Shown here: positions 1 to 64,000 of the stretch, piece after piece
Layout of the letters: each line of letters begins with the position of its first letter
Numbering within the stretch: the stretch's first letter is position 1
Origin: Pseudomonadota bacterium
Lineage (GTDB): Bacteria; Desulfobacterota; Binatia; UBA9968
DNA length: 64,000 bases
Assembly: GCA_021324155.1 (NCBI GenBank)
Contig: JAJPJQ010000019.1
Coordinates: 1 to 64,000 of the forward strand
Direction: 5' to 3'
Position numbers and translations under genes: made by a program
The notes under the pieces: model-generated
Seen by the model: the letters and a program-made list of their open reading frames with translations, nothing else
Database searches by the model: none
What the model was told of the DNA's origin: nothing

Positions 1-1
1 C

Positions 2-1330
2 GGCGAATGCCGGCGCGAGAGCGTCGGCACGATGTGCCCGAGCTACCGCGCGACGCGCGAGGAGATGCACTCGACGCGCGGCCGCGCGCATCTGCTCTTC
101 GAGATGCTGCGCGGCAATCCGCTGCGAGACGGCTGGCGCGATGCCGGCGTGCGCGAGGCGCTCGACCTCTGCCTCGCATGCAAGGGCTGCAAGGGCGAAT
201 GTCCGGTGCAGGTCGACATGGCGACGTACAAGGCCGAGTTTCTTTCGCACTATTACGAGAAGCGGCTGCGCCCGCGGCACGCCTATTCGATGGGCTTGAT
301 TTACTGGTGGGCGCGCCTGGCCTCGCTCGCGCCGCGCGCGGTCAACTTTTTTACGCACGCGCCGCTCGCCAGCCGCGCGCTCAAATTCTTCGGCGGCATC
401 GCGGAGGAGCGCGATGTGCCCATGTTCGCGCCCGAGACTTTCACGCGCTGGTTTCGCCGGCGCGCGCCGCGAAACATGGGCAATGCCAAGGTGATGCTCT
501 GGCCCGACACTTTCAACAACCATTTTTATCCGGAGGTCTGCCGTGCGGCGGTCGAAGTCCTCGAAGCCGCCGGCTTTCGCGTCGTCATCCCGCAAGTGTC
601 GCTCTGCTGCGGGCGGCCGCTCTACGATTTCGGCATGCTCGACACGGCCAAGCGACTGCTCCGGCGCATTCTCGATACGCTCGCGCCGGAGATCGAGGCC
701 GACGTGCCGGTTATCGGACTCGAGCCGAGCTGCGTGGCGGTTTTTCGCGACGAGATGTTGAATTTATTTCCCCACGACGAGGACGCCAAGCGCCTCGCCG
801 CGAACTGCTTTCTGCTGCCGGAGTTTCTCGAGACGATGATCGACGGCTACAAACCCTCCCAGCTCGGTCGTAAGGCGCTCGTCCACGGTCATTGCCATCA
901 AAAAGCGATCATGGGCATGGCACATGAGAAAAGTCTTTTTTCAAAGCTCGGCCTCGACTGCGAGCTGCTCGACTCCGGCTGCTGCGGTATGGCGGGATCG
1001 TTCGGCTTCGAAGCCGGCCACTACGATGTATCGATGAAGATCGGCGAGCAATTGCTGCTGCCCGCCGTGCGGCGCGCGTCCAAGGACGCGCTCGTCGTGG
1101 CCGACGGCTTCAGCTGCCGCGAGCAGGTGCGGCATGCTATCGGCCGCAAGCCGCTGCATTCGGCTGAACTGTTGCAAATGGCGCTTCGGCAGACCGCCGG
1201 CCGGACAACGGAGCGCGTCAGTGTTAATAACGGGCGCAACGGACGGCACGTGCGCGCGGCACTGGTGATCGGCGCGACCGCGGTCGCCTCCGCCTGGATG
1301 CTCGCGCGGAGAGCGGACCATGAAATATAA
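2..1330 (+). CDS. Fe-S oxidoreductase, C-terminal part of a FAD-linked oxidase/GlpC-like protein (5' partial)
   Basis: The frame is open from base 2, so the gene begins upstream. The visible part is the Fe-S electron-transfer module found at the end of D-lactate/glycolate-type FAD oxidases. The tail of a first 4Fe-4S motif (GTMCPSY) is followed by a second, CLACKGCKGECP, near base 170-202. Two cysteine-rich CCG repeats follow (SLCCGRP near 600 and SGCCGMAGSFGFE near 980), which bind Fe-S or heterodisulfide-like clusters. The oxidase domain itself is not in the window, so the substrate cannot be told. The extreme C-terminus is unusual: after a basic linker there is one hydrophobic helix (VRAALVIGATAVASAWML) and a charged end, suggesting a membrane tail-anchor. 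The last 11 bases overlap the next gene. Confidence 0.85.
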   Translation, partial: GECRRESVGTMCPSYRATREEMHSTRGRAHLLFEMLRGNPLRDGWRDAGVREALDLCLACKGCKGECPVQVDMATYKAEFLSHYYEKRLRPRHAYSMGLIYWWARLASLAPRAVNFFTHAPLASRALKFFGGIAEERDVPMFAPETFTRWFRRRAPRNMGNAKVMLWPDTFNNHFYPEVCRAAVEVLEAAGFRVVIPQVSLCCGRPLYDFGMLDTAKRLLRRILDTLAPEIEADVPVIGLEPSCVAVFRDEMLNLFPHDEDAKRLAANCFLLPEFLETMIDGYKPSQLGRKALVHGHCHQKAIMGMAHEKSLFSKLGLDCELLDSGCCGMAGSFGFEAGHYDVSMKIGEQLLLPAVRRASKDALVVADGFSCREQVRHAIGRKPLHSAELLQMALRQTAGRTTERVSVNNGRNGRHVRAALVIGATAVASAWMLARRADHEI

Positions 1331-1757
1331 AGCGCTCGGCGGGGCGAGTGAGAAAACATACGCGCTGATTTTCGACAAGGGCGACGAAGCGGTGGAGGGA
1401 CTTATCGGGTTCGCGAAAGAGCGCCGACTCGGCGGGAGTCATCTAACGGCGATCGGCGCATTCAGCGACGCGACGCTCGGCTTTTTCGATCGCGACAAAA
1501 AGGATTATCGTAAGATCCCCATCCGCGAGCAGGTCGAGGTCCTTTCGCTGGTGGGCGATATCGCGCTCAAAGACGGCGCGCCGCAGCTGCACGCGCACGT
1601 GGTCGTCGGCAAAGCCGACGGCACCGCGCACGGCGGCCATCTGCTCGAAGCGCATGTCTGGCCCACGCTCGAAGTTATCGTGACGGAATCCCCGACGCAC
1701 CTGCGGCGCAAAGTCGATGAAGAAACGGGGCTCGCGCTGATCGATGTCGACCATTAA
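1320..1757 (+). CDS. PPC/DUF296 domain protein
   Basis: This 145-residue protein matches the whole PPC (plant and prokaryote conserved, DUF296) fold. The N-terminus resembles other members (EKTYALIFDKGDE), followed by GSHLTAIGAF and a metal-site-like LHAHVVVGKADGTAHGGHLLEAHVW stretch, quoted here only in part: LHAHVVVG and HGGHLLEAHV carry the histidines. In plants PPC is linked to an AT-hook; the free-standing bacterial form has no settled function and is described as DNA-binding or as a small trimeric domain. No AT-hook is present. It overlaps the upstream oxidoreductase by 11 bases, so the two are probably co-transcribed and translationally coupled. Confidence 0.85.
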   Translation: MKYKALGGASEKTYALIFDKGDEAVEGLIGFAKERRLGGSHLTAIGAFSDATLGFFDRDKKDYRKIPIREQVEVLSLVGDIALKDGAPQLHAHVVVGKADGTAHGGHLLEAHVWPTLEVIVTESPTHLRRKVDEETGLALIDVDH

Positions 1758-1798
1758 GCGTGCAGACCCGCGCAAACCATTGTCGGAGACAAACTGCT

Positions 1799-2797
1799 AT
1801 GCACCATCCGGAGACCGTCGTCATTACCGGCGCCTCGGCAGGCGTCGGCCGCGCGACCGTGCGCGAATTCGCAAGGCGCCGAGCACATATCGGATTGATC
1901 GCCCGCGGCGAAGAGCGGCTCGCGGCGGCGAAAAATGAAATCGAAGACGCCGGCGGCAAGGCGCTGACGTTTTCCGTCGACGTCGCCGACGCCGAAGCGG
2001 TCGAAGCCGCGGCCGGCGAGGTCGAGGCCAAGCTCGGGCCGATCGACATCTGGATCAACAACGCCATGACGTCGATTTTCTCGCCGGTCAAAGAAATGCA
2101 GCCCGATGAGTTCAAGCGCGTGACGGAGGTCACCTATCTCGGCGTCGTTTACGGCACGCTCGCGGCGCTCAAGCGCATGCTGCCGCGCGACCGCGGCGTC
2201 ATTGTGGAAGTGGGCTCCGCGCTGGCGTACCGCGGTATTCCGCTGCAAGCCGCCTATTGCGGCGCGAAGCATGCGATCCAGGGCTTCGTCGATTCGCTGC
2301 GCTGCGAATTATTGCACGACGCGAGCCGCGTCCGCGTCACGATGGTGCAGATGCCGGCGCTGAATACGCCGCAATTTTCCTGGGTGAAGAGCCGGCTGCC
2401 GCACAAGGCGCAGCCGGTGCCGCCGATCTTTCAGCCAGAAGTCGCGGCCGAAGCGATCTATTGGGCCGCGCATCATGATCGACCGGAAGTGTACGTGGGC
2501 TGGCCGACGGTCGAGGCGATCGTCGGCAACAAGATCGCGCCGCGAATCGCCGACGAATACCTCGCGCGCGTCGGCTACAAATCGCAGCAGACCGATGCTC
2601 CCGAAGATAAGGACCGTCCCGATAATTTGTGGCGTCCGGTTCGAGGCGATTTTGCGGCGCACGGCGCCTTCGATGCCCGCGCGCGGAACCATTCCATCCA
2701 GCTCTGGGCGACGACCCACCGCGGCTGGCTTGCGGCGGGGGCCCTCGCGCTTGCCGGAGCGGCGTACATGGCCCTGTCGCGCAACGGCCGCCCCTGA
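1799..2797 (+). CDS. short-chain dehydrogenase/reductase with C-terminal membrane tail
   Basis: This 332-residue SDR has an N-terminal cofactor motif TGASAGVG (residues about 9-16), NNA at the end of strand 4, and the catalytic serine/tyrosine/lysine set (VEVGSALAYRG, then YCGAKHA, YxxxK). It should use NAD(P)H on an unknown alcohol or ketone. The classical fold ends near residue 255. A roughly 75-residue extension then closes with one hydrophobic helix (WLAAGALALAGAAYMALS), which would anchor the C-terminus in the membrane. The ATG at 1799 is preferred over an upstream GTG at 1760 because GGAGA lies about 10 bases before it. Confidence 0.85.
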   Translation: MHHPETVVITGASAGVGRATVREFARRRAHIGLIARGEERLAAAKNEIEDAGGKALTFSVDVADAEAVEAAAGEVEAKLGPIDIWINNAMTSIFSPVKEMQPDEFKRVTEVTYLGVVYGTLAALKRMLPRDRGVIVEVGSALAYRGIPLQAAYCGAKHAIQGFVDSLRCELLHDASRVRVTMVQMPALNTPQFSWVKSRLPHKAQPVPPIFQPEVAAEAIYWAAHHDRPEVYVGWPTVEAIVGNKIAPRIADEYLARVGYKSQQTDAPEDKDRPDNLWRPVRGDFAAHGAFDARARNHSIQLWATTHRGWLAAGALALAGAAYMALSRNGRP

Positions 2798-2852
2798 CTG
2801 CTCGCCAAGTTAATCCTCAGATTATCTTCCCAAAACCGACCAAATTGCGTTG

Positions 2853-2881
2853 ATATCGCCGGTATATCGTACAGAATATCG
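2853..2881. repeat. three ATATCG repeats about one helical turn apart
   Basis: ATATCG occurs at 2853-2858, 2864-2869 and 2876-2881, spaced 11 and 12 bases, just upstream of the predicted selenoprotein gene. Sites on one DNA face at helical-turn spacing are typical of cooperative regulator binding. This is an inference; no regulator is identified. Confidence 0.3.
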
Positions 2882-2914
2882 TTAACGCGAATTTGCTCTC
2901 ATCGAGGGGGAAAA

Positions 2915-4318
2915 ATGGCGGCTGAACGATCTTACGATGCGATTATCATCGGCGCCGGACAGGCGGCAAAACCGCTCTCGATGGTTTTAGCCAAGGCGGG
3001 ACTCAAGATGGCTCTTGTCGAAGAGAAGCACGTGGGAGGCGCCTGCGTCAATTATGGTTGAACGCCGACTAAAACCATGGCGGCGAGCGCGCGCGTCGCC
3101 CATCTTGCCCGGCGGGCAAGCGAGTATGGCGTAGAGACGGGTCGCGTCGAAGTGAATCTGGCTAAGGTGAGGGAGCGCAAGCAGCGCATCGTCGAACGCT
3201 TCCGCAACGGGTCGGAGAAGCTTCTACAAGCCACCGCGAATCTGGATGTCATTTACGGGAAGGCGAGTTTTATCGATGCGAGGACGGTTAAAGTCGACGC
3301 CGCAGGCGCCGAAGCGCTCCATCTTCGGGCTGAAAAAATCCTTCTCAACACCGGCGCGAGGCCGGTCATCCCTCCGATCGACGGACTCAGTCGAGTGCCG
3401 TTTTTGGATTCGACGTCGATCATGGAGCTCGATGCGCTGCCGGAGCATCTCCTGGTCTTGGGCGGCGGATACATCGCTATCGAGTTCGGGCAAATGTTTC
3501 GGCATTACGGCAGCCGGGTGACCATGTTCGAGCGCGGCGACCAGCTCTTGGCGCGCGAGGACGGCGACGTGGCCGAGGAGGTCATTAGAATCCTGAGGGA
3601 AGACGGAATCGATGTGCGACTAAAGACGACGCCGACCCGTGTCGAGACGACCGATCGAGGCGGGATTCGACTGACGCTCGGCGGCGGGATGCTCGAAGGT
3701 TCTCATCTGCTGATCGCTGCGGGACGCCGTCCGAATACGGATCATTTGAACCTCGACGGCGCCGGCGTGGAGGTGGACGAGAATGGCTATGTAAAAATCA
3801 ACGAGCGACTCGAAACTAACGTGCCGGGCATTTATGCGATGGGTGATATCAAACCGGGTCCCGCTTTCACGCACATCTCCTACGATGATTTTCGCATCCT
3901 CCGGGCAAATCTTTTGCGAAAGGGCCATGTAGGCATCGCCGGCCGGCCGGTGCCGTACACGATTTTCATGAATCCGCAACTCGGCCGCGTGGGCCTGACG
4001 GAAAGAGAGGCGCGCGCGCAGGGCCGCTCGATTCGCGTCGCCAAACTGCCGATGGCCAATGTCGCCCATGCCATCGAGTTCGGCGAAACGCGCGGATTCA
4101 TGAAGGCGATCGTCGACGCGAACACGAATCAGATTTTAGGCTGCGCGATCCTCGGCATGGAAGGCGGGGAAGTCATGCCGGTGTTGCAGGTCGCGATGAT
4201 GGGGAAGCTGCCTTACCCCGTTATTCGCGACGGCATCTTTGCCCATCCCACGCTGGCTGAGTCTTTGAACAATCTCTTCATGGCGATGGATGCCCACGGA
4301 TTGGGAGAAATGAAGTAA
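2915..4318 (+). CDS. predicted selenocysteine-containing FAD pyridine-nucleotide disulfide oxidoreductase (MerA/RclA/lipoamide dehydrogenase-like)
   Basis: Reading from ATG 2915 (Shine-Dalgarno GAGGGGG at 2904-2910) gives 467 residues if the single in-frame TGA at 3059-3061 is read through. The FAD motif is GAGQAAKP (from residue 13). The redox motif reads GGACVNYG-(TGA)-TPTK, where class I enzymes have GGxCxNxGCxPTK, so the TGA replaces exactly the second, flavin-proximal cysteine: C44-x4-U49. The rest is intact: NAD domain [13 protein letters not shown], second FAD motif GIYAMGDI, and the dimer-interface base pair H444/E449 in HPTLAE. No HMA mercury domain is present, so MerA activity is not implied. 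Family members pass electrons from NAD(P)H through FAD to the redox pair; the substrate is unknown. Selenocysteine insertion is inferred. A nonsense mutation or a TGC/TGT misread is the alternative, and selABCD lie outside the window. Confidence 0.75.
3077..3103 (+). promoter_or_regulatory. candidate bacterial SECIS hairpin
   Basis: Bases 3077-3085 pair with 3094-3103 (C3101 bulged, one G-U pair), closing an 8-base loop AGCGCGCG at 3086-3093. The loop begins 24 bases after the TGA and has G as its second base. Bacterial SECIS elements are known to need an apical loop about 16-37 bases after UGA with a G among the first two loop bases. The region is GC-rich, so chance pairing is possible. Confidence 0.55.
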
Positions 4319-4399
4319 AGTTAGCGTGTTGACTTCGCGAGCGGCTTGTATCAAGAACCTGCCAGTCGGGGATGTGCCAAAAATCCTAGGAGGTGGGGG

Positions 4400-5419
4400 A
4401 TGAAACCAAAGCGCTTCGCGCGCCGGTATTCCGTTCTTCTCGCAATATTAGGTCTCGTTCTCCTCGCCGCATCGCCGCTCTGTGCGGCAGACAAGATCCG
4501 CGCCGCCTCCGGCGGCTTCGGTACGGCGATCAACGCGCTCGTGCCGGGAGCGTACCATCAGAAAGTTTTTCAGAAATACGGCCTCGACGTCGAGTACATC
4601 GCGCTCGACAGCGGCACGCTCGGCATGCAGACGCTGCTCGCGAACGAGATCCAGGTGCTGTTCACGACCGGCGCGCTGCCGGTGACCTCCAATCTCCAGG
4701 GCGGCGACGTGTCGATCATCGCCGGCGGCATCAACTTTTTTCCTTTCAAGTTGATCGTGCGGCCGGAGATCAAGAATCCGGCGGACCTGAAAGGCAAATC
4801 GGTTGCGATCAGCCGCTTCGGCTCGGCGTCGGATTTCGCCGCGGTCGCGGCGCTGGAGAAATTCGGCGTCAACGCGAAGCAGGTGACGATGCTCCAGATC
4901 GGCGGCAACCCAAGCCGGCTCGCGGCACTGACCGGTGGCTCGGTGCAGGCGACGGTCTTCAGCGAACCGCACGCGAGCATAGCGGTGAGAAAATTCGGCA
5001 TGCGTGAGATTTACGATCTCGCCGACAGCGGCATCCCGTTTCCGCAGAACTGCTTCATGGTGCGCCGGAGTTATCTGGCGGAGAACCGGCCGAAGGTGGT
5101 GAACTTCATGAAGGCGGTCATCGAGGGCCTCTACGTGCTGAAGCGCGACAAGCCTGCGGCGATCCGGGTGATCAAGCGCTACCTGCGCATCGACGAGGAC
5201 GAGATGGCGGCGATCGGCTACGATTATTATCTCGTGCAGCACGGCGACGACATTCTCACGCTGCCGGATCGTAAAGGTCTCGAGATGGTGATTGCCGACA
5301 CAGCCAAGACGAATCCGAAGGCGAAAGGACAGACGCCGGAGTCGCTGAAGCTTCTCGATTCGAGTGTACTCGACGAGATCAAGAAGAGCGGCTTTGTCGA
5401 GAAGGTGAAACGGTCGTAA
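4400..5419 (+). CDS. NMT1/THI5-like ABC transporter substrate-binding protein
   Basis: The ATG at 4400 sits behind a near-perfect AGGAGGTG (4388-4395). The 339-residue product has a basic, hydrophobic signal peptide ending near SPLCAADK, then the periplasmic binding fold of the SsuA/TauA/NMT1 group (AINALVPGAYHQKVF, KNPADLKGKSVAISRFGSAS, GNPSRLAALTGG, FSEPHASIAVRKFG). Such proteins deliver nitrate/sulfonate/pyrimidine-like or other small organic ligands to ABC importers. No permease or ATPase gene is next to it, so it is an orphan here and its ligand cannot be predicted. The cysteine near the cleavage site (LCAAD) could make it a lipoprotein, but the box is not convincing. Confidence 0.85.
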   Translation: MKPKRFARRYSVLLAILGLVLLAASPLCAADKIRAASGGFGTAINALVPGAYHQKVFQKYGLDVEYIALDSGTLGMQTLLANEIQVLFTTGALPVTSNLQGGDVSIIAGGINFFPFKLIVRPEIKNPADLKGKSVAISRFGSASDFAAVAALEKFGVNAKQVTMLQIGGNPSRLAALTGGSVQATVFSEPHASIAVRKFGMREIYDLADSGIPFPQNCFMVRRSYLAENRPKVVNFMKAVIEGLYVLKRDKPAAIRVIKRYLRIDEDEMAAIGYDYYLVQHGDDILTLPDRKGLEMVIADTAKTNPKAKGQTPESLKLLDSSVLDEIKKSGFVEKVKRS

Positions 5420-5471
5420 AAAGCAGGTATAAATAGAAGGCAAAAGTTAACTTGCGAGGCCCGCTAGGACC

Positions 5472-6644
5472 ATGTCTTTCTGGAATGAAATCCCGAGGCC
5501 GATCGTCGGCCTTTCGCCGATGGACGGCGTCACCGACGCGTCGTTTCGCTACATCACGGCGACGGTCGGCCGGCCGGACGTCATTCTCACGGAATTCGTC
5601 AGCGTCGACACCGCCGCGTTCGCGCCGGAGTCGCTCCTGCGGGATTTCACGTACTCGGAAGTGGAGCGGCCGATCGCCGCGCAGATTTACGGACACACGC
5701 CGGAGACGTTCTACAAAGTCGCCCACATCGTGTGCGAGCTCGGCTTCGACGGGCTCGACATCAACATGGGCTGCCCGGCGAAGAAGGTGGCCGCGAAGGG
5801 GAGCGGCGCGGGTCTGATTCAGACTCCGGCGCTCGCGCGTGAAATCATTCGCGCCGCGCGGCAGGGAATTCGCGACTGGGCGGCGGGGCAGACGCTGGCG
5901 GCCATCGGCATCGACGGGGAATTTGTCGCGCGCATCAGGAACGCCAACCGCATGCGCTGCGGCGCCGAGGCGCCCGCCGAGCGGCGCGAGATTCCGGTGT
6001 CGGTCAAGACGCGCATCGGCTACGAGGCGGTGGTGGTCGAAGACTGGATCAAAAATTTGCTCGAAGAGCGGCCGGCGGTGATCTCGATCCACGGCCGCAC
6101 GCTGATGCAGCAGTACAGCGGCAGCGCCGATTGGAGCGCGATCGCGCGCGCGGTCGAGGCCGCGCGCGGCTCGGCGACGCTAATCCTCGGCAACGGCGAC
6201 CTGAGGAGCCTCGCCGACGTCTACCGGCGCGTCACGGAGACGGGAGTCGACGGCGTGCTGCTCGGCCGCGCGGCTCAAGGCAATCCATGGATTTTTCGAG
6301 GCAAGCTCGAACTTAAGGACTCCGTTAAGTCGGTCTGCGCGGACTCGGTCCCGCTTCCGCCAAACGTCGCTATCGAGGAGCGCTTCAGCGTTTTGCTGGA
6401 CCATTGCCGTCATTTCGCCGCGTGGCGCGAGCCGCACGTTTTCGTCGCGATGCGAAAGCAGCTCGCGTCGTATATCCGCGCGGTGCCGCGCGCCGCGGAC
6501 ATGCGCTATCGGATGGTGCACGTGAACGTGCTCGAAGACGTCGAGCGCTGCCTCGAGGATTACACCGCCGCGCTCGCGTCCGAGTCGTTTCCGATCCGCG
6601 CCTCGTGGAATTCACCGCCGGCGGCGGCGCTGCGATGCGGTTGA
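5472..6644 (+). CDS. dus: tRNA-dihydrouridine synthase
   Basis: This 390-residue flavoprotein of the Dus family reduces uridine to dihydrouridine in tRNA with FMN and NADPH. The FMN barrel starts with LSPMDGVTDASFR, the catalytic acid is C101 in DINMGCPAKK, and later FMN-phosphate motifs are visible (SIHGRTLMQQYSG, LILGNGDL, GVLLGRAAQGNPWIF). Compared with ordinary DusA/B/C (about 310-350 residues) there is an insertion of about 40 residues after the catalytic loop (residues 135-180). The subfamily is therefore left open. The last 10 bases overlap the Maf gene, suggesting one transcript. Confidence 0.9.
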   Translation: MSFWNEIPRPIVGLSPMDGVTDASFRYITATVGRPDVILTEFVSVDTAAFAPESLLRDFTYSEVERPIAAQIYGHTPETFYKVAHIVCELGFDGLDINMGCPAKKVAAKGSGAGLIQTPALAREIIRAARQGIRDWAAGQTLAAIGIDGEFVARIRNANRMRCGAEAPAERREIPVSVKTRIGYEAVVVEDWIKNLLEERPAVISIHGRTLMQQYSGSADWSAIARAVEAARGSATLILGNGDLRSLADVYRRVTETGVDGVLLGRAAQGNPWIFRGKLELKDSVKSVCADSVPLPPNVAIEERFSVLLDHCRHFAAWREPHVFVAMRKQLASYIRAVPRAADMRYRMVHVNVLEDVERCLEDYTAALASESFPIRASWNSPPAAALRCG

Positions 6645-7258
6645 TTCTCGCATCGACTTCTCCGCGCCGCCGCGAAATCATCGCTCTGCTCGGCATTCCA
6701 TTCGAAGTCGTCGCGCCGCCGTTCGAGGAGGTGGTTTCGCCCTCCCGGCCGATCGGCGAAGAAGTTCTAGACTTCGCGGTCGGCAAAGCTGCTTCCGTCG
6801 CGGCGCAGCATTCCGAGAGCATTGTGATCGGCAGCGACACGATGATTCTTCTCGGCGGCGAAAAAATGGGCAAACCGGTGAATCCGGCCGACGCGAGGCG
6901 GATGCTACGCGCGTTCGCCGGCCGCACCCATGCGATTTACACGAGCGTTGCGATTGTCGATCCCGGCGGACCGGGGCTGCGCTGCGTCGAGGAAGTAGAA
7001 GTCAGAATGCGCGCGTATTCGGAAGAGGAGAGCGAGCGATATCTTGCTTTGGGCGAGTCGCTCGACAAAGCCGGCGCGTATTCGATCCAGGGACGGGGAT
7101 CCGAATTGATTGATGCGATCGAAGGCGATTATCTCGCCGCCGTGGGATTGCCGCTCAGGCCGATCGCGCGATATCTCGCGAGCCGCGGCGTGGCCGCGGC
7201 CGTAGACGTGGAAAAAATCTACACGGAAAAGTACTATCGCAACTGGGCGAGCTTTTAG
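6635..7258 (+). CDS. maf: Maf-family nucleoside triphosphate pyrophosphatase
   Basis: The 207-residue product begins with the Maf signature LILASTSPRRREII and retains the S-R-R phosphate-binding residues, GSDTMI with the catalytic aspartate, and AGAYSIQGRGSELI near residue 150. Maf proteins hydrolyse dTTP/UTP or modified nucleotides to the monophosphate and have been linked to division arrest and nucleotide house-cleaning. The ATG at 6635 overlaps the dus stop by 10 bases, implying translational coupling. A C-terminal tail of about 20 residues (KIYTEKYYRNWASF) is longer than in YhdE. Confidence 0.92.
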   Translation: MRLILASTSPRRREIIALLGIPFEVVAPPFEEVVSPSRPIGEEVLDFAVGKAASVAAQHSESIVIGSDTMILLGGEKMGKPVNPADARRMLRAFAGRTHAIYTSVAIVDPGGPGLRCVEEVEVRMRAYSEEESERYLALGESLDKAGAYSIQGRGSELIDAIEGDYLAAVGLPLRPIARYLASRGVAAAVDVEKIYTEKYYRNWASF

Positions 7259-7270
7259 CCGCGCGGGTAT

Positions 7271-8887
7271 TTAACGCGCGTCGCGCCGTCCGTCGGGCGC
7301 GTTCCTCTGCGCACTACGGTCCTCGCCGCCACGGCTGCGCGAGACTTGCGCGCCGCCGCGGCGCTCGTTCCGTTGATTCTGCCGAAACTCCTGCTGCGGG
7401 CGGTTGTTCACGGGGCGCTCGCGGGCCGCGTCGCGGCCGCGAAACGCGCGATTGTCGGCTCCCCGCTGGCGCTCGAAGGAGCGGTTCTCAAATCTCTGAT
7501 TCGACCGGTTCTCGAGAGACTGCCGGCGGTTCGCTTCGAACTGCTGGCGGTTTTGCTCGCGCAGCTGCTCCGCGCTCCGATCGAAACCTTGCGGCCGGGT
7601 ATCGCGGAATTGCGAACGATTCTCAAACTCGCGGCCGCGATTTTCCTGTCGCGAGCGATTGTCGAAATCGCGCCGGCGCTGCTCTTGGAGCCGCGCCGCG
7701 CTGCTGTCGCGACCCTGCCGCAGCCGCTCGTCGCGCTGGAAGTTTCCGTCCCGCCGCCCTTCGAAATTCCGGTCGCCGCGCCGATTGTCGAATGCGCGGT
7801 TGTTGTCGGAGCGGCCGTCGCGCCGATTGTTGTCGAATCCTCGATTGTCGAAACGGCGCCCGTTATCGAAACGCCGATCGTCGCCGCGCCGGAAGTTCCG
7901 GTTTGCGATTATACGGTCGTTCCGGCGCGCGAAGTTGTTGAAGTTCGAGTTGCGATGAATTGTATTGAACCGATTCAGATTCTCCACGCGAACGCTGCGG
8001 CGCACGATGTCGCGGTTCACACGAATACTGCGGAAGCGGTCGTTCACGTAGACATTGTTGATGCGGACGAACGGGCGGCTGCGCTCGACCCAGCGCGGGC
8101 CGCGCCATCCATGGTAAAAAATGCGATGGCCGCGCCAATCCCAATCGCAGTTGAGCCACGGCCCGATCGGAAATGCCGGGCCGAAGACGAACGTAGCGTG
8201 GCGGAAGAAGACGACGTCCGGCGCGTAGTCGGGAACGAAAATAAATTGTGGCTGAATCGGCTCGATCGCGATGAAACCACCGGACGGAACCACGTCCCAG
8301 TACTCGTTCGTCACCAGATTGCCGGCATTGCGCGCCATGAAGCGCAAATGCTGCACGGCCGCCGAGACGTCAGTCGGCTGCTCAACATAAGCCTGACCGA
8401 GCGCGGTCGTCCAATCGATGCGGTCGGCCATCATGAAGAGCACTTTGGGATAATGCGCGACGGCCTTGACGCTGACGTCCCATGGCTGCGCGTCGACGCC
8501 GTACGGGTCGTTGTAGGCGCGCATCCAGCGTGCGGCGTCGTCGATCTGGTCGGCGAAGGTCGCCGCGACGAGAATCTGCGCGAGCAGCGGGTCGGGATAA
8601 AGTGCGACCGGCGCGAGCAGGTTCTCGAGCTCGTCCGGCGATATGCGGTAATCGGCATAACCCGGCGTTGGGCCAGGATCACCGCCGTAAGGCGTAGCGG
8701 GAGCACCGCGGTAATCGGGATACGCGTCACCAGGCGGCGGCGCAGAATAATCACCATATGGCTCGGGAGGCCCGTATTCTTGTGCATCGGCCGCAGAACT
8801 TCCTAAGCGGCCCAGCATCGTCGCAGGCGGCGCAAAAAGAAAGGCGACAGCAAGGGTAATCGTCAGAAATTTTCTGCCTTTGTTCAT
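7271..8887 (-). CDS. DUF3300 secreted protein with Arg/Asn/Phe/Asp-rich tail
   Basis: This 538-residue protein has a signal peptide (hydrophobic core LTITLAVAFLFAPPA), a Pro/Gly/Tyr-rich stretch (residues 35-80), then a DUF3300 domain: ISPDELENLLAPVALYPDPLLAQIL, of which APVALYPDPLLAQ is the hallmark, QPWDVSVKAVAHYPKVL, and FVPDYAPDVVF. From about residue 300 onward it is low-complexity, dominated by RRFDNR, FENRS and QR repeats, with strong positive charge. DUF3300 proteins are secreted or periplasmic and of unknown function. The basic tail suggests binding to polyanions such as LPS, nucleic acid or polysaccharide; that is inference. A sigma-70 type promoter is visible at 8942-8969. Confidence 0.85.
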   Translation of the reverse strand: MNKGRKFLTITLAVAFLFAPPATMLGRLGSSAADAQEYGPPEPYGDYSAPPPGDAYPDYRGAPATPYGGDPGPTPGYADYRISPDELENLLAPVALYPDPLLAQILVAATFADQIDDAARWMRAYNDPYGVDAQPWDVSVKAVAHYPKVLFMMADRIDWTTALGQAYVEQPTDVSAAVQHLRFMARNAGNLVTNEYWDVVPSGGFIAIEPIQPQFIFVPDYAPDVVFFRHATFVFGPAFPIGPWLNCDWDWRGHRIFYHGWRGPRWVERSRPFVRINNVYVNDRFRSIRVNRDIVRRSVRVENLNRFNTIHRNSNFNNFARRNDRIIANRNFRRGDDRRFDNGRRFDNRGFDNNRRDGRSDNNRAFDNRRGDRNFEGRRDGNFQRDERLRQGRDSSAARLQEQRRRDFDNRSRQENRGREFENRSQFRDTRPQGFDRSAEQLREQNRQQFEANRRQSLENRSNQRFENRSFERQRGADNRAFRGRDAARERPVNNRPQQEFRQNQRNERRGGAQVSRSRGGEDRSAQRNAPDGRRDAR

Positions 8888-8941
8888 TTGTTCTTCCTAG
8901 TTTGTAACGAGACTCGGGTCTTCACCCGGCTACAACTACTC

Positions 8942-8969
8942 ACATTAGAATTAGACGAGCGTCTGTCAA
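8942..8969 (-). promoter_or_regulatory. sigma-70 type promoter for the DUF3300 gene
   Basis: On the minus strand TTGACA (8969-8964) is followed after 16 bases by TAATGT (8947-8942). The start would fall near 8935, leaving a leader of about 48 bases that can form a CGGGT-CTTC-ACCCG hairpin. Confidence 0.55.
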
Positions 8970-8981
8970 AAAGGGTATAGT
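8952..8981 (+). promoter_or_regulatory. promoter for the gamma-glutamylcyclotransferase gene
   Basis: TAGACG (8952-8957), 18 bases, TATAGT (8976-8981). Transcription would begin about 8988, four bases before ATG 8992, so the transcript is almost leaderless. The box covers the upstream GTG at 8980 and argues against that start. It overlaps the divergent DUF3300 promoter. Confidence 0.45.
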
Positions 8982-8991
8982 GCGGCCTGAA

Positions 8992-9432
8992 ATGCTTTAC
9001 TTCGCTTATGGATCCAACATGCATTGGGGTCAGATGAAGCAGCGCTGCGCGTCGGCGCGGTTCGTCGCCGTGGCGCGCCTGCCGGAGCATCGGCTTGCGA
9101 TCACACGGAAGTCCCGGCGACGTCTCTGCGGCACAGCTGACGTCGTGCCCGAGGCCGATTCGGAGGTCTGGGGAATCGTTTACGATATCGCCGGGGAAGA
9201 CCTAGCGCTCCTCGACGGTTTCGAAGACGGTTACCGGAGGGAAAAGAAAGCGGTGCTGGTTGCGGACGACGCGCAGTCGGTCGAGGCCTGGATTTACGTC
9301 GCCGAGAAAGAAGACTCCCCGCCGCGGCCGAACGCGCTTTACAAGCGCCTGATGCTCGAAGGCGCAAAACATTGGGGGCTGCCCGAGACATACCTCGCAT
9401 ATCTGGACGGGATCGAAGCAGCCGAGGACTGA
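8992..9432 (+). CDS. gamma-glutamylcyclotransferase-like (GGCT/AIG2) protein
   Basis: The 146-residue product starts MLYFAYGSNM, the substrate-binding YGSN loop of GGCT-like enzymes, and carries a later VWGIVYDI and a glutamate (LLDGFEDGYRR) at the place of the general base. These enzymes form 5-oxoproline from gamma-glutamyl dipeptides or trim gamma-glutamylamines. An in-frame GTG at 8980 would add MRPE but lies inside the apparent -10 box, so ATG 8992 is preferred. It is divergent from the DUF3300 gene. Confidence 0.85.
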   Translation: MLYFAYGSNMHWGQMKQRCASARFVAVARLPEHRLAITRKSRRRLCGTADVVPEADSEVWGIVYDIAGEDLALLDGFEDGYRREKKAVLVADDAQSVEAWIYVAEKEDSPPRPNALYKRLMLEGAKHWGLPETYLAYLDGIEAAED

Positions 9433-9622
9433 CGGGCGATCATTTTCCGGCACGTTGCTCAAATTCGCTCATTTAGGCATTTTTTCAATCTTCCGACGGC
9501 GGTTCCGGCCTTTGGCACGGCCTAGAGGGCGTCGCTCGCGCGCGCTCCATTTCATTCGTCGCCTGCCGCTTTTCGGGCATGCAAACTTTTGTCGCGAGTT
9601 CCATTTTCTCGTCTTTTGACAC

Positions 9623-9638
9623 TGGCACCGCTCTTGCT
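9623..9638 (+). promoter_or_regulatory. sigma-54 (RpoN) promoter upstream of the NERD gene
   Basis: TGGCAC (9623-9628), five bases, TTGCT (9634-9638) is a full match to the -24/-12 consensus with correct GG-to-GC spacing. Transcription would begin near 9649, giving a 35-base leader that contains the AAGGAGAG ribosome site of the gene at 9684. Expression would need an AAA+ enhancer-binding activator; one is encoded at 37737. Confidence 0.7.
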
Positions 9639-9683
9639 CCATCCGTTTCGCGGTAATCACGCGACCAAAAGGAGAGCAAACCT

Positions 9684-10250
9684 ATGTGGCAGCCGTGGAA
9701 ATTATCGCGGGCCGGTGGGTGCGTTATAGAGGCGCTGAGCCATTTGCCCGGGGATTATGTCGTCGCCAGCGACATCATTCTTCCCGAAAGTCAGGTCGAG
9801 ATCGACCACATCGTGGCCGGACCCAACGGTCTTTTCGTGATCGAGACGAAGAACTGGAGCGGCGACGTGAAGTGCAAAGGACACGACTGGTTCGTCGATC
9901 GCAAGAGAATCCCGAGTCCGGGGCGGCCGGCTCAGCGAAAGGCGGCCGCGCTGCGGCAGACTCTGGTAACGATGACTTATGATGGTGAGCGGAAGATCCC
10001 CCCAGTATCCGCGATCCTCGCATTCAGCCATCCCGAAGTAACAGTAGGTGTACAGGAGCCGGCGGTGCCGGCGATGCGCGCGGAAGAGCTCGCCTCGTTT
10101 ATCATTCACTACAACGTTGCGCAGCTCGTCGAAGACGAGCGGGCGGCGATCGTTCGCCACCTCGCGTCGTTTCCATCGCGCATGAAAGAGAACGGGGGTT
10201 TTCTCGGTCTTAAATTCATTTCACGAGCATTGAGGCCCGCAACGGCCTAG
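9684..10250 (+). CDS. NERD (nuclease-related domain) protein
   Basis: This 188-residue protein is almost entirely a NERD domain. The restriction-endonuclease-like core is visible as VEIDHIVAGPNGLFVIETKNWSG, of which IDHI and the E-x-K of ETKNW supply the D-ExK metal site, followed by HDWFVDR and a conserved basic/Gln helix (RKAAALRQTL). NERD proteins are presumed DNA-processing or defence-related nucleases; no target is known. There is no signal peptide or helicase partner. The ATG follows AAGGAGAG at a good distance, and a consensus sigma-54 promoter lies 46 bases upstream, which is unusual for this family. Confidence 0.85.
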   Translation: MWQPWKLSRAGGCVIEALSHLPGDYVVASDIILPESQVEIDHIVAGPNGLFVIETKNWSGDVKCKGHDWFVDRKRIPSPGRPAQRKAAALRQTLVTMTYDGERKIPPVSAILAFSHPEVTVGVQEPAVPAMRAEELASFIIHYNVAQLVEDERAAIVRHLASFPSRMKENGGFLGLKFISRALRPATA

Positions 10251-10263
10251 CAGTGCGGACTGT

Positions 10264-10293
10264 TTGGCGGCGCCGGGCATCGCGTGCTAGGAT
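10264..10293 (+). promoter_or_regulatory. possible promoter for the small membrane protein
   Basis: TTGGCG (10264-10269), 18 bases, TAGGAT (10288-10293), followed by GGAAGGG at 10307-10313 before the TTG start at 10321. The match is moderate. Confidence 0.35.
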
Positions 10294-10320
10294 GAGTACC
10301 CGCAACGGAAGGGTACACTC

Positions 10321-10605
10321 TTGCCGCGTTTCATCGCTGGAATCGTCGCATTACTCATTCTCGTTCTTCTCGCGTTTTATCTTTTCTCATCGCCCGGGGA
10401 CGAAAGACCGACAACGGTCCCGGCACCGAGCGTCGAGCCGGCGCCGCAGCCGCAAGCGCCGCCGGAGAAGCGTTCGAAGGTCAAATCGAAACGGGCCGGC
10501 GCCGAAGACGATGACGAGGCGGAAACGAATTCAGACGATAAAGAAGAAGAATCCGATGAAGCCGCACGCCAGGAGCAAATCCAAGAATTGCGACGAAATC
10601 GCTGA
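10321..10605 (+). CDS. small single-span membrane protein with acidic tail
   Basis: I do not recognise a family. The 94 residues begin with one hydrophobic helix (IAGIVALLILVLLAFYLF), continue through a Pro/Ala linker (residues 28-50), a short basic segment (EKRSKVKSKR) and end in a highly acidic stretch (EDDDEAETNSDDKEEE). The predicted start is TTG behind GGAAGGG; there is no ATG or GTG alternative near it. It is convergent with pssA, leaving two bases between the stops. Its layout suggests an inner-membrane anchored, disordered cytoplasmic or periplasmic tail. Confidence 0.5.
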   Translation: MPRFIAGIVALLILVLLAFYLFSSPGDERPTTVPAPSVEPAPQPQAPPEKRSKVKSKRAGAEDDDEAETNSDDKEEESDEAARQEQIQELRRNR

Positions 10606-10607
10606 CA

Positions 10608-11255
10608 TCAGAGTTTCGGAATCCGTAAGGTTTTGCTGATCATCGCCGCGCCGCTCAACAAGTACATCGACGAAAAGGGATGCCATTCCAGTCCGGCGAT
10701 TCGCACGGCCCCGAGTGGCAACGCCTCGCCCACGCGGTACCAATGAAAACAGGCGCCGAGGATGAGGATTAAAAAGAGACTCGACGGAATCGGCGTTCCC
10801 TCGAAGTATTTTACTTTCTCGCCCGCCGCGGCGATTTCCGCGGCACTGACGTTGTAGCGCGCCAGCCGGCTGACGCCGCAGGCGACGAAAAAAAGCAGGA
10901 TGGCGACATCCCAGCCGCCGCGCATGCCGAGCGCGTAGGCGAGCGCTGCCGGCGCGGCGCCGAAGCTCACGATATCGGCCAGCGAGTCGAGCTCGGCGCC
11001 GAATAGCGAATGTTGTTTCTGCCAGCGCGACACACGGCCGTCGGCGATATCGAGCACGAGCGCGAGCGGCAGCAGGCCGAGGGCCAGATAGACGCGCCAG
11101 CGATCGGGCGTTTCCAGGTAACTCATGATTGCGAAGATCGCCGCCGTTCCCGCCGCGGCGTTGCCCAGCGTCAGCAGATCGGCGGCGCGATAGCTTCGCA
11201 GCATTGAAAAATGGGTGAGTCGAACGCTGCGTTTGGTTTCGGACATGCCCCGCAT
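10608..11255 (-). CDS. pssA: CDP-diacylglycerol-serine O-phosphatidyltransferase
   Basis: This 215-residue multi-span enzyme makes phosphatidylserine, the precursor of phosphatidylethanolamine. The CDP-alcohol phosphatidyltransferase signature is complete in charge (DIADGRVSR, eight residues, GAELDSLAD) except that the usual alanine before the arginine is serine. Further helices (SFGAAPAALAYALG, GCGVSRLARYNV-like VACGVSRLARYN) match PssA rather than PgsA. ATG 11255 is chosen because it lies eight bases after a TAGACA -10 box with a TTGGTC -35 box; upstream in-frame codons would lie in the promoter. ATG 11246 is an alternative. Confidence 0.85.
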   Translation of the reverse strand: MRGMSETKRSVRLTHFSMLRSYRAADLLTLGNAAAGTAAIFAIMSYLETPDRWRVYLALGLLPLALVLDIADGRVSRWQKQHSLFGAELDSLADIVSFGAAPAALAYALGMRGGWDVAILLFFVACGVSRLARYNVSAAEIAAAGEKVKYFEGTPIPSSLFLILILGACFHWYRVGEALPLGAVRIAGLEWHPFSSMYLLSGAAMISKTLRIPKL

Positions 11256-11263
11256 TCTTACCA

Positions 11264-11292
11264 TGTCTATTCGTGTCGGTCGAATAGACCAA
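11264..11292 (-). promoter_or_regulatory. pssA promoter
   Basis: Minus-strand TTGGTC (11292-11287), 17 bases, TAGACA (11269-11264). The ATG at 11255 is eight bases beyond the -10 box, so the transcript would be leaderless. Its -35 box overlaps that of the divergent promoter at 11285. Confidence 0.45.
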
Positions 11293-11314
11293 CTGCGACA
11301 AATCTGCATACAAT
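11285..11314 (+). promoter_or_regulatory. promoter for the lipoprotein gene at 11357
   Basis: TAGACC (11285-11290), 18 bases, TACAAT (11309-11314). Start expected near 11321, giving a normal leader with a GGAG ribosome site. Confidence 0.4.
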
Positions 11315-11356
11315 GGATATGCTGAAAATGTTCGTTTGCTGAACTATGGAGCCGTT

Positions 11357-11995
11357 ATGAATGCGCAAGCGACGCGTCTATTTGCCGTCCTGGTTCTCAC
11401 CTCCTTGATGTCCCTCGCTGGTTGCTCTACGACTAACCGCCTCGTAAGCGAGTGGAGCAACCCCGGATATACGAGTGCGCCTTTCCGGAAAATTCTCGTC
11501 GCCAGTAGCGCCGGCGAGAGTGCGATCCGCCGCAACCTGGAAGACGAGTTCGTTGCCCAGCTCCAAGCCGCCGGCATCGAGGCGGTGCCGAGCTACCGGT
11601 ACATTGCGGACGAGCAAAAACTTGATGAAGAAGCGGTCAAGAAAGCGGCGAAGCAGGCCGGCGCCGACGCGGCGATCCTCGCGCGCGCGATCGGGGTCCA
11701 ACCCAGAGTCGATTACCGTCCGGGTTATTATTATCCGTATACCTCTTTCGGCTTTTTCGGCCCCCACTTCGGCGCGAGCTGGTATGGACTCTATGGCCCG
11801 AGCGCTTATCAATACAATGTCTATAGCTCTGAGACCACGCTCTACGATGCCGCAAAGGGCGATGTCGTTTGGACCGGGACGGTTCGAACCTACGATCCGG
11901 ATAATGTGAACGCGGCGATAAAGAATTACGTCCAAACCGTCTTGAAGGCGCTCGAAGAAAAGCAGCTGTTGCGCCCGGCGCGGCGGGAGCGATGA
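11357..11995 (+). CDS. DUF4136-like lipoprotein
   Basis: The 212-residue product has a lipoprotein signal peptide (LFAVLVLTSLMSLAGC; lipid attachment at the cysteine), then an alpha/beta domain resembling DUF4136 or related outer-envelope lipoproteins (ILVASSAGESAIRRNLEDEF, quoted as its first 20 residues). A Tyr/Gly-rich segment (YRPGYYYPYTSFGFFG) follows and it ends with KNYVQTVLKALEEKQLL. No catalytic motif is visible. GGAG about 10 bases before ATG 11357 favours this start over a codon at 11336. It overlaps the next gene by ATGA. Confidence 0.7.
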   Translation: MNAQATRLFAVLVLTSLMSLAGCSTTNRLVSEWSNPGYTSAPFRKILVASSAGESAIRRNLEDEFVAQLQAAGIEAVPSYRYIADEQKLDEEAVKKAAKQAGADAAILARAIGVQPRVDYRPGYYYPYTSFGFFGPHFGASWYGLYGPSAYQYNVYSSETTLYDAAKGDVVWTGTVRTYDPDNVNAAIKNYVQTVLKALEEKQLLRPARRER

Positions 11996-12417
11996 GAATG
12001 GAACGGACGCACGCAGAACCGGTTCGCTTCGACGGCACGCATTGCAGTATCGTCATCGAGAGGCCCCGGCGCGCGGTGGTCGTGCTGCGTATATCAGGCC
12101 GCGATGTGGGCGAATTCGGTGACGGGCCGATGCTGGATGTCGAGAGGGACCTCAATGTTGGCGCGCCCCTCGAACTGTTTGTGGACGCGCGCCGCGCGCA
12201 GGGGGCTTCGCTCGACGTCAGCAGCGACTGGGCGCAGTGGCTCGGCCGCCATCGCGCGGCGTTCCGGCAGGTGAGCATGCTGACGAGCTCGCGGTTTATT
12301 CAGATCACCGCCGATTTCGTCCGGCGCTTCGCCGGCCTCGGCGAACTGATGCGCATTTATACCGATCCCGCCGCGTTCGACGAAGCATTGGCGGCTGCCA
12401 TCGCTGCGCGCGACTGA
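11992..12417 (+). CDS. STAS/SpoIIAA-like hypothetical protein
   Basis: The 141-residue product is a single alpha/beta domain. The alternation VVVLRISGRDVGEF, LELFVDARRA, and RQVSMLTSSRFIQITADFV resembles STAS/SpoIIAA-like folds, but the phosphorylatable serine motif is not evident, so this is only a fold-level suggestion. The start overlaps the preceding lipoprotein stop (ATGA), indicating translational coupling. Confidence 0.6.
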   Translation: MRMERTHAEPVRFDGTHCSIVIERPRRAVVVLRISGRDVGEFGDGPMLDVERDLNVGAPLELFVDARRAQGASLDVSSDWAQWLGRHRAAFRQVSMLTSSRFIQITADFVRRFAGLGELMRIYTDPAAFDEALAAAIAARD

Positions 12418-12459
12418 ATATCACGAATAGTCGAAAGATATGTTGCACCGGCGGCGCGT

Positions 12460-12488
12460 TTGCCGTCCGACTAAGCAACCGATACAGT
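12460..12488 (+). promoter_or_regulatory. polA promoter
   Basis: TTGCCG (12460-12465), 17 bases, TACAGT (12483-12488). Seven bases separate the -10 box from ATG 12496, and no ribosome-binding site is present, so polA is predicted to have a leaderless mRNA. Confidence 0.5.
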
Positions 12489-12495
12489 CCGAATA

Positions 12496-15156
12496 ATGGC
12501 CGCTAAAAATTCCAAAACATCGGTGAAATCTGCGCCTTTATCTACGCGTAGCGACAAACGGAAAATCTTGCTGCTCGACGGGCATTCGCTCGCGTACCGC
12601 GCGTTTTTCGCGTTGCCCGACACGCTCGTCACTTCTTCGGGGCAGGTGACAAATGCGGTTTACGGCTTCACGGCGATGCTCATCAAACTATTCGGCGACG
12701 AACGGCCGGACGCCGTCGTAGTGACTTTCGACAAGGGCGCGCCGCAATTCCGTCTCGACCGCTACGCCCAATACAAGGCCGGCCGTGCGGAGACGCCGGA
12801 CAAGTTTCGCCAGCAGCTGCCGCTCATCCGCGAAGTCTTGAGCGCGCTGAAAATACCCATGTTCGAGCTCGCGGGCTACGAGGCCGACGATCTGCTGGCG
12901 ACGCTCGTCAAGCATTGCGGCGCATCAGATTGCGAGATCATCATCGTCACCGGCGACCGCGACATTCTTCAGCTCGTCCGCGACGGCGTTTCCGTCATCA
13001 TGACGCGCCGCGGCATCTCCGACATCATCCGCTACAACGCCGCGACCGTGTTGGAGCGGTACGGCGTCGGACCCGAGAAATGGATCGATTTCGTCGCGCT
13101 CAAGGGGGAAAGCTCGGACAATCTTCCCGGCGTTCCCGGAGTCGGCGACAAAACGGCGGCGCAGCTCATCCAGAAGTACGGCGATATAGAGCAGGTGATC
13201 GCGCACGCTGACGAGCTCACGCCGAAGCTGGGCGCGGCCATCAAAGCGCACGCCGACCAGGTTAGAATCAACAAGGATCTTGGGCGGCTGCTCGACGACG
13301 TGCCCCTCGACGTCGATCCGGCGAAGATCGCGCTTCAGCCGTGGGACGAGGAAGAAGTGCGAAAACTTTTTACTTCGCTCGAGTTTCGCACACTGCACGA
13401 GAGGCTGAAGGAGCTGAAGATCCACGCCGCCGCGGCTCCGACGACATCGCTCGAACTCGGGGACCTCCGCGACCTGACCGCGGAGTCGGATCTGCGCGCC
13501 GGCGACCTCGCGTTCGCCTGGGGCGAAAAATGGCTGGCGATCGCCGACGCCACGGGCGGAGCCCGCGTGCTGCCTTTTGTCGAGGCATCGCAACGGCTGG
13601 CAAAGCTCCTGGCCGATCCGGCGCGGCGGAAAACCGCACACGATGCCAAGCCGTTATTTCGCGCGGCGATCGCCGCGGGCGCCGATCTTCAAGGCCTTCA
13701 TCTTGATACGAAAATCGCGGCGTATCTGATCGAGCCCGGCGCCGCGGCAGGCTATCCGCTGAAAGACGTCGCGGCGCGCTACCTCGGCGTGTCGCTCGAA
13801 GAGCCATCCGATCCGGTGGCGGGTGAGCAGGGGGCGCTCGCCTTCGGCGCAGACGATAAGCGCACCGTCGCGCGCGAGGCCGTCGCCGTGCGCGCGCTCG
13901 CGCCCCTCTTGGAGGAAAGGCTCCGCGCGCAGGGTGTTTGGCAGCTGGCCGCGGAGCTGGAGTTTCCGCTCATCAGCGTGCTCGCGCGCATGGAGCACCA
14001 CGGCATACTCATCGACCGAAAGTATTTGGAGCAACTCGACGCCGACTTCGGCGCCAAGATGATGGCGCTTGAGCGGGCCGTGCAGGAGCATGCGGGTGAG
14101 CAGTTCAACGTCAACTCGCAGCCGCAGCTCCAGCGGATTCTCTTCGAGAAGCTCGCGCTGCCGAAGACCAAGCGCATCAAGACCGGTTATTCCACCGACG
14201 CGGCCGAGCTCGAAAAGCTCGCCGGAGCGCACGCGATCGTCGACGCGCTGCTCGAATACCGCGAGGTCTCAAAGCTCAAGAACGGCTTCACCGAGATGCT
14301 GCTCGCACTCGTCGATTCGCGCACCAGCCGCATTCATACGACATACGATCAAACCAAAGCCGCGACCGGCAGGCTCGCGTCGAACGCGCCCAACCTGCAA
14401 AACATACCGATTCGCGGCGAGATGGGCCGCCGCATCCGCCGCGCGTTTGTCGCGCCGCCCGGCCACATTCTTCTATCGGCGGACTATTCGCAGATCGAGC
14501 TGCGCGTGCTCGCGCATTTGTCGGAGGACGCGAGCTTTTGTCGGGCCTTCGATGAAGGCCATGACTTTCATGTGTCCATCGCGGCGCAGGTGCACGGCGT
14601 CGTGCCGGAATCGGTCACGCCCGATATGCGCAGCCGCGTCAAGCAATTCTCCTACGGTATCGCATATGGCATGTCGGCCTACGGCGTCTCGCAGCGGCTC
14701 GGCGTCGAGATGGAGGAGGCGGCGAGCTTCATCGAGAGTTATTACGCTCAATTCCCCAGAGTTCGCGAGTACCTCGCGGCGCAGGTGGAGCGCGCGAAAA
14801 TAGACGGTTTTACGACGACGATGTTCGGCCGGCGGCGCTATCTGCCGGAGCTGCATTCCGCGAATTTCCGCCTGCGCGCGCTCGGCGAGCGCATGGCGCT
14901 CAACACGCCGATTCAGGGGACGGCGGCGGACATCATCAAGCGCGCCATGATCGATGTGGACACTGCGCTGCGGAGCGACCCGATCGCCAAGATGCTGCTC
15001 ACCGTGCATGACGAGCTCGTCTTCGAGATTCCCGAAGAGAAGCTGGAGCGCGCGCGGGCGCTGATCGAAAAAGCGATGGTCAACGCCGCAGAGCTGCGCT
15101 GCGGGCTTGCCGTAGATGTGCACACCGGCGAGAATTGGGCCGATGCGCACGCATAA
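12496..15156 (+). CDS. polA: DNA polymerase I
   Basis: This 886-residue enzyme fills gaps and removes RNA primers during replication and repair. The 5' nuclease domain (about residues 20-290) has LLLDGHSLAYRAFFALP, EADDLLATL, TGDRDILQLV and GVPGVGDKTA. The polymerase domain (about 500-880) has motif A LLSADYSQIELR, motif B (RVKQFSYGIAYG) and motif C TVHDELVFE. The middle 3'-5' exonuclease-like domain has lost its metal ligands: the DxE of motif I reads LAFAWGEKW, the motif II aspartate is absent (AHDAKPLF) and motif III reads VAREAVAV. Proofreading is therefore predicted to be absent, as in Taq polymerase. No ribosome site precedes ATG 12496. Confidence 0.95.
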   Translation: MAAKNSKTSVKSAPLSTRSDKRKILLLDGHSLAYRAFFALPDTLVTSSGQVTNAVYGFTAMLIKLFGDERPDAVVVTFDKGAPQFRLDRYAQYKAGRAETPDKFRQQLPLIREVLSALKIPMFELAGYEADDLLATLVKHCGASDCEIIIVTGDRDILQLVRDGVSVIMTRRGISDIIRYNAATVLERYGVGPEKWIDFVALKGESSDNLPGVPGVGDKTAAQLIQKYGDIEQVIAHADELTPKLGAAIKAHADQVRINKDLGRLLDDVPLDVDPAKIALQPWDEEEVRKLFTSLEFRTLHERLKELKIHAAAAPTTSLELGDLRDLTAESDLRAGDLAFAWGEKWLAIADATGGARVLPFVEASQRLAKLLADPARRKTAHDAKPLFRAAIAAGADLQGLHLDTKIAAYLIEPGAAAGYPLKDVAARYLGVSLEEPSDPVAGEQGALAFGADDKRTVAREAVAVRALAPLLEERLRAQGVWQLAAELEFPLISVLARMEHHGILIDRKYLEQLDADFGAKMMALERAVQEHAGEQFNVNSQPQLQRILFEKLALPKTKRIKTGYSTDAAELEKLAGAHAIVDALLEYREVSKLKNGFTEMLLALVDSRTSRIHTTYDQTKAATGRLASNAPNLQNIPIRGEMGRRIRRAFVAPPGHILLSADYSQIELRVLAHLSEDASFCRAFDEGHDFHVSIAAQVHGVVPESVTPDMRSRVKQFSYGIAYGMSAYGVSQRLGVEMEEAASFIESYYAQFPRVREYLAAQVERAKIDGFTTTMFGRRRYLPELHSANFRLRALGERMALNTPIQGTAADIIKRAMIDVDTALRSDPIAKMLLTVHDELVFEIPEEKLERARALIEKAMVNAAELRCGLAVDVHTGENWADAHA

Positions 15157-15157
15157 G

Positions 15158-15280
15158 AAGTCAAAAGCCAAAAGTAAAAAGAAATCGCCTGAAATTTCAG
15201 GTAACTATCAAGCCAATACAACGAAGCAGATAAAGCTTTTCTTCCGAAACTTTTGCCTTTTTCCTTTCAACTTTTTACTT
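15158..15280. repeat. heptad-repeat inverted element A
   Basis: Between polA and the ABC-F gene. The left arm (15158-15184) is a tandem of 7-base units (AGTCAAA, AGCCAAA, AGTAAAA) and the right arm (15248-15280) the complementary series (CTTTTGC, CTTTTTC, CTTTCAA, CTTTTTA). A perfect 14-base palindrome, CCTGAAATTTCAGG, lies inside at about 15189-15202. Confidence 0.65.
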
Positions 15281-15282
15281 CC

Positions 15283-17169
15283 GTGGTTCTTCTCCGCCTA
15301 GACAACATTTCACTCGCCTACGGGCATTTGCCCCTGCTGGCCCACGTCGATTTTCAGATCGAAATGGGCGAGCGCGTCTGTCTCGTGGGACGTAATGGCA
15401 CGGGAAAATCGACGCTGCTGCGCGTGATAACAGGCGCCGCCGTCCCGGACGAGGGCGAAGTCTGGCGCCGGGACGGGCTCCGCATCGGTAATCTCGATCA
15501 GGAGGTGCCGCCCGACAGCGACGAGACGGTATTCCATATCGTCGCCGGAGGTCTCGGCGAGCTGGGCGCGCTCCTCACCGAGTATCACGAAGCCGCACAG
15601 GCGGCGGGCGCGGCGCGGCCCGACGCGTTGAATCGAATATCCGAACTGCACCCGCGCATCGAAGCGCTCGGCGGCTGGAACGTGAATCAGAAGGTCGAGA
15701 CGGTGCTAACGCGGCTCGGACTTCCCGCCGATCTCAGGCTGACCGATGCTTCCGGGGGCATTCGGCGTCAGACGATGCTCGCGCGCGCTCTCGTAAGCGA
15801 ACCCGACCTGCTGCTGCTCGACGAGCCGACGAACCATCTCGACATCGCGGCGATCACCTGGCTCGAAAAATATCTCGCAACCTATCGCGGCGCGCTGATC
15901 TTCATCACGCACGACCGCACGCTCGTGCGCCGGCTAGCCACGCGCATCGCCGACCTCGACCGGGGCCGGCTCGTTTCTTTCCCCGGCGATTTTGAGAATT
16001 ATCTGCGCAAGAAAGAGGAATTCCTCGAGATCGAGGCGCGCGCGGCGGCGAAGTTCGACAAGAAGCTCGCCGAAGAAGAGGCGTGGATCCGCCGCGGCAT
16101 CAAGGCGCGGCGCACGCGCAACGAGGGGCGGGTGCGCGCGCTCCAGGCGATGCGCCGCGAGCGTGCGCGACGCCTCGAAGCGCTCGGACAGGCTCGCTTC
16201 GGCATCGACGTCGGCGAAATCTCCGGCAAGCTCGTCGTCGATCTCCGGCGGGTAAGCTTCTCGTATGGCAATGATCTGATCGTCAGCGACCTCTCGACAG
16301 CGATCCTCCGCGGCGACCGCGTCGGCATCATTGGGCCGAACGGCTCGGGAAAGAGCACACTGCTGAAGCTCATTCTCGGTGAGCTCGCGCCCACGTCCGG
16401 CGAAGTCGTGCGCGGCACGCGCATACAAACCGCCTATTTCGACCAGCATCGCCGGCGGCTCGACGTCGAGAAGACGGTGCGCGAAAACCTGACCGACGGC
16501 TCCGACTACGTCACGGTCCGCGGCCGGTCGCGCCACGTGGTCGGTTATCTCAAGGACTTTCTCTTTCCGCCGGCGCGCATCGATTCGCCGGTGAAGGCGC
16601 TCTCGGGCGGCGAGCGCAACCGCCTGCTGCTCGCGAAGATCTTCACGCGCTCGGTCAACATGATGGTGCTCGACGAGCCGACGAACGATCTCGACGTCGA
16701 CACGCTCGAGCTGCTCGAAGACTTGCTTGCGGACTACAAAGGAACGCTATTGCTGGTGAGCCATGACCGCACGTTTCTCGACAACGTCGTGACGAGCACG
16801 CTGGTTTTCGAAGGCGGCGGTAAAATCGGCGAATACGTAGGCGGCTACGAGGATTGGACGCGCTATCGTGAGCGGATCGCAGAAGCGACCAATGCGGCCG
16901 TGAAAGAACCGCCAAGGGCAACCTCCACGCCGCAGCGCCCGAAGACAAACAGCGGCAAGCTTTCTTACAAAGAGCAGCGCGAGTTGGAGGCGCTCCCGGC
17001 CAAAATCGAAGCGCTTGAGGCGGAACAAGCGGAACTGCATGCCGCGCTTTCCGACGAGACGTTTCACCGCGGTGCGCGTGACAAAATCGCCGCCGCTGCC
17101 GCACGCCTCGAAGCCATCGCGAGGGAGCTGGAAGTCTCCTACGCGCGCTGGCAGGAGCTGGACCGCTAG
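15283..17169 (+). CDS. uup: ABC-F family ATPase, Uup type
   Basis: This 628-residue soluble protein has two ABC ATPase domains and no membrane domain. Walker A motifs are GRNGTGKSTLL and GPNGSGKSTLL, Walker B motifs LLLLDEPTNHLD and MVLDEPTNDLD. The second signature is a normal LSGGERNR; the first is degenerate (ASGGIRRQ). A charged linker lies between the domains. After residue 560 there is a coiled-coil tail (KEQRELEALPAKIEALEAEQ) like the DNA-binding domain of Uup, which favours Uup over EttA/YbiT. ABC-F proteins act on ribosomes, and Uup also affects branched DNA. The start is taken as GTG 15283; no ribosome site is clear, and the element just upstream is a repeat. Confidence 0.85.
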   Translation: MVLLRLDNISLAYGHLPLLAHVDFQIEMGERVCLVGRNGTGKSTLLRVITGAAVPDEGEVWRRDGLRIGNLDQEVPPDSDETVFHIVAGGLGELGALLTEYHEAAQAAGAARPDALNRISELHPRIEALGGWNVNQKVETVLTRLGLPADLRLTDASGGIRRQTMLARALVSEPDLLLLDEPTNHLDIAAITWLEKYLATYRGALIFITHDRTLVRRLATRIADLDRGRLVSFPGDFENYLRKKEEFLEIEARAAAKFDKKLAEEEAWIRRGIKARRTRNEGRVRALQAMRRERARRLEALGQARFGIDVGEISGKLVVDLRRVSFSYGNDLIVSDLSTAILRGDRVGIIGPNGSGKSTLLKLILGELAPTSGEVVRGTRIQTAYFDQHRRRLDVEKTVRENLTDGSDYVTVRGRSRHVVGYLKDFLFPPARIDSPVKALSGGERNRLLLAKIFTRSVNMMVLDEPTNDLDVDTLELLEDLLADYKGTLLLVSHDRTFLDNVVTSTLVFEGGGKIGEYVGGYEDWTRYRERIAEATNAAVKEPPRATSTPQRPKTNSGKLSYKEQRELEALPAKIEALEAEQAELHAALSDETFHRGARDKIAAAAARLEAIARELEVSYARWQELDR

Positions 17170-17654
17170 TCGTCGACGCTAGGCGGGTTGGCTATTTGCG
17201 CCCCGTACGCGCGCAAGTGCTGAAAGATCGTCTCCGCCGCCTTTTGCGCCGAGGTCTTCGTCGTATCGATCGTGAGATCGGGATTATCCGGCCGCTCCAT
17301 GCGATGATAGACGATATGCAGCGCGCGCTCCGAGATATTCTGCCGCCGCGCGCGATTGCGCCGTAGCGCCAGCTCGCGCGGACAATGTAAATACACGATT
17401 GTGAGCGGCTCGCTTTTCGCTAAATCGGCTACACGGTCGCGCCATTCTTTTTTGTAGAACGTGGCATCGAGAATGAGAAAGTCTTCGCCTCCGCGCTCGG
17501 CTTCAAGCGCCTCGAATATACGACGGTAGACAGGTGGCTTAAGGCGATCCGAACTCAAGATTTGAACTTGGCCGAGCGCGGCGAGCCGCTCAGCGAGAAT
17601 TTCTGCGATCGTCGTTTTTCCCGACCCGGGAATGCCGCAGAAAAGAATGACCAT
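17166..17654 (-). CDS. P-loop kinase (AAA_33/adenylylsulfate-kinase-like)
   Basis: The 162-residue product begins MVILFCGIPGSGKTT, a Walker A motif, and has a DxD-like LSSDRL, a LILDATFYKKEWR segment typical of AAA_33 small-molecule kinases, and a lid with several arginines (LRRNRARRQNISE). It probably phosphorylates a small hydroxylated substrate. It also resembles L-seryl-tRNA(Sec) kinase-like proteins at the P-loop, but that similarity is too generic to tie it to selenium. The tail overlaps the uup stop by four bases, convergent. Confidence 0.75.
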   Translation of the reverse strand: MVILFCGIPGSGKTTIAEILAERLAALGQVQILSSDRLKPPVYRRIFEALEAERGGEDFLILDATFYKKEWRDRVADLAKSEPLTIVYLHCPRELALRRNRARRQNISERALHIVYHRMERPDNPDLTIDTTKTSAQKAAETIFQHLRAYGAQIANPPSVDD

Positions 17655-17670
17655 GTGCAATAAAAGTTGG

Positions 17671-17919
17671 CTAGCGCGCGAAGGCGATCGCCTTCTCGAT
17701 GTCGCGGACCGCGTGCGGACAGCAGCGCCGCGCGGCGTCCAGGATCGCGCGCGCTTGCCCCTCGTCGCAGGATATGGAGTAGCCTTCGAACAGCACGCCG
17801 CCTAGGGCGTGCTCGATCCGGCTCGCCTTATCGATCGCCTCGTGGGCGGCCGACCCGTGGGGCGTGCCGTCCCTTAGACTTTCGTAGTCCGATTGGGAAA
17901 GTTTGATGGATATTTCCAC
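17671..17919 (-). CDS. small hypothetical protein
   Basis: I do not recognise this 82-residue protein. It reads MEISIKLSQSDYESLRDG (from a GTG start), then HGSAAHEAIDKASRIEHALGG and C-terminal EGQARAILDAARRCCPHAVRD. It appears alpha-helical and soluble with a double cysteine near the end. An open frame extends upstream to 18069, but that part is rich in basic residues and less plausible. The start choice is uncertain. Confidence 0.5.
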   Translation of the reverse strand: MEISIKLSQSDYESLRDGTPHGSAAHEAIDKASRIEHALGGVLFEGYSISCDEGQARAILDAARRCCPHAVRDIEKAIAFAR

Positions 17920-18074
17920 CGCTGAGCTCGGACGAACGATCTTCAATAAAAGGCAAGCAGAAAAACGGCTGCCGATCAATGGCCGCTCCGCGTCTTGGCG
18001 ATGACTTTTTTCTTGACGCGGCGCGCCGTCGTGCTTATGGTAAAAAAACTTTCTTTTGAAAGGGAGCACCGCTG

Positions 18075-18299
18075 ATGGCGTTACGGTTGGTAAGAGGGAC
18101 GCACCGAGAGCCGGAAAAACCGAAGACAGAAAAGTCGCGCGCGGAGTATCTGGTCGCCTGCCTTCGCGAGGAGGCGAACGACCCCAAGTTCAGCGATTGG
18201 GAGCGCGATTTCATCGTGAGCCTCGCGCGGCAAGTGGGAATGGGAAGAAAATTATCCGACAAGCAGAAAGAAATTCTCGAGCGGTTGTGGGATAAGTGA
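18075..18299 (+). CDS. small conserved-looking hypothetical protein
   Basis: The 74-residue protein has a basic N-terminus followed by helices: SRAEYLVACLREEANDPKF and SDWERDFIVSLARQVGMGRK, then LSDKQKEILERLWDK. The last part resembles zinc-free helical modules that appear as a C-terminal piece of phage or plasmid primase-like proteins (SDKQKEIL), but no domain can be named. GGGAGC lies eight bases upstream of ATG. It precedes the DUF1232 gene by 16 bases, likely the same operon. Confidence 0.6.
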   Translation: MALRLVRGTHREPEKPKTEKSRAEYLVACLREEANDPKFSDWERDFIVSLARQVGMGRKLSDKQKEILERLWDK

Positions 18300-18315
18300 T
18301 CGCTTGAGGTGAGGC

Positions 18316-18693
18316 ATGGAACCTTTCGGCTGGAAACGCGCCGTACGGACGGCGGAGACGGTCGTCGCCGACGCCAAGAAGTTGGCGCAAGTGCTCGAAG
18401 AGGGCGTTAAAAAAATGAATGCCCATTCCAGCGCTCTCGCGGCGGTTTTTGCCGACTTGCAGCTGATTGTTCGGCTGGTCCGCGCATGGCTCAAGGGCGA
18501 TTATCGCGACGTGTCGAAGAAGAGCCTTGTCATTCTCGTCGGCGCACTGCTTTATTTCCTGATGCCGATCGACGCGATTCCTGACTTCGTTCCCGGCGTC
18601 GGCTTTCTCGACGACGCGGGCGTCATTGCGATGGCGCTCACCGCCGCCAAGTCGGAGATCGACAAATTCAGATCGTGGGAGATCCGGGGCTGA
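18316..18693 (+). CDS. DUF1232 (YkvA) membrane protein
   Basis: In this 125-residue protein the DUF1232 signature is clear at residues 73-110: LVGALLYFLMPIDAIPDFVP, then GVGFLDDAGV. The N-terminal half is a helical cytoplasmic-looking segment. Members are small membrane proteins of unknown function, sometimes linked to envelope stress. Its stop is followed two bases later by the PPOX gene, so the two are probably one transcript. Confidence 0.85.
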   Translation: MEPFGWKRAVRTAETVVADAKKLAQVLEEGVKKMNAHSSALAAVFADLQLIVRLVRAWLKGDYRDVSKKSLVILVGALLYFLMPIDAIPDFVPGVGFLDDAGVIAMALTAAKSEIDKFRSWEIRG

Positions 18694-18695
18694 CG

Positions 18696-19124
18696 ATGGA
18701 CATCGCCGAAGCGCGGCAATTTTTGGCTCACAATCACCGCGGCGTGCTGGTCGCGCGCAAGCGCGATGGCTGGCCGCAGTTGACGCTCGTCACGCCCGCG
18801 CTCGATCCCGAAGGCCGCGTCATCATTCATTCGCGCGCCGACGCCTACAAGGTCAGGAACATCCGCCGAGAGCCGCGCGTCTCGATGCTGGTTATGGGCG
18901 AGGACTTCAGCGGCTCGAAATACATCCAGATTCACGGCACCGCCGAGATCATCGCTTTGCCGGAAGCGATGGATTTACTTATCTACTGGCATGAACAGAT
19001 TCGTGGCGCGCTTTCAGACTGGCACGAGTACCGCGAGAGGATGATTATGGAAAATCAGGTTATCATCCGCATCGCGCTCGAAAAGGCCAACCCGAGCCGC
19101 AGCCTTGACAAGCGGCGTGCGTGA
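18696..19124 (+). CDS. PPOX-class (F420/FMN-dependent) oxidoreductase
   Basis: This 142-residue split-barrel protein starts MDIAEARQFLAHNHRGVLVA and has the FDOR/PPOX pattern: WPQLTLVTPALDPEGRVIIHSR, represented here by TLVTPALDPEGRV, then KVRNIRREPRVSMLV, and QIHGTAEII. Such proteins bind F420, FMN or heme and often reduce small compounds. It is a clear paralogue of the gene at 27847 (shared MDIAEA start, HRGVL, LPEAM). The start is ATG 18696, just after the DUF1232 stop. Confidence 0.85.
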   Translation: MDIAEARQFLAHNHRGVLVARKRDGWPQLTLVTPALDPEGRVIIHSRADAYKVRNIRREPRVSMLVMGEDFSGSKYIQIHGTAEIIALPEAMDLLIYWHEQIRGALSDWHEYRERMIMENQVIIRIALEKANPSRSLDKRRA

Positions 19125-19169
19125 TCTATAGGTTGCGGGAATTATCGATTTGTTCAAAAGGAGACACGC

Positions 19170-20168
19170 ATGATCATCGATGTGCATAACCATATTGTCG
19201 CCGGCGGCGAACTCGGCGCGTACCAAGCGGGGCTCATCGCTAGCGCCGGATTCCACGGCAAGGGCTCGCCCGGCATCACCGAAGAGTCGATCAAAAAAGC
19301 GCGTTGGCGCGGGCACAGCCATGCGGAAGTCTTGCAGGAGGTCGGAACGGACTGGGCGTTCATCTCGCCGCGGCCGTACACCATGATGCATTCGATGAAA
19401 CCCGAGAAGATTGTTCGCTGGTACTGCGAAGCGGTGAACGACACAATCGCCCTCCAGGTGAAGCTCGAGCCCAACCGCTTCCGCGGCATCGGCGGTTTGC
19501 CGCAATGCGCCGGTGTCAGTCCTAAAAACAGCCTCGATGAGCTCGACCGCTGCGTCAATGAGCTCGGCTTCGTCGGCATCATGATTAATCCCGACCCCGG
19601 CGAGGGGGACGGGCAGACGCCCGGTATGGGCGACGAATACTGGTATCCGCTCTACGAAAAGCTCGTGCAGCTCGATCTACCGGCGCTTGTCCATGCCGCG
19701 AGCTGCCGGAACCAGCGCGAGTCGTTTCATAACCACTTCATCACGGAAGAGGGAATCGCCATCATCTCCCTCTTGAGCTCGAAGGTTTTCGACGACTTTC
19801 CCAAGCTCAAACTTATTATCTCGCACGGGGGCGGGCCGGTTCCTTATCAGGTCGGCCGGTGGCGGTCCCAGCTGCGCGGCCCCAACGACACCGAGAATTT
19901 CGACGAGCGTCTGAAGAAGCTGTATTTCGACACGGCGCTTTACAGCGTCGAATCGCTCGAACTGCTGTTCAAGATCGTCGGTCCCGATCGCTGCCTCTTC
20001 GGCACTGAACGGCCCGGCGCCGGCTCGAAAAAAGATCCGCGCACCGGCCGATGGTACGACGATGTCCGGCCGATGATCGAAAGCCTCTCGTGGCTGAATG
20101 CCGGACAGAAAGAAAAAATCTTCCATCAAAACGCCGAGAGTGTTTTCAGTCGTTTCAAAGCGAAGTAA
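19170..20168 (+). CDS. amidohydrolase-2 family protein, 4-oxalomesaconate hydratase (LigJ)-like
   Basis: The 332-residue sequence starts MIIDVHNHIVAGGELGAYQA with the zinc-binding HxH, and follows the LigJ pattern very closely: TDWAFISPRPYTMMHSMKPE, RWYCEAVND, GGLPQCAG, YWYPLYEKL, FDDFPKLKLIISHGGG with its histidine, and a final FGTERPGAGS with a conserved glutamate. LigJ hydrates 4-oxalomesaconate in the protocatechuate 4,5-cleavage pathway. No other genes of that pathway are near, so the real substrate may differ. A terminator follows at 20183. Confidence 0.8.
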   Translation: MIIDVHNHIVAGGELGAYQAGLIASAGFHGKGSPGITEESIKKARWRGHSHAEVLQEVGTDWAFISPRPYTMMHSMKPEKIVRWYCEAVNDTIALQVKLEPNRFRGIGGLPQCAGVSPKNSLDELDRCVNELGFVGIMINPDPGEGDGQTPGMGDEYWYPLYEKLVQLDLPALVHAASCRNQRESFHNHFITEEGIAIISLLSSKVFDDFPKLKLIISHGGGPVPYQVGRWRSQLRGPNDTENFDERLKKLYFDTALYSVESLELLFKIVGPDRCLFGTERPGAGSKKDPRTGRWYDDVRPMIESLSWLNAGQKEKIFHQNAESVFSRFKAK

Positions 20169-20182
20169 TTTCAACCTCTTAC

Positions 20183-20210
20183 AGCCCGGTCCTTGAGGGC
20201 CGGCTTTTTT
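20183..20210 (+). terminator. rho-independent terminator after the amidohydrolase gene
   Basis: AGCC, bulged C, GGTCC pairs with GGGCC, GGCT around a TTGA loop, followed by six Ts (20205-20210). It starts 15 bases after the stop codon. Confidence 0.85.
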
Positions 20211-20264
20211 ATTATCCCCTAAGGTATTTCCCCCATAAAGCTTGCGGTAAAAACCTCAGTCCGG

Positions 20265-20300
20265 TAAAGTGACCCTATTCCTTCGATCGGAGTCACTTTA
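20265..20300 (+). promoter_or_regulatory. perfect 9-base inverted repeat abutting a start codon
   Basis: TAAAGTGAC (20265-20273) and GTCACTTTA (20292-20300) flank an 18-base loop, ending exactly at the GTG start of the M48 lipoprotein gene. The GGAG ribosome site (20289-20292) sits at the loop edge. It could be an operator or an mRNA hairpin controlling initiation. Confidence 0.5.
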
Positions 20301-20936
20301 GTGAGAAAGCTGCAGTTTTTTCTCCCAGCCGGTCTGGCCCTCGCTGCCCTTTTTAGCTCCTCCTGCTCCTCAGTCCGAATCCCGACCGCTTCCGATTATC
20401 GCCTCGAGCGCCAAGTGGCGGACGAGGCCGCGCCGATCATCCGCGTCGCCGGCGATCGCGATCAATCGTGGAGCTACCGGATCCATCTCGCCGATTTTCC
20501 GCGCAAGGATATTCTCGGTATGAACGTCGGCGAACGCTCCATTTACATCAGCTACGAGCTCGCGCGCGCGGCGTTTAAGAATGCGAATTCGCGCTGGCTG
20601 TTGAGGCAGATTCTGGCGCACGAAGTCGCCCACGAGATCTCGGGACACGCCCACGGCGGCGCCACTCCCGCCTATGACCGCGCACCGCACGGCGTCATTA
20701 CGGCGGCGGACATCGGCTTGCCGTCGAGTGTGCGGTTTCAGAACTATTCGCTCGATAAAGAACTGGAAGCCGATCGCGTCGGGATGGAGTACTGGAAACA
20801 GCTCGGATGGGACTGCGGGATTTGGGTCAACATTTTGCGCGGGTTCCAGAGCCGAAATTATGCCGGCGACGCTTTTCACCCGACGGAAGATCGCTTGCGG
20901 CAGGCGATCCAAGCCTGCAAGGCGAACGCGAGCTAA
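20301..20936 (+). CDS. M48-family zinc metallopeptidase lipoprotein
   Basis: This 211-residue product has a signal peptide ending FSSSCSS (likely lipid anchor) and the gluzincin motif LAHEVAHEISGH, HExxH, at about residue 112, with the third ligand in LDKELEADRVG near 155. This matches small M48 (Oma1/BepA-like) proteases that clear misfolded envelope proteins. It is shorter than BepA and lacks TPR repeats. The start is GTG, with GGAG eight bases upstream and an inverted repeat between them. Confidence 0.85.
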   Translation: MRKLQFFLPAGLALAALFSSSCSSVRIPTASDYRLERQVADEAAPIIRVAGDRDQSWSYRIHLADFPRKDILGMNVGERSIYISYELARAAFKNANSRWLLRQILAHEVAHEISGHAHGGATPAYDRAPHGVITAADIGLPSSVRFQNYSLDKELEADRVGMEYWKQLGWDCGIWVNILRGFQSRNYAGDAFHPTEDRLRQAIQACKANAS

Positions 20937-21037
20937 TCCACAACCGGCAGTTTAGACTCACCCTGATAGCGTTGCATTTCTGCCCGCTTACCACGCCAAA
21001 TTAATAAGAATTCAATCCGCGAGGCCTTTCCTGCAGC

Positions 21038-21066
21038 TTTCGCCGCTGCCTTCAACGCGGTATGAT
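21038..21066 (+). promoter_or_regulatory. possible promoter of the Gln-rich protein gene
   Basis: TTTCGC (21038-21043), 17 bases, TATGAT (21061-21066). ATG 21073 lies only six bases after the -10 box, so the message would be leaderless. Confidence 0.35.
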
Positions 21067-21072
21067 TACCAC

Positions 21073-21570
21073 ATGGCCCGGGCCTTCCTCCTCTTCTTCT
21101 TTCTGTGGGTGCAGTGTGCCATAGGGGCCATGGCCGCCGATCCGTTTGCGCCCATTCAGGAGCGCGAGAGCCAGTTCCGCCAGGAAAAACAGCTCCAGCA
21201 GCTGCAGCGCGATCAACAGATAAACCAGCTCAGGCAACAGCAGGATCTCGGGCGCGTCCAGCGGGAGATTGACAACCTACGCAACCAGCCGAATGACCTT
21301 CGGAACGATCCGCGCGCCACTACAACGGTTCAGCCGTCGGAGGTCGATCGGTTGCAGCTCGACTTAAACCGGCTGCAAAACGAACAGCAGCTCAAGCGCC
21401 TGCAAGCCGATCAGCATCTGCTGCAGCTTCAGAAGCAGCAGTCCGCCAATGTTCAACGCACTCAGCAGCAGACAAACGAATTTACCCGCCAGCAGCAGAT
21501 CGAGCGGCTCCAGCAGAAACAAAAGCTGGACGACATCGAAGATGAAGTTCGACGTTTCAACGGAAAGTAA
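21073..21570 (+). CDS. secreted Gln-rich coiled-coil protein
   Basis: The 165-residue product has a signal peptide (AFLLFFFLWVQCAIGAMAAD) followed almost entirely by predicted coiled coil, with Gln/Leu/Arg heptads such as KQLQQLQRDQQINQLRQQQD and LKRLQADQHLLQLQKQQ. A short non-helical break (NDPRATTTVQPSE) divides two coils near residue 80. No family is recognised; it is likely periplasmic. No ribosome site is visible. Confidence 0.65.
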   Translation: MARAFLLFFFLWVQCAIGAMAADPFAPIQERESQFRQEKQLQQLQRDQQINQLRQQQDLGRVQREIDNLRNQPNDLRNDPRATTTVQPSEVDRLQLDLNRLQNEQQLKRLQADQHLLQLQKQQSANVQRTQQQTNEFTRQQQIERLQQKQKLDDIEDEVRRFNGK

Positions 21571-21599
21571 GCAGTACCGGAAGCGACTTGAATTAGCTC

Positions 21600-22778
21600 T
21601 TATTTACCTTCCACGTTGCGCCACTTGCCAAGCGTAATGGCGAGGCCCGTGGCCGCAAAGCCCGCAGCCGCGACATACATCCAAAAATATCCCGCGAGCT
21701 CGACGACGCTCCCGGTCCAGAGCGCGCCCACACCCGAAGCGGCAGGATAGGCGATCGAGAACGACGCCATCGCTTTGCCGCGCCGCTGCGGATGCGCGCG
21801 CTGAATCGCGATGGCAAGTGTCGTGGCCGATCCGATCGCGTTGCCGAGCGCGAAAACCACGCCGCAGACGAGCAGCATGCCGAGCCCGGAAGCCGCGATC
21901 AACAGCAACAATGCGATCATCTCGAGAATGAATCCTGCGGCGATCGACCGGCCGGCGCCTATGCGATCTCCCAGCCGCCCAAGCAGCGGCCGCGCGAGCA
22001 GGCTCGTCCCCCCGCTCGCGACGAAGTACCATGCCACGTTCTCGATACCGATCGTGCGCGCGTAAAGGACGAGAAAGGCCGTGGTCGCGGGATAAGTGAG
22101 ATTCAGGCCGAAGAGCAGCACCGACGGCAGCAAAACCTCGCGGTCGAGCGCAAACGGATTGAGGGGTGTTGCGGAATCCTCCGACGGGCGGGCTGAATCT
22201 TTGGGCGCGCCGCCGCGGAGCGAGAAGCTCGCGACGGCGCCTGCGGCCGCGAAAGCTCCGGCCGCCAGCATGACGGCATGAAAGCCGCCGAATGGCGCGT
22301 CGATAAGCCATAGACCGACGGCGGGAAACAGAATTCCGGCCCCGCCCTGTACGCCGCTGTAGTAGCCGGACGCTTCGGCGCGTCGCATCGCCGGCGCATT
22401 CAGCGCCAGCAGCGCGTAGCCGCCGGTATTGAGACCGGCCCAGCCGATGCCGCGGAGCGCGTTCGCGGGTAGGGTAGCGAGCGCCGCGGGCACAAGAAAC
22501 AAAAGCATGCTCGCGGCGAGCACGGAGCAGCCGAACGTGAGCACTCCGGCTTCGGTGCGCGTGTCCGCGATATGACCGATGATCGGTCGAAGCATTACGC
22601 TCGTCACGGCGAACGAGGCGAGCGCGAAACCGACGGTGAGCGGAGAGCCGCCGAGCTGAGTGATGTAAAGTGGGATCGTCGGCGTCAAGAGCGCGTTGTG
22701 GGCGTAGCCCAACAGCTGCGTCAGGCAGAGGAGCGCGAAAGTCTGGCTCCAAATCGAGTCGGGCTTTGCAGTTGTCAT
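21600..22778 (-). CDS. MFS transporter
   Basis: The 392-residue protein shows the twelve-helix major facilitator pattern with pseudo-symmetry: LLGYAHNALLTPTIPLYITQ, first-loop motif (MLRPIIGHIADTR), and the second-half equivalent (LLARPLLGRLGDRIGAGRS). It resembles sugar/drug exporters of the MFS_1 group; the substrate is not predictable. The start is ATG 22778, with GGAGG about 16 bases upstream; the open frame extends to 22832 but the extra residues do not look like a helix. It is convergent with the upstream Gln-rich gene. Confidence 0.85.
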   Translation of the reverse strand: MTTAKPDSIWSQTFALLCLTQLLGYAHNALLTPTIPLYITQLGGSPLTVGFALASFAVTSVMLRPIIGHIADTRTEAGVLTFGCSVLAASMLLFLVPAALATLPANALRGIGWAGLNTGGYALLALNAPAMRRAEASGYYSGVQGGAGILFPAVGLWLIDAPFGGFHAVMLAAGAFAAAGAVASFSLRGGAPKDSARPSEDSATPLNPFALDREVLLPSVLLFGLNLTYPATTAFLVLYARTIGIENVAWYFVASGGTSLLARPLLGRLGDRIGAGRSIAAGFILEMIALLLLIAASGLGMLLVCGVVFALGNAIGSATTLAIAIQRAHPQRRGKAMASFSIAYPAASGVGALWTGSVVELAGYFWMYVAAAGFAATGLAITLGKWRNVEGK

Positions 22779-22847
22779 GCAGAAATAGGGGAAGACCTCC
22801 TCCACATACACGAGAACGGAGAAAAAATACATCGCCGTACACGCTGC

Positions 22848-22877
22848 TGGTCAAAACGGCTCCTCTTCTGCTACAAC
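22848..22877 (+). promoter_or_regulatory. weak promoter candidate before the four-helix protein gene
   Basis: TGGTCA (22848-22853), 18 bases, TACAAC (22872-22877); ATG 22885 follows after seven bases, again leaderless. Confidence 0.3.
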
Positions 22878-22884
22878 CAGTGAG

Positions 22885-23442
22885 ATGATCCGTCGGGAAT
22901 TTCGCCAGGCGCTAGAGGCGCAGCACAACGTGTTGCTCGCGCTCTGGGTGATTTTCGCGTGCGGAATCCTGATCTATATCGCCGTCGCGCAGATTTTCCT
23001 CGCCGACCGGCAGCTCGCGATCAGTTATGCGTTTGCGCAAACAGCAAAGATGTTTATCTGGTTTCTCACGTTCGTCGATATCGCGACGCTTTTCTGGTGG
23101 AAGCGCCGGTTCTTGACGAACGAGGCGATTCTCGGCGGCGCCAAGCGCTACAAGGTGCTCCAGGCGCTGCAAGGGCACAAAGGCGAGAGCGAGGAGCGCG
23201 CGGCGGCGTTCGTCTCGTCATACGTGACCGGAAAAGTCGTGGCGTTCGCGCTGGCCGAGGCCGTCGCGATCTACGGCTTCGCGCTTGTATTGACGAGTCA
23301 TTATTTTGTGGGACAATACATTCTGTCCATTGGGAGCGGCTTATTGCTGCTGCTGGAATTTCCTTCCCGGGGGTTCTTGACGGATCTCGTAGACGCGGCG
23401 GAAACCAATCGTCGATCGTTCAACAACGAGGAGACAGCTTGA
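22885..23442 (+). CDS. four-helix membrane protein of unknown function
   Basis: I do not recognise this 185-residue family. Two N-terminal hydrophobic helices (LLALWVIFACGILIYIAVAQ and MFIWFLTFVDIATLFWW) are followed by a cytoplasmic stretch (KRYKVLQALQGHKGESEERA) and two further helices (VAFALAEAVAIYGFALVLTS, YILSIGSGLLLLLEF). The C-terminus is charged. It lies 84 bases before an MFS gene and may be co-transcribed with it. Confidence 0.6.
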   Translation: MIRREFRQALEAQHNVLLALWVIFACGILIYIAVAQIFLADRQLAISYAFAQTAKMFIWFLTFVDIATLFWWKRRFLTNEAILGGAKRYKVLQALQGHKGESEERAAAFVSSYVTGKVVAFALAEAVAIYGFALVLTSHYFVGQYILSIGSGLLLLLEFPSRGFLTDLVDAAETNRRSFNNEETA

Positions 23443-23525
23443 CTAATCGACGGTTGCTGCTGCAGCTTCGTGCGAGCGCCGCTCTAGGTCAGGCGGGCCG
23501 CCCTTAATATTCTGATCGACACCTC

Positions 23526-24818
23526 GTGTTTGCACGCCACACAAAAAAAACCTCGAGCGCGGCCGTCGACGGGCCGCTTAGCCCTTTTCGTCATCGCGAT
23601 TTTCGCGTTTTCTGGACCGCGTCCGTGCTCTCGACGATGGGCTCCCAGTTCACGCAGGTCGCGATGGCATGGCAGATATACGAGCTCACTAACTCGCCGA
23701 TGCAGATCGGGCTTCTCGGTCTTGCGCGCGGCTTGCCGCAGATCGCGCTGCTGCTGGTCGGCGGATTGCTCGCCGACGCCGTCAATCGCCGCAAGCTTTT
23801 GATGTGCACGCAGGCGAGCCTCTTTTGCGTTTCGGCTTCGCTCGCTTTTCTGACGCACGGCGGCAGGGCGTCGCCGGGAATGCTCTACGCGGCGACGATC
23901 CTTCTGGCTTTTTTCAACTCGCTCGACAATCCGTCACGCCAGGCGATTGTGCCCAGTCTCGTGCCGCGCGAGACGCTGGCGCGGGCGCTCGCGCTCAACA
24001 GCTCGCAGCGCTACGTCGCGGTGATCGCTGGGCCTTCGCTCGCGGGCGTCGTCCTCGCCGCGTTCGGCCCGCAGGCATGCTACGCCGTCGACGCGCTCTC
24101 CTGGCTCTGTATGGTGGCGACGCTTGCGTCGATCCGTACGCCGCTGCAGGAGGGCAGAGGCTGGCGGTCGGTTTCTTTACATTCGCTGCGCGAGGGCTGG
24201 GTCTTCGTGATCGGCCACGGCGTCATCTTCCCCTTGATGTTGATGGATTTCGGCGCGATGTTTTTCGGCTCGGCGAAAGCGCTGCTGCCGGTTTATGCGC
24301 GCGACATTCTCAGCGTCGGGCCGCGCGGCCTCGGGGTTCTCTACGCCGCGAGCGCCGTCGGCTCGCTCTTGTCGGCGACCGCGTTCAGCCTCGTGGGCGG
24401 CGTGCGGCGCGCCGGGCTATGGATTTTCAGCGGCGTAACCGTGTACGGCATGTGCACCGTGCTATTCGCCGAATCACGCATTTTTTGGGTATCCGTTGTT
24501 CTGCTGGCCGCTGCCGGGGCGGGCGACACGATCAGTGCGATCTTGCGCGGCACCATCAATCAGCTCGCGACGCCCGACGATCTGCGGGGTAGGATGGCGT
24601 CCATCAATAGTATCTTTACGAATACCGGACCGCCGCTCGGACAATTCGAATCCGGAGCCGTCGCCGCGTGGTTCGGCGCGCCGATGTCGGCGCTGAGCGG
24701 CGGCGTCGCGACGCTCGCGCTGCTCGCGTTCGTCGCCGCGGCTTTTCCCGCGATCCGCCGCTTTCAGATCGACGGCGAGCAGCGCGTCCAGGAAATCAGA
24801 GCCGCGGCGCCGGGATGA
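23526..24818 (+). CDS. MFS transporter, EntS/MFS_3 type exporter
   Basis: The 430-residue protein resembles enterobactin-exporter-like MFS_3 proteins: PLSPFRHRDFRVFWTASVLS at the N-terminus, TMGSQFTQVAMAWQIYELTN, LLVGGLLADAVNRRKLLM with the loop motif, and DNPSRQAIVPSLVPRETLAR, a hallmark of this group. These export siderophores, drugs or other small molecules. The start is GTG 23526; no strong ribosome site is seen. It is convergent with the small secreted protein downstream. Confidence 0.85.
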   Translation: MFARHTKKTSSAAVDGPLSPFRHRDFRVFWTASVLSTMGSQFTQVAMAWQIYELTNSPMQIGLLGLARGLPQIALLLVGGLLADAVNRRKLLMCTQASLFCVSASLAFLTHGGRASPGMLYAATILLAFFNSLDNPSRQAIVPSLVPRETLARALALNSSQRYVAVIAGPSLAGVVLAAFGPQACYAVDALSWLCMVATLASIRTPLQEGRGWRSVSLHSLREGWVFVIGHGVIFPLMLMDFGAMFFGSAKALLPVYARDILSVGPRGLGVLYAASAVGSLLSATAFSLVGGVRRAGLWIFSGVTVYGMCTVLFAESRIFWVSVVLLAAAGAGDTISAILRGTINQLATPDDLRGRMASINSIFTNTGPPLGQFESGAVAAWFGAPMSALSGGVATLALLAFVAAAFPAIRRFQIDGEQRVQEIRAAAPG

Positions 24819-24856
24819 TCCGGCGCCGCGCGCCCCGAATTCGCTGCCTCGCTATT

Positions 24857-25165
24857 TTACCAGCGGCGCCATCCCCAGCGATCGTGCCGCAGATCGCCGT
24901 AAGCATCGGCAAGCAGGCGCCGATGATGCGCGATTTGTCGGCGGTCGAACGCGATTTCCGCCGGGCCCGCGCCGTTTCTCAGATCGCGTCTGAGCTCCAG
25001 CTCGCTACGATATAAACGCCGCTTGAGAGCGGCGATATCCGTGTAATCGCGCCGGATCTCGCCGCCGCGCCAGCCGTAAAACGTATCCGCAAAAGCGGGC
25101 GTTCCCGCCGCCAGCATTGAAGCTGCGATCAATCCGCCAAAAATCAATTTTTTTGTTTTGCTCAT
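24857..25165 (-). CDS. small secreted basic protein
   Basis: The 102-residue product has a typical signal peptide (LIFGGLIAASMLAAGTPAFA, cleavage before DTFYG). The mature part is about 75 residues, rich in Arg, Asp and Tyr (RRDYTDIAALKRRLYRSELE, IAHHRRLLADAYGDLRHDR), and probably a helical hairpin. Similar small proteins occur as repeats in environmental bacteria but I can assign no function. GATAGGAGG is its ribosome site and lies in a hairpin arm. Confidence 0.65.
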   Translation of the reverse strand: MSKTKKLIFGGLIAASMLAAGTPAFADTFYGWRGGEIRRDYTDIAALKRRLYRSELELRRDLRNGAGPAEIAFDRRQIAHHRRLLADAYGDLRHDRWGWRRW

Positions 25166-25170
25166 ATCGC

Positions 25171-25197
25171 CTCCTATCAGCTTAGACGCGATAGGAG
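25171..25197 (-). promoter_or_regulatory. 5'-leader hairpin covering the ribosome site
   Basis: CTCCTATC (25171-25178) and GATAGGAG (25190-25197) are perfect inverted repeats with an 11-base loop. On the minus strand the arm nearer the gene is the Shine-Dalgarno sequence of the secreted protein gene, so the hairpin would mask it. Confidence 0.5.
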
Positions 25198-25257
25198 TCG
25201 GACGGTTTACGCCGTGGGCAGGAGTGTGAAGGGGGGTTCCGAAAAGGCCGCGGGCGT

Positions 25258-27396
25258 TTACTTATTGCCGAAGAAGCCCTGCAAACCTTTAATGATCTCG
25301 TCCTTCGTGTTGTTCTTTTTCTTCTTTTTCTTGCCGTCGTCGGGCGGCGCGTTTTCGTCGGCGTCGGAGGATTTTTTCGACTTCTTGCCGCCGCCGATGT
25401 CGCCGAACGTCTGGCCGAGGAATCCTTTCTGCATGGCGCGCGCTACGTAGTTCATGTCGGGTTTCGGCTTGGCGCCGGGGAGCTTGCCGGACAACGTGAA
25501 AGGCATTTCGAGCTGGCCCTGGTCGTTGAGAAAGCCTTTGGCCTGATTGGCTTTGTTGACGATATCGCGCGAGAGCGGCTGCGAGAACGTCAGGACCGCG
25601 CTGAAGTCGACCTTGCGGTTGAACGCGACCCAGCCTTTGCCCAGCGTGTAGAACTCGGCGGCGGAGACGACGAGATTGTCGGTGCGCGCGCGGCCATCGG
25701 CGATGACGGCGGTGCCTTTCATCTGTTTGAACTCGGTGTCTTTAGCGCTGAAGACCTCGGGATATTTCTTGCGGATGTCGTTCGGCACGATGCTCATGCC
25801 GCCGGGCACGTTCGAAAACATGCTCTCTGCGAGGTTGACGTCGAGCAGCGCGCCGTTTTTCACCTCCATCTTCGCCTGACCCTTGAGAGCATCCTGGATC
25901 GCGTCCCAGCTTTTGCCGGCGCCGGTAACGTCGAGATCCATATCCAGAAAACCGCGGAGATTCTTCGGCGCGCTGGGAGAAATGGCATTGGAAAGCGCGG
26001 CGACATCGACCGCCTTGACGTTCGCGGTCAAGGCGAAGCGCGGCGTCGCCTCGCGCATGTCGTAGTGGCCCTTGGCTTTCACGTTGCCGCTGAAGGCATC
26101 CGCCGAAAAGCTCTCGATCGTTGCGATGCGCTCCGCGAACGAAACGGAAGTCTGAATGTTTTTGAAATCGCTGTCGGCGATCGTGCCGCCAGAGGAAGTG
26201 AAGTTGCCGCGCGACGTGACCGCTCCGTCTTTCACGAGCAGAGTCCCTTCGCCCTTGAGATCTTTCACGACTTCGGGTTTTTTCCTGTCTTTCGACAGGC
26301 CTTTGATGTCCGAGAGGTTCAGCTGCGGCGACGAGAGACGATAGCTCATGTTCGTGGGCGATAAGCTCGTAGCCTTGACCGCGAGCCGAAGCTGCGAACT
26401 GCCGATCTTGAACGTCGTCTCCGGCAGCTCCGCAGTTTTCGCCGTGAAGTTGATCTTTGCGTTGATGTCTTTAACCGGCTGCGCGAGGGCCGGCACGCGC
26501 GCGCTGATGCCCGCCAGATTCAAAGTGCCGTCGAGGTCGGGCAGCACATTTTTCCCGACACGTCCGGTGACCCGGCTTTTTACGCCGATGCTGCCAGCGA
26601 GCGCCAGGTCTTTCGGCAATTTCTTGCTCACGCCGGGGAGAGTCTTTTCCAGGTTCTCCAGCGCAATGGTGTCGAGCTCGATATCGCCCTCGACCGGAAG
26701 ATCGTTAAAGTCCGTCTTCGGGCCGAGCGGACCGACACGGCCTTTCAGACGAAAATTTTGTTTAGGTGCGTCGAGCACGGCGGCCTTGAGGTCCATCTCG
26801 ATCGGCCGCTCGAAGTTGATGTCTTTGATCTTGAAGTCGAGCTTTGTCGCGTGAAAATCGATGCCCTCCGCGGCGTCTTGGTAGTGGATCTCGCCGTCGT
26901 CGACATCCACCAGGGAAACCGCCAGCGGCGGGGGCGCTCCACGCTCGCCGGCGCGTTGCTTTTTTTCCTTCTCGGTTTTTTCTTTTTTCTCCTTTTCGCT
27001 GCCGCCGATGCTAGCGAAGTTTAATTGTCCGCTTTTGTCGCGGAAGACGTTGATCACCGGCCGGTGCAGAACCATGTTCCGGATCTCGAGCTCTCTTCTG
27101 AGCAGGAGCGGCACGAGTTTCATATTGACCTGGAGATCGGCGGCGCGGACGAATGGCTCGTTAGAGAAGGCGGGATCGTCGGAGAGCGAGAATTGCTTCA
27201 AGCGCACGCCGATGCCGCCCCAGAGCGTAAGGCCTATCTCCCCGACCGTCATGGTGCGCCCCATCGACTCCTGCGCGCGCGCGAGCAGGTAGTCTTTGTT
27301 GCGGTTGATCAGGCTATTGAGGTTCGCGAGCGCAAGAACGGTCACGACGAGCATGACGGCGATGATGGCGCCGGCGACGATAAATAATTTTCTCAT
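25258..27396 (-). CDS. AsmA family protein
   Basis: The 712-residue product starts with one membrane helix (LFIVAGAIIAVMLVVTVLAL), then the AsmA N-terminal domain (MTVGEIGLTLWGGIGVRLKQ, SNEPFVRAADLQVNMKLVPL) and ends with the AsmA C-terminal domain (GHYDMREATPRFALTANVKA, LRGFLDMDLDVTGAG). AsmA proteins form long beta-groove bridges between the two membranes and help outer-membrane lipid homeostasis. Two lysine-rich strings, one after residue 130 (KEKKEKTEKEKK) and one near the C-terminus (KKKKKKN), are unusual additions. Confidence 0.85.
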   Translation of the reverse strand: MRKLFIVAGAIIAVMLVVTVLALANLNSLINRNKDYLLARAQESMGRTMTVGEIGLTLWGGIGVRLKQFSLSDDPAFSNEPFVRAADLQVNMKLVPLLLRRELEIRNMVLHRPVINVFRDKSGQLNFASIGGSEKEKKEKTEKEKKQRAGERGAPPPLAVSLVDVDDGEIHYQDAAEGIDFHATKLDFKIKDINFERPIEMDLKAAVLDAPKQNFRLKGRVGPLGPKTDFNDLPVEGDIELDTIALENLEKTLPGVSKKLPKDLALAGSIGVKSRVTGRVGKNVLPDLDGTLNLAGISARVPALAQPVKDINAKINFTAKTAELPETTFKIGSSQLRLAVKATSLSPTNMSYRLSSPQLNLSDIKGLSKDRKKPEVVKDLKGEGTLLVKDGAVTSRGNFTSSGGTIADSDFKNIQTSVSFAERIATIESFSADAFSGNVKAKGHYDMREATPRFALTANVKAVDVAALSNAISPSAPKNLRGFLDMDLDVTGAGKSWDAIQDALKGQAKMEVKNGALLDVNLAESMFSNVPGGMSIVPNDIRKKYPEVFSAKDTEFKQMKGTAVIADGRARTDNLVVSAAEFYTLGKGWVAFNRKVDFSAVLTFSQPLSRDIVNKANQAKGFLNDQGQLEMPFTLSGKLPGAKPKPDMNYVARAMQKGFLGQTFGDIGGGKKSKKSSDADENAPPDDGKKKKKKNNTKDEIIKGLQGFFGNK

Positions 27397-27476
27397 AGCA
27401 TGACTCGGCAGTTGGAACTGGCCGGTAAGCTCGTATTATCGCTCTTAACAAAGGCCGTTTCCAGCGCAGAACTTCC

Positions 27477-27505
27477 TTGCCGCGCACAACGGCTTCGCAT
27501 AGAAT
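27477..27505 (+). promoter_or_regulatory. promoter for the YciI/PPOX pair
   Basis: TTGCCG (27477-27482), 17 bases, TAGAAT (27500-27505). The start near 27512 leaves a leader with GGACGGAGG before ATG 27539. Confidence 0.55.
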
Positions 27506-27538
27506 CCATTCGGGCTACACCAACGGACGGAGGTTGCC

Positions 27539-27847
27539 ATGTGGTATCTCATCCTGCGCAGGCCGGTGCGGCCGCGCGAGGAATGGACCGTGACTCTCGA
27601 CCAGCATTTCGTCTGGATGAAAGAGCAGCATCAAAACGGTCGCATTCTTTTTTCCGGACCCAGCGCCGACCGCAAGCTCGGCATTTACGTAATTCGCGCG
27701 GCGTCGCGCGAGGAGGCCGAGCGGATCGCCTCCGGCGATCCCTACACGAAGGCCGGGTTTACCGCCTTCGATGTCATCGAATGGGAAGTTCATCAGATCC
27801 TCGGCGTGGGGCCGTTTACCGCCGCGGAATTGAAGGCGCACAAGTAA
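27539..27847 (+). CDS. YciI-related protein
   Basis: The 102-residue protein begins MWYLILRRPVRPREEW and has the YciI core with a histidine (LDQHFVWMKEQHQNGRILFS) and SREEAERIASGDPYTKAG. YciI-like proteins are dimeric ferredoxin-like folds related to muconolactone isomerase; activity is usually unknown. It overlaps the following PPOX gene by one base (TAATG), indicating an operon. Confidence 0.85.
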   Translation: MWYLILRRPVRPREEWTVTLDQHFVWMKEQHQNGRILFSGPSADRKLGIYVIRAASREEAERIASGDPYTKAGFTAFDVIEWEVHQILGVGPFTAAELKAHK

Positions 27848-28260
27848 TGGACATCGCCGAAGCGATCAAATTTCTGGCGCAACATCATCGCGGCGTCCTT
27901 GCGACACGGCGGCGGAGCGGCGCGCTCCAGATGTCGCCGGTGTCGCCCGGTCTGGACGCCGACGGGCGGGTGATTATTACGAGTCGCGAGACCGCGTACA
28001 AAATTCTTAATCTGCGCCGCGACCCGCGCGCGTCGCTTTGTGTGTTTACCGAGGCGTTCCACGGTTTGGGATGGGTGCAGATCGACGGCCGGGCCGAGAT
28101 CCTGTCGCTGCCGGAAGCGATGGAGCCCCTCGTCGACTGGCACCGCCGGATCAAGGGCGAGCATCGTGATTGGAGCGAATACCGCAAAACAATGGAGGCG
28201 CAGCGGCGCGTGCTGCTGCGGATCATCGTCGAGCGCGCCGGGCCCGACCTGAAGGGGTGA
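27847..28260 (+). CDS. PPOX-class (F420/FMN-dependent) oxidoreductase
   Basis: This 137-residue split-barrel protein starts MDIAEAIKFLAQHHRGVLAT and is a paralogue of the product at 18696. SPVSPGLDADGRVIITSRET, KILNLRRDPRASLCV, and WVQIDGRAEILSLPEAMEPL follow the FDOR/PPOX pattern. It most likely binds F420 or a flavin and reduces a small compound. The start is the ATG that overlaps the YciI stop; a longer open frame upstream only covers non-coding DNA and the YciI gene. Confidence 0.85.
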   Translation: MDIAEAIKFLAQHHRGVLATRRRSGALQMSPVSPGLDADGRVIITSRETAYKILNLRRDPRASLCVFTEAFHGLGWVQIDGRAEILSLPEAMEPLVDWHRRIKGEHRDWSEYRKTMEAQRRVLLRIIVERAGPDLKG

Positions 28261-28308
28261 GAATTTTTATTGACTAAAAATATGCGCGGGGATAAGCTCC
28301 TCGCGAAT

Positions 28309-28378
28309 GTTGAGTTTTGAATCTTGAGTGAGGAAGGTTCTGAAAACTCTTTGAATTCAAAACTCAAAAATTCAACAC
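28309..28378. repeat. heptad-repeat inverted element B
   Basis: Just before ssb. Left arm (28309-28331) reads in 7-base units TGTTGAG, TTTTGAA, TCTTGAG; right arm (28354-28378) has the complementary series ATTCAAA, ACTCAAA, AATTCAA. The arms can pair over most of their length. Confidence 0.65.
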
Positions 28379-28395
28379 TGATTTAGGAGAAAACC

Positions 28396-28824
28396 ATGTC
28401 GGTTAACAAAGTCATCCTAATCGGCAATCTCGGCAAAGACCCCGAGGTGCGCTATACCGCGAACGGCCGCGCCGTGGCGCGCTTTCCGGTCGCGACCAGC
28501 GAGGTCTGGAACGACGCCGAGGGCAACCGGCAGGAAAGAACCGAGTGGCACAATATCATCGTCTGGGGCAAGCAGGGCGAGACCTGCGGCCAGTATCTCG
28601 CCAAAGGGCGCCAGGCGTACATCGAAGGCAGCATCCGCACGCGCTCCTACGACGATAAAAACGGCCAGAAGCGCTATGTGACCGAGATTATCGCCCAGCG
28701 GGTGCGCTTTCTCGGCGGCGGAGGCGGTGGGCGCATCGCGCCGGAGGCCGACGGCGAAGGCCACGGGGAAACGGCCGCCGCGGGCGGCGGACAGGCGCCG
28801 TTCGACGACGACATTCCGTTCTGA
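28396..28824 (+). CDS. ssb: single-stranded DNA-binding protein
   Basis: This 142-residue SSB protects and organises single-stranded DNA in replication and repair. It starts [20 protein letters not shown], the usual OB-fold opening, with [20 protein letters not shown] and [21 protein letters not shown] Gly-rich linker follows and the acidic partner-binding tip FDDDIPF ends the protein. GGAG lies nine bases before the ATG. Confidence 0.95.
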
Positions 28825-28960
28825 TTTAGGTAGCGGGTCAGGTAAGTCACACAGCTTTTACCCCCCTCCGGTAAATTCCATCCCGAATTCCGTGTTTTGC
28901 TGATATCCCCATATCTTCGACGGCGATATCCTGAAATCAGCTCGAAAGGGGGGACCCCAC

Positions 28961-29227
28961 ATGGGCATTTTGGGTTGGATCGTATTCGGCTTAATCGTCG
29001 GCTTCGTGGCGAAGTTTCTGACGCCCGGGCGCGACCCGGGCGGCTTTATCGTTACGATGATAATCGGCATTGTCGGCGCATTGCTCGGCGGCTTTATCGG
29101 CAGGGCGGTTGGCCTCTATAACGAAAATGATCCGGTCGGTTTCGTCATGGCGGTGATCGGCGCGGTGATTCTGCTGCTCCTTTATCGCCTGTTTACGGGC
29201 GGCAGCCGGCGCAGATCGATCGCTTAG
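28961..29227 (+). CDS. GlsB/YeaQ/YmgE family membrane protein
   Basis: The 88-residue protein has the transglycosylase-associated (Gly-rich) pattern: ILGWIVFGLIVGFVAKFLTP, GGFIVTMIIGIVGALLGGFI and a third helix MAVIGAVILLLLYRLF. Such proteins are small three-helix membrane proteins, often stress-induced, of unknown mechanism. An AAGGGGGG site precedes the ATG. It is convergent with the hydroxyacid dehydrogenase, two bases away. Confidence 0.85.
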   Translation: MGILGWIVFGLIVGFVAKFLTPGRDPGGFIVTMIIGIVGALLGGFIGRAVGLYNENDPVGFVMAVIGAVILLLLYRLFTGGSRRRSIA

Positions 29228-29229
29228 TC

Positions 29230-30198
29230 TCAATCGACACGGTTTCTTTCACGACCGTCGAGGAAGGCGAGAACGTTTTCCTCCACCTCCCCGAGCAAGC
29301 GCTCGCGCGCTTCGCGCGCCGACCACGCAGTGTGTGGCGTAACGAGCAGGTTGTCGAGCTCTTTGGCAGCTTGGATGATGGGATGGTCGGGGGGCGGCGG
29401 CTCGCGCGAGATCACGTCCAGCGCAGCCCCGCCTAGCTTCTTCTGTCTTAGAGCATCGATCAGCGCACTCTCATCTACGAGTGCGCCCCGAGCGGTGTTC
29501 ACCAGAAAAGCGCCGGATTTCATCCGCGCCAAGGCAGCGGCGTCGATGAGGTTTTTCGTCGCCGGTGTCAGCGGCGCGTGCAGCGAAAGAAAATCGACTT
29601 TCGCCAGCAATTCATCCAGCGGCAGGCGCCCGGCTGCAGTCTCCTTCGCTCCAGGTCTTCTCGCTACCAGCACTTCCATACCGAGAGCCCGCGCTACCTC
29701 GGCGACGCGGCGGCCGATGTTGCCGTAGCCGACGATGCCAAGCTTTTTCCCGGCAAGCTCCGTCGTCGCGAAATCGAGACGGGTGTAAATCGGACTCTCT
29801 TCCCAATGGCCGCAGCGGACAACGTCGATGTAGCCGCCGCCGCGGGTTGCGAGTTCGAGGATGAGCGCGATCGTGAATTGCGCGACCGATTGCGCTGCGT
29901 AGCCGGGCACGTTTGCGACCGCGATTCCGCGCTCGCGCGCCGCGATGAGGTCGATGTTGTCCGTTCCCGTAGCCGCCTCGGCGATGAACTTCAAGGTGCG
30001 CGTCTGGGACGCGTTCAGCGCGGCGCGATCGAGCGGGACTTTGTTGGTCACGATCACAGGGAAGCCGTCGATTCGTTGCAAGATCTCCACGGGTGGCGTT
30101 TGCTTATGAATCGTGCAATCCCATCGTTCGGTGAAGCGGTTCAGCGGAACGTCGCCGAACGTCGAGGCATCTAAGAAGACGATGCGGATGTCGGCCAT
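29230..30198 (-). CDS. D-2-hydroxyacid dehydrogenase (glycerate dehydrogenase-like)
   Basis: The 322-residue NAD(H) enzyme has the expected fold: AEAATGTDNIDLIAARERGI, nucleotide motif GKKLGIVGYGNIGRRVAEVA, catalytic LVNTARGALVDESAL with the arginine, EPPPPDHP with the glutamate, and TPHTAWSAREAR with the histidine. It should interconvert 2-keto and D-2-hydroxy acids such as hydroxypyruvate and glycerate. Its ATG immediately follows the MazG stop (TAG-ATG), so the two are one transcript. Confidence 0.9.
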   Translation of the reverse strand: MADIRIVFLDASTFGDVPLNRFTERWDCTIHKQTPPVEILQRIDGFPVIVTNKVPLDRAALNASQTRTLKFIAEAATGTDNIDLIAARERGIAVANVPGYAAQSVAQFTIALILELATRGGGYIDVVRCGHWEESPIYTRLDFATTELAGKKLGIVGYGNIGRRVAEVARALGMEVLVARRPGAKETAAGRLPLDELLAKVDFLSLHAPLTPATKNLIDAAALARMKSGAFLVNTARGALVDESALIDALRQKKLGGAALDVISREPPPPDHPIIQAAKELDNLLVTPHTAWSAREARERLLGEVEENVLAFLDGRERNRVD

Positions 30199-30600
30199 CT
30201 ATTTCCGCTCCATGCGCTTCGCCTCTTCCCAAAAGCTGTCCATTTCCTCCAGGGTCGCATCGGAGAGATTCCTGCCCTGAGCCTCAATGCGCGCTTCGAC
30301 GTGCGCGAAACGGCGGAGAAATCGCTCGACCCCCTCGGCAAGGCAGTCTTCGCTCTCAATATTGAGAAAACGGGAAAGATTGACGAGCGATAGAAGAAGA
30401 TCAGCCATTTCCTCGCCGCTGCGGCGGCGGTCGCCGGAAGCGGCGGCTTTTTTGAGCTCGTCGAACTCCTCCTCGACCTTTTTCCACACGGGTCCCGCGT
30501 CGGGCCAGTCAAAGCCCAGCGTCGACGCCCATTCCGTGACGCGCTGCGCGCGCGCGAGTGCGGGAAGAGATTTCGGAAAATTGTTTTTCGGCGCCGCCAT
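30199..30600 (-). CDS. mazG: MazG-like nucleotide pyrophosphohydrolase
   Basis: The 133-residue protein is a single MazG domain with the metal motif EEEFDELKKAA and, 25 residues on, GEEMADLLLSLVNLSRFLNI. It would hydrolyse NTPs or aberrant nucleotides to monophosphate and pyrophosphate. E. coli MazG has two domains; this one has one and resembles the C-terminal half (FWEEAKRMER end). The start is taken at ATG 30600; six more codons upstream are open. Confidence 0.85.
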   Translation of the reverse strand: MAAPKNNFPKSLPALARAQRVTEWASTLGFDWPDAGPVWKKVEEEFDELKKAAASGDRRRSGEEMADLLLSLVNLSRFLNIESEDCLAEGVERFLRRFAHVEARIEAQGRNLSDATLEEMDSFWEEAKRMERK

Positions 30601-30649
30601 GCGGCAGATATAAGCCATGATTTCGGCAATGTCTAGGCGATGGGCAGCC

Positions 30650-30678
30650 TTGTCAGCCTTGGAACGCTAAGCTACTGT
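30650..30678 (+). promoter_or_regulatory. promoter of the DMT transporter gene
   Basis: TTGTCA (30650-30655), 17 bases, TACTGT (30673-30678). ATG 30690 is 11 bases beyond, leaving a leader of about five bases. Confidence 0.4.
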
Positions 30679-30689
30679 GCCTCTACTTC

Positions 30690-31550
30690 ATGCGGCCGGA
30701 ATTCATCGCGATTCTCTCGTCGATGCTGTGGGCGGCGGACGCCGTTTTGGTGAGCCTCGGCGCGCGTACCTCGAATGTCGTCGCTGCGGCGTTCCTCAGC
30801 TACGCGTTTTCGGCGGGGGCGATGTGGATTGTTCTCTCCACCTATTTTCCTTTCGAGCGGCTCGCATCGCGCGCGACGATTTTTTTTCTACTGAGCGGGT
30901 GCCTCCAGCCGCTGCTAGCGCGGATTCTCTACTACAGCGGCATCACGCGCATCGGCGTGGCACGCGCCGGGCCGCTCCGCGGCGTCGAGCCGCTGCTGTC
31001 GGTGACTATCGCGATCCTATTTCTGCACGAGCGGCCGAGCGTCAACGTATATGTCGGCGCGGCGTTGATCGTCGCCAGCGTCTGGCTTGTGCTGTGGCAG
31101 AGCGAGACCGAGACGCGCGCGACGTTCACGGACTATCTGTTGCCGCTCGGCGCGGCGCTCTGCGGCGCGGTCTCGCAAAATCTGCGCAAGACCGGCCTGC
31201 TGCTCCTGCCCGACCCCTACGCCGGCACGGCCGTCAGCACGTCGCTGTCGCTCGTGCTGTTCGCCGCTTATCTCGCGGGCAGCGGCAAGATGCGGCTGAT
31301 CGCGCCGACACGCCGCGCTCTGCCGTTTTTCGCCGCCGCCGCGGTGGTTTCGACCACCGCGCAGGTATTGAACTACGAGGCACTGAACATGGGGGACGTC
31401 TCGGCGATGGTACCGCTGCTCAACACGACGCCGCTCTTCGCGGTGCTTTTTAGCGTCGTCTTCTTGCGCAAGGTAGAGACCGTGACGTTGCGCATCGTGC
31501 TCGGCGCGCTGGTGATGTTCATGGGCGTCGTCGTGATCGCGTTTCGATAG
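30690..31550 (+). CDS. EamA/DMT-superfamily transporter
   Basis: This 286-residue membrane protein has ten helices in two EamA repeats: FIAILSSMLWAADAVLVSLG opening repeat 1, RAGPLRGVEPLLSVTIAI with its end, and EALNMGDVSAMVPLLNTTPL in repeat 2. DMT proteins export or import metabolites such as amino acids. No ribosome site is visible. It is divergent from mazG. Confidence 0.85.
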   Translation: MRPEFIAILSSMLWAADAVLVSLGARTSNVVAAAFLSYAFSAGAMWIVLSTYFPFERLASRATIFFLLSGCLQPLLARILYYSGITRIGVARAGPLRGVEPLLSVTIAILFLHERPSVNVYVGAALIVASVWLVLWQSETETRATFTDYLLPLGAALCGAVSQNLRKTGLLLLPDPYAGTAVSTSLSLVLFAAYLAGSGKMRLIAPTRRALPFFAAAAVVSTTAQVLNYEALNMGDVSAMVPLLNTTPLFAVLFSVVFLRKVETVTLRIVLGALVMFMGVVVIAFR

Positions 31551-31641
31551 CTTTTATGGCTGCAAACACTGGACCCTGAAAATAAAATCTGATAGACAAA
31601 GAACGAATTTTCACCCGCATTTACGGCGACAGGAGGCGCGA

Positions 31642-32361
31642 ATGGACGTCACGACTTCCACACTCCAGCTCAATACACCGGACGGGAAGATGGAGACCTT
31701 CGAGGCGCGGCCGAAGGAAGGCGACGCGCATCCGGCCGTCATCGTTCTTATGGAGGCCTTCGGCCTCAACGATCATATCAAGAACGTGACGGAGCGCATC
31801 GCGAAAGAAGGGTACGTCGCGATCGCTCCCGATCTGTATCACCGCGAGCCGGAGCGCATCGTACCGTATTCAGAGCTGCAAAAGGCCGTCGGCATCATGA
31901 ATCGTCTCAAGGACGACAAGGTCATGAGCGATGTCGGCGCCATTATTAATCATCTCAAGGCGCAGAATTATGTAAAGGCCGGATCAATCGGCGTCACCGG
32001 CTTCTGCATGGGCGGACGCTTTACCTATCTATCCGCCGCGCACCACAACAAAGACGTCAAAGCCGCGGTCGCTTTCTACGGCGGCGGTATCCCGATGGGC
32101 AATCCGAGCCCGCTCGCGCGCACCGGCGAGATCAACTGCCCGATCTATCTTTTTTTCGGCGGCAAAGATCCGCTGATTCCGGCCGAGCATGTCGCACAGA
32201 TCAACAAGGCGCTCACAGACCACCACAAGACCTTCATGATGAAGCTGTATCCCGAAGCGACGCACGGCTTTTTCTGCGACGAGCGTCAGAGCTACAACGC
32301 CGATGCCGCCAAGGACGCGTGGGAGAAAACGAAATCGTTCTTCGCGCAGCATCTAAAGTAG
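31642..32361 (+). CDS. dienelactone hydrolase family protein
   Basis: The 239-residue alpha/beta hydrolase has the DLH nucleophile elbow GVTGFCMGG (cysteine), the acid in GGKDPLIPAEH, and histidine in PEATHGFFCDERQSYN. DLH family members open dienelactones in chloroaromatic catabolism, but many are general carboxylesterases. AGGAGG precedes ATG 31642. The aguB gene follows 34 bases downstream. Confidence 0.9.
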   Translation: MDVTTSTLQLNTPDGKMETFEARPKEGDAHPAVIVLMEAFGLNDHIKNVTERIAKEGYVAIAPDLYHREPERIVPYSELQKAVGIMNRLKDDKVMSDVGAIINHLKAQNYVKAGSIGVTGFCMGGRFTYLSAAHHNKDVKAAVAFYGGGIPMGNPSPLARTGEINCPIYLFFGGKDPLIPAEHVAQINKALTDHHKTFMMKLYPEATHGFFCDERQSYNADAAKDAWEKTKSFFAQHLK

Positions 32362-32395
32362 GCGCGAAGCCGCGCGCTGGAGCGCAGAGCCTAGA

Positions 32396-33286
32396 GTGCC
32401 CCGCAAAAAAAACACTAGAGAGGTCGCTGTCGGGCTTGTCCAGATGAGCGCGGCAGATGACCTCCGTGCCAATCTCGACAAGGCCATGCAGCGCATTGCG
32501 GCGGCGGCGAAAAAAGGCGCGGAGATCGTCTGCCTCCAAGAGCTTTTCCGCACGCCGTATTTTCCCCAGGTCGAGGATGCCGAGAACTTCAAGCTCGCGG
32601 AACCGATTCCCGGCCCGTCGACGGACGCCCTCGGCCGCGTTGCTAAAAAGAATCGCATCGTCATCGTCGCCTCATTATTCGAGGAGCGCTCCGCCGGCAT
32701 CTATCACAACACCGCCGTCGTGCTCGGCCGCGACGGCGCGATCGTCGGACGCTACCGCAAGATGCACATCCCCGACGATCCCGGGTTCTACGAAAAATTT
32801 TACTTCACTCCCGGCGACCTCGGCTTCTTGAGCTTCCCGACCGAGGCGGGCAAAGTCGGCGTGCTCATTTGCTGGGATCAGTGGTTTCCGGAGGCGGCGC
32901 GCCTCACGGCTCTCGCGGGCGCGGAGATCCTCTTTTATCCGACAGCGATCGGCTGGCTTCCGACCGAGCCGCCGGCCGTCGCCCAGGCGCAGCGCACCGC
33001 GTGGCAGCTCGTGCAGCGCGGCCACGCCGTCGCGAACGGAGTTTACGTCGCGGTCGCCAATCGCGTCGGCCGGGAAGGAAAGCTGAAATTTTGGGGCACA
33101 TCGTTCGTCGCCGCGCCGTCGGGCGAAATCATCGCGCAGGCAGGAGAGGAGCGCGAAGAAATTTTGCTTGCGCGCTGTGATCTCGACAAAATCGCCGAGG
33201 CGCGCCAAAGCTGGCCCTTTCTTCGGGATCGCCGCATCGATGCTTATGTCGGCCTGACCTCGCGCTTTCTCGACGAGGGCCGTTGA
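32396..33286 (+). CDS. aguB: N-carbamoylputrescine amidase
   Basis: This 296-residue nitrilase-superfamily enzyme cleaves N-carbamoylputrescine to putrescine, CO2 and ammonia. Catalytic residues are visible: glutamate in CLQELF, lysine in YRKMHIPDD, cysteine in VLICWDQWFPEAAR. MHIPDDPGFYEKFYFTPGDL is diagnostic of AguB. The neighbour aguA makes its substrate. The start is GTG 32396 (MPRKKNTREV), with GGAG about 14 bases away, so some doubt remains. Confidence 0.92.
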   Translation: MPRKKNTREVAVGLVQMSAADDLRANLDKAMQRIAAAAKKGAEIVCLQELFRTPYFPQVEDAENFKLAEPIPGPSTDALGRVAKKNRIVIVASLFEERSAGIYHNTAVVLGRDGAIVGRYRKMHIPDDPGFYEKFYFTPGDLGFLSFPTEAGKVGVLICWDQWFPEAARLTALAGAEILFYPTAIGWLPTEPPAVAQAQRTAWQLVQRGHAVANGVYVAVANRVGREGKLKFWGTSFVAAPSGEIIAQAGEEREEILLARCDLDKIAEARQSWPFLRDRRIDAYVGLTSRFLDEGR

Positions 33287-33409
33287 AACAGCTCATATAC
33301 TTCGTTGCGCTAGACCGTCGCGCTCGACGTAGTAAAAACGGACGCCTGCGCTCGTCCACGCGCGCCTCGTCTCCGAGGGCATTTGAACGGCCCTAAGATA
33401 AATCACGAA

Positions 33410-34459
33410 ATGGCAGGCACCATCAAATCCCCGAAGCAGCTGGGCTACCACATGCCGGCGGAATGGGTCCAGCACGAAGCGACGTGGCTTTCCTGGCCGC
33501 ATAATCGTGATACGTGGCCCGAAAAGATCGAAGCCGTGAAAGACATCTGGGCGCAGATGGTCCGCGCGCTCTCCGGCGGGGAGAAAGTCCGGCTGCTGGT
33601 CCGTGACGCGGCAGAGAAAAAAGAAGCGGCGGTGCGGATCGCTCACATCGGCGCACAGATGGAGAACGTCGAACTCATCGAAATTCCGACCGTCGACGTG
33701 TGGATGCGCGACTATGGGCCGACCTTTGTGACGCGCGATGGCGCCGCGCCGCTCGCTTTCAACGACTGGATCTTCAACGGCTGGGGCAACAAGTACGAGT
33801 CCTACGCCGATGACGACGGCGTGGCGAAGGCGATCGCGCGGTTTCTGAACGTCCCGGTGTTCGCGCACGAAATCGTGCTAGAGGGCGGCTCGATCGAGGT
33901 GAACGGCGCGGGCACGTGTCTCACGACCGAGCAGTGCCTGCTCAACCCCAACCGCAACCCGCATTTGAGCCGCGGCGACATCGAGAGTCTGCTTAAAGAT
34001 TCGCTCGGCGTCGATCGTGTTTTGTGGCTCGGCGCCGGCATCGTCGGCGACGACACCGACGGCCATATCGACGACATCGCGCGCTTCGTCGACGCGAAGA
34101 CGATCGTATGCGCAATCGAGGACGATGCGACCGACGAGAACTATCGGCCGCTCCAGGAAAATTACGAGCGGCTCCAGGACGCCAGAGACCAAAACGGCGC
34201 CAAGATCGACGTCGCGCGCATCCCGATGCCCGGGAGCGTCGCGTATGGCGGGGCGCGGCTTCCGGCGAGTTATGCGAATTTTTACATCGCCAACGAAGCG
34301 GTTTTAGTTCCCACCTACGATCATCCCAACGATCGCCGCGCGCTCGGCCTGCTCGGCGAGCTTTTTCCCGGCAGAAACGTCGTCGCGATCCCCTGCGTTC
34401 CGCTCGTCATCGGCCTCGGCGCGATCCACTGCGTCACGCAGCAGCAGCCGCGCGCGTAA
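33410..34459 (+). CDS. aguA: agmatine deiminase
   Basis: The 349-residue guanidino-modifying enzyme converts agmatine to N-carbamoylputrescine, used by aguB upstream. Features: MPAEWVQHEATWLSWPHNRD, DVWMRDYGPTFV, GGSIEVNG, and the active-site cysteine in GLGAIHCVTQQQP at the C-terminus. ATG 33410 is chosen; an in-frame TTG at 33383 has GAGGG nearby. The 124 bases before it show no clear promoter. Together the pair completes putrescine synthesis from agmatine. Confidence 0.93.
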   Translation: MAGTIKSPKQLGYHMPAEWVQHEATWLSWPHNRDTWPEKIEAVKDIWAQMVRALSGGEKVRLLVRDAAEKKEAAVRIAHIGAQMENVELIEIPTVDVWMRDYGPTFVTRDGAAPLAFNDWIFNGWGNKYESYADDDGVAKAIARFLNVPVFAHEIVLEGGSIEVNGAGTCLTTEQCLLNPNRNPHLSRGDIESLLKDSLGVDRVLWLGAGIVGDDTDGHIDDIARFVDAKTIVCAIEDDATDENYRPLQENYERLQDARDQNGAKIDVARIPMPGSVAYGGARLPASYANFYIANEAVLVPTYDHPNDRRALGLLGELFPGRNVVAIPCVPLVIGLGAIHCVTQQQPRA

Positions 34460-34473
34460 AATTCATTTTCTTG

Positions 34474-34503
34474 CTTGACAAAGACGCTACAAGGTCCGTA
34501 AGC
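34474..34503 (+). promoter_or_regulatory. promoter candidate before the 69-residue gene
   Basis: TTGACA (34474-34479), 18 bases, TAAGCT (34498-34503). Start about 34510, leaving a leader of about ten bases without a ribosome site. Confidence 0.4.
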
Positions 34504-34520
34504 TAGGCTGATTTATTAAC

Positions 34521-34730
34521 ATGGGGCAGGTGATCCATCTAAAGGGGATTCAACAGGCGAAGCGCCGGCGCGAGAACGTGAGCATGGAGGAGTGCGTCGG
34601 ACTGCTCGAATGGAACCTAAAGCACAGCCTCGATCAATATTTTTTATCTCCGCCCGAGGAGAAGTCAATGCGGGCAACCCAAATCCGCAAGCTGAGCGAG
34701 ATCCTGGAATACGCCCTGCGTCTTCTGTAG
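34521..34730 (+). CDS. small helical hypothetical protein
   Basis: I do not recognise this 69-residue protein. It is predicted helical: HLKGIQQAKRRRENVSMEEC, LEWNLKHSLDQYF, TQIRKLSEILEYALRLL. It may be co-transcribed with rmuC, which starts 14 bases downstream. There is no Shine-Dalgarno site. Confidence 0.55.
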   Translation: MGQVIHLKGIQQAKRRRENVSMEECVGLLEWNLKHSLDQYFLSPPEEKSMRATQIRKLSEILEYALRLL

Positions 34731-34743
34731 CAGAGCGTCCGCC

Positions 34744-35850
34744 GTGGAATCGCTGCATCCGCTTTTGATCGTCTTCGTCCTCCTTTGTGCATTCGCCGCG
34801 CTGGGATGGTTTTGGCTCAGACGGCTGCGAGCTCTGCTCGATGACAAAAAGCACGACCCCTCGTTCCTGATGATCCAGCAGCAGATCGATCAACTCCGCG
34901 GGCAGGTGACGCAAGTCCTCGATGGCAATGCGAATATGATCCATCAGCAGCTCGGACAGCTGCTCGGAAACGTGAACGAACGCCTCAAGGAGAATTCCGA
35001 CGTGATGCAGAAAACGCAGCAGAGCCTCGGCGAGCGGCTCGACAACGCCGCGCGCGTCGTCGGCAGCGTGCAAAAGACGCTCGGAACTCTGGAGGAGGCG
35101 AACCGAAAGATTTACGACGTCGGCAAAGATATCGCTTCGCTGCAAGAGATTCTGCGTGCGCCAAAGCTCCGCGGCGGCCTCGGCGAATTCTTTCTCGGCG
35201 ACCTGCTCGGACAGATTTTGCCGGCGGACCATTACTATACGCAATACACCTTCCGCAGTGGGGCGGTCGTCGATGCGGCGATCAAGCTCGGCGGCTCGCT
35301 CGTGCCCGTAGATTCCAAATTCCCGCTCGAGAACTTCAAGCGCATGCTCGACGGCGGCTCTGACGAGGAAAAGGTGAAGGCGAAAAAGATGTTCGCCGGC
35401 GATGTCAAGAAGCACATTGATGCGATCGCGGCGAAATACATCCTTCCCGACGAGGGAACCTACGATTTCGCGCTGATGTATATACCGGCGGAGAACGTTT
35501 ACTACGAAACGATCATCAAAGAGGACGCCGTCGCGAGCGATAAGACGCTCAGCGCCTACGCGATGGCGAAGCGCGTGATTCCGGTTTCGCCGAACAGCTT
35601 TTACGCGTATCTCCAGGCCATCGTCTTGGGCCTGAAAGGGCTGAAGATAGAAGCGCGGGCAAAAGAGATCGGTCAATATCTCAGGCGACTAGAAGGCGAT
35701 TTCGGCAGGTTTCGCGAAGATTTCAATCTGGTGGGGAAACATTTAGGACACGCCCAGGCGTGCTTCCAGAGCTCCGAGAAGCGGCTCGAGCAGTTGGGAC
35801 AGAAACTTCTTGCCGCCGGAGACAAAGAGGAACTTCCGGAGCCGCTTTGA
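34744..35850 (+). CDS. rmuC: RmuC-family DNA recombination protein
   Basis: The 368-residue product has an N-terminal membrane helix (LLIVFVLLCAFAALGWFWL), a long coiled coil (residues 35-120), and the RmuC nuclease-like core: LRGGLGEFFLGDLLGQILPA-like (KLRGGLGEFFLGDLL), VPVDSKFPLENFKRML, LPDEGTYDFALMYIPAENVY. RmuC limits inversions and is presumed to cut DNA at secondary structure. The start is GTG 34744. The histidine kinase begins 23 bases after its stop. Confidence 0.9.
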   Translation: MESLHPLLIVFVLLCAFAALGWFWLRRLRALLDDKKHDPSFLMIQQQIDQLRGQVTQVLDGNANMIHQQLGQLLGNVNERLKENSDVMQKTQQSLGERLDNAARVVGSVQKTLGTLEEANRKIYDVGKDIASLQEILRAPKLRGGLGEFFLGDLLGQILPADHYYTQYTFRSGAVVDAAIKLGGSLVPVDSKFPLENFKRMLDGGSDEEKVKAKKMFAGDVKKHIDAIAAKYILPDEGTYDFALMYIPAENVYYETIIKEDAVASDKTLSAYAMAKRVIPVSPNSFYAYLQAIVLGLKGLKIEARAKEIGQYLRRLEGDFGRFREDFNLVGKHLGHAQACFQSSEKRLEQLGQKLLAAGDKEELPEPL

Positions 35851-35873
35851 ACTGCGGCATCTTACAAAGCGCC

Positions 35874-37316
35874 ATGAGACTCACGCTTTTTTCCCGACTT
35901 GTGTTCGGATATCTCGCCATCTTCCTGCTGATGACGGCCGTTGGCCTCTACGCGGTATACCAGCTCCGCCGCATCCAGGACATTACGCGCTCGGTTCTCG
36001 AGCGCGACCGGAAGACCCTTGACCTAGGCGAGAAACTCGCCGAGACGATGCTTTCGCAAGTCCGGTACGAGAAGAAATTCTTCATCACCAAGGACCGCGC
36101 GCTCTACGACCAGTTTCTGCTGTTCGAGAAAGATTTTGACCGGCTGCTCGACGACGCCGACGGCATCGCCGACCTTCGGGGCAAGGCGCTGCTCGATGCG
36201 ATCCGTGCGCAGCATCAGCGCTACGGCAAGCTCGTCGGAGAAGAGTTGGACTTCGTCCAAGCGAAACAGCCATATTCCGAGAGGAGCTACCGTGAAGAGA
36301 AGGAGAACGCGGTTAATGGCGTCATCGGCGATCTCGAGAAGCTCAAGGCACGGGGTCAGCAGCGGCGCGAGGGGAAATTAACCGGCCTCGCCGCCGCTGG
36401 TGACGACGCGCACCGCGTGGCCGTGCTGATCGCCGCCGCGGCGCTCATCCTGGTCATTGCCATTTCGCTCTTGATCACACGTAGTGTCACCAAGCCGCTC
36501 ACTATTCTCAAGGAGCGGACGAGCTTGATCGCGCGCGGCGAGTTCGAGGGCAAGGTCGATCTCACCTCCCCGCCCGAGATAGCCGAGCTGGCGCGCGCCT
36601 TCAACCTAATGTGCGACCGTCTCAAAGATCTCGACAACATGAAGTCGGACTTTTTTTCGATGATGTCGCACGAACTGAGGACGCCGCTCACGTCGATCAA
36701 GGAAGGTATCGGTCTTTTGCTGGAAGGCGTCGGCGGCACTGTGACCGACAAGCAGAGGCGGCTATTGACGATCCTCGCCGAAGAGAGCCAGCGGCTCATC
36801 AGTCTGGTCAACTCGCTGCTGGATTTATCCAAAATGGAAGCCGGCATGATGACCTATCATCTCCAGCCGGCGAGTCTCTCCTCGGTGATCGACCGCGCTG
36901 TCACCGAGCTTGGTCCGCTGGCGGAAGCGAAAAGAATCAAGATCGAAGCGCGTATCCGCGAGCCGATTCCGCTCGTCAAGATGGATCCCGATCGGATCCT
37001 TCAGGCGCTCAGGAATCTTGTAGGCAATGCCGTTAAGTTCACGCCCGACGGCGGCCGGGTGACTTTGCAGGCGGCGCAAAAAAACGGATCGGTCGAAGTC
37101 GCGGTCAGCGACACCGGGCCGGGAATCGCGGCAGACGATCTGCCGATGATTTTCGACAAGTACCGGCAGGGTAGCTCGAAATCGGCTTATATGCTTCGCG
37201 GCACGGGGTTGGGTTTGGCCATCGTTAAGCATATTATTACGTCGCATGGCGGTCAGGTATGGGTAGAAAGCGAAGCCGGACAAGGCAGCTCATTCATCTT
37301 TGTGTTGCCCAATTGA
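35874..37316 (+). CDS. sensor histidine kinase, GlrK/QseE-like
   Basis: The 480-residue kinase has a first helix (LVFGYLAIFLLMTAVGLYAV), an extracytoplasmic helical sensor (residues 35-175), a second helix (VAVLIAAAALILVIAISLLI), HAMP, then the H-box MMSHELRTPLTSIKEG and ATPase boxes (NLVGNAVKFTPDGG, DTGPGI, GTGLGLAIVKHI). This is a complete kinase. With the lipoprotein and sigma-54 regulator downstream, the order matches GlrK-QseG-GlrR. ATG 35874 is chosen over a longer upstream frame. Confidence 0.9.
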   Translation: MRLTLFSRLVFGYLAIFLLMTAVGLYAVYQLRRIQDITRSVLERDRKTLDLGEKLAETMLSQVRYEKKFFITKDRALYDQFLLFEKDFDRLLDDADGIADLRGKALLDAIRAQHQRYGKLVGEELDFVQAKQPYSERSYREEKENAVNGVIGDLEKLKARGQQRREGKLTGLAAAGDDAHRVAVLIAAAALILVIAISLLITRSVTKPLTILKERTSLIARGEFEGKVDLTSPPEIAELARAFNLMCDRLKDLDNMKSDFFSMMSHELRTPLTSIKEGIGLLLEGVGGTVTDKQRRLLTILAEESQRLISLVNSLLDLSKMEAGMMTYHLQPASLSSVIDRAVTELGPLAEAKRIKIEARIREPIPLVKMDPDRILQALRNLVGNAVKFTPDGGRVTLQAAQKNGSVEVAVSDTGPGIAADDLPMIFDKYRQGSSKSAYMLRGTGLGLAIVKHIITSHGGQVWVESEAGQGSSFIFVLPN

Positions 37317-37732
37317 TGGCGCTGTCGCTTGTGGGCTGCGGTCTCTTCGTTCATCGCGAACCCGAGGAGGATCAGGCACAGGTGGCAGTGGCTCGTGCGA
37401 GGCGGCTGTTGAGCCAGCAGGATTTCGACGGCGCAGCCAAAGAAAATCAGCGCGCGATTACACTCGCGCGCAACCGGCCGCCGGTGGACGAGGCTCTGTT
37501 TCAGCTCGGCCTCATCGCGGCGACGGTTGCCAATCCGAAGCGCGACAATAAGGCGGCGGCGGGTTACTTCAACCGTGTGATCCGCGAGTATCCGCAAAGC
37601 CCATGGGTCGATCAGGCGAAAGCGTGGGTCGGGGTACTGCAGGCGAACGACAAGCTCGCCGAGACACTGGAGAAGTCGAAGCAGGTGGATATCGAGATCG
37701 AAGAAAAAAGACGACAGAAAGAAAGACCATAA
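37259..37732 (+). CDS. QseG-like outer-membrane lipoprotein
   Basis: The 157-residue product carries a lipoprotein signal (LIHLCVAQLMALSLVGCG) and a mature domain with TPR-like helices (VARARRLLSQQDFDGAAKEN, ALFQLGLIAATVA, AAGYFNRVIREYPQSPWVDQ), ending in a coiled Lys/Glu/Arg tail. It lies between the kinase and the sigma-54 regulator, as QseG does in enterobacteria. It overlaps the kinase by 58 bases. A later ATG (37316) would remove most of the signal, so 37259 is preferred. Confidence 0.75.
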   Translation: MGRKRSRTRQLIHLCVAQLMALSLVGCGLFVHREPEEDQAQVAVARARRLLSQQDFDGAAKENQRAITLARNRPPVDEALFQLGLIAATVANPKRDNKAAAGYFNRVIREYPQSPWVDQAKAWVGVLQANDKLAETLEKSKQVDIEIEEKRRQKERP

Positions 37733-37736
37733 CGGC

Positions 37737-39104
37737 ATGCAGCAGGGAAAAATACTCGTGGTCGACGACGACCGCAATCTATTGGAGCTGGCTCGGATGC
37801 GGCTCGAATCTGCGGATTACGAGGTGGCGACCGCGTTGACCGAAGAGCAGGCGCTCGACACGATGAAGGGGCAGGCATTCGACTTGTCGATCGTGGATCT
37901 GCAGCTCGCAAAGCAGGACGGCATCTCGCTAATGCAGCAGCTTCACGGGGTGAATCCGGAGATGCCAGTCATCATTCTGACCGCCTACGGCACGATCGAA
38001 AGCGCGGTCGAGGCAATGAAGAAAGGCGCGTACAGCTATCTCACCAAACCATTCGAAGCGCGCGAGCTGCTGTTCCAGATCGAGAAGGCGCTCGAGAACC
38101 GACGGCTCAATTCCGAGGTGCGGCGGCTGCGCGGCTTGCTCGAGGAACGCTACGGCTTTGAGAACATCGCCGCGAAGAGCGAGAAGATGCAGAAGATCCT
38201 CGAGTTGGTCGCGCGCGGCGCCAAGACCGACTCAACCATTTATGTCCATGGCGAGAGCGGCACCGGCAAGGAGCTGATCGCCAAGGCCGTGCACTTGAGC
38301 AGTGCCCGGAGGGACATGCCTTTCGTCGCCATCAACTGCGCCGCGCTGCCCGAGTCGCTGCTCCAGAGCGAGCTTTTCGGCCACGAGAAGGGCGCCTTCA
38401 CGGGCGCGGTCCGAAAAGCGCCCGGCCTTTTTACACAAGCCGACGGAGGGACTTTTTTCCTCGACGAGGTCGGCGATATGCCCCTCGGCATTCAGGCGAA
38501 GCTCCTGCGCGTTCTGGAAGAGCGAAAATTTTATCCCGTGGGAGGAGAAAGGCCGGTCGAGGTGAACGTTAGGCTTATCGTCGCTACCAACAAAGACCTC
38601 GATAACGAAGTGCGACAGGGGAATTTTCGTGAGGATCTTTTCTACCGCATCCACGTGATTCCGATATACCTACCACCGCTGAGGGAGCGCCGCGAGGATA
38701 TTCCCCCGCTGGTCGAGCTGTTCCTGAATAAATTCAACGACCGGACCGGTAAAGACGTCAAAGGCCTTACGCCGCAGGCGATGCAGCGCCTGATGCTCTA
38801 TGAATGGCCGGGCAACGTCCGCGAGCTCGAGCACGTGATCGAATACGCCGTTGCGATGACGCAGACTGACGTCATCACTGAGGATCTCATTCTGCTCCGC
38901 ACCAAGGTGTCCGCCGAAGAGCCGTGGCGGCCCCTCAAGCAGGCAAAGGGCGCGTTCGAGAAGAACTATCTCATTCGGTTGCTCGAGCTTAGCGGTGGCA
39001 ATATCAGCCAAGCGGCGCGACTCGCCGGGAAATACCGGGCAGATTTCTACGACCTCCTGAAGAAGTACGAAATCAACGCCGACAGCTTTAAGAAGAACCG
39101 CTGA
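37737..39104 (+). CDS. sigma-54-dependent response regulator, GlrR-like
   Basis: This 455-residue NtrC-type regulator has a receiver (ILVVDDDRNLLELARMRLES, phosphoacceptor aspartate in SIVDLQLAKQDG, KPFEARE), an AAA+ domain (GESGTGKELIAKAVH, GAFTGAVRKAPGLF, the sigma-54 contact loop, and GGTFFLDEVGDMPLG) and a Fis-type DNA-binding end (LELSGGNISQAARLAGKYRA). It should activate sigma-54 promoters when phosphorylated by the adjacent kinase. Two such promoters are visible in the window, one 167 bases downstream. Confidence 0.93.
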   Translation: MQQGKILVVDDDRNLLELARMRLESADYEVATALTEEQALDTMKGQAFDLSIVDLQLAKQDGISLMQQLHGVNPEMPVIILTAYGTIESAVEAMKKGAYSYLTKPFEARELLFQIEKALENRRLNSEVRRLRGLLEERYGFENIAAKSEKMQKILELVARGAKTDSTIYVHGESGTGKELIAKAVHLSSARRDMPFVAINCAALPESLLQSELFGHEKGAFTGAVRKAPGLFTQADGGTFFLDEVGDMPLGIQAKLLRVLEERKFYPVGGERPVEVNVRLIVATNKDLDNEVRQGNFREDLFYRIHVIPIYLPPLRERREDIPPLVELFLNKFNDRTGKDVKGLTPQAMQRLMLYEWPGNVRELEHVIEYAVAMTQTDVITEDLILLRTKVSAEEPWRPLKQAKGAFEKNYLIRLLELSGGNISQAARLAGKYRADFYDLLKKYEINADSFKKNR

Positions 39105-39270
39105 TTAGGAGGAAATCTCCTCCGTCTCGAAATTCTGCAATTATTTTAGAGTCTTACGAGAAAGTGTTCAGTATTGTATGTAGGCATTCGCCTCCGCCAC
39201 GGTTTTAGCATTAGTTTCGTCCCCCCAAAAAACTCCATTTTATTCGCGGATTTTCCATTCTGTATTCTCC

Positions 39271-39286
39271 TGGCATCGCGCTTGCG
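39271..39286 (+). promoter_or_regulatory. sigma-54 (RpoN) promoter before a CheY-like gene
   Basis: TGGCAT (39271-39276), five bases, TTGCG (39282-39286): correct -24/-12 spacing with two deviations (the last base of each box). Transcription would start near 39297, with AGGAGC at 39302-39307 and ATG 39312. It lies directly downstream of the sigma-54 activator gene, a likely target. Confidence 0.65.
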
Positions 39287-39311
39287 TTATTCCTCCCGAT
39301 CAGGAGCGAAG

Positions 39312-39674
39312 ATGCACAAAGCTTTAATTGTCGACGACGATTCGGCGTTTGCCGAGATTCTGCAACAGATACTCGAGGAACAGGGCTACGAGGTAAAGAC
39401 CGCCACGGATGGGAACGACGGCTATTTTAACTATCTTCTGTTCAAGCCCGATCTCATCATCACCGATATCCAGATGCCGCGCTGCGACGGCTTTCAGCTC
39501 ATGCGTTACATACGGACGCACGACCCGCGCATCCGTACGATCTACATGAGCGCCGATTTAAGCCGGTTTAAGTCGCGGCTTGACGAAGAGAGGGATCATT
39601 ACAACGCGAATTTGCTCGCTAAGCCATTTTCCAAAGTAGATCTGATCCGTTTGCTACCGGAAATCCGGGTCTGA
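39312..39674 (+). CDS. single-domain response regulator (CheY-like)
   Basis: The 120-residue receiver has KALIVDDDSAFAEILQQILE, phosphoacceptor in LIITDIQMPRCDG, a serine switch (YMSAD) and KPFSKVDLIRLL. There is no output domain, so it may act by protein contact or as a phosphate sink. It is behind a sigma-54 promoter that follows the GlrR-like gene. ATG 39312 with AGGAGC; an open frame to 39174 is not coding-like. Confidence 0.88.
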   Translation: MHKALIVDDDSAFAEILQQILEEQGYEVKTATDGNDGYFNYLLFKPDLIITDIQMPRCDGFQLMRYIRTHDPRIRTIYMSADLSRFKSRLDEERDHYNANLLAKPFSKVDLIRLLPEIRV

Positions 39675-39713
39675 CAATCCGACCATCTGCCGCCGCTCGC
39701 GCGTGACGTCGGC

Positions 39714-39762
39714 AGAAAAGAAAAGGGCCGATGGTCTTAGACCACCGGCCCTTTTCTTTTCT
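39714..39762. terminator. bidirectional rho-independent terminator
   Basis: Two 22-base arms (39714-39735 and 39741-39762) form a near-perfect hairpin with AAAAGGGCC/GGCCCTTTT at its base and A/T runs on both sides. It sits between the convergent CheY-like and mlaA genes and can end both transcripts. Confidence 0.9.
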
Positions 39763-39776
39763 GAAGTTAAAGCTCG

Positions 39777-40568
39777 TTATTCTCGGATCGCTGCGGCACG
39801 TCTCTGGAAGTAGGCGTTACGCACCGCGCTGTAGAGATCGACGACAGACTCTTCGACCCGCTCAAACCGGTCGAGATTCAAAGAGCGCTCATTAACACCA
39901 TCGACCGCCCATAGCCCAAAAGTGGCTCCCCAGGGCATGGCCCATGTGCCAGGGAACATTAACCCGTCGATGACCCTGCCTGTAGCGTCGCGAGGGGTAG
40001 TGATCGTCAGCGGTAGGACGAGATAGGGGCCGCTCTTCGCTCCCCAAACCGCCAGCGTCTGTCCGAAGTCTTCGTCGGCTTGCTGGATGCCGAAGTAATC
40101 CTTCGCGACATCGAGAAAACCGGCGTAGCCGATCGTCGAGTTGATTGTGAAGCGCGCCAGCTCGCGTCCCGCGCGTTCCGGCTTCCACTGAAGCAGGTTG
40201 TTCACGACGCGGCGGACGACAGAAAGATTGTCAATCGCGTTATGCAGGCTCCGCTGAAACGAGTCCGGCAGCGCGCGATCCCACGCGGTTGCAATAGGTT
40301 TGAGAACAACCTCGTCGACCCTTTTGTTGAAGCGAAACATCGGTTCGTTCCAGCCTTCCCATGGATCGAGATCCGCTTCCGCTTCGGGAGCCGGAGCCGC
40401 CTGCGCTTCGAGGATTTCTTCCGCCGACGGCGCCGCCGCGACATCCGGGGTGACACTGTCCGACCGGGCGCCGATCTCGATCGCCCAGCCGCGCGCGCCG
40501 TAGCCCATCGCCAAAGCGATAGTCAGCGATAAGATTAAAGAAAAACCCATCCGCCTGCTCGTCGTCAT
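39777..40568 (-). CDS. mlaA: MlaA/VacJ family outer-membrane lipid asymmetry protein
   Basis: The 263-residue product has a signal peptide (LILSLTIALAMGYGARGWA), a Pro/Ala/Glu linker and the MlaA domain: DPWEGWNEPMFRFNKRVDEV, VRRVVNNLLQWKPERAG, GIQQADEDFGQTLAVWG and LYSAVRNAYFQRR. MlaA removes phospholipid from the outer leaflet and passes it to the Mla ABC system. Unlike E. coli MlaA there is no lipobox cysteine. A terminator ends both this gene and the CheY gene. Confidence 0.9.
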   Translation of the reverse strand: MTTSRRMGFSLILSLTIALAMGYGARGWAIEIGARSDSVTPDVAAAPSAEEILEAQAAPAPEAEADLDPWEGWNEPMFRFNKRVDEVVLKPIATAWDRALPDSFQRSLHNAIDNLSVVRRVVNNLLQWKPERAGRELARFTINSTIGYAGFLDVAKDYFGIQQADEDFGQTLAVWGAKSGPYLVLPLTITTPRDATGRVIDGLMFPGTWAMPWGATFGLWAVDGVNERSLNLDRFERVEESVVDLYSAVRNAYFQRRAAAIRE

Positions 40569-40679
40569 TTTTACCTCCGGTGTTTAGGAAAACCCATGCT
40601 CCTTGTACACGAACTCACCTCGTCCGTCAAGACGAACTTTGATCAAAAAACGGCCTTCCGGAAGCCCGGCGCCAAAAGT

Positions 40680-40708
40680 TTGCAAACCCTCGTCAAAACG
40701 GGTATTTT
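40680..40708 (+). promoter_or_regulatory. coaBC promoter
   Basis: TTGCAA (40680-40685), 17 bases, TATTTT (40703-40708). GTG 40715 follows after six bases with no ribosome site, suggesting a leaderless message. Confidence 0.45.
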
Positions 40709-40714
40709 TAAGCC

Positions 40715-41923
40715 GTGAGCGATGATCGGCAAGCGCCTCGCGTGGTGCTCGCAGTCACCGGCGGCATTGCTTGCTACAAGGCCGTAGAAGTAGTCCGGCT
40801 GCTTATGCGAGACGGCTTCTCGGTACAGGTAGCAATGACGCGCGAGGCGGCTCAGTTCGTGACCCCACTCACGTTCCAAACGCTTTCCGGCCAGCCCGTT
40901 GCGACGGATACTTTCAGCCTCACCGAGGAGTCCCAGATCGGTCACATCAACCTGGCCGATCAGGCGGATGTCTTCGTGATCGCGCCGGCTACGGCGAACA
41001 TCATCGGCAAAATCGCGTCTGGAATCGCCGACGATCTTTTGACGACCGTCGTCATGGCGACGCAGGCGCCGGTGCTTTTCGCGCCATCGATGAACGTACA
41101 TATGTTCGAAAATCCCATTGTGCAGGAAAATATCCGCAAGCTACGGCGCGTAGGTTACCATTTCATGGAGCCGGTCGAGGGCTATCTCGCCTGCGGCTAC
41201 GAAGGCAAGGGGCGCCTGCCCGAGCCCGAAGCGATCGTCGAGGAAATCCGCGGGCTTTTAAAAAAAAAGGACTTGGCGGGTGAGAGGCTCCTGATCACGG
41301 CTGGGCCGAATCAAGAGCCGATCGATCCCGTGCGCTTTATCACGAACCGCTCCTCGGGAAAGATGGGCTATGCCCTGGCGCGCGCGGCGGCGCGCCGCGG
41401 GGCGGCCGTGACGCTGGTCGCCGGACCGACTTCGCTGCCGCCGCCGGCAAAGACACGGGTCGTTGCCGTGAGGACGGCTGAAGAAATGCGCGCGGCCGTG
41501 CTGGAGCGTTTTGCCGACGCGACGGCGGTCGTCATGGCTGCCGCGGTTTCGGATTATTCGCCCGTCCAAGTCGCGCCCAAGAAGCTCAAGAAAACCGCGG
41601 ATGCGCTCCGGCTCGAGCTCAAGCGGAATCCCGATATTCTCGAAGAGCTCGGCAGGAAGAAAGACGGACGGCTGCTCGTCGGCTTCGCCGCCGAGACCGA
41701 CAACGTTATCGCCAATGCCGAAAAGAAACTCCGCGAGAAAAATCTCGACATGATCGTCGCCAACGACGTCGCTGCCGAGGGCAGCGGCTTCGAGGGCGAC
41801 ACCAATATCGCCACGATCCTCGACCACGGCGGCAATGTGGTGACATTACCGCTAATGACCAAAGACGAGCTCGCCGATCGCATCTTCGACCACCTGCACG
41901 CGCTGAAAACGAACCGTCCTTAG
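40715..41923 (+). CDS. coaBC: bifunctional phosphopantothenoylcysteine decarboxylase/synthetase
   Basis: This 402-residue enzyme joins cysteine to phosphopantothenate and decarboxylates the product in coenzyme A synthesis. The N-terminal CoaC half has VTGGIACYKAVEVVR, an active-site histidine (IGHINLADQADV), PSMNVHMFENP and the cysteine flap ACGYEGKGRL. The C-terminal CoaB half (from about residue 190) has ITAGPNQEPIDPVRFITNRS and KRNPDILEELGRKK. Length is normal. Start GTG 40715. Confidence 0.95.
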   Translation: MSDDRQAPRVVLAVTGGIACYKAVEVVRLLMRDGFSVQVAMTREAAQFVTPLTFQTLSGQPVATDTFSLTEESQIGHINLADQADVFVIAPATANIIGKIASGIADDLLTTVVMATQAPVLFAPSMNVHMFENPIVQENIRKLRRVGYHFMEPVEGYLACGYEGKGRLPEPEAIVEEIRGLLKKKDLAGERLLITAGPNQEPIDPVRFITNRSSGKMGYALARAAARRGAAVTLVAGPTSLPPPAKTRVVAVRTAEEMRAAVLERFADATAVVMAAAVSDYSPVQVAPKKLKKTADALRLELKRNPDILEELGRKKDGRLLVGFAAETDNVIANAEKKLREKNLDMIVANDVAAEGSGFEGDTNIATILDHGGNVVTLPLMTKDELADRIFDHLHALKTNRP

Positions 41924-41940
41924 CTCTCGCCTGATGGTCT

Positions 41941-42462
41941 ATGGGTACGCAGAGCAACCCGATGCCGGTGAAGCTCTTCGCCGCACTGCTGGCTTCGGAA
42001 ACCGATTTGCTGGCCGCCGCGGAGGAGGAACTCGCGGACCTGTTCGGGCCAGTGGATGCGCGGAGCGAAACTTTGCCGTGGACGGTGAGCGATTATTATG
42101 CGCCGGAAATGGGTGCGAATCTCTTGCGGCGGTTCGTCGCCTTTGCGCGCCGGGTCTCTCCGGAGATGCTGTCGGAGATCAAATTGCAAACGCAAGACAT
42201 CGAGCGCCGCCATCGCGCGGCAAGCGGCGGCCGGCGGATCAACATCGATCCTGGATATATCGACACCGGCAAGGTCGTGCTGATGTCCACGAAAAACGCC
42301 GGCCACCGGCTCTATTTGCGTGATGGTATTTACGCCGAAATCACCCTGCTCTATCACAGCGGCGGTTTCCATCGGCTCGTCTACACGTATGCAGACTACT
42401 TATGGCCCGAGACGACGGCGTTTTTGACCGACGCGCGCATGCGCTATCTACGTGCATTTTGA
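41941..42462 (+). CDS. DUF4416 family protein
   Basis: The 173-residue protein matches DUF4416: PVKLFAALLASETDLLAAAE, TVSDYYAPEMGANLLRRFVA, RINIDPGYIDTGKVVLMSTK and HRLYLRDGIYAEITLLYHSG. Members occur mostly in thermophiles, delta-proteobacteria and their relatives and have unknown function. It follows coaBC by 17 bases. Confidence 0.85.
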   Translation: MGTQSNPMPVKLFAALLASETDLLAAAEEELADLFGPVDARSETLPWTVSDYYAPEMGANLLRRFVAFARRVSPEMLSEIKLQTQDIERRHRAASGGRRINIDPGYIDTGKVVLMSTKNAGHRLYLRDGIYAEITLLYHSGGFHRLVYTYADYLWPETTAFLTDARMRYLRAF

Positions 42463-42520
42463 AAAATGGCCCAATTGGTCTTAGTTGATACCCGGGAGCT
42501 TACGATGATAAACTCCTCCC

Positions 42521-43264
42521 GTGGAAATCCCGTCCGACGAGCGTGAGGAATTGCGGGAAATCGCGGTGGCGCTGCGGCGGCATTTGAAGACGAGAGCCGG
42601 CGCCGGCATTGTCGCACTTGCCAAACCCGCGGCAACGACGACAACGAGCCCGTCCAGCCTCGCGGCCGGAAACGTGTTCGACGCTCCTGTCGACTCCTCT
42701 GTCGGCGAAAGCAAGAGCCTCGAGGAACTCCGCGCGTCGATCGGCGACTGCCGACGTTGCAAGCTCTGGTCCGGCAGGACGAATCTCGTTTTCGGCGTCG
42801 GCAACCCGCGCGCCAAAGTCATGTTCGTGGGCGAAGCTCCCGGACGCGACGAAGATCTGAAAGGCGAACCGTTCGTCGGCCGCGCCGGGCAGCTTCTCAC
42901 CGACATCATCACGAAGGGCATGAAGCTCAGCCGCGATGACGTCTACATCGCCAACGTCGTCAAGTGCCGGCCGCCGAATAACCGCGATCCCGAGCCCGAC
43001 GAGGTCGAGGCGTGCGAGCCGTTCCTGAAAAAACAAGTCGACCTCGTCCGACCGAAAGTCATCGTCGCGCTCGGCAGATTCGCCGTCCAATGCCTGCTCC
43101 GCTCCAAACAGCCGATCACGCGGCTGCGCGGCCAATGGCACGAATACGAGGAAATCAAGCTTATGCCGACGTTTCATCCGGCGTATCTCTTGCGCAATCC
43201 CGGAGATAAAAAACTTGTCTGGGAAGACATCCAAAAAGTCATCGAAGCACTTAAAAGCGCTTAG
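42521..43264 (+). CDS. uracil-DNA glycosylase, family 4 (Fe-S)
   Basis: The 247-residue protein removes uracil from DNA. It has the N-terminal Cys pair (DCRRCKLW), the active-site motif [20 protein letters not shown], later Cys ligands ([20 protein letters not shown], four cysteines for 4Fe-4S in all) and [10 protein letters not shown] disordered N-terminal extension of about 60 residues precedes the core. The start is GTG 42521. Confidence 0.92.
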
Positions 43265-44558
43265 GGCGCTGTGGCTCCTCTGCCTGATCGCAGGCGCGCT
43301 GCCGCTCGTCGCGGCGGTGAAAAGCTCGGGCGACGCGCACGTCGATTTCATTTCTGTTGACGGCAGCATCAATCCCGCGGTCGACGATTTCATCCGCGAG
43401 AGTATCGCGCGGGCGCGCGAAGACGGCGCCAAGGCGCTAGTCATCCAGCTCGACACGCCCGGCGGTCTGCTTACGTCGACGCGATCGATCGTCAAGGAAA
43501 TTTTGGGCGCGCCGGTGCCAGTCATGATCTACGTCGCCCCGAGCGGCGCGGGCGCCGGCTCCGCCGGGGTCTTCATCACATTGTCGGCGCATATCGCGGC
43601 GATGGCGCCGGGCACTAATATCGGCGCGGCCCACCCGGTAAGCGGCGGTGGCGGCGAAGTCAAAGGGGTGATGGGTGAGAAGCTTGAGAATTTCACCGCC
43701 TCGTTCGGCGAGACGATCGCGCAAAAGCGTGGCCGCAATACGGAATGGGCGATTCAAGCGGTACGCAAGAGCGTTTCGATTACGGAGAAAGAGGCGCTCA
43801 AGAAAAACGTCATCGACATCGTCGCGACGAATCTCGACGATCTGTTGAAGCAGGCTGACGGTAAGAAGGTCGAGGTCGGCGAGCGCGAAGTGACGCTCGC
43901 GGTAAAAGGCGCGCGCGTCGATCGCTTCGACATGAGCCTGAAGGAGCACGTCATAAATGTGCTCTCCGATCCGCAGATCGCGTATCTGCTGCTCATGGCC
44001 GGGATCCTCGGCCTCTACATGGAATTTTCCCATCCCGGCGTCATTTTCCCCGGCGTCGCGGGGGCGATCGCGCTGCTGCTCGCTTTCGCGTCGTTTCAGA
44101 TCCTGCCGATCAATTACGCCGGCCTCGCGCTGATCGCGCTCGGCATCGCACTGCTCGTCGCCGAGGCGTTTCTCCCGAGCTTCGGCGTCGTGGGTGTCGG
44201 CGGCGCGATCTCGCTGGGCATCGGCTCGCTGCTTCTTTTCGATGCGCAGAACTCCGACCTGGTGGTCGGCCGCTCGATCGTCTTCGCCGCGGTCGGAACG
44301 CTCTCCGCCTATATGCTCTTCATCGGTTATCTCGTCCTGCGCACGCAGAAGCGGCGCCAGACGATGGGTCTGGAAGGCATGGTCGGTAAGATCGGCGAGG
44401 CGCGCACACCGCTCAACCCCAAGGGCCGGGTCTTCGTCCACGGCGAGCAGTGGAGCGCCCAAGGCGAAGAGGAAATCGGGGCGGGAGAAAAAGTTCAGGT
44501 GGTAGGCGTCGACGGGCTGTGCCTCAAGGTACGCCGCGCGTCGCCGACGAGGAGTTAA
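43215..44558 (+). CDS. nfeD: NfeD/ClpP-class membrane serine protease
   Basis: The 447-residue product opens with a hydrophobic segment ([17 protein letters not shown]), then a ClpP-class protease domain ([20 protein letters not shown], catalytic serine in [11 protein letters not shown], lysine after AQK), four to five membrane helices and an OB-fold NfeD tail ([20 protein letters not shown]). It works with the stomatin-like protein encoded downstream, as in archaeal PH1510/PH1511. It overlaps the glycosylase gene by 50 bases if TTG 43215 is the start; a start inside the signal region is possible. Confidence 0.88.
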
Positions 44559-44569
44559 GAGGAGGCGTT

Positions 44570-45325
44570 ATGCTAGGCTTCGGGGGCCCGGCGACGGTCA
44601 TTATCATCGTCGTCATCCTGCTCATCAGCGGCATCAAGATCCTCCGCGAATACGAGCGGGCGGTCATCTTCCGCCTCGGCCGCATGGTCGAGCCGCGCGG
44701 GCCGGGCGTGACCTACGTCATTCCGATCGTCGAGAAGCTGATGCGCGTCGATCTCCGCACCGTGACGATGGACATACCGCCGCAGGACGTGATCACGCGC
44801 GACAACGTCTCGGTAAAAGTCAACGCCGTGCTTTACTTTCGCGTGCTCGATCCGAATCGCGCGATCCGCGAGGTCGAAAATTATCTCTTCGCCACATCGC
44901 AGCTCGCGCAGACGACGCTGAGGAGCGTTTGCGGCGAAGCCGAGCTTGACGAGCTTCTGGCCGAGCGCGAAAAAATCAACGCGCATCTCCAGCTGATCAT
45001 CGACCAGCACACCGATCCATGGGGCATCAAGGTCTCGCAGGTCGCGATCAAATACATCGATCTGCCGCAAGAGATGCAGCGGGCGATGGCGAAGCAGGCC
45101 GAGGCCGAGCGCGAGCGCCGCGCCAAGGTTATCCACGCCGAAGGCGAGTTTCAGGCCTCGCAGAAGCTGAAGGAAGCGGCAGACGTGATGGCAACGAGCC
45201 CGATGGCGTTGCAGCTCCGGTTTCTTCAAAGCCTCGTCGAGATCGCGTCCGAGAAAAATTCAACGACGATTTTCCCGGTGCCGATCGATCTGCTTGCGCC
45301 GTTCCTCAAGAAAAGCGATACGTAA
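44570..45325 (+). CDS. slipin (stomatin/prohibitin family) membrane protein
   Basis: The 251-residue product has one N-terminal helix ([19 protein letters not shown]), the SPFH/PHB core ([40 protein letters not shown]) and a coiled tail ([20 protein letters not shown]). Slipins form membrane microdomains and are cleaved at the C-terminus by the partner NfeD protease, whose gene is 11 bases upstream. AAGAGGAGG precedes ATG 44570. Confidence 0.92.
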
Positions 45326-45327
45326 AA

Positions 45328-45393
45328 GAGTGGAGTACTGGAGTCCTGGAGTAATGCTAAAATCTTGATCGTTACTCTAATACTCCAACACCC
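45328..45393. repeat. octad-repeat inverted element C
   Basis: Between the slipin and queA genes. The left arm repeats 8-base units (GTGGAGT, ACTGGAGT, CCTGGAGT) and the right arm the complement (ACTCTAAT, ACTCCAAC), around a 15-base spacer. Confidence 0.55.
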
Positions 45394-45413
45394 CGTTCGT
45401 TTCATTAACCTCC

Positions 45414-46451
45414 ATGCAAGTGAGCGACCTCATGTACGAGCTGCCGCGGCCGCTCATCGCGGCGGTGCCGGCGGCCGATCGCGCCGCCGCCCGCCTCATG
45501 ATCGTAGACCGCCAAAGTGCGGCGATCCGGCACAGCCGGTTCGCTGCGCTCGGTGAGCTTCTCCAGCGCGGCGACCTGCTCGTGCTGAACGATACACGCG
45601 TCTTTCCGGCGCGCCTGCGCGGCGTCAAAGACAGCGGCGGCCAGGCGGAGCTGCTGCTCGTCGAGCCTTTTCCGCATTGGCCGAATCTCTGGATCACACT
45701 TATCGAGTCGGCCAAGAAGCCCAAGGTCGGAGGCCGCATCGCGTTCACAGCCGACGGCCATGCCGAGATAATTGGCGATATGGGGCAGGGACATTACGGC
45801 GTCAAGTTTCACTGCCCTGGAGCTTTCGCCGACTGGATCGAGCAGGCGGGGGACACGCCGCTCCCGCCGTACGTCGGCGCCGAGCGGCCCGACCGCGAAT
45901 TCGACCGCGAGCGCTACCAGACGGTTTACGCGCGCAACGCCGGCGCGGTCGCGGCGCCGACCGCCGGGTTCCATTTCACGCCCGGGCTGCTCGACGGACT
46001 GCGCGCGGCCGGTATCGACACCGCGTTTTTGACGCTTCATGTCGGTCCCGGCACATTTCAGCCGGTGCGTGAAGACAAGATCGAAGATCACAGGATGCAG
46101 GGCGAGCGCTATTCGCTCTCGGCCGAAGCGGCGGAGAAAATCAACCGCGCCAAGGCGCGCGCCGGCCGGGTTGTCGCGGTCGGATCCACGAGCACGCGCA
46201 CGCTGGAATGGATCGCGGAGCGAAAAGGCCGGATCGAGGCGGATTCCGGCATCGCGCGGCTTTTCATCACGCCGGGATTTCATTTTCGCGTCATCGACGC
46301 GCTCATCACGAATTTTCATCTTCCCGGGTCGACGCCGCTCGCGATGGTCGCGGCCTTCGCAGGCTTGGAGCTCATGCGCCGCGCCTATGACGAGGCGATC
46401 CGCGAGCAGTATCGCTTCTACAGCTACGGCGACGCGATGCTCATAATATAA
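45414..46451 (+). CDS. queA: tRNA preQ1(34) S-adenosylmethionine ribosyltransferase-isomerase
   Basis: The 345-residue enzyme converts preQ1 in tRNA to epoxyqueuosine with SAM as the ribosyl donor. It starts MQVSDLMYELPRPLIAAVPA and has RLMIVDRQSAAIRHSRF, LLVLNDTRVFPARL, AAPTAGFHFTPGLLDGL, FLTLHVGPGTFQPVREDKIE and NFHLPGSTPLAMVAAFAG. With tgt next, it covers two queuosine steps. The order queA-tgt-yajC-secD-secF matches many proteobacteria. Confidence 0.95.
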   Translation: MQVSDLMYELPRPLIAAVPAADRAAARLMIVDRQSAAIRHSRFAALGELLQRGDLLVLNDTRVFPARLRGVKDSGGQAELLLVEPFPHWPNLWITLIESAKKPKVGGRIAFTADGHAEIIGDMGQGHYGVKFHCPGAFADWIEQAGDTPLPPYVGAERPDREFDRERYQTVYARNAGAVAAPTAGFHFTPGLLDGLRAAGIDTAFLTLHVGPGTFQPVREDKIEDHRMQGERYSLSAEAAEKINRAKARAGRVVAVGSTSTRTLEWIAERKGRIEADSGIARLFITPGFHFRVIDALITNFHLPGSTPLAMVAAFAGLELMRRAYDEAIREQYRFYSYGDAMLII

Positions 46452-46455
46452 AAGG

Positions 46456-47701
<1,246 letters not shown>

Positions 47702-47719
47702 TCTTTGATCGGAGGACTC

Positions 47720-48052
47720 ATGACCGATTTGGCATTCGCCCAGATGGCCGGCGGGTCGGGCGCGCCGGGCGCAATCATAAGCTTCGCGCCGCTGATACTC
47801 GTGTTTGCCGTCTTTTATCTGCTGCTCATCAGGCCCCAGCAGAAAAAAGCGAAGGACCACCAGGCGATGCTCGGGCAGCTGAAAAAAAACGACGAGGTGA
47901 TGACGTCGGGGGGAATTTACGGTAAGGTGGTGGCCCTGACCGAGACTATCGTGACCTTGGAAGTGGCGCCGAACGTGCGAATCCGGGTGCACCGCCCGCA
48001 GATTTCCGACATTGTCACCGGCGACAAAGCGAAAGACGCGAAGGAGTCCTAA
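47720..48052 (+). CDS. yajC: preprotein translocase subunit YajC
   Basis: The 110-residue inner-membrane protein associates with SecDF in protein export. It has one helix (IISFAPLILVFAVFYLLLIR), PQQKKAKDHQAML and a small beta domain (VMTSGGIYGKVVALTETIVT). Start ATG 47720 with GGAGG nearby; an in-frame codon at 47705 is upstream of it. secD begins two bases after the stop. Confidence 0.93.
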   Translation: MTDLAFAQMAGGSGAPGAIISFAPLILVFAVFYLLLIRPQQKKAKDHQAMLGQLKKNDEVMTSGGIYGKVVALTETIVTLEVAPNVRIRVHRPQISDIVTGDKAKDAKES

Positions 48053-48054
48053 GC

Positions 48055-49644
48055 ATGCAGCGGAGCGTTCTCATCCGCCTCATCATTTTTATCGTCGCCA
48101 CGATCGTGGCGGTCGTTTATCTTGTTCCTTCTTTCGTGCCCACGGACGCGAAAGGGCAGCCGCAGCTCCCCGAGTTGTGGCAGGGGTTTCTTCCGACCGA
48201 TCGTATTCATCTCGGCCTCGACCTCCAGGGCGGCAGCCATCTCGTCCTTGAAGTCAAAGTCGATAAGGCGATTGAGAACACGGTGGAGCGCATCAAGGAC
48301 GATCTCATTAAAGTTGCAAAGGAAAAAAATATCCCCATCACGGAGGCAGTGCGGCAGGGGACTCAGATCCGGGTCAGGGCGCCGGCGGCCAGCGCGGACA
48401 AGATCCGCGACCTGCAGAAGAGCGAGTTTTCCAACCTCGCGGTGGTCAACTCGCAGGTTTCCGGCGGAACCGCCGACATGGTTCTTACGCTCACGGAGAA
48501 AGAGCTGCGCTCGCTGCGCGACCAGACGGTCGAGCAGTCGCTCGAGACGATTCGCAACCGCATCGATCAATTCGGCGTCAGCGAGCCGGTCATCCAGCGC
48601 CAGGGGCAGCAGGAAATTCTCGTCCAACTGCCCGGCGTTCAGGATCCCGAAGAGGCGAAGAAGCTCATCCAGCAAACGGCTTTGCTCGAATTCAAGCTGG
48701 TCGATGATAGCCACAGCGTCGAAGACGCGCTGAAAAGCGGGCCGCCGCCCGGCACTCAAATTCTCTACGGACAGGATCGAGCGCCGTACCTGCTCCAGGC
48801 GCAACCGCTCATGACGGGCGCCTATATCGCCGACGCGCACGTGCGCCCGAGCTCGCGTCTCGAAGGTCCATACGTCGAGCTCGTGCTTAACAACACGGGC
48901 GCGCGGCTCTTCGAGCGTATCACCGCCGAAAACGTCAAACGCCGGCTCGCGATTGTCCTGGACAACAAAGTCTACTCCGCGCCTGTCATTCAAGAGCGCA
49001 TCAGCGGCGGCCGCGCGTCCATCACCGGGCGCTTCGAGATGAAGGACGCGCGCGAGCTCGCGATTGTCCTGAGAGCGGGCGCGCTCCCGGCGCCGCTCGA
49101 AGTCGCCGAAGAGCGCACGGTCGGCCCGTCGCTCGGCAGCGACTCGATCCGCCAGGGCGTGATCTCGTTCATCGTCGGCAGCTCGCTCGTGATTATTTTC
49201 ATGCTTGTCTACTACAAAGGCGCGGGAATGCTGGCGAACATCGCGCTTATTTTCCACATTCTTTTTTTGCTCGCGATCCTCGCGGCGTTCAGAGCCGTGC
49301 TCACGCTGCCCGGCATCGCCGGCATCGTGTTGATAGCCGGTATGGCCGTCGACGCCAATGTGCTCATTAACGAGCGCATACGCGAAGAGCTCCGCGCCGG
49401 AAAATCGGCGCGCGCGGCGATCGAGGCCGGCTACGACCGTGCGCTGCCCGCGATCATCGACACGAACGTGACGACGTTCCTCTCCGGAGTCATCCTGTTC
49501 CAGTTCGGGACCGGGCCGATCAAGGGATTCGCCGTGACGCTCTGTATCGGCATCCTGACGACCGTGGTCACCGCCGTCTACATGACGCGCATCTACTACG
49601 ACTGGCGCATCGCCACCCGCAAGCTTACGCGCGTCAGCATCTGA
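48055..49644 (+). CDS. secD: protein translocase subunit SecD
   Basis: The 529-residue subunit uses proton-motive force to complete SecA-driven export. After the first helix, HLGLDLQGGSHLVLEVKVDK opens the periplasmic P1 region, with RIDQFGVSEPVIQRQGQQEI. The five C-terminal helices have GDLxxx-like features (VLRAGALPAPLEVAEERTVG, IAGMAVDANVLINERIREEL with the conserved aspartate). Start ATG 48055. It is coupled to yajC and secF. Confidence 0.95.
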   Translation: MQRSVLIRLIIFIVATIVAVVYLVPSFVPTDAKGQPQLPELWQGFLPTDRIHLGLDLQGGSHLVLEVKVDKAIENTVERIKDDLIKVAKEKNIPITEAVRQGTQIRVRAPAASADKIRDLQKSEFSNLAVVNSQVSGGTADMVLTLTEKELRSLRDQTVEQSLETIRNRIDQFGVSEPVIQRQGQQEILVQLPGVQDPEEAKKLIQQTALLEFKLVDDSHSVEDALKSGPPPGTQILYGQDRAPYLLQAQPLMTGAYIADAHVRPSSRLEGPYVELVLNNTGARLFERITAENVKRRLAIVLDNKVYSAPVIQERISGGRASITGRFEMKDARELAIVLRAGALPAPLEVAEERTVGPSLGSDSIRQGVISFIVGSSLVIIFMLVYYKGAGMLANIALIFHILFLLAILAAFRAVLTLPGIAGIVLIAGMAVDANVLINERIREELRAGKSARAAIEAGYDRALPAIIDTNVTTFLSGVILFQFGTGPIKGFAVTLCIGILTTVVTAVYMTRIYYDWRIATRKLTRVSI

Positions 49645-49652
49645 GGACCTCG

Positions 49653-50558
49653 ATGGAACTGATTAAACCGGGAACCAACATCCCCTTCACGAAATATCGG
49701 CACATCGCCGTCGTCGTCTCGACCGTGATCAATCTCGCGGTCATCGCCTTTCTAATTTTCCGCGGGCCGGTCATGGGCGTCGATTTCGCCGGCGGCACTG
49801 TCGTCCAGCTCCGCTTCGAGCAAAAAGTCACGATCCCGGAGATCCGCGAAGCGCTCGGAAAACTCGGCGAAGGCGAGGTGGTGATCCAGGACTTCGGCCA
49901 GCAAGGCTCCAACGAGTTCCTCGTCCGGTTGGAAAAGACGACCGTGCAGCTCGGCGCGCTGAACGATCAGCTCCGCAACAATCTCTCCCAGAAATTCGGT
50001 CAGAAAGGCTTCGAGATCCGGCGCATCGAGTCGGTCGGCCCCAAGGTCGGGAGCGAGCTGCGCCAGAAAGGCGCATGGTCGGTCATCGCCGCAACGATCA
50101 TGATGGGCGTTTACATCTGGCTCCGCTTCCAGCTTCGCTTCGGCATCGGCGCCGTCATCGCGCTGATGCACGACGTGCTGGTGACGATCGGCGCGCTCAT
50201 GCTGGCCGGCTATGAGTTCGACCTGACCATCGTCGCCGCGCTGCTTACGGTCGTCGGCTACTCCGTCAACGACACCGTCATCGTCTGCGACCGCGTGCGC
50301 GAGCACCTGAAGAAGAGCAAGCGCGAGTCGCTGGAGAATATCATCAACCTCAGCATCAACGAGACGCTGAGCCGCACGATCATCACGACCGGCACCGCGC
50401 TGCTCGTGCTGTTCGCGCTCTTCATCCTCGGCGGCGGCGTCATCCGGCCGTTCGCGTTCGCGCTGCTGGTCGGCTTTTTCTCGGGCGTCTATTCCACCAT
50501 TTTCATCGCCAGTCCTGTCATCTTACTGTGGGAAAAAGGTAAGAAGCCCTCGAAGTAA
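49653..50558 (+). CDS. secF: protein translocase subunit SecF
   Basis: The 301-residue partner of SecD has six helices: GVDFAGGTVVQLRFEQKVTI after helix 1, a short periplasmic domain, AVIALMHDVLVTIGALMLAG, GYSVNDTVIVCDRVREHLKK with its aspartate, and LSRTIITTGTALLVLFALFI. It starts eight bases after secD and ends one base before the recJ ATG. Confidence 0.95.
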   Translation: MELIKPGTNIPFTKYRHIAVVVSTVINLAVIAFLIFRGPVMGVDFAGGTVVQLRFEQKVTIPEIREALGKLGEGEVVIQDFGQQGSNEFLVRLEKTTVQLGALNDQLRNNLSQKFGQKGFEIRRIESVGPKVGSELRQKGAWSVIAATIMMGVYIWLRFQLRFGIGAVIALMHDVLVTIGALMLAGYEFDLTIVAALLTVVGYSVNDTVIVCDRVREHLKKSKRESLENIINLSINETLSRTIITTGTALLVLFALFILGGGVIRPFAFALLVGFFSGVYSTIFIASPVILLWEKGKKPSK

Positions 50559-50559
50559 A

Positions 50560-52269
50560 ATGTTGAAGCGCTGGCTGTTGCGGCAGGCGGACGAGGCGGC
50601 GGTCGCGCGCCTCGCGGAGGCGCTTCACGTGCCGCCGCTGATCGCCCGGCTTCTGGCGCACCGCGGCTTCGCCGATCCCGAAGCCGCGCGCCGTTATCTC
50701 TCCTGCAGTCTGCGCGCGGATCTCCCGTCGCCGTTTCTCATGACTGGCATGGATAAAGCCGCTGAGCGGCTGGCAAAAGCCGTAGGCGCCGGCGAGCTCA
50801 TCGGCGTCTGGGGCGATTACGACGTCGACGGCACGACGGGAACCGCGACGATCATCTGTTTCCTGCGCGAGATCGGCGCCGAGCCGATCTATTACATCCC
50901 GCATCGCATTGGCGAAGGCTACGGCATCAACGTAGAAGGCCTGAAGCAGCTGCGCGAGCGCGGCGTGCGCGTGCTGGTGAGCGTCGACTGCGGAGTTTCG
51001 AATTACAACGAGATTGTATATGCTGCGACGCTCGGCATCGACGTCGTCGTCGTCGATCACCACCAGCCGCCGGTGCCGCTGCCGCCCGCGCTTGCGATCC
51101 TTAATCCGCATCAGCCGGACTGCGCGTTTCCCGACAAGGGGTTGTGCGGCGCCGGGCTCGCATTCTACCTGTGCATCGGTCTGCGGGCGAGGCTGCGCGA
51201 CCTCGGTTGGTTCAAGGGTACGGAGCCCGATCTTCGCACCTGCCTCGACGTTGTGACGCTAGGAACGATCGCGGACATGGTGCCGCTCAAGGGCGTGAAC
51301 CGCGTCCTGTCGCGCCGCGGCCTCGAAGTCATGGGGGGCTCGACGCGGCCGGGCATCATGGCGCTCAAGAAAGTCGCCGGGGTGCGCGACGGCGACATCA
51401 CTGCCGGCCAGGTCGGCTTCCGCCTCGGGCCGCGGATCAACGCGGCCGGCCGGATGGATGCGGCGCTCAAGGTCGTGCAGATGCTGACAACGACATCGAG
51501 CGACGAGGCCGTGAGAATCGCCGAGGAGCTCGACGCGCACAACCGCGAGCGCCAGGCGATGGAAGCGAAGGTTCTCGAAGCGGCGCTCGAAACGGCCGGC
51601 GACGAGATTGGCGAGCGCCGCTCGCTCGTGCTCGGCGATGACGGCTGGCATCCCGGGGTGCTCGGCATCGTCGCCTCGCGTATCGTCGAGAGATTTCACC
51701 GACCGACCGTCGTCGTTGGATTTCAGAACGGCGAAGGCAAGGGCTCGGCGCGCGGCATCCGGGGCTTTCACGTCGTCGACGGTTTCCGCTCCTGCGCCGA
51801 CTTGCTCGAGAAGTTCGGCGGCCACGAATACGCCGGCGGCCTCACTATCCGACGCGAGAAATTCACGGCCTTTGCCGAGCGCTTCGAAGATTATGCGCGT
51901 CAATCGCTGGCGCCGGAGGATTTGACGCCGTTTGTCGAGGTCGACGCGCAGCTCGATTTCTCCGCGATCGGCATGGACCTGATGAAGCAGTTGGGCGAGT
52001 TGGAGCCTTTCGGCATCGGCAATCCCGAGCCGATGTTCATGACGAACGGCGTCGAGATCGCCGAGCGGAAATCGATCAGCGGCGGGTCGCGGTTGAAGCT
52101 AAGGCAGGGCGGCAAGACGCTCGGCGCCGTCGCCTTCGGCCTCGGCGATCGTCTGCCCGAGGCCGCGGACGCGAAAATCGACATCGTGTATCGCGTGAAC
52201 GAGAATGAATGGAATGGCACTTATTCCGTGGAGCTCCGATTAATCGACGGCCGTCCTTCGGTCGCGTAG
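50560..52269 (+). CDS. recJ: single-stranded-DNA-specific exonuclease RecJ
   Basis: The 569-residue nuclease digests single-stranded DNA 5'-3' in recombination and repair. DHH motifs: GVWGDYDVDGTTGTATIICF, VSVDCGVSN, VVVDHHQPP and the DHHA1 part GSARGIRGFHVVDGF and GGHEYAGGLTIRREKF; the OB-fold tail has MTNGVEIAERKSISGGSRLK. Metal-binding aspartates and histidines are intact. It is coupled to secF by a one-base gap. Confidence 0.95.
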   Translation: MLKRWLLRQADEAAVARLAEALHVPPLIARLLAHRGFADPEAARRYLSCSLRADLPSPFLMTGMDKAAERLAKAVGAGELIGVWGDYDVDGTTGTATIICFLREIGAEPIYYIPHRIGEGYGINVEGLKQLRERGVRVLVSVDCGVSNYNEIVYAATLGIDVVVVDHHQPPVPLPPALAILNPHQPDCAFPDKGLCGAGLAFYLCIGLRARLRDLGWFKGTEPDLRTCLDVVTLGTIADMVPLKGVNRVLSRRGLEVMGGSTRPGIMALKKVAGVRDGDITAGQVGFRLGPRINAAGRMDAALKVVQMLTTTSSDEAVRIAEELDAHNRERQAMEAKVLEAALETAGDEIGERRSLVLGDDGWHPGVLGIVASRIVERFHRPTVVVGFQNGEGKGSARGIRGFHVVDGFRSCADLLEKFGGHEYAGGLTIRREKFTAFAERFEDYARQSLAPEDLTPFVEVDAQLDFSAIGMDLMKQLGELEPFGIGNPEPMFMTNGVEIAERKSISGGSRLKLRQGGKTLGAVAFGLGDRLPEAADAKIDIVYRVNENEWNGTYSVELRLIDGRPSVA

Positions 52270-52280
52270 AGGAGAACGAG

Positions 52281-53291
52281 ATGAATATTCGCCGCATGAG
52301 CAAAACCGTCGCGCTCGCGACGATGTTGCTGACGATCGCAAGCGCCGTATTCGCGGCGGACGCCAAGCCCGAGAAGCCCGACGTTGTAGTTACGTATGCG
52401 CAGGCGAGCGGCGCTTTCACGCCGATCTGGGTCGCGTTCGAGGCTGGACTCTACAAAAAGCACGGCCTCAACGCGAAAGTCCAGTTGATGAACCCGCAGC
52501 TCTCCGCCCAGGCGGTGATCTCCGGCGACGCCGATTTTTATACCGACGGGCCGGATCTCATCAATGCGCGCATGCGCGGCGGCGAGGTGAAATACTTCGG
52601 CGGCACGATCCAGCAGCTTGTCTTTCAGATGTTCGGTGCGAAGGATGTTACGTCAATCCAGCAGCTAAAAGGAAAGGCCGTGGCTGCGAGCACGCCGCGC
52701 GCCGCGCTCGACACCGCAACGCGCGAGGCGCTCAAGAAAAACAACCTCGTGCCGGACAAGGACGTGCAGGTGCTTTACGTGCAGAGCGTGCCGGCGATTC
52801 TGAGCTCGATCATCGGCGGCAAGGCCGCCGGCGGCGTCCTCTCGGCGCCGAACACGTTGAAGGCGAAGGACGCGGGGCTCAACATGCTGGTCGACATCGG
52901 CAAGCTCAACGTCCCGGGCTTCATGGTCGCGTACGGGACGACCGAGCGCTACATGAAGTCGAATCCCAACAATGTGCACGCGTTTTTACAGGCGATCGCC
53001 GAGGCCGTGGTGCTGGCGAAAAGGCAGCCGGAGGTCGCGAAGAAGGCGATCGCGAAATACGTCCAGATCGACGACCAGCCGACGATCGACGGCACGTACG
53101 ATACGTTCGCGCCGTATTGGGCGATGAGCCTCGCGGTTCGTCCCGAGGCGATCCAGGCGCAGTTCGCCTATATGGATGAAAAGGAATTCCCCAACGCCAA
53201 AAAAGCCGATCCGAAGGAATTCTACGACAACTCCTTCGTCGAGGCGCTGGAGAAGTCCGGCTTCCTCAAGAGCATCGGCATGGCAAAATAG
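52281..53291 (+). CDS. NMT1/THI5-like ABC transporter substrate-binding protein
   Basis: The 336-residue protein has a signal peptide (TVALATMLLTIASAVFAAD) and the NMT1/SsuA-like periplasmic fold: AFTPIWVAFEAGLYKKHGLN, QLKGKAVAASTPRAALDTAT, ILSSIIGGKAAGGVLSAPNT. It is about 336 residues like the gene at 4400 but the two are not close. No transporter partner is near, so the ligand is open. ATG 52281 follows GAGGAGAA. Confidence 0.85.
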   Translation: MNIRRMSKTVALATMLLTIASAVFAADAKPEKPDVVVTYAQASGAFTPIWVAFEAGLYKKHGLNAKVQLMNPQLSAQAVISGDADFYTDGPDLINARMRGGEVKYFGGTIQQLVFQMFGAKDVTSIQQLKGKAVAASTPRAALDTATREALKKNNLVPDKDVQVLYVQSVPAILSSIIGGKAAGGVLSAPNTLKAKDAGLNMLVDIGKLNVPGFMVAYGTTERYMKSNPNNVHAFLQAIAEAVVLAKRQPEVAKKAIAKYVQIDDQPTIDGTYDTFAPYWAMSLAVRPEAIQAQFAYMDEKEFPNAKKADPKEFYDNSFVEALEKSGFLKSIGMAK

Positions 53292-53310
53292 GAGCGAGTT
53301 CTCCCGCCGG

Positions 53311-54345
53311 ATGAACATCGCGCAGATTACGAGCGTGTATCTGCCGGTGCCACCGAAGACGCACGGCGGCACCGAGCGTATCGTCTATTATCTTTGTCGC
53401 GAGCTCCCGCGCCGCGGCCACAAAGTCGAGCTCTTCGCCTCCGGCGATTCAAAGGTGGACTGCCCGCTGCACGCCGTACTCCCCGTCGCGAGCCTCGACG
53501 ATCCTCAATCGACGATCTATCTCGAAAAGGAATTCGAGGCGCGCAACACCTATAATCTCTACCGCCAGGCCGAGCGCTTCGACATCGTGCACGCGCACTG
53601 GCCGACGCTCGCGTCCTATTTCTCCACCCGGACGAAAACGCCGACGGTGATGACGTACGCCTACATCGAGAAAGATCTGCACGAATACTATCGCAGGACG
53701 TTTCCCAACTGCTTTCCGGTCTGTATTAGCCGCGCGCAGGCGCATATGCTTGGCGACGAAGCACTGCCGGTGGTCTATAACGGCGTCGACCTGGACGCGA
53801 TCCCGTTCAACCGCGAGCCGGAGGATTTTTTTCTTGTCGTCGGGCGCATGACGCCCGGCAAGGGCATCGCCGAGGCGATCCGCATCGCGAAAAAGGCCGG
53901 CGTGCGCCTCGTGATCGTCGGCGGCGTGACGAAGCACTTGCCGTGGAGCGAGGAATATTTTTTGAAGGAGGTGAAGCCGCACATCGACGGCGAGCGCATC
54001 CGCCACATCGAAAGTCTTCCTTACGGCGAGCTCATGCGCTGGATGGGCCGCGCGAAGGGCTTCTTATTTCCGCTCCAGTGGGACGAGCCATTCGGCATGG
54101 TCGTGGCCGAGGCGATGGCCGCGGGTGCGCCCGTGATCGCCTATCCACGCGGCTCCATGCCCGAGCTGATCAATCACGGCGAAACCGGCTTTGTCGCAGC
54201 GGACGAGGACGCCATGATCGATTCGGTCCGCTCCGTCGGCAAGATCGATCGCGCGCGCTGCCGCGCGTGGGTCGCCGAGCGCTTCTCCGTCGCGGGCATG
54301 ATCGACGGGTACGAAGCGGTCTATCGCAATATCCTTCATGAATAA
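53311..54345 (+). CDS. glycosyltransferase family 4
   Basis: The 344-residue enzyme begins MNIAQITSVYLPVPPKTHGG, with the GT-B donor half: FFLVVGRMTPGKGIAEAIRI, VIVGGVTKHLPWSEEYF, then GFLFPLQWDEPFGMVVAEAM with the E-x7-E motif (the first E in DEPFG, the second in VAEAM). It transfers a sugar from a nucleotide sugar to an unknown acceptor. ATG 53311 lies 19 bases past the binding-protein stop. Similar proteins sit near cell-surface glycan genes, but none are here. Confidence 0.88.
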   Translation: MNIAQITSVYLPVPPKTHGGTERIVYYLCRELPRRGHKVELFASGDSKVDCPLHAVLPVASLDDPQSTIYLEKEFEARNTYNLYRQAERFDIVHAHWPTLASYFSTRTKTPTVMTYAYIEKDLHEYYRRTFPNCFPVCISRAQAHMLGDEALPVVYNGVDLDAIPFNREPEDFFLVVGRMTPGKGIAEAIRIAKKAGVRLVIVGGVTKHLPWSEEYFLKEVKPHIDGERIRHIESLPYGELMRWMGRAKGFLFPLQWDEPFGMVVAEAMAAGAPVIAYPRGSMPELINHGETGFVAADEDAMIDSVRSVGKIDRARCRAWVAERFSVAGMIDGYEAVYRNILHE

Positions 54346-54443
54346 TCCCTACTTACGGAGCCGACATTGCTGCGGATAATAAATTAAGCTTGCATTTGCT
54401 GGCTCAAAAGCCTTATGATGATCGGCTAAGCACCAAAGTTTCT

Positions 54444-55550
54444 ATGTCTCTACCTCCGGACTATTTCCAAAAGCTCGTTGAGAGCTGCCCGGATATCATC
54501 ATCGCCGTCAATCGTTCGGGGACCGTCATTTTTTATAATGATGGCGCCCAGCGCACCCTCGGCTTTACCCAGGAAGAAATGCTCGGCAAACACGTGCTCG
54601 AGATCTATCCTTCGCGCGACGAGGCGAAGAAGGTCATGGGCGCGATGCGCGGCGGCGAGGCGGGCGCGCCGGGCAAGGTCTGCAGCTTCGAGACCGTTTT
54701 CAAGACGAAAAAGGGCGAAGAAATCCCCGTCGCGATCTCGGCCTCGATGCTTTACGACGCCGCGGGGGCCGAGCTCGGTTCGATCGGCTACGCGAAGGAC
54801 ATCCGCGGCATTCGGCGGCGCGAGCAACTCGAGACGCTGGGCGAGATCGCGATCGGCATGTCGCACGAGATCAATAACTCCCTCGAAGTGCTCGTCAACC
54901 AGCTCGATCTGCTCCAGCAATACATCGGGCGCGTCGCGAGCGACGAGGAATATGTCATCGAGTCCGAACGCCTCGAATCGGTCGAAACGCAGCTCAAGAA
55001 AATCCAGGCGATCACGTGCCGAATCAGCGAGATGGCGGAAGAGGGCGAGTACGGCACGAAGGAATATCACGACGGCCACATGATGGCCGACCTGAAGGAG
55101 AAGCGGCCGCCAAAACCCGAAGAGGCCGACGGCACGATCGGCGCCTCCGCGCTCGAAGGGCTCAAGCTGCTTGTGGTCGACGACGACATGGGCGTCTGCT
55201 GCTCGCTCAGGGATCTGCTGCAAAAAGAGCGCTGCGCCGTCGAAACCGCTGCGTCCGGCGTGAAGGCGATGGAATTGCTCGAGCGGAAATCGTTCGACCT
55301 CGTCTTGAGCGACGTAGTCATGCCGGACATGGACGGCTACGCGCTCTACAAGGCCGTACAAAAGAATTGGCCGGCGCTGCCGATGATTTTGATGACGGCC
55401 TTCTATTACGATAAGGACCACGTCATCAAGCGCAGCTGCCTCGAAGGCCTCCAATGCGTCATCTTCAAAAAGCCCATCGACCCTGACCGCCTGAAAAAAA
55501 TGATCCTCAAGCAGTGCCGCAAAGAAGAAGCGGTGCTGGAACACGATTAA
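54444..55550 (+). CDS. PAS / histidine-kinase-like DHp / receiver protein lacking the ATPase domain
   Basis: The 368-residue protein has a PAS domain (residues 1-120: FQKLVESCPDIIIAVNRSGT, GFTQEEMLGKHVLEIYPSRD), an H-box (GEIAIGMSHEINNSLEVLVN) with a coiled dimerisation helix, no ATP-binding (N, G1, G2) boxes, then a receiver (LLVVDDDMGVCCSLRDLLQK, LVLSDVVMPDMDGYA, FKKPIDPDRL). It can be phosphorylated but cannot make its own phosphate, so it may be a phosphotransfer or scaffold protein for another kinase. ATG 54444 is preferred over one at 54390. Confidence 0.8.
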   Translation: MSLPPDYFQKLVESCPDIIIAVNRSGTVIFYNDGAQRTLGFTQEEMLGKHVLEIYPSRDEAKKVMGAMRGGEAGAPGKVCSFETVFKTKKGEEIPVAISASMLYDAAGAELGSIGYAKDIRGIRRREQLETLGEIAIGMSHEINNSLEVLVNQLDLLQQYIGRVASDEEYVIESERLESVETQLKKIQAITCRISEMAEEGEYGTKEYHDGHMMADLKEKRPPKPEEADGTIGASALEGLKLLVVDDDMGVCCSLRDLLQKERCAVETAASGVKAMELLERKSFDLVLSDVVMPDMDGYALYKAVQKNWPALPMILMTAFYYDKDHVIKRSCLEGLQCVIFKKPIDPDRLKKMILKQCRKEEAVLEHD

Positions 55551-55626
55551 CGATCCGCCGAACCGGCCATCCTTTCTCCGCTGTTAGCTTGTCGAAGGCC
55601 TCACAAGCTTGATAGTTAAGAATCAA

Positions 55627-55959
55627 ATGTCGAAAGAAGAGCACTTCGACCGCGGCATGGAGCTTTTTTCCGAGGGCAAGCTCGACGAAGCGGTCGCCGA
55701 ATACCGCGCCGCGCTGAAGGTAGCGCCCGACGATCCCGAGAGCCTGCACGCGCTCGCGATGGCGTTGTCGCACCAGGAAAAATTGGACGAGGCGATCGAG
55801 GTGGCAAAAAAGCTCATCGAGGTCGCGCCCGAGGACGAGCTCGCCTATACGAGCCTGTCGATCTTCTACCAGCGGAAGGGCATGATCGCCGAGGCCGAGG
55901 AGATCGGCGCGAAGGCGCGCACGCTGGGATGGAAACGGCAGCTACAGGAGAAAAAATAG
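55627..55959 (+). CDS. TPR-repeat protein
   Basis: The 110-residue protein contains about three TPR units: HFDRGMELFSEGKLDEAVAE, DPESLHALAMALSHQEKLDE, LAYTSLSIFYQRKGMIAEAE. It should mediate protein contact. There is no signal peptide. ATG 55627 is used; an upstream TTG at 55609 is possible. Confidence 0.85.
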   Translation: MSKEEHFDRGMELFSEGKLDEAVAEYRAALKVAPDDPESLHALAMALSHQEKLDEAIEVAKKLIEVAPEDELAYTSLSIFYQRKGMIAEAEEIGAKARTLGWKRQLQEKK

Positions 55960-56036
55960 TTTCGAGTTTGGAAGTCGGGAAACAAATCCGTCGCTCAGAG
56001 TCGGTCCCAGCTTCTCCACCGGAAACCCGAAACTAG
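55959..56036. repeat. heptad-repeat inverted element F
   Basis: Between the convergent TPR and SDR genes. The left arm (55959-55983) reads GTTTCGA, GTTTGGA, AGTCGGG; the right arm (56008-56036) has AGCTTCT, CCACCGG, AAACCCG, AAACTAG, an imperfect complement. Confidence 0.6.
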
Positions 56037-56047
56037 AATCTTTTATA

Positions 56048-56794
56048 TCAGTGGAACGCCGTCCCGCCGTCCACCAAGAGAACCTGTCCCGTCATCATAT
56101 CGCTGTCCGGCGAGCTTAGATAAATAATCGTCCCGACGAGGTCTTCGGGATAGAGCCGCCTCTTGAGCAGGCGGATGCGCAGCGAGTTGGAATCGACCTT
56201 GTCGCCGCGCTTCAAGTTCGCCTCGCTCAGCGTCTGACCCGGCGCGATCGCGTTGACGTTGATGTTGTATTCGCCGAGCTCGCGCGCGAGCGAGCGCGTC
56301 ATCGCGACGACCGCGCCCTTCGAGCTCACGTAGTGGAGAAAGTCCTCGTTGCCCTTGAAGAACGTGCTGGACGTTGCATTGATGATTTTGCCGCTCTGCT
56401 GCGCCTTCATGTGGGGCGCGACCGCTTTGACGCAGAGAAAGATGCCTTTCACGTTGACCGAATAGAGCTTGTCCCATTCCTCGACCGTGATCTCTTCGAA
56501 TTTCTTTCGCACGATCGTGCCGTAGATCGCCGCGTTGTTGATCAGGATGTCGACGCGGCCGAAGGTGTCGAGGGTTTTGTTCGCCATCTCCTGCGTCTGC
56601 TTCTCGTCCGATACGTCGATCTTCAGCGCCAGCGCCTTACCGCCGGAATCCTGAATCGCCTTCGCCGTGGGGTTCGGATCGAGAATATCGACGACCGCGA
56701 CCGCCGCGCCTTCGCGCGCCAGCCCGCGGGCGTACGCCGCGCCGATGCCCTGCGCCGCGCCGGTGACGATCGCGACTTTATCTTTGAGACGCAT
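56048..56794 (-). CDS. short-chain dehydrogenase/reductase
   Basis: This 248-residue classical SDR begins MRLKDKVAIVTGAAQGIGAA, with NNAAIYG, catalytic serine (INATSSTFFKG) and YVSSKGA (Y-x3-K), and a C-terminal GQVLLVDGGTAFH typical of FabG-like proteins. It should use NAD(P)H on an unidentified hydroxy/keto substrate. GGAGGA precedes ATG 56794 on the minus strand; the longer open frame up to 57019 is not used. Confidence 0.9.
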   Translation of the reverse strand: MRLKDKVAIVTGAAQGIGAAYARGLAREGAAVAVVDILDPNPTAKAIQDSGGKALALKIDVSDEKQTQEMANKTLDTFGRVDILINNAAIYGTIVRKKFEEITVEEWDKLYSVNVKGIFLCVKAVAPHMKAQQSGKIINATSSTFFKGNEDFLHYVSSKGAVVAMTRSLARELGEYNINVNAIAPGQTLSEANLKRGDKVDSNSLRIRLLKRRLYPEDLVGTIIYLSSPDSDMMTGQVLLVDGGTAFH

Positions 56795-56854
56795 GGGAAG
56801 TCCTCCGTTGACGTTTCTTATATCCGCAGTGAACTGCTGGAGCAAGTTGGGTAA

Positions 56855-56884
56855 TTGACAAGTTCGCGTGTATGAGAATAAGAC
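56855..56884 (+). promoter_or_regulatory. promoter for the 137-residue secreted protein
   Basis: TTGACA (56855-56860), 18 bases, TAAGAC (56879-56884), then six bases to GTG 56891; leaderless in prediction. Confidence 0.5.
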
Positions 56885-56890
56885 GCGTGC

Positions 56891-57304
56891 GTGAACGCTA
56901 AGTTTGCAAGTATTGTCATCGGTTCTCTTCTTGCAGTTTCCGCTGCGCCCAACACAAGTAAGATGCCGCCGGACGCGACCGCGCTGATCGATCGCGTCAG
57001 CCGAGCGGCTGAACAACACGATTGGAAGACTCTACGCAGTCTTATGATTAATGAGTTCCTCTGGAGCTTCGGCGGAGATCGTGACGCCGGTCAAGCGATT
57101 CAAGAATGGAAAAATCATCCGGAGTATGGCCGTGAGTTGAGTCGCGTTTTACGTACGGGATGTCACGTGGATACGACGCGATACGGAGGTAACGCCAATG
57201 CGAGCCGTATCAAATGCGACGGCATAGGCGGCACGCACCCTCGCGCGGGCTTCATTAAGTTGCCCGAAGGATGGAAGTTCGAGTATTTCGTCGCGGGTGA
57301 TTGA
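56891..57304 (+). CDS. small secreted protein of unknown function
   Basis: I do not recognise this 137-residue product. It has a signal peptide (FASIVIGSLLAVSAA) and a mature domain of about 115 residues with two cysteines that may pair (LRTGCHVDTTR and ASRIKCDGIGG). PDATALIDRVSRAAEQHDWK and LRSLMINEFLWSFGGDRDAG look like a helical NTF2-type cup (SnoaL-like) domain, but that is weak. The start is GTG 56891 behind a good promoter. Confidence 0.6.
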   Translation: MNAKFASIVIGSLLAVSAAPNTSKMPPDATALIDRVSRAAEQHDWKTLRSLMINEFLWSFGGDRDAGQAIQEWKNHPEYGRELSRVLRTGCHVDTTRYGGNANASRIKCDGIGGTHPRAGFIKLPEGWKFEYFVAGD

Positions 57305-57634
57305 CAGTCACCAAAACCTTAATTTAGCGCGTTAATACCAGCACACCGAAGATCCGCCTCCCATCCCATCGCAGCGCATTCCTGCGAACTGGAGTAGCCC
57401 TTTGACTTCTTCCCCGACTCTAATTTATCGAGGCCGGCGAGCAGGGCATAGGCCATACGACACCCGCACCGGCCAATAAATATTCGACACTTTGTCGTTC
57501 ATGATGTACCCTCCTGCCTGTATAAGAGTCGCAGCAAACGGAAATGTTACAGAAAATCTTCCCCCGAGGGTTGGATCGATGGCGGCGCAAGTATAAAATT
57601 TTCGTAAAGAAGCTGAAACAAGCAGGAGGTAGTT
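57305..57634. other. 330-base intergenic region with a possible frameshifted small gene on the minus strand
   Basis: No confident gene. On the minus strand a strong GGAGGG (57514-57509) sits six bases from ATG 57502, which begins a 25-residue frame (MNDKVSNIYWPVRV...) closing at 57425. Another frame, offset by one base, stays open to 57319 and encodes RMAYALLAGLDKLESGKKSK and QECAAMGWEADLR, more protein-like. A one-base indel would join them into a protein of about 60 residues. A -10-like TATACA lies at about 57519-57525. No terminator is evident. Confidence 0.3.
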
Positions 57635-57796
57635 ATGGCATCAGCAAGACAAAAAGCCGCAGCGCGTCGCAACATCAAGAAAGCCGCTTCCGCCGCGAAG
57701 CGGAAGCGCACGATATCGAAGCTGCCGAAGCGGACGCGCACCGCGTTGGGAAAACAGGCGGCGAAAGTCGCGAAGCGCAAGCGTAAGCGGCGTTAA
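57635..57796 (+). CDS. small, highly basic Ala/Lys/Arg protein (histone-like)
   Basis: This 53-residue protein has a perfect AGGAGGT six bases before ATG 57635. It reads MASARQKAAARRNIKKAASA and ends KAAKVAKRKRKRR-like (QAAKVAKRKRKRR), with about 40% Lys/Arg and no acidic residues. It resembles small AARRNIKKA-type and histone-H1-tail-like nucleoid proteins. Function, most likely nucleic-acid binding, is inferred from composition. It precedes the metallo-hydrolase gene by 24 bases. Confidence 0.7.
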   Translation: MASARQKAAARRNIKKAASAAKRKRTISKLPKRTRTALGKQAAKVAKRKRKRR

Positions 57797-57820
57797 TTTT
57801 CACGGCACGAAAGGAAGGAC

Positions 57821-58555
57821 ATGACCCGTATCGACGAGATCGCACCGGACATCTACCGTCTCTGTACGTACGTGCCGGAGCTGAATCTTCAGTTCAATCA
57901 ATTTCTTGTCCGCGACGACGAGCCGCTGCTATTCCATACCGGGATGAAGCAGCTGTTTCTCACCGTGCGCGAAGCGGTCGCGAAGCTGATTCCTCCGGAG
58001 ACGCTTCGCTGGATCAGCTTCAGCCACTTCGAAGCGGACGAGTGCGGCTCGCTCGCCGAGTGGCAGGCGCTTGCGCCGCAAGCGACGCCGCTTTGCAGCC
58101 TGATCGCCAAGGTGGTGAGCGTCGACGACGTGCTCGCGGTTCGGCCGGCGCGCGCGCTGGCCGACGACGAAACGTTGTCGACGGGAAGATATCGTTTTCG
58201 CCTGCTGCAAACGCCACACGTGCCGCATTGCTGGGAGGCAAGCCTGCTTTTCGAGGAAACCCACGGCACACTGTTTTCTTCGGACTTATTCCATCAATGC
58301 GGCGATCTCGAGCCGAGCACGACAAACGATGTCGTCGGTCGGTTCAGGCAGACACTGGTGGAGTATCAGAAGGGGCCGTTCGCGAACTACATGCCCTATA
58401 CGCCCTACACGGACGCGACGATGAAGCGCCTCGCGGCGCTAAAGCCGCGAACGGTGGCGGCGATGCACGGCTCGGCTTACATCGGCGACGGCGAGCGCGC
58501 GATTTCCGACGTTGCCCAGGTGATGAAAGAAGTGCTCGCGGGCGCGGTGACTTAA
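57821..58555 (+). CDS. ODP-type diiron metallo-beta-lactamase-fold protein
   Basis: The 244-residue protein matches the flavodiiron beta-lactamase fold: [25 protein letters not shown] with H-x-E-x-[24 protein letters not shown] and [12 protein letters not shown] give the expected iron ligands. Flavodiiron proteins reduce oxygen or nitric oxide, but this one has no flavodoxin domain, so it needs another electron source or is a sensor. ATG 57821 has GGAAGGAC. Confidence 0.85.
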
Positions 58556-58745
58556 CTCGGCGAAGTGTCGATCAGCGTTTTTCAAGCTAACGTCGGAGCC
58601 GCACGGGCGCCGACGGCGGGGTCTTTCCCGTGAAATTCGTTGCCGGCGAATGTGCCGGTAAAGCGCCCTGACGGCGAAAAGCGAAGACGCGAATCCGTTG
58701 CGATAGACCCCTGCGAAGCCGCGGGTCGCCGGGATGGCGCCGCTT
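58556..58745. other. 190-base convergent intergenic region
   Basis: I see no gene here. A CCGGC-GAATGT-GCCGG hairpin (about 58644-58661) and an ACGGG...CCCGT pair are visible; neither is followed by a T run. The converging MBL and TPP-enzyme transcripts must end here by another means. Confidence 0.35.
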
Positions 58746-60485
58746 CTATCTGTACTGCGTGATCGTATCGACCAGCGCGGGCTTGTTCTCTTTCTTGATG
58801 TACTCGATGGCGCGCTTGAGCGCCGGCCCGACTTTATCGCCGTCTGTGATCGGTCCCTCGCCGTAGCAGCCCATGCCCTTGGCGATCGTCGCAAAGTCCG
58901 GCGCCGGCTTGTCGATTTCCATGCCCAGATAGGCGAGCTTCTCGTCGGTGCCGCGCTGCTCCGCCATGCGAATTTGGTGCTCCCAGTCGTTGTAGTACGC
59001 GCGGTTGTTGTACATGACGACGAGCATCGGGATCTGATCGTGCGCGCCGATCCAGAGCGTTCCCGGATCGAACATCAAATCGCCGTCGGGCTGGATGTCG
59101 ACCACGAGGCGGCCGGTGCCGCGATGCGCGAGCGCGACGCCCGTCGACATGCCGATCTGCGTCGATGTGCCGAGCGATTTTCCGGGATGGCGGTAGGCTT
59201 TGTCGAAATCCCATAGACCGAGCGCCCAGTCTTCCAGTGTGTTCGCGGTCAACACCCAGTCCTCGCCCTTGATCGCCTCGCCGATCTCGTGCGCGAGCCG
59301 CGGCAGCGAGATCGGCTCGCCTTTCCACTGCTTCTTCACTTCCTCGCGCCAGCCGGCACGGAGCGCTTCGTGCGTCTTCTTGTGCTCGGCAAAACGCGCG
59401 CGAATCTCTTCCTGCTTCTTGCCGTTCTTGCCGAGCGCCTCCTCGCACATGAGCGTGAGCTGCGGAATCGCGACCAGCGTGTCGGCGGCGATGTGGACGT
59501 CGATCTCCTGAAGCTGCATGAAGTCCTGCGACCACTTGCTGATGTTGATGTCGGCGAGCCCGATATCGATTATTTTGCAATTCTTCTGCGTGATGTACAC
59601 GGTCTTGCGCGTTGTGCGGTCGAGCTTGACGAGCGGCCCGTAGAGATCGCGCACGTCGAGCGAGAGGATCACGTCAGCTTTCTGGATCATGTCGGAGTCG
59701 GTCAGGTTGAGCGGATGGTTGGTGGGGAAATTCAGGCGATGGCCGAAGTCCATCACCGGGATCGCGAGCAACTCGGCGAGTTTCACGAGATTATAGAACG
59801 ATTCCTGGTTTCTGCCCGAATAGTCGGTGAGAATCACTGGATTTTTCGCCTGCACGAGCATCTCAGCGGCTTGCGCCAGCGCCTTCAAGTCGCCCTGAAG
59901 CGGCGACGGCGGCATCAGACGCGCGACGTTCGGAACCGGCACATCGGCGAGCAGCCTGTCCTCCTGGATACCCGCATCCCAGCAGAGGTAAACCGGGCCT
60001 TTCGGCTCGGTCATCATGACGCGGTAGGCGCGCGCAAAGGCCTCAGGAATGCTCGCGGCATTGTATGGCTGGTCGTCGAACTTGACGTAATCGCGGATGG
60101 CGTTGCCTTGAATGTTTGCCGTGTGCGTCCAGTCGATGTACGGCCGGCGCCGCGTGTAGTCCATCGGTCCGGTCGCGCCCATGATGAACACCGGCACGCG
60201 GTCGATATAGGCGTAAAAGATCGCCATGCAAGAGTGCAGCAGGCCAACGACGTCGTGGACGATCGCGGCCATCGGCTTGCCGGTCGCCTTGGCGTAGCCG
60301 TGGGCTATCTGGATCGCCGTTTCCTCGTGCGTGCAGGTTATGATCGGCGCTTCGTTCTTACCGTAGTTGACCAGCGAGTCGTGAAGTCCCCGGTACGTCG
60401 CGCCGGGGTTTAGGCTGACGTAGGGAATTTTGTACGCCCGCATCATGTCGACGATCACGTCCGAACCGTATTTCTCGTAAGCCAT
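58746..60485 (-). CDS. thiamine-pyrophosphate-dependent enzyme (acetolactate synthase-like large subunit)
   Basis: This 579-residue TPP enzyme has the usual three domains: N-terminal Pyr domain with glutamate in CTHEETAIQIAHGYAKATGK, a central domain, and the PP domain with PDGDLMFDPGTLW and VMYNNRAYYND as the metal/TPP motif. It resembles benzoylformate decarboxylase/AHAS-like proteins of unknown substrate and lacks its own small subunit. The start at 60485 has AGGAG seven bases before; ATG 60491 is too close to it. It is divergent from the ilv operon. Confidence 0.85.
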   Translation of the reverse strand: MAYEKYGSDVIVDMMRAYKIPYVSLNPGATYRGLHDSLVNYGKNEAPIITCTHEETAIQIAHGYAKATGKPMAAIVHDVVGLLHSCMAIFYAYIDRVPVFIMGATGPMDYTRRRPYIDWTHTANIQGNAIRDYVKFDDQPYNAASIPEAFARAYRVMMTEPKGPVYLCWDAGIQEDRLLADVPVPNVARLMPPSPLQGDLKALAQAAEMLVQAKNPVILTDYSGRNQESFYNLVKLAELLAIPVMDFGHRLNFPTNHPLNLTDSDMIQKADVILSLDVRDLYGPLVKLDRTTRKTVYITQKNCKIIDIGLADINISKWSQDFMQLQEIDVHIAADTLVAIPQLTLMCEEALGKNGKKQEEIRARFAEHKKTHEALRAGWREEVKKQWKGEPISLPRLAHEIGEAIKGEDWVLTANTLEDWALGLWDFDKAYRHPGKSLGTSTQIGMSTGVALAHRGTGRLVVDIQPDGDLMFDPGTLWIGAHDQIPMLVVMYNNRAYYNDWEHQIRMAEQRGTDEKLAYLGMEIDKPAPDFATIAKGMGCYGEGPITDGDKVGPALKRAIEYIKKENKPALVDTITQYR

Positions 60486-60525
60486 TGACATCTCCTAACC
60501 GTGCGAAAAGTGTCCTGAAAAGGCA

Positions 60526-60554
60526 TCTATATCGGGCTTCCTTAGCGCGCGCAA
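60526..60554 (-). promoter_or_regulatory. promoter of the TPP-enzyme gene
   Basis: Minus-strand TTGCGC (60554-60549), 17 bases, TATAGA (60531-60526), giving a leader of about 34 bases with AGGAG. Confidence 0.55.
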
Positions 60555-60603
60555 GGCTGCAATCGGCGCGGCGCGAAGATCGGCGCGTAAAAAACGCCTT
60601 GCG

Positions 60604-60632
60604 TTGACAAAAACGGTGTCGTACGTTAGAAA
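60604..60632 (+). promoter_or_regulatory. promoter of the DUF465-ilvB-ilvN operon
   Basis: TTGACA (60604-60609), 17 bases, TAGAAA (60627-60632), near-consensus. No leader peptide or T-box is seen between it and ATG 60675; the leader carries AAAAGGAGG. Confidence 0.7.
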
Positions 60633-60674
60633 TGGATTCCAAATAAGAACCAATTATAAAAGGAGGGCTTCCGC

Positions 60675-60923
60675 ATGGAGAGAAGAGAGGAAGAGTTCAT
60701 CGTCTCTCTGCTGGACAAAGACCCTGAACTCCGCAGGTACTACGAGGAGCATCAGGATCTCGAGAAGCAACTGGAAACATTCCAGCACAAACCTCACTTG
60801 AGTTCTTACGAAGAAGTCGAAAAGAAAAGACTGCAAAAATTGAAACTAGCGGGCAAAGACAAAATCATGGAGATTATTGAAAGCTACCGCCACGGCGGCC
60901 GAGGTCTCCAGCGCGACTCCTAA
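60675..60923 (+). CDS. DUF465 (YdcH-like) protein
   Basis: This 82-residue helical protein (ELRRYYEEHQDLEKQLETFQ, KKRLQKLKLAGKDKIMEIIE) matches the DUF465 family of small coiled-coil proteins of unknown function. AAAAGGAGGG precedes the ATG. It heads the ilv operon, ten bases before ilvB, an unusual partner. Confidence 0.8.
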   Translation: MERREEEFIVSLLDKDPELRRYYEEHQDLEKQLETFQHKPHLSSYEEVEKKRLQKLKLAGKDKIMEIIESYRHGGRGLQRDS

Positions 60924-60932
60924 GGGGTGTTC

Positions 60933-62705
60933 ATGAAAAAGAGCGGCGCGGAAATATTCGTCGAATCACTGAAGCAAGAGGGCGTGGATGTGCTTTTCGG
61001 CATCCCGGGCGGAGTTGTCCTCAAGCTTTTCGACGTATTGCACCAGCAGAAAGACGTCGAGGTGATTCTGACGCGCCACGAGCAGGGCGCCGCGCACATG
61101 GCCGAGGGCTACGCGAAAGCGACCGGTCGCGCGGGCGTTTGCCTCGTGACCTCGGGCCCCGGCATGACCAACATCGTCACGGGCCTCGCAGATGCGTATA
61201 TGGATTCCGTGCCGATGGTCGCATTCACAGGCCAGGTCTCGACGAGCCTTATCGGCAACGACGCCTTCCAGGAAGCCGACAACGTCGGCATCAGTCGGCC
61301 GTGCACCAAACATAACGTGCTTGTGAAGGATGTGAACGATCTCGCGCGCACCATCAAAGAGGCGTTTTACATCGCCAACACCGGCCGTCCGGGTCCGGTG
61401 CTGGTGGATATTCCGAAAGACATCACGACCGACAAGGCCGAATTTAAATATCCCGACAAGGTGAGTCTGCGCGGTTACAACCCGACTTACGAAGGCAACA
61501 AGTACCAAATCAAACAGGCCGCCGAAGAGATCATGAAGGCGAAAAAGCCCGTGATCTACGTCGGCGGCGGCGCGCTGTTTTCCGATGCGGCGGACGAGAT
61601 TCTCGAGATGGCCGAGCTCACGCAGATCCCCGTGACGATGACGCTCATGGGTCTCGGCAGCTTCCCGGGGACGCATCCGCTATCGATGGGCATGCTCGGC
61701 ATGCACGGCTCGTACTGGAGCAACATGGCGATGCATCACGCCGACCTGCTGATCGCGGTTGGCGCGCGCTTCGACGACCGCGTGACCGGCAAGCTCGCGG
61801 ACTTCAGCCCGGTCGCTCGCGTGGTGCACATCGATATCGACCCGACTTCTATCAAGAAGAACGTGCATGCGCACATCCCGATCGTCGGCGACGTGCGCAC
61901 GGTGCTGAAGCAGCTCAACATCATCCTCCGCTCGCTCGACGGCAACGTGAACGAGCGCAAACAGCAGCTGAAGCCCTGGCACAATCAGATCGAGGAATGG
62001 AAGAAGGCGCACCCGTTCAAGTACCAGCAGGACGACAAGGCGATCAAGCCGCAGTATGTCATCGAGAAGCTTTTCGAGATGACGCACAACGAGGGCATCG
62101 TCGCTACCGACGTCGGCCAGCACCAGATGTGGGCGGCCCAGTACTTCAAAGGCAAGAAGCCGCGCACGTTCATCACCTCCGGCGGTCTCGGCACGATGGG
62201 CTTCGGGTTTCCCGCCGCGCTCGGCGCGCAGCGCGCTTACCCGGACGAGCTTGTCATGTGTATCACGAGTGAAGGCAGCTTCCAGATGAACCTCCAGGAG
62301 CTTGCTACCGCTGTCATCTATAAGCTGCCGGTCAAGATCGTCATGCTGAACAACGGCCATCACGGCATGGTGCGCCAGTGGCAGGACCTCTTTTATGAGG
62401 GCCGCTACGCTTCCAGTGTGCTCGGCAAGATTCCGGACTTCTTAAAGCTCGGCGAAGCTTACGGCATTCCCGGCTGGCGCGCGGAAAAGCCGGCCGACGT
62501 CGAATCCGTCATCCGCGAAGGTCTCAAATACAAGGGGCCGGCGATCATGGATTTCCAGATCTATCCATTCGAGAACTGCTATCCCATGATCCCGGCTGGC
62601 GGCGCCCAGCACGAGATGGTGCTGGAAGATCCGCCGGACTTGAAGACCAAAGGCGGCGGCTCGAAGAAGATGGAAGCCGACGACGAGGGCGTACTGCCCG
62701 CCTGA
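60933..62705 (+). CDS. ilvB: acetolactate synthase large subunit
   Basis: The 590-residue catalytic subunit joins two pyruvates (or pyruvate and 2-ketobutyrate) in the first common step of valine, leucine and isoleucine synthesis. It has SGAEIFVESLKQEGVDVLFG, glutamate in LTRHEQGAAHMAEGYAKATG, FAD region, and MLNNGHHGMVRQWQDLFYEG. The TPP metal motif reads ITSEGSFQMN where AHAS usually has GDGSFQM, so the aspartate ligand is glutamate. ATG 60933 is used; a GTG at 60927 is possible. Confidence 0.93.
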   Translation: MKKSGAEIFVESLKQEGVDVLFGIPGGVVLKLFDVLHQQKDVEVILTRHEQGAAHMAEGYAKATGRAGVCLVTSGPGMTNIVTGLADAYMDSVPMVAFTGQVSTSLIGNDAFQEADNVGISRPCTKHNVLVKDVNDLARTIKEAFYIANTGRPGPVLVDIPKDITTDKAEFKYPDKVSLRGYNPTYEGNKYQIKQAAEEIMKAKKPVIYVGGGALFSDAADEILEMAELTQIPVTMTLMGLGSFPGTHPLSMGMLGMHGSYWSNMAMHHADLLIAVGARFDDRVTGKLADFSPVARVVHIDIDPTSIKKNVHAHIPIVGDVRTVLKQLNIILRSLDGNVNERKQQLKPWHNQIEEWKKAHPFKYQQDDKAIKPQYVIEKLFEMTHNEGIVATDVGQHQMWAAQYFKGKKPRTFITSGGLGTMGFGFPAALGAQRAYPDELVMCITSEGSFQMNLQELATAVIYKLPVKIVMLNNGHHGMVRQWQDLFYEGRYASSVLGKIPDFLKLGEAYGIPGWRAEKPADVESVIREGLKYKGPAIMDFQIYPFENCYPMIPAGGAQHEMVLEDPPDLKTKGGGSKKMEADDEGVLPA

Positions 62706-62762
62706 AAAAACTGAGCCGCGCGCCGGGGATCACCGCCGCGCGGCGTCACCTTCGTAAACATC

Positions 62763-63281
62763 ATGGAACACATCATCTCGATTCTGGTCGAAAACAAGTT
62801 CGGCGTGCTCGCGCGGGTCGCCGGTCTCTTCAGCGCCCGCGGCTACAACATCGAGAGCCTGTCGGTCGCGCCGACGCTCGACCCCGAGACCTCGATGATT
62901 ACGATCGTTACGATCGGCGACGATAAAATCGTCGAGCAGATCATCAAGCAGCTCAATAAGGTGGTCGAGGTGCTGAAGGTGACGGATCTGACGGAAACGA
63001 GCCATCTCGACCGCGAGACCGCGCTCATCAAGATCAATACCAATGCGAAGCCCGAGCACCGTGACGAGGCGATCCGCATCTGCGATATCTTCCGGGCGAA
63101 GATCGTCGATTCGTCGCCGACGACCTATACGATCGAGATCACCGGAGATGTCGAGAAGGTCGAGGCGCTGATCAACCTGTTGAAGCCGCTCGGCATCAAG
63201 GAATTGATCCGCACCGGCCGCATCGCGATTTCACGTGAAGTCGCCAAAGTCGCCAGCCGGCCCCAAGCCGTAAAAGCCTAA
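62763..63281 (+). CDS. ilvN: acetolactate synthase regulatory subunit
   Basis: The 172-residue regulatory subunit mediates valine feedback. It has an ACT domain (HIISILVENKFGVLARVAGL, FSARGYNIESLSVAPTLDPE) and the C-terminal ALS_ss domain (VEALINLLKPLGIKELIRTG). It is 58 bases after ilvB and its length suits the IlvH type. No clear ribosome site precedes ATG 62763. Confidence 0.93.
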   Translation: MEHIISILVENKFGVLARVAGLFSARGYNIESLSVAPTLDPETSMITIVTIGDDKIVEQIIKQLNKVVEVLKVTDLTETSHLDRETALIKINTNAKPEHRDEAIRICDIFRAKIVDSSPTTYTIEITGDVEKVEALINLLKPLGIKELIRTGRIAISREVAKVASRPQAVKA

Positions 63282-63303
63282 GCGCCATTAGCAGAACCTC
63301 GGT

Positions 63304-63333
63304 TTGACTTGGCCTTCGGGCCGAAGCTATCCT
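63304..63333 (+). promoter_or_regulatory. possible internal promoter for ilvC
   Basis: TTGACT (63304-63309), 18 bases, TATCCT (63328-63333); the spacer contains GGCC-TTCG-GGCC, which could also form a hairpin. TGGAGGA precedes ATG 63355. Confidence 0.4.
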
Positions 63334-63354
63334 ACTTAATCTGGAGGAACGCCA

Positions 63355-64000
63355 ATGCAAGTCTATTATGACCGCGACGCGGATCTGAACCATTTGAGAG
63401 GCAAAAAAGTCGCTGTGCTGGGCTACGGCAGCCAGGGGCACGCGCACGCGCTCAACCTCAAAGACTCCGGCATCGAAGTGGGGGTCGGCTTGCGCAAGGG
63501 CAGCACGTCGTGGCCCAAAGCGGAGAGAGCCGGGCTCAAGGTCATGGATACCGCCGAGGCGGCGAAATGGGGCGACATCGTCATGGTATTGCTTCCCGAC
63601 GAGCTTCAGGGCGAGGCGTATGAGAAAGAGATCAAGCCGGGTCTGAAAGACGGCAATTATCTCGCCTTCGGTCACGGCTTCAACATCCATTTCAAGAAAG
63701 TCGTGCCCCCGAAGGGCGTCAATGTCTTCATGGTCGCGCCGAAAGGTCCCGGCCATCTCGTGCGCAGCGAATTCGAGAAAGGGCGGGGCGTGCCGTGTCT
63801 CCTCGCGGTCCATCAGGATCCGTCGGGCGACACGACCAAAGTCGGGCTCGCGTATGCGAGCGCGCTCGGCGGCGCCCGCGCCGCGGTGATCGAGACGACG
63901 TTCAAAGACGAGACGGAGACCGACCTTTTCGGCGAACAGTCGGTGCTTTGCGGTGGCCTCTGCGAGCTGATCGAAGCGGGCTACGAGACGCTCGTCGCCG
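63355..64000 (+). CDS. ilvC: ketol-acid reductoisomerase (3' partial)
   Basis: The frame is open to the window end (215 codons). It starts [20 protein letters not shown] and shows the nucleotide motif [22 protein letters not shown] as the NADPH-binding loop of class I enzymes, and [23 protein letters not shown], and [13 protein letters not shown]. It performs the second step of branched-chain amino-acid synthesis and completes the ilvB-ilvN-ilvC order. Confidence 0.95.

Follow-up and report, generated by a model that had tools for sequence, protein, structure and literature searches.

An in-frame TGA at the flavin-side cysteine position of a class I disulfide reductase in a genome with selenocysteine machinery

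When a TGA codon stands exactly where an enzyme family carries a catalytic cysteine, does it encode selenocysteine (Sec) or does it end the gene? The question is raised by a frame at positions 2915-4318 of the 64,000-nucleotide stretch of bacterial DNA analysed here (the window), which had been predicted to encode a selenoprotein. In this study we compare the locus with its homologues and with the Sec genes of its own genome. We lean towards an ordinary stop, that is a nonsense change or an assembly variant; the weight given to each reading is a judgement and was not computed.

The reductase frame and its relatives

Translated through the TGA, the frame extends to a TAA at 4316-4318 and gives 467 residues with a single internal stop, as the original prediction had described. 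The features of the locus are:

2904-2910, plus strand: purine-rich, Shine-Dalgarno-like GAGGGGG 5' of the ATG at 2915, read from the sequence
2915-4318, plus strand: frame of a class I FAD/NAD disulfide reductase, 467 codons, one internal TGA
2951-2959, plus strand: FAD-binding G13-A-G15, columns G13 and G15 invariant
3044-3046, plus strand: Cys44 (TGC), first redox cysteine, interchange position, invariant column
3059-3061, plus strand: in-frame TGA at codon 49, where all 31 covering homologues encode the second (flavin-side, charge-transfer) Cys
3079-3100, plus strand: GC-rich 7-bp hairpin, loop AGCGCGCG, fitting a permissive SECIS description only, no GU loop
3461-3484, plus strand: NAD(P)-binding GGGYIAIE, with G183-G185, Y186 and E190 invariant
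4244-4261, plus strand: HPTLAE, with H444, P445 and E449 invariant

Invariance of the motif columns was judged in an alignment of 19, and the motifs on both sides of the TGA are indeed intact, as had been claimed. HPTLAE presumably provides the catalytic His-Glu at the dimer interface. Cys44 of the CxxxxC pair is present and the TGA lies five codons past it, leaving either a Cys-Sec pair or a truncation. The warning that a gene finder starting at the ATG at 3077 would lose the FAD site and the redox pair is also borne out, since the 413-codon frame opened there lacks both.

Pyr_redox_2, Pyr_redox and Pyr_redox_dim all score above cut-off in one chain, which thus carries the FAD, NAD(P) and dimerisation domains of a class I flavoprotein disulfide reductase. 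The best NCBIfam model is NF004992 (FAD-containing oxidoreductase; 523.6 bits over residues 4-458, cut-off 629). An AlphaFold model (mean pLDDT 87.3) was matched by Foldseek to 6kod (TMt 0.92, 39% identity), 8uub (0.93) and 8ajj (0.92); residue 49 was written as Cys for the domain matches, the model and the Foldseek run. A sequence search of the PDB gave RclA (6kgy, E 9e-100). The nearest solved relatives are RclA from E. coli, Har from S. pneumoniae and MerA from S. aureus, reductases associated with hypothiocyanite, reactive chlorine or Cu(II); they share the same CxxxxC site, whereas here a TGA replaces the second Cys. The chain scores below the curated cut-offs for RclA (437.6 versus 740) and for the hypothiocyanous acid reductase MerA (380.5 versus 650). 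We assign the frame to the RclA / hypothiocyanite reductase / MerA-like group of class I flavoprotein disulfide reductases. Identity as a mercuric reductase was rejected (TIGR02053, 352.5 bits against a cut-off of 454.45); mercuric reductases carry a C-terminal Cys pair, and Cys44 and Cys410 are the only Cys of this frame.

Selenocysteine decoding in the source genome

The source genome (4.8 Mb, 53 contigs, 98.13% complete, 3.26% contaminated) contains every sel gene that the original prediction had proposed to look for. Contig C16 carries selA (602.9 bits), selB (412.3) and selD (391.6) together, with a tRNA-Sec (74.8 bits, anticodon TCA) at its end; this is the gene set of a bacterium that makes selenoproteins. 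Moreover, selD itself (L010, minus strand) has an in-frame TGA in AAGUAAK, as have two formate dehydrogenases (fdhA1 and fdhA2) in UHSSSVP. Judged by its genes, the source genome looks like a genuine Sec user. Among ten homologue genomes selA is above cut-off in eight, a count that has no matched base rate, and the regions around selA in eight homologue genomes yielded no selD match, no FdhA-like Sec motif and no added SECIS.

In mammalian thioredoxin reductase, also a class I flavin reductase, Sec sits in the C-terminal tail and the N-terminal pair is Cys-Cys, whereas the candidate Sec described here belongs to the N-terminal pair. No class I reductase with CxxxxU appears in the accessible part of PMC13188914, whose Table 1, according to its text, covers 119 families or subfamilies. 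Three entries seen there come closest: CoA-disulfide reductase (UGxP), type III sulfide quinone reductase (HxxU) and a metal-binding 'putative mercuric reductase' (UxxU). The first two are likewise FAD/NAD flavoproteins with Sec but represent other subfamilies with other motifs. A literature search combining selenocysteine and CxxxxU returned no match.

The TGA codon and its readings

A search of genome contigs retrieved 38 homologue loci, the best with 65% identity; seven stop short of the motif, and in all 31 that cover codon 49 the codon is TGC or TGT. The prediction that the TGA replaces the flavin-proximal Cys is thus confirmed, and the UGA aligns with a conserved Cys, as in selenoproteins. 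It had further been argued that a chance nonsense change would rarely hit this codon. Among the 4203 single-base changes of the frame (codon 49 taken as Cys), 122 give a stop, 24 of them TGA, and one falls at codon 49; the figure of 1/122 stands, but the case was selected for that position. Furthermore, the Cys-type homologue at L041 has an in-frame TGA of its own at an ordinary, non-Cys position (locus position ~783, query position 90; one of 35 aligned), so lone TGAs do arise in such assemblies. In the window, ten other long frames were read through TGA only (at least 400 codons); five have a family match and none of these has its TGA inside the matched stretch, and interruptions are therefore not obviously common here. 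Scanning codon usage for signs of interrupted genes told us little, the reductase TGA ranking 34 of 323.

No Sec-bearing homologue was found in another genome within limited samples (the 31 covering loci, 395 + 3 genomes and 96 relatives). Across 395 genomes of the phylum the TGA motif occurs only in the source genome itself, and a reversed control pattern also matched once; it is absent from three genomes of the class to which the L024 genome belongs. In 96 other relatives, six have a homologue at E ≤ 1e-80, and their seven matches (44-47% identity) have no internal stop. A tblastn search of plasmids gave no reductase match of at least 60% identity, with matches of lower identity in 1606 records. 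In the family of the source genome the reductase gene looks rare, and it may be an acquired one.

The hairpins downstream of the UGA were compared with those of five known Sec genes, fdhA1, fdhA2 and selD of the source genome and the selD genes of L039 and L044, all of which have GU within the first three loop positions. With a three-base loop the stems are 7 bp in fdhA1, 9 bp in fdhA2 and 8 bp in selD; read as pentaloops they are GGUCU with 6 bp, AGUUU with 8 bp and AGUAU with 7 bp, respectively, and the L039 and L044 hairpins have 9 bp (8 with GGUGU). Among 10240 background positions of the source genome, a GU-loop stem of at least 7 bp is attained at 4.7% and one of at least 6 bp at 9.0%. 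At the reductase TGA the best such stem is 4 bp, a level reached by 27% of the background, and a SECIS hairpin like those of the genome's own Sec genes is thus absent. The comparison set is five hairpins, two of them near-identical, from which the GU criterion was derived; this criterion also leans on E. coli SECIS biology. Four wider hairpin settings (2334 positions each) placed the reductase at 34-68% of the background and the known genes at 0.4-15%, the best hairpin of L039 and L044 in these settings being different from their GU-loop one. The missing GU-loop hairpin is the main evidence against Sec at codon 49.

Other measures of the region were less telling. Folding energy does not discriminate, the reductase (z 0.75) and selD both lying near the middle of the background, and Rfam gave no match in the window at gathering scores, nor in 2900-3300 at E up to 10. 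The hairpin at 3079-3100, with G in its first two loop positions, came from a permissive scan that was discarded as a SECIS test because it is not selective: stems of this length are attained at 14% of 1622 background positions, and selD itself reaches only 4 bp.

The selD hairpin of the source genome and those of L039 and L044 lie at the same distance from the UGA (~+32) and have an R-GU-N-U loop, but the stem sequence of the former differs from that of the latter two. The same distance with a different stem supports a real element, which distant lineages share and which is likely the SECIS of selD.

Signs of decay in the reductase are slight. It departs from four otherwise invariant columns, while 35 other sequences depart at 0-3, and residue 43 is Ala, in a column with Thr or Ser in 34 of the others and a gap in one; both are weak signs, since the reductase is itself one of the more isolated sequences. 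Compared with eight homologues, it has an identity of 0.52-0.77 before the TGA and 0.56-0.64 after it, the residues directly past the TGA are near the family consensus, and the frame contains no second stop or frameshift.

The TGA is, in our estimate, probably read as an ordinary stop. This is favoured by the absent GU-loop hairpin, by the lack of a TGA copy elsewhere in the samples searched, by the random TGA of L041 and by the column departures; against it stand the 1/122 position, the Sec machinery, the other TGA genes of known Sec families, the five other read-through frames with an uninterrupted family match, the small hairpin set behind the GU criterion and the otherwise unbroken frame. 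Translation from the ATG at 2915 would then end after 48 residues, without redox pair, NAD domain or dimer domain, and the gene would represent a copy inactivated not long ago, a strain variant or an error of the assembly consensus. Without the hairpin, SelB of this organism would be inactive at the reductase UGA, and the stop would be recent. If so, finding a TGA in place of a catalytic Cys does not prove a selenoprotein even where the genome decodes Sec, and candidates can be sorted better once their SECIS region is set beside those of Sec genes from the same genome.

A true selenoprotein is unlikely but deserves consideration. SelB would insert Sec at UGA 49 by means of an atypical SECIS, giving a Cys44-Sec49 selenenylsulfide, and electrons would pass from NAD(P)H to FAD, to Sec49 (charge-transfer), to Cys44 and on to the substrate. 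The original prediction keeps its sel genes and its conserved Cys column, and the genome's machinery, its three other TGA genes of known Sec families, the exact placement on the catalytic Cys and the intact remaining motifs all speak for it, as do the permissive hairpin and the related two-dinucleotide-domain flavoproteins listed with Sec in the part of PMC13188914 at hand. It is weakened by the lack of a GU-loop hairpin, present in all five known Sec genes checked, by the failure to find a second TGA homologue in the samples searched, and by the near-consensus residues directly past the TGA. SECIS elements are known to be diverse, according to the accessible part of PMC12013277. Were Sec inserted, the enzyme would define a new selenoprotein subfamily of a known kind, carrying Sec in the charge-transfer position. 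It would then offer a direct way to test charge transfer between flavin and selenol in a classic class of enzymes, and it would mean that gene finders overlook enzymes of this type.

Passage of the UGA without Sec, by near-cognate suppression or by reinitiation at the ATG at 3077 to give a 413-residue protein, is very improbable, because the reinitiation frame, open as it is, would yield a product that lacks the two redox residues as well as FAD Gly13/Gly15, we see nothing like a Shine-Dalgarno sequence ahead of 3077, and nothing was found in favour of suppression.

Selenoneine genes and genomic surroundings

The source genome has adjoining SenB and SenA genes on contig C20 (L078:7322-8272 and 8263-9651, minus strand), both above curated cut-offs; judging by these genes, selenoneine is probably made alongside selenoproteins in this organism.

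Several reductase neighbourhoods suggest a connection with the redox chemistry of ergothioneine or selenoneine, to be taken as a lead only. The nearest homologue belongs to a Nitrospinae genome (L024/L080), where the reductase lies ~1.7 kb from SenB, followed by SenA, on the opposite strand (L080:6863-12338). At L039:1752-5855 and L044:1764-6058, a Sec-type selD (GUAAK), a Cys-type reductase and EgtB stand in a row. Of ten homologue genomes, eight encode a homologue of EgtB or SenA that scores 239 bits or more, three of them above the SenA cut-off. An ABC transporter, of the betaine type where tested (L050), precedes the reductase at five Anaerolineaceae loci.

A specific co-occurrence of the reductase with selenoneine genes is not supported. 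SenB exceeds its cut-off in 6 of 31 homologue genomes, and it is commoner in the controls (26 of 47), which come mostly from the source genome's own family and include six that hold a distant reductase homologue; co-occurrence therefore gives no support for a specific link. The fuller proposal, a new Sec subfamily of class I reductases with Sec at the flavin-side position, an atypical SECIS and a SenA/SenB host, perhaps recycling oxidised selenoneine or ergothioneine, is put forward as a doubtful one.

Five neighbours surround the reductase in the window:

32-1330: Cys-rich (CCG) domain protein
1320-1757: PCC-domain protein
1760-2797: short-chain dehydrogenase
4397-5416: NMT1/SsuA-type binding protein
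5472-6644: Dus protein

No obvious partner for the reductase was seen among these five (32-6644). Further along, ARAGORN reported a 90-nt tRNA-Asp with anticodon ATC at 14364-14453, which is probably spurious, Rfam at gathering scores being empty across the window. At L063, from the same family, a 47% identical reductase is followed by a binding protein of the same cluster as that at 4397-5416.
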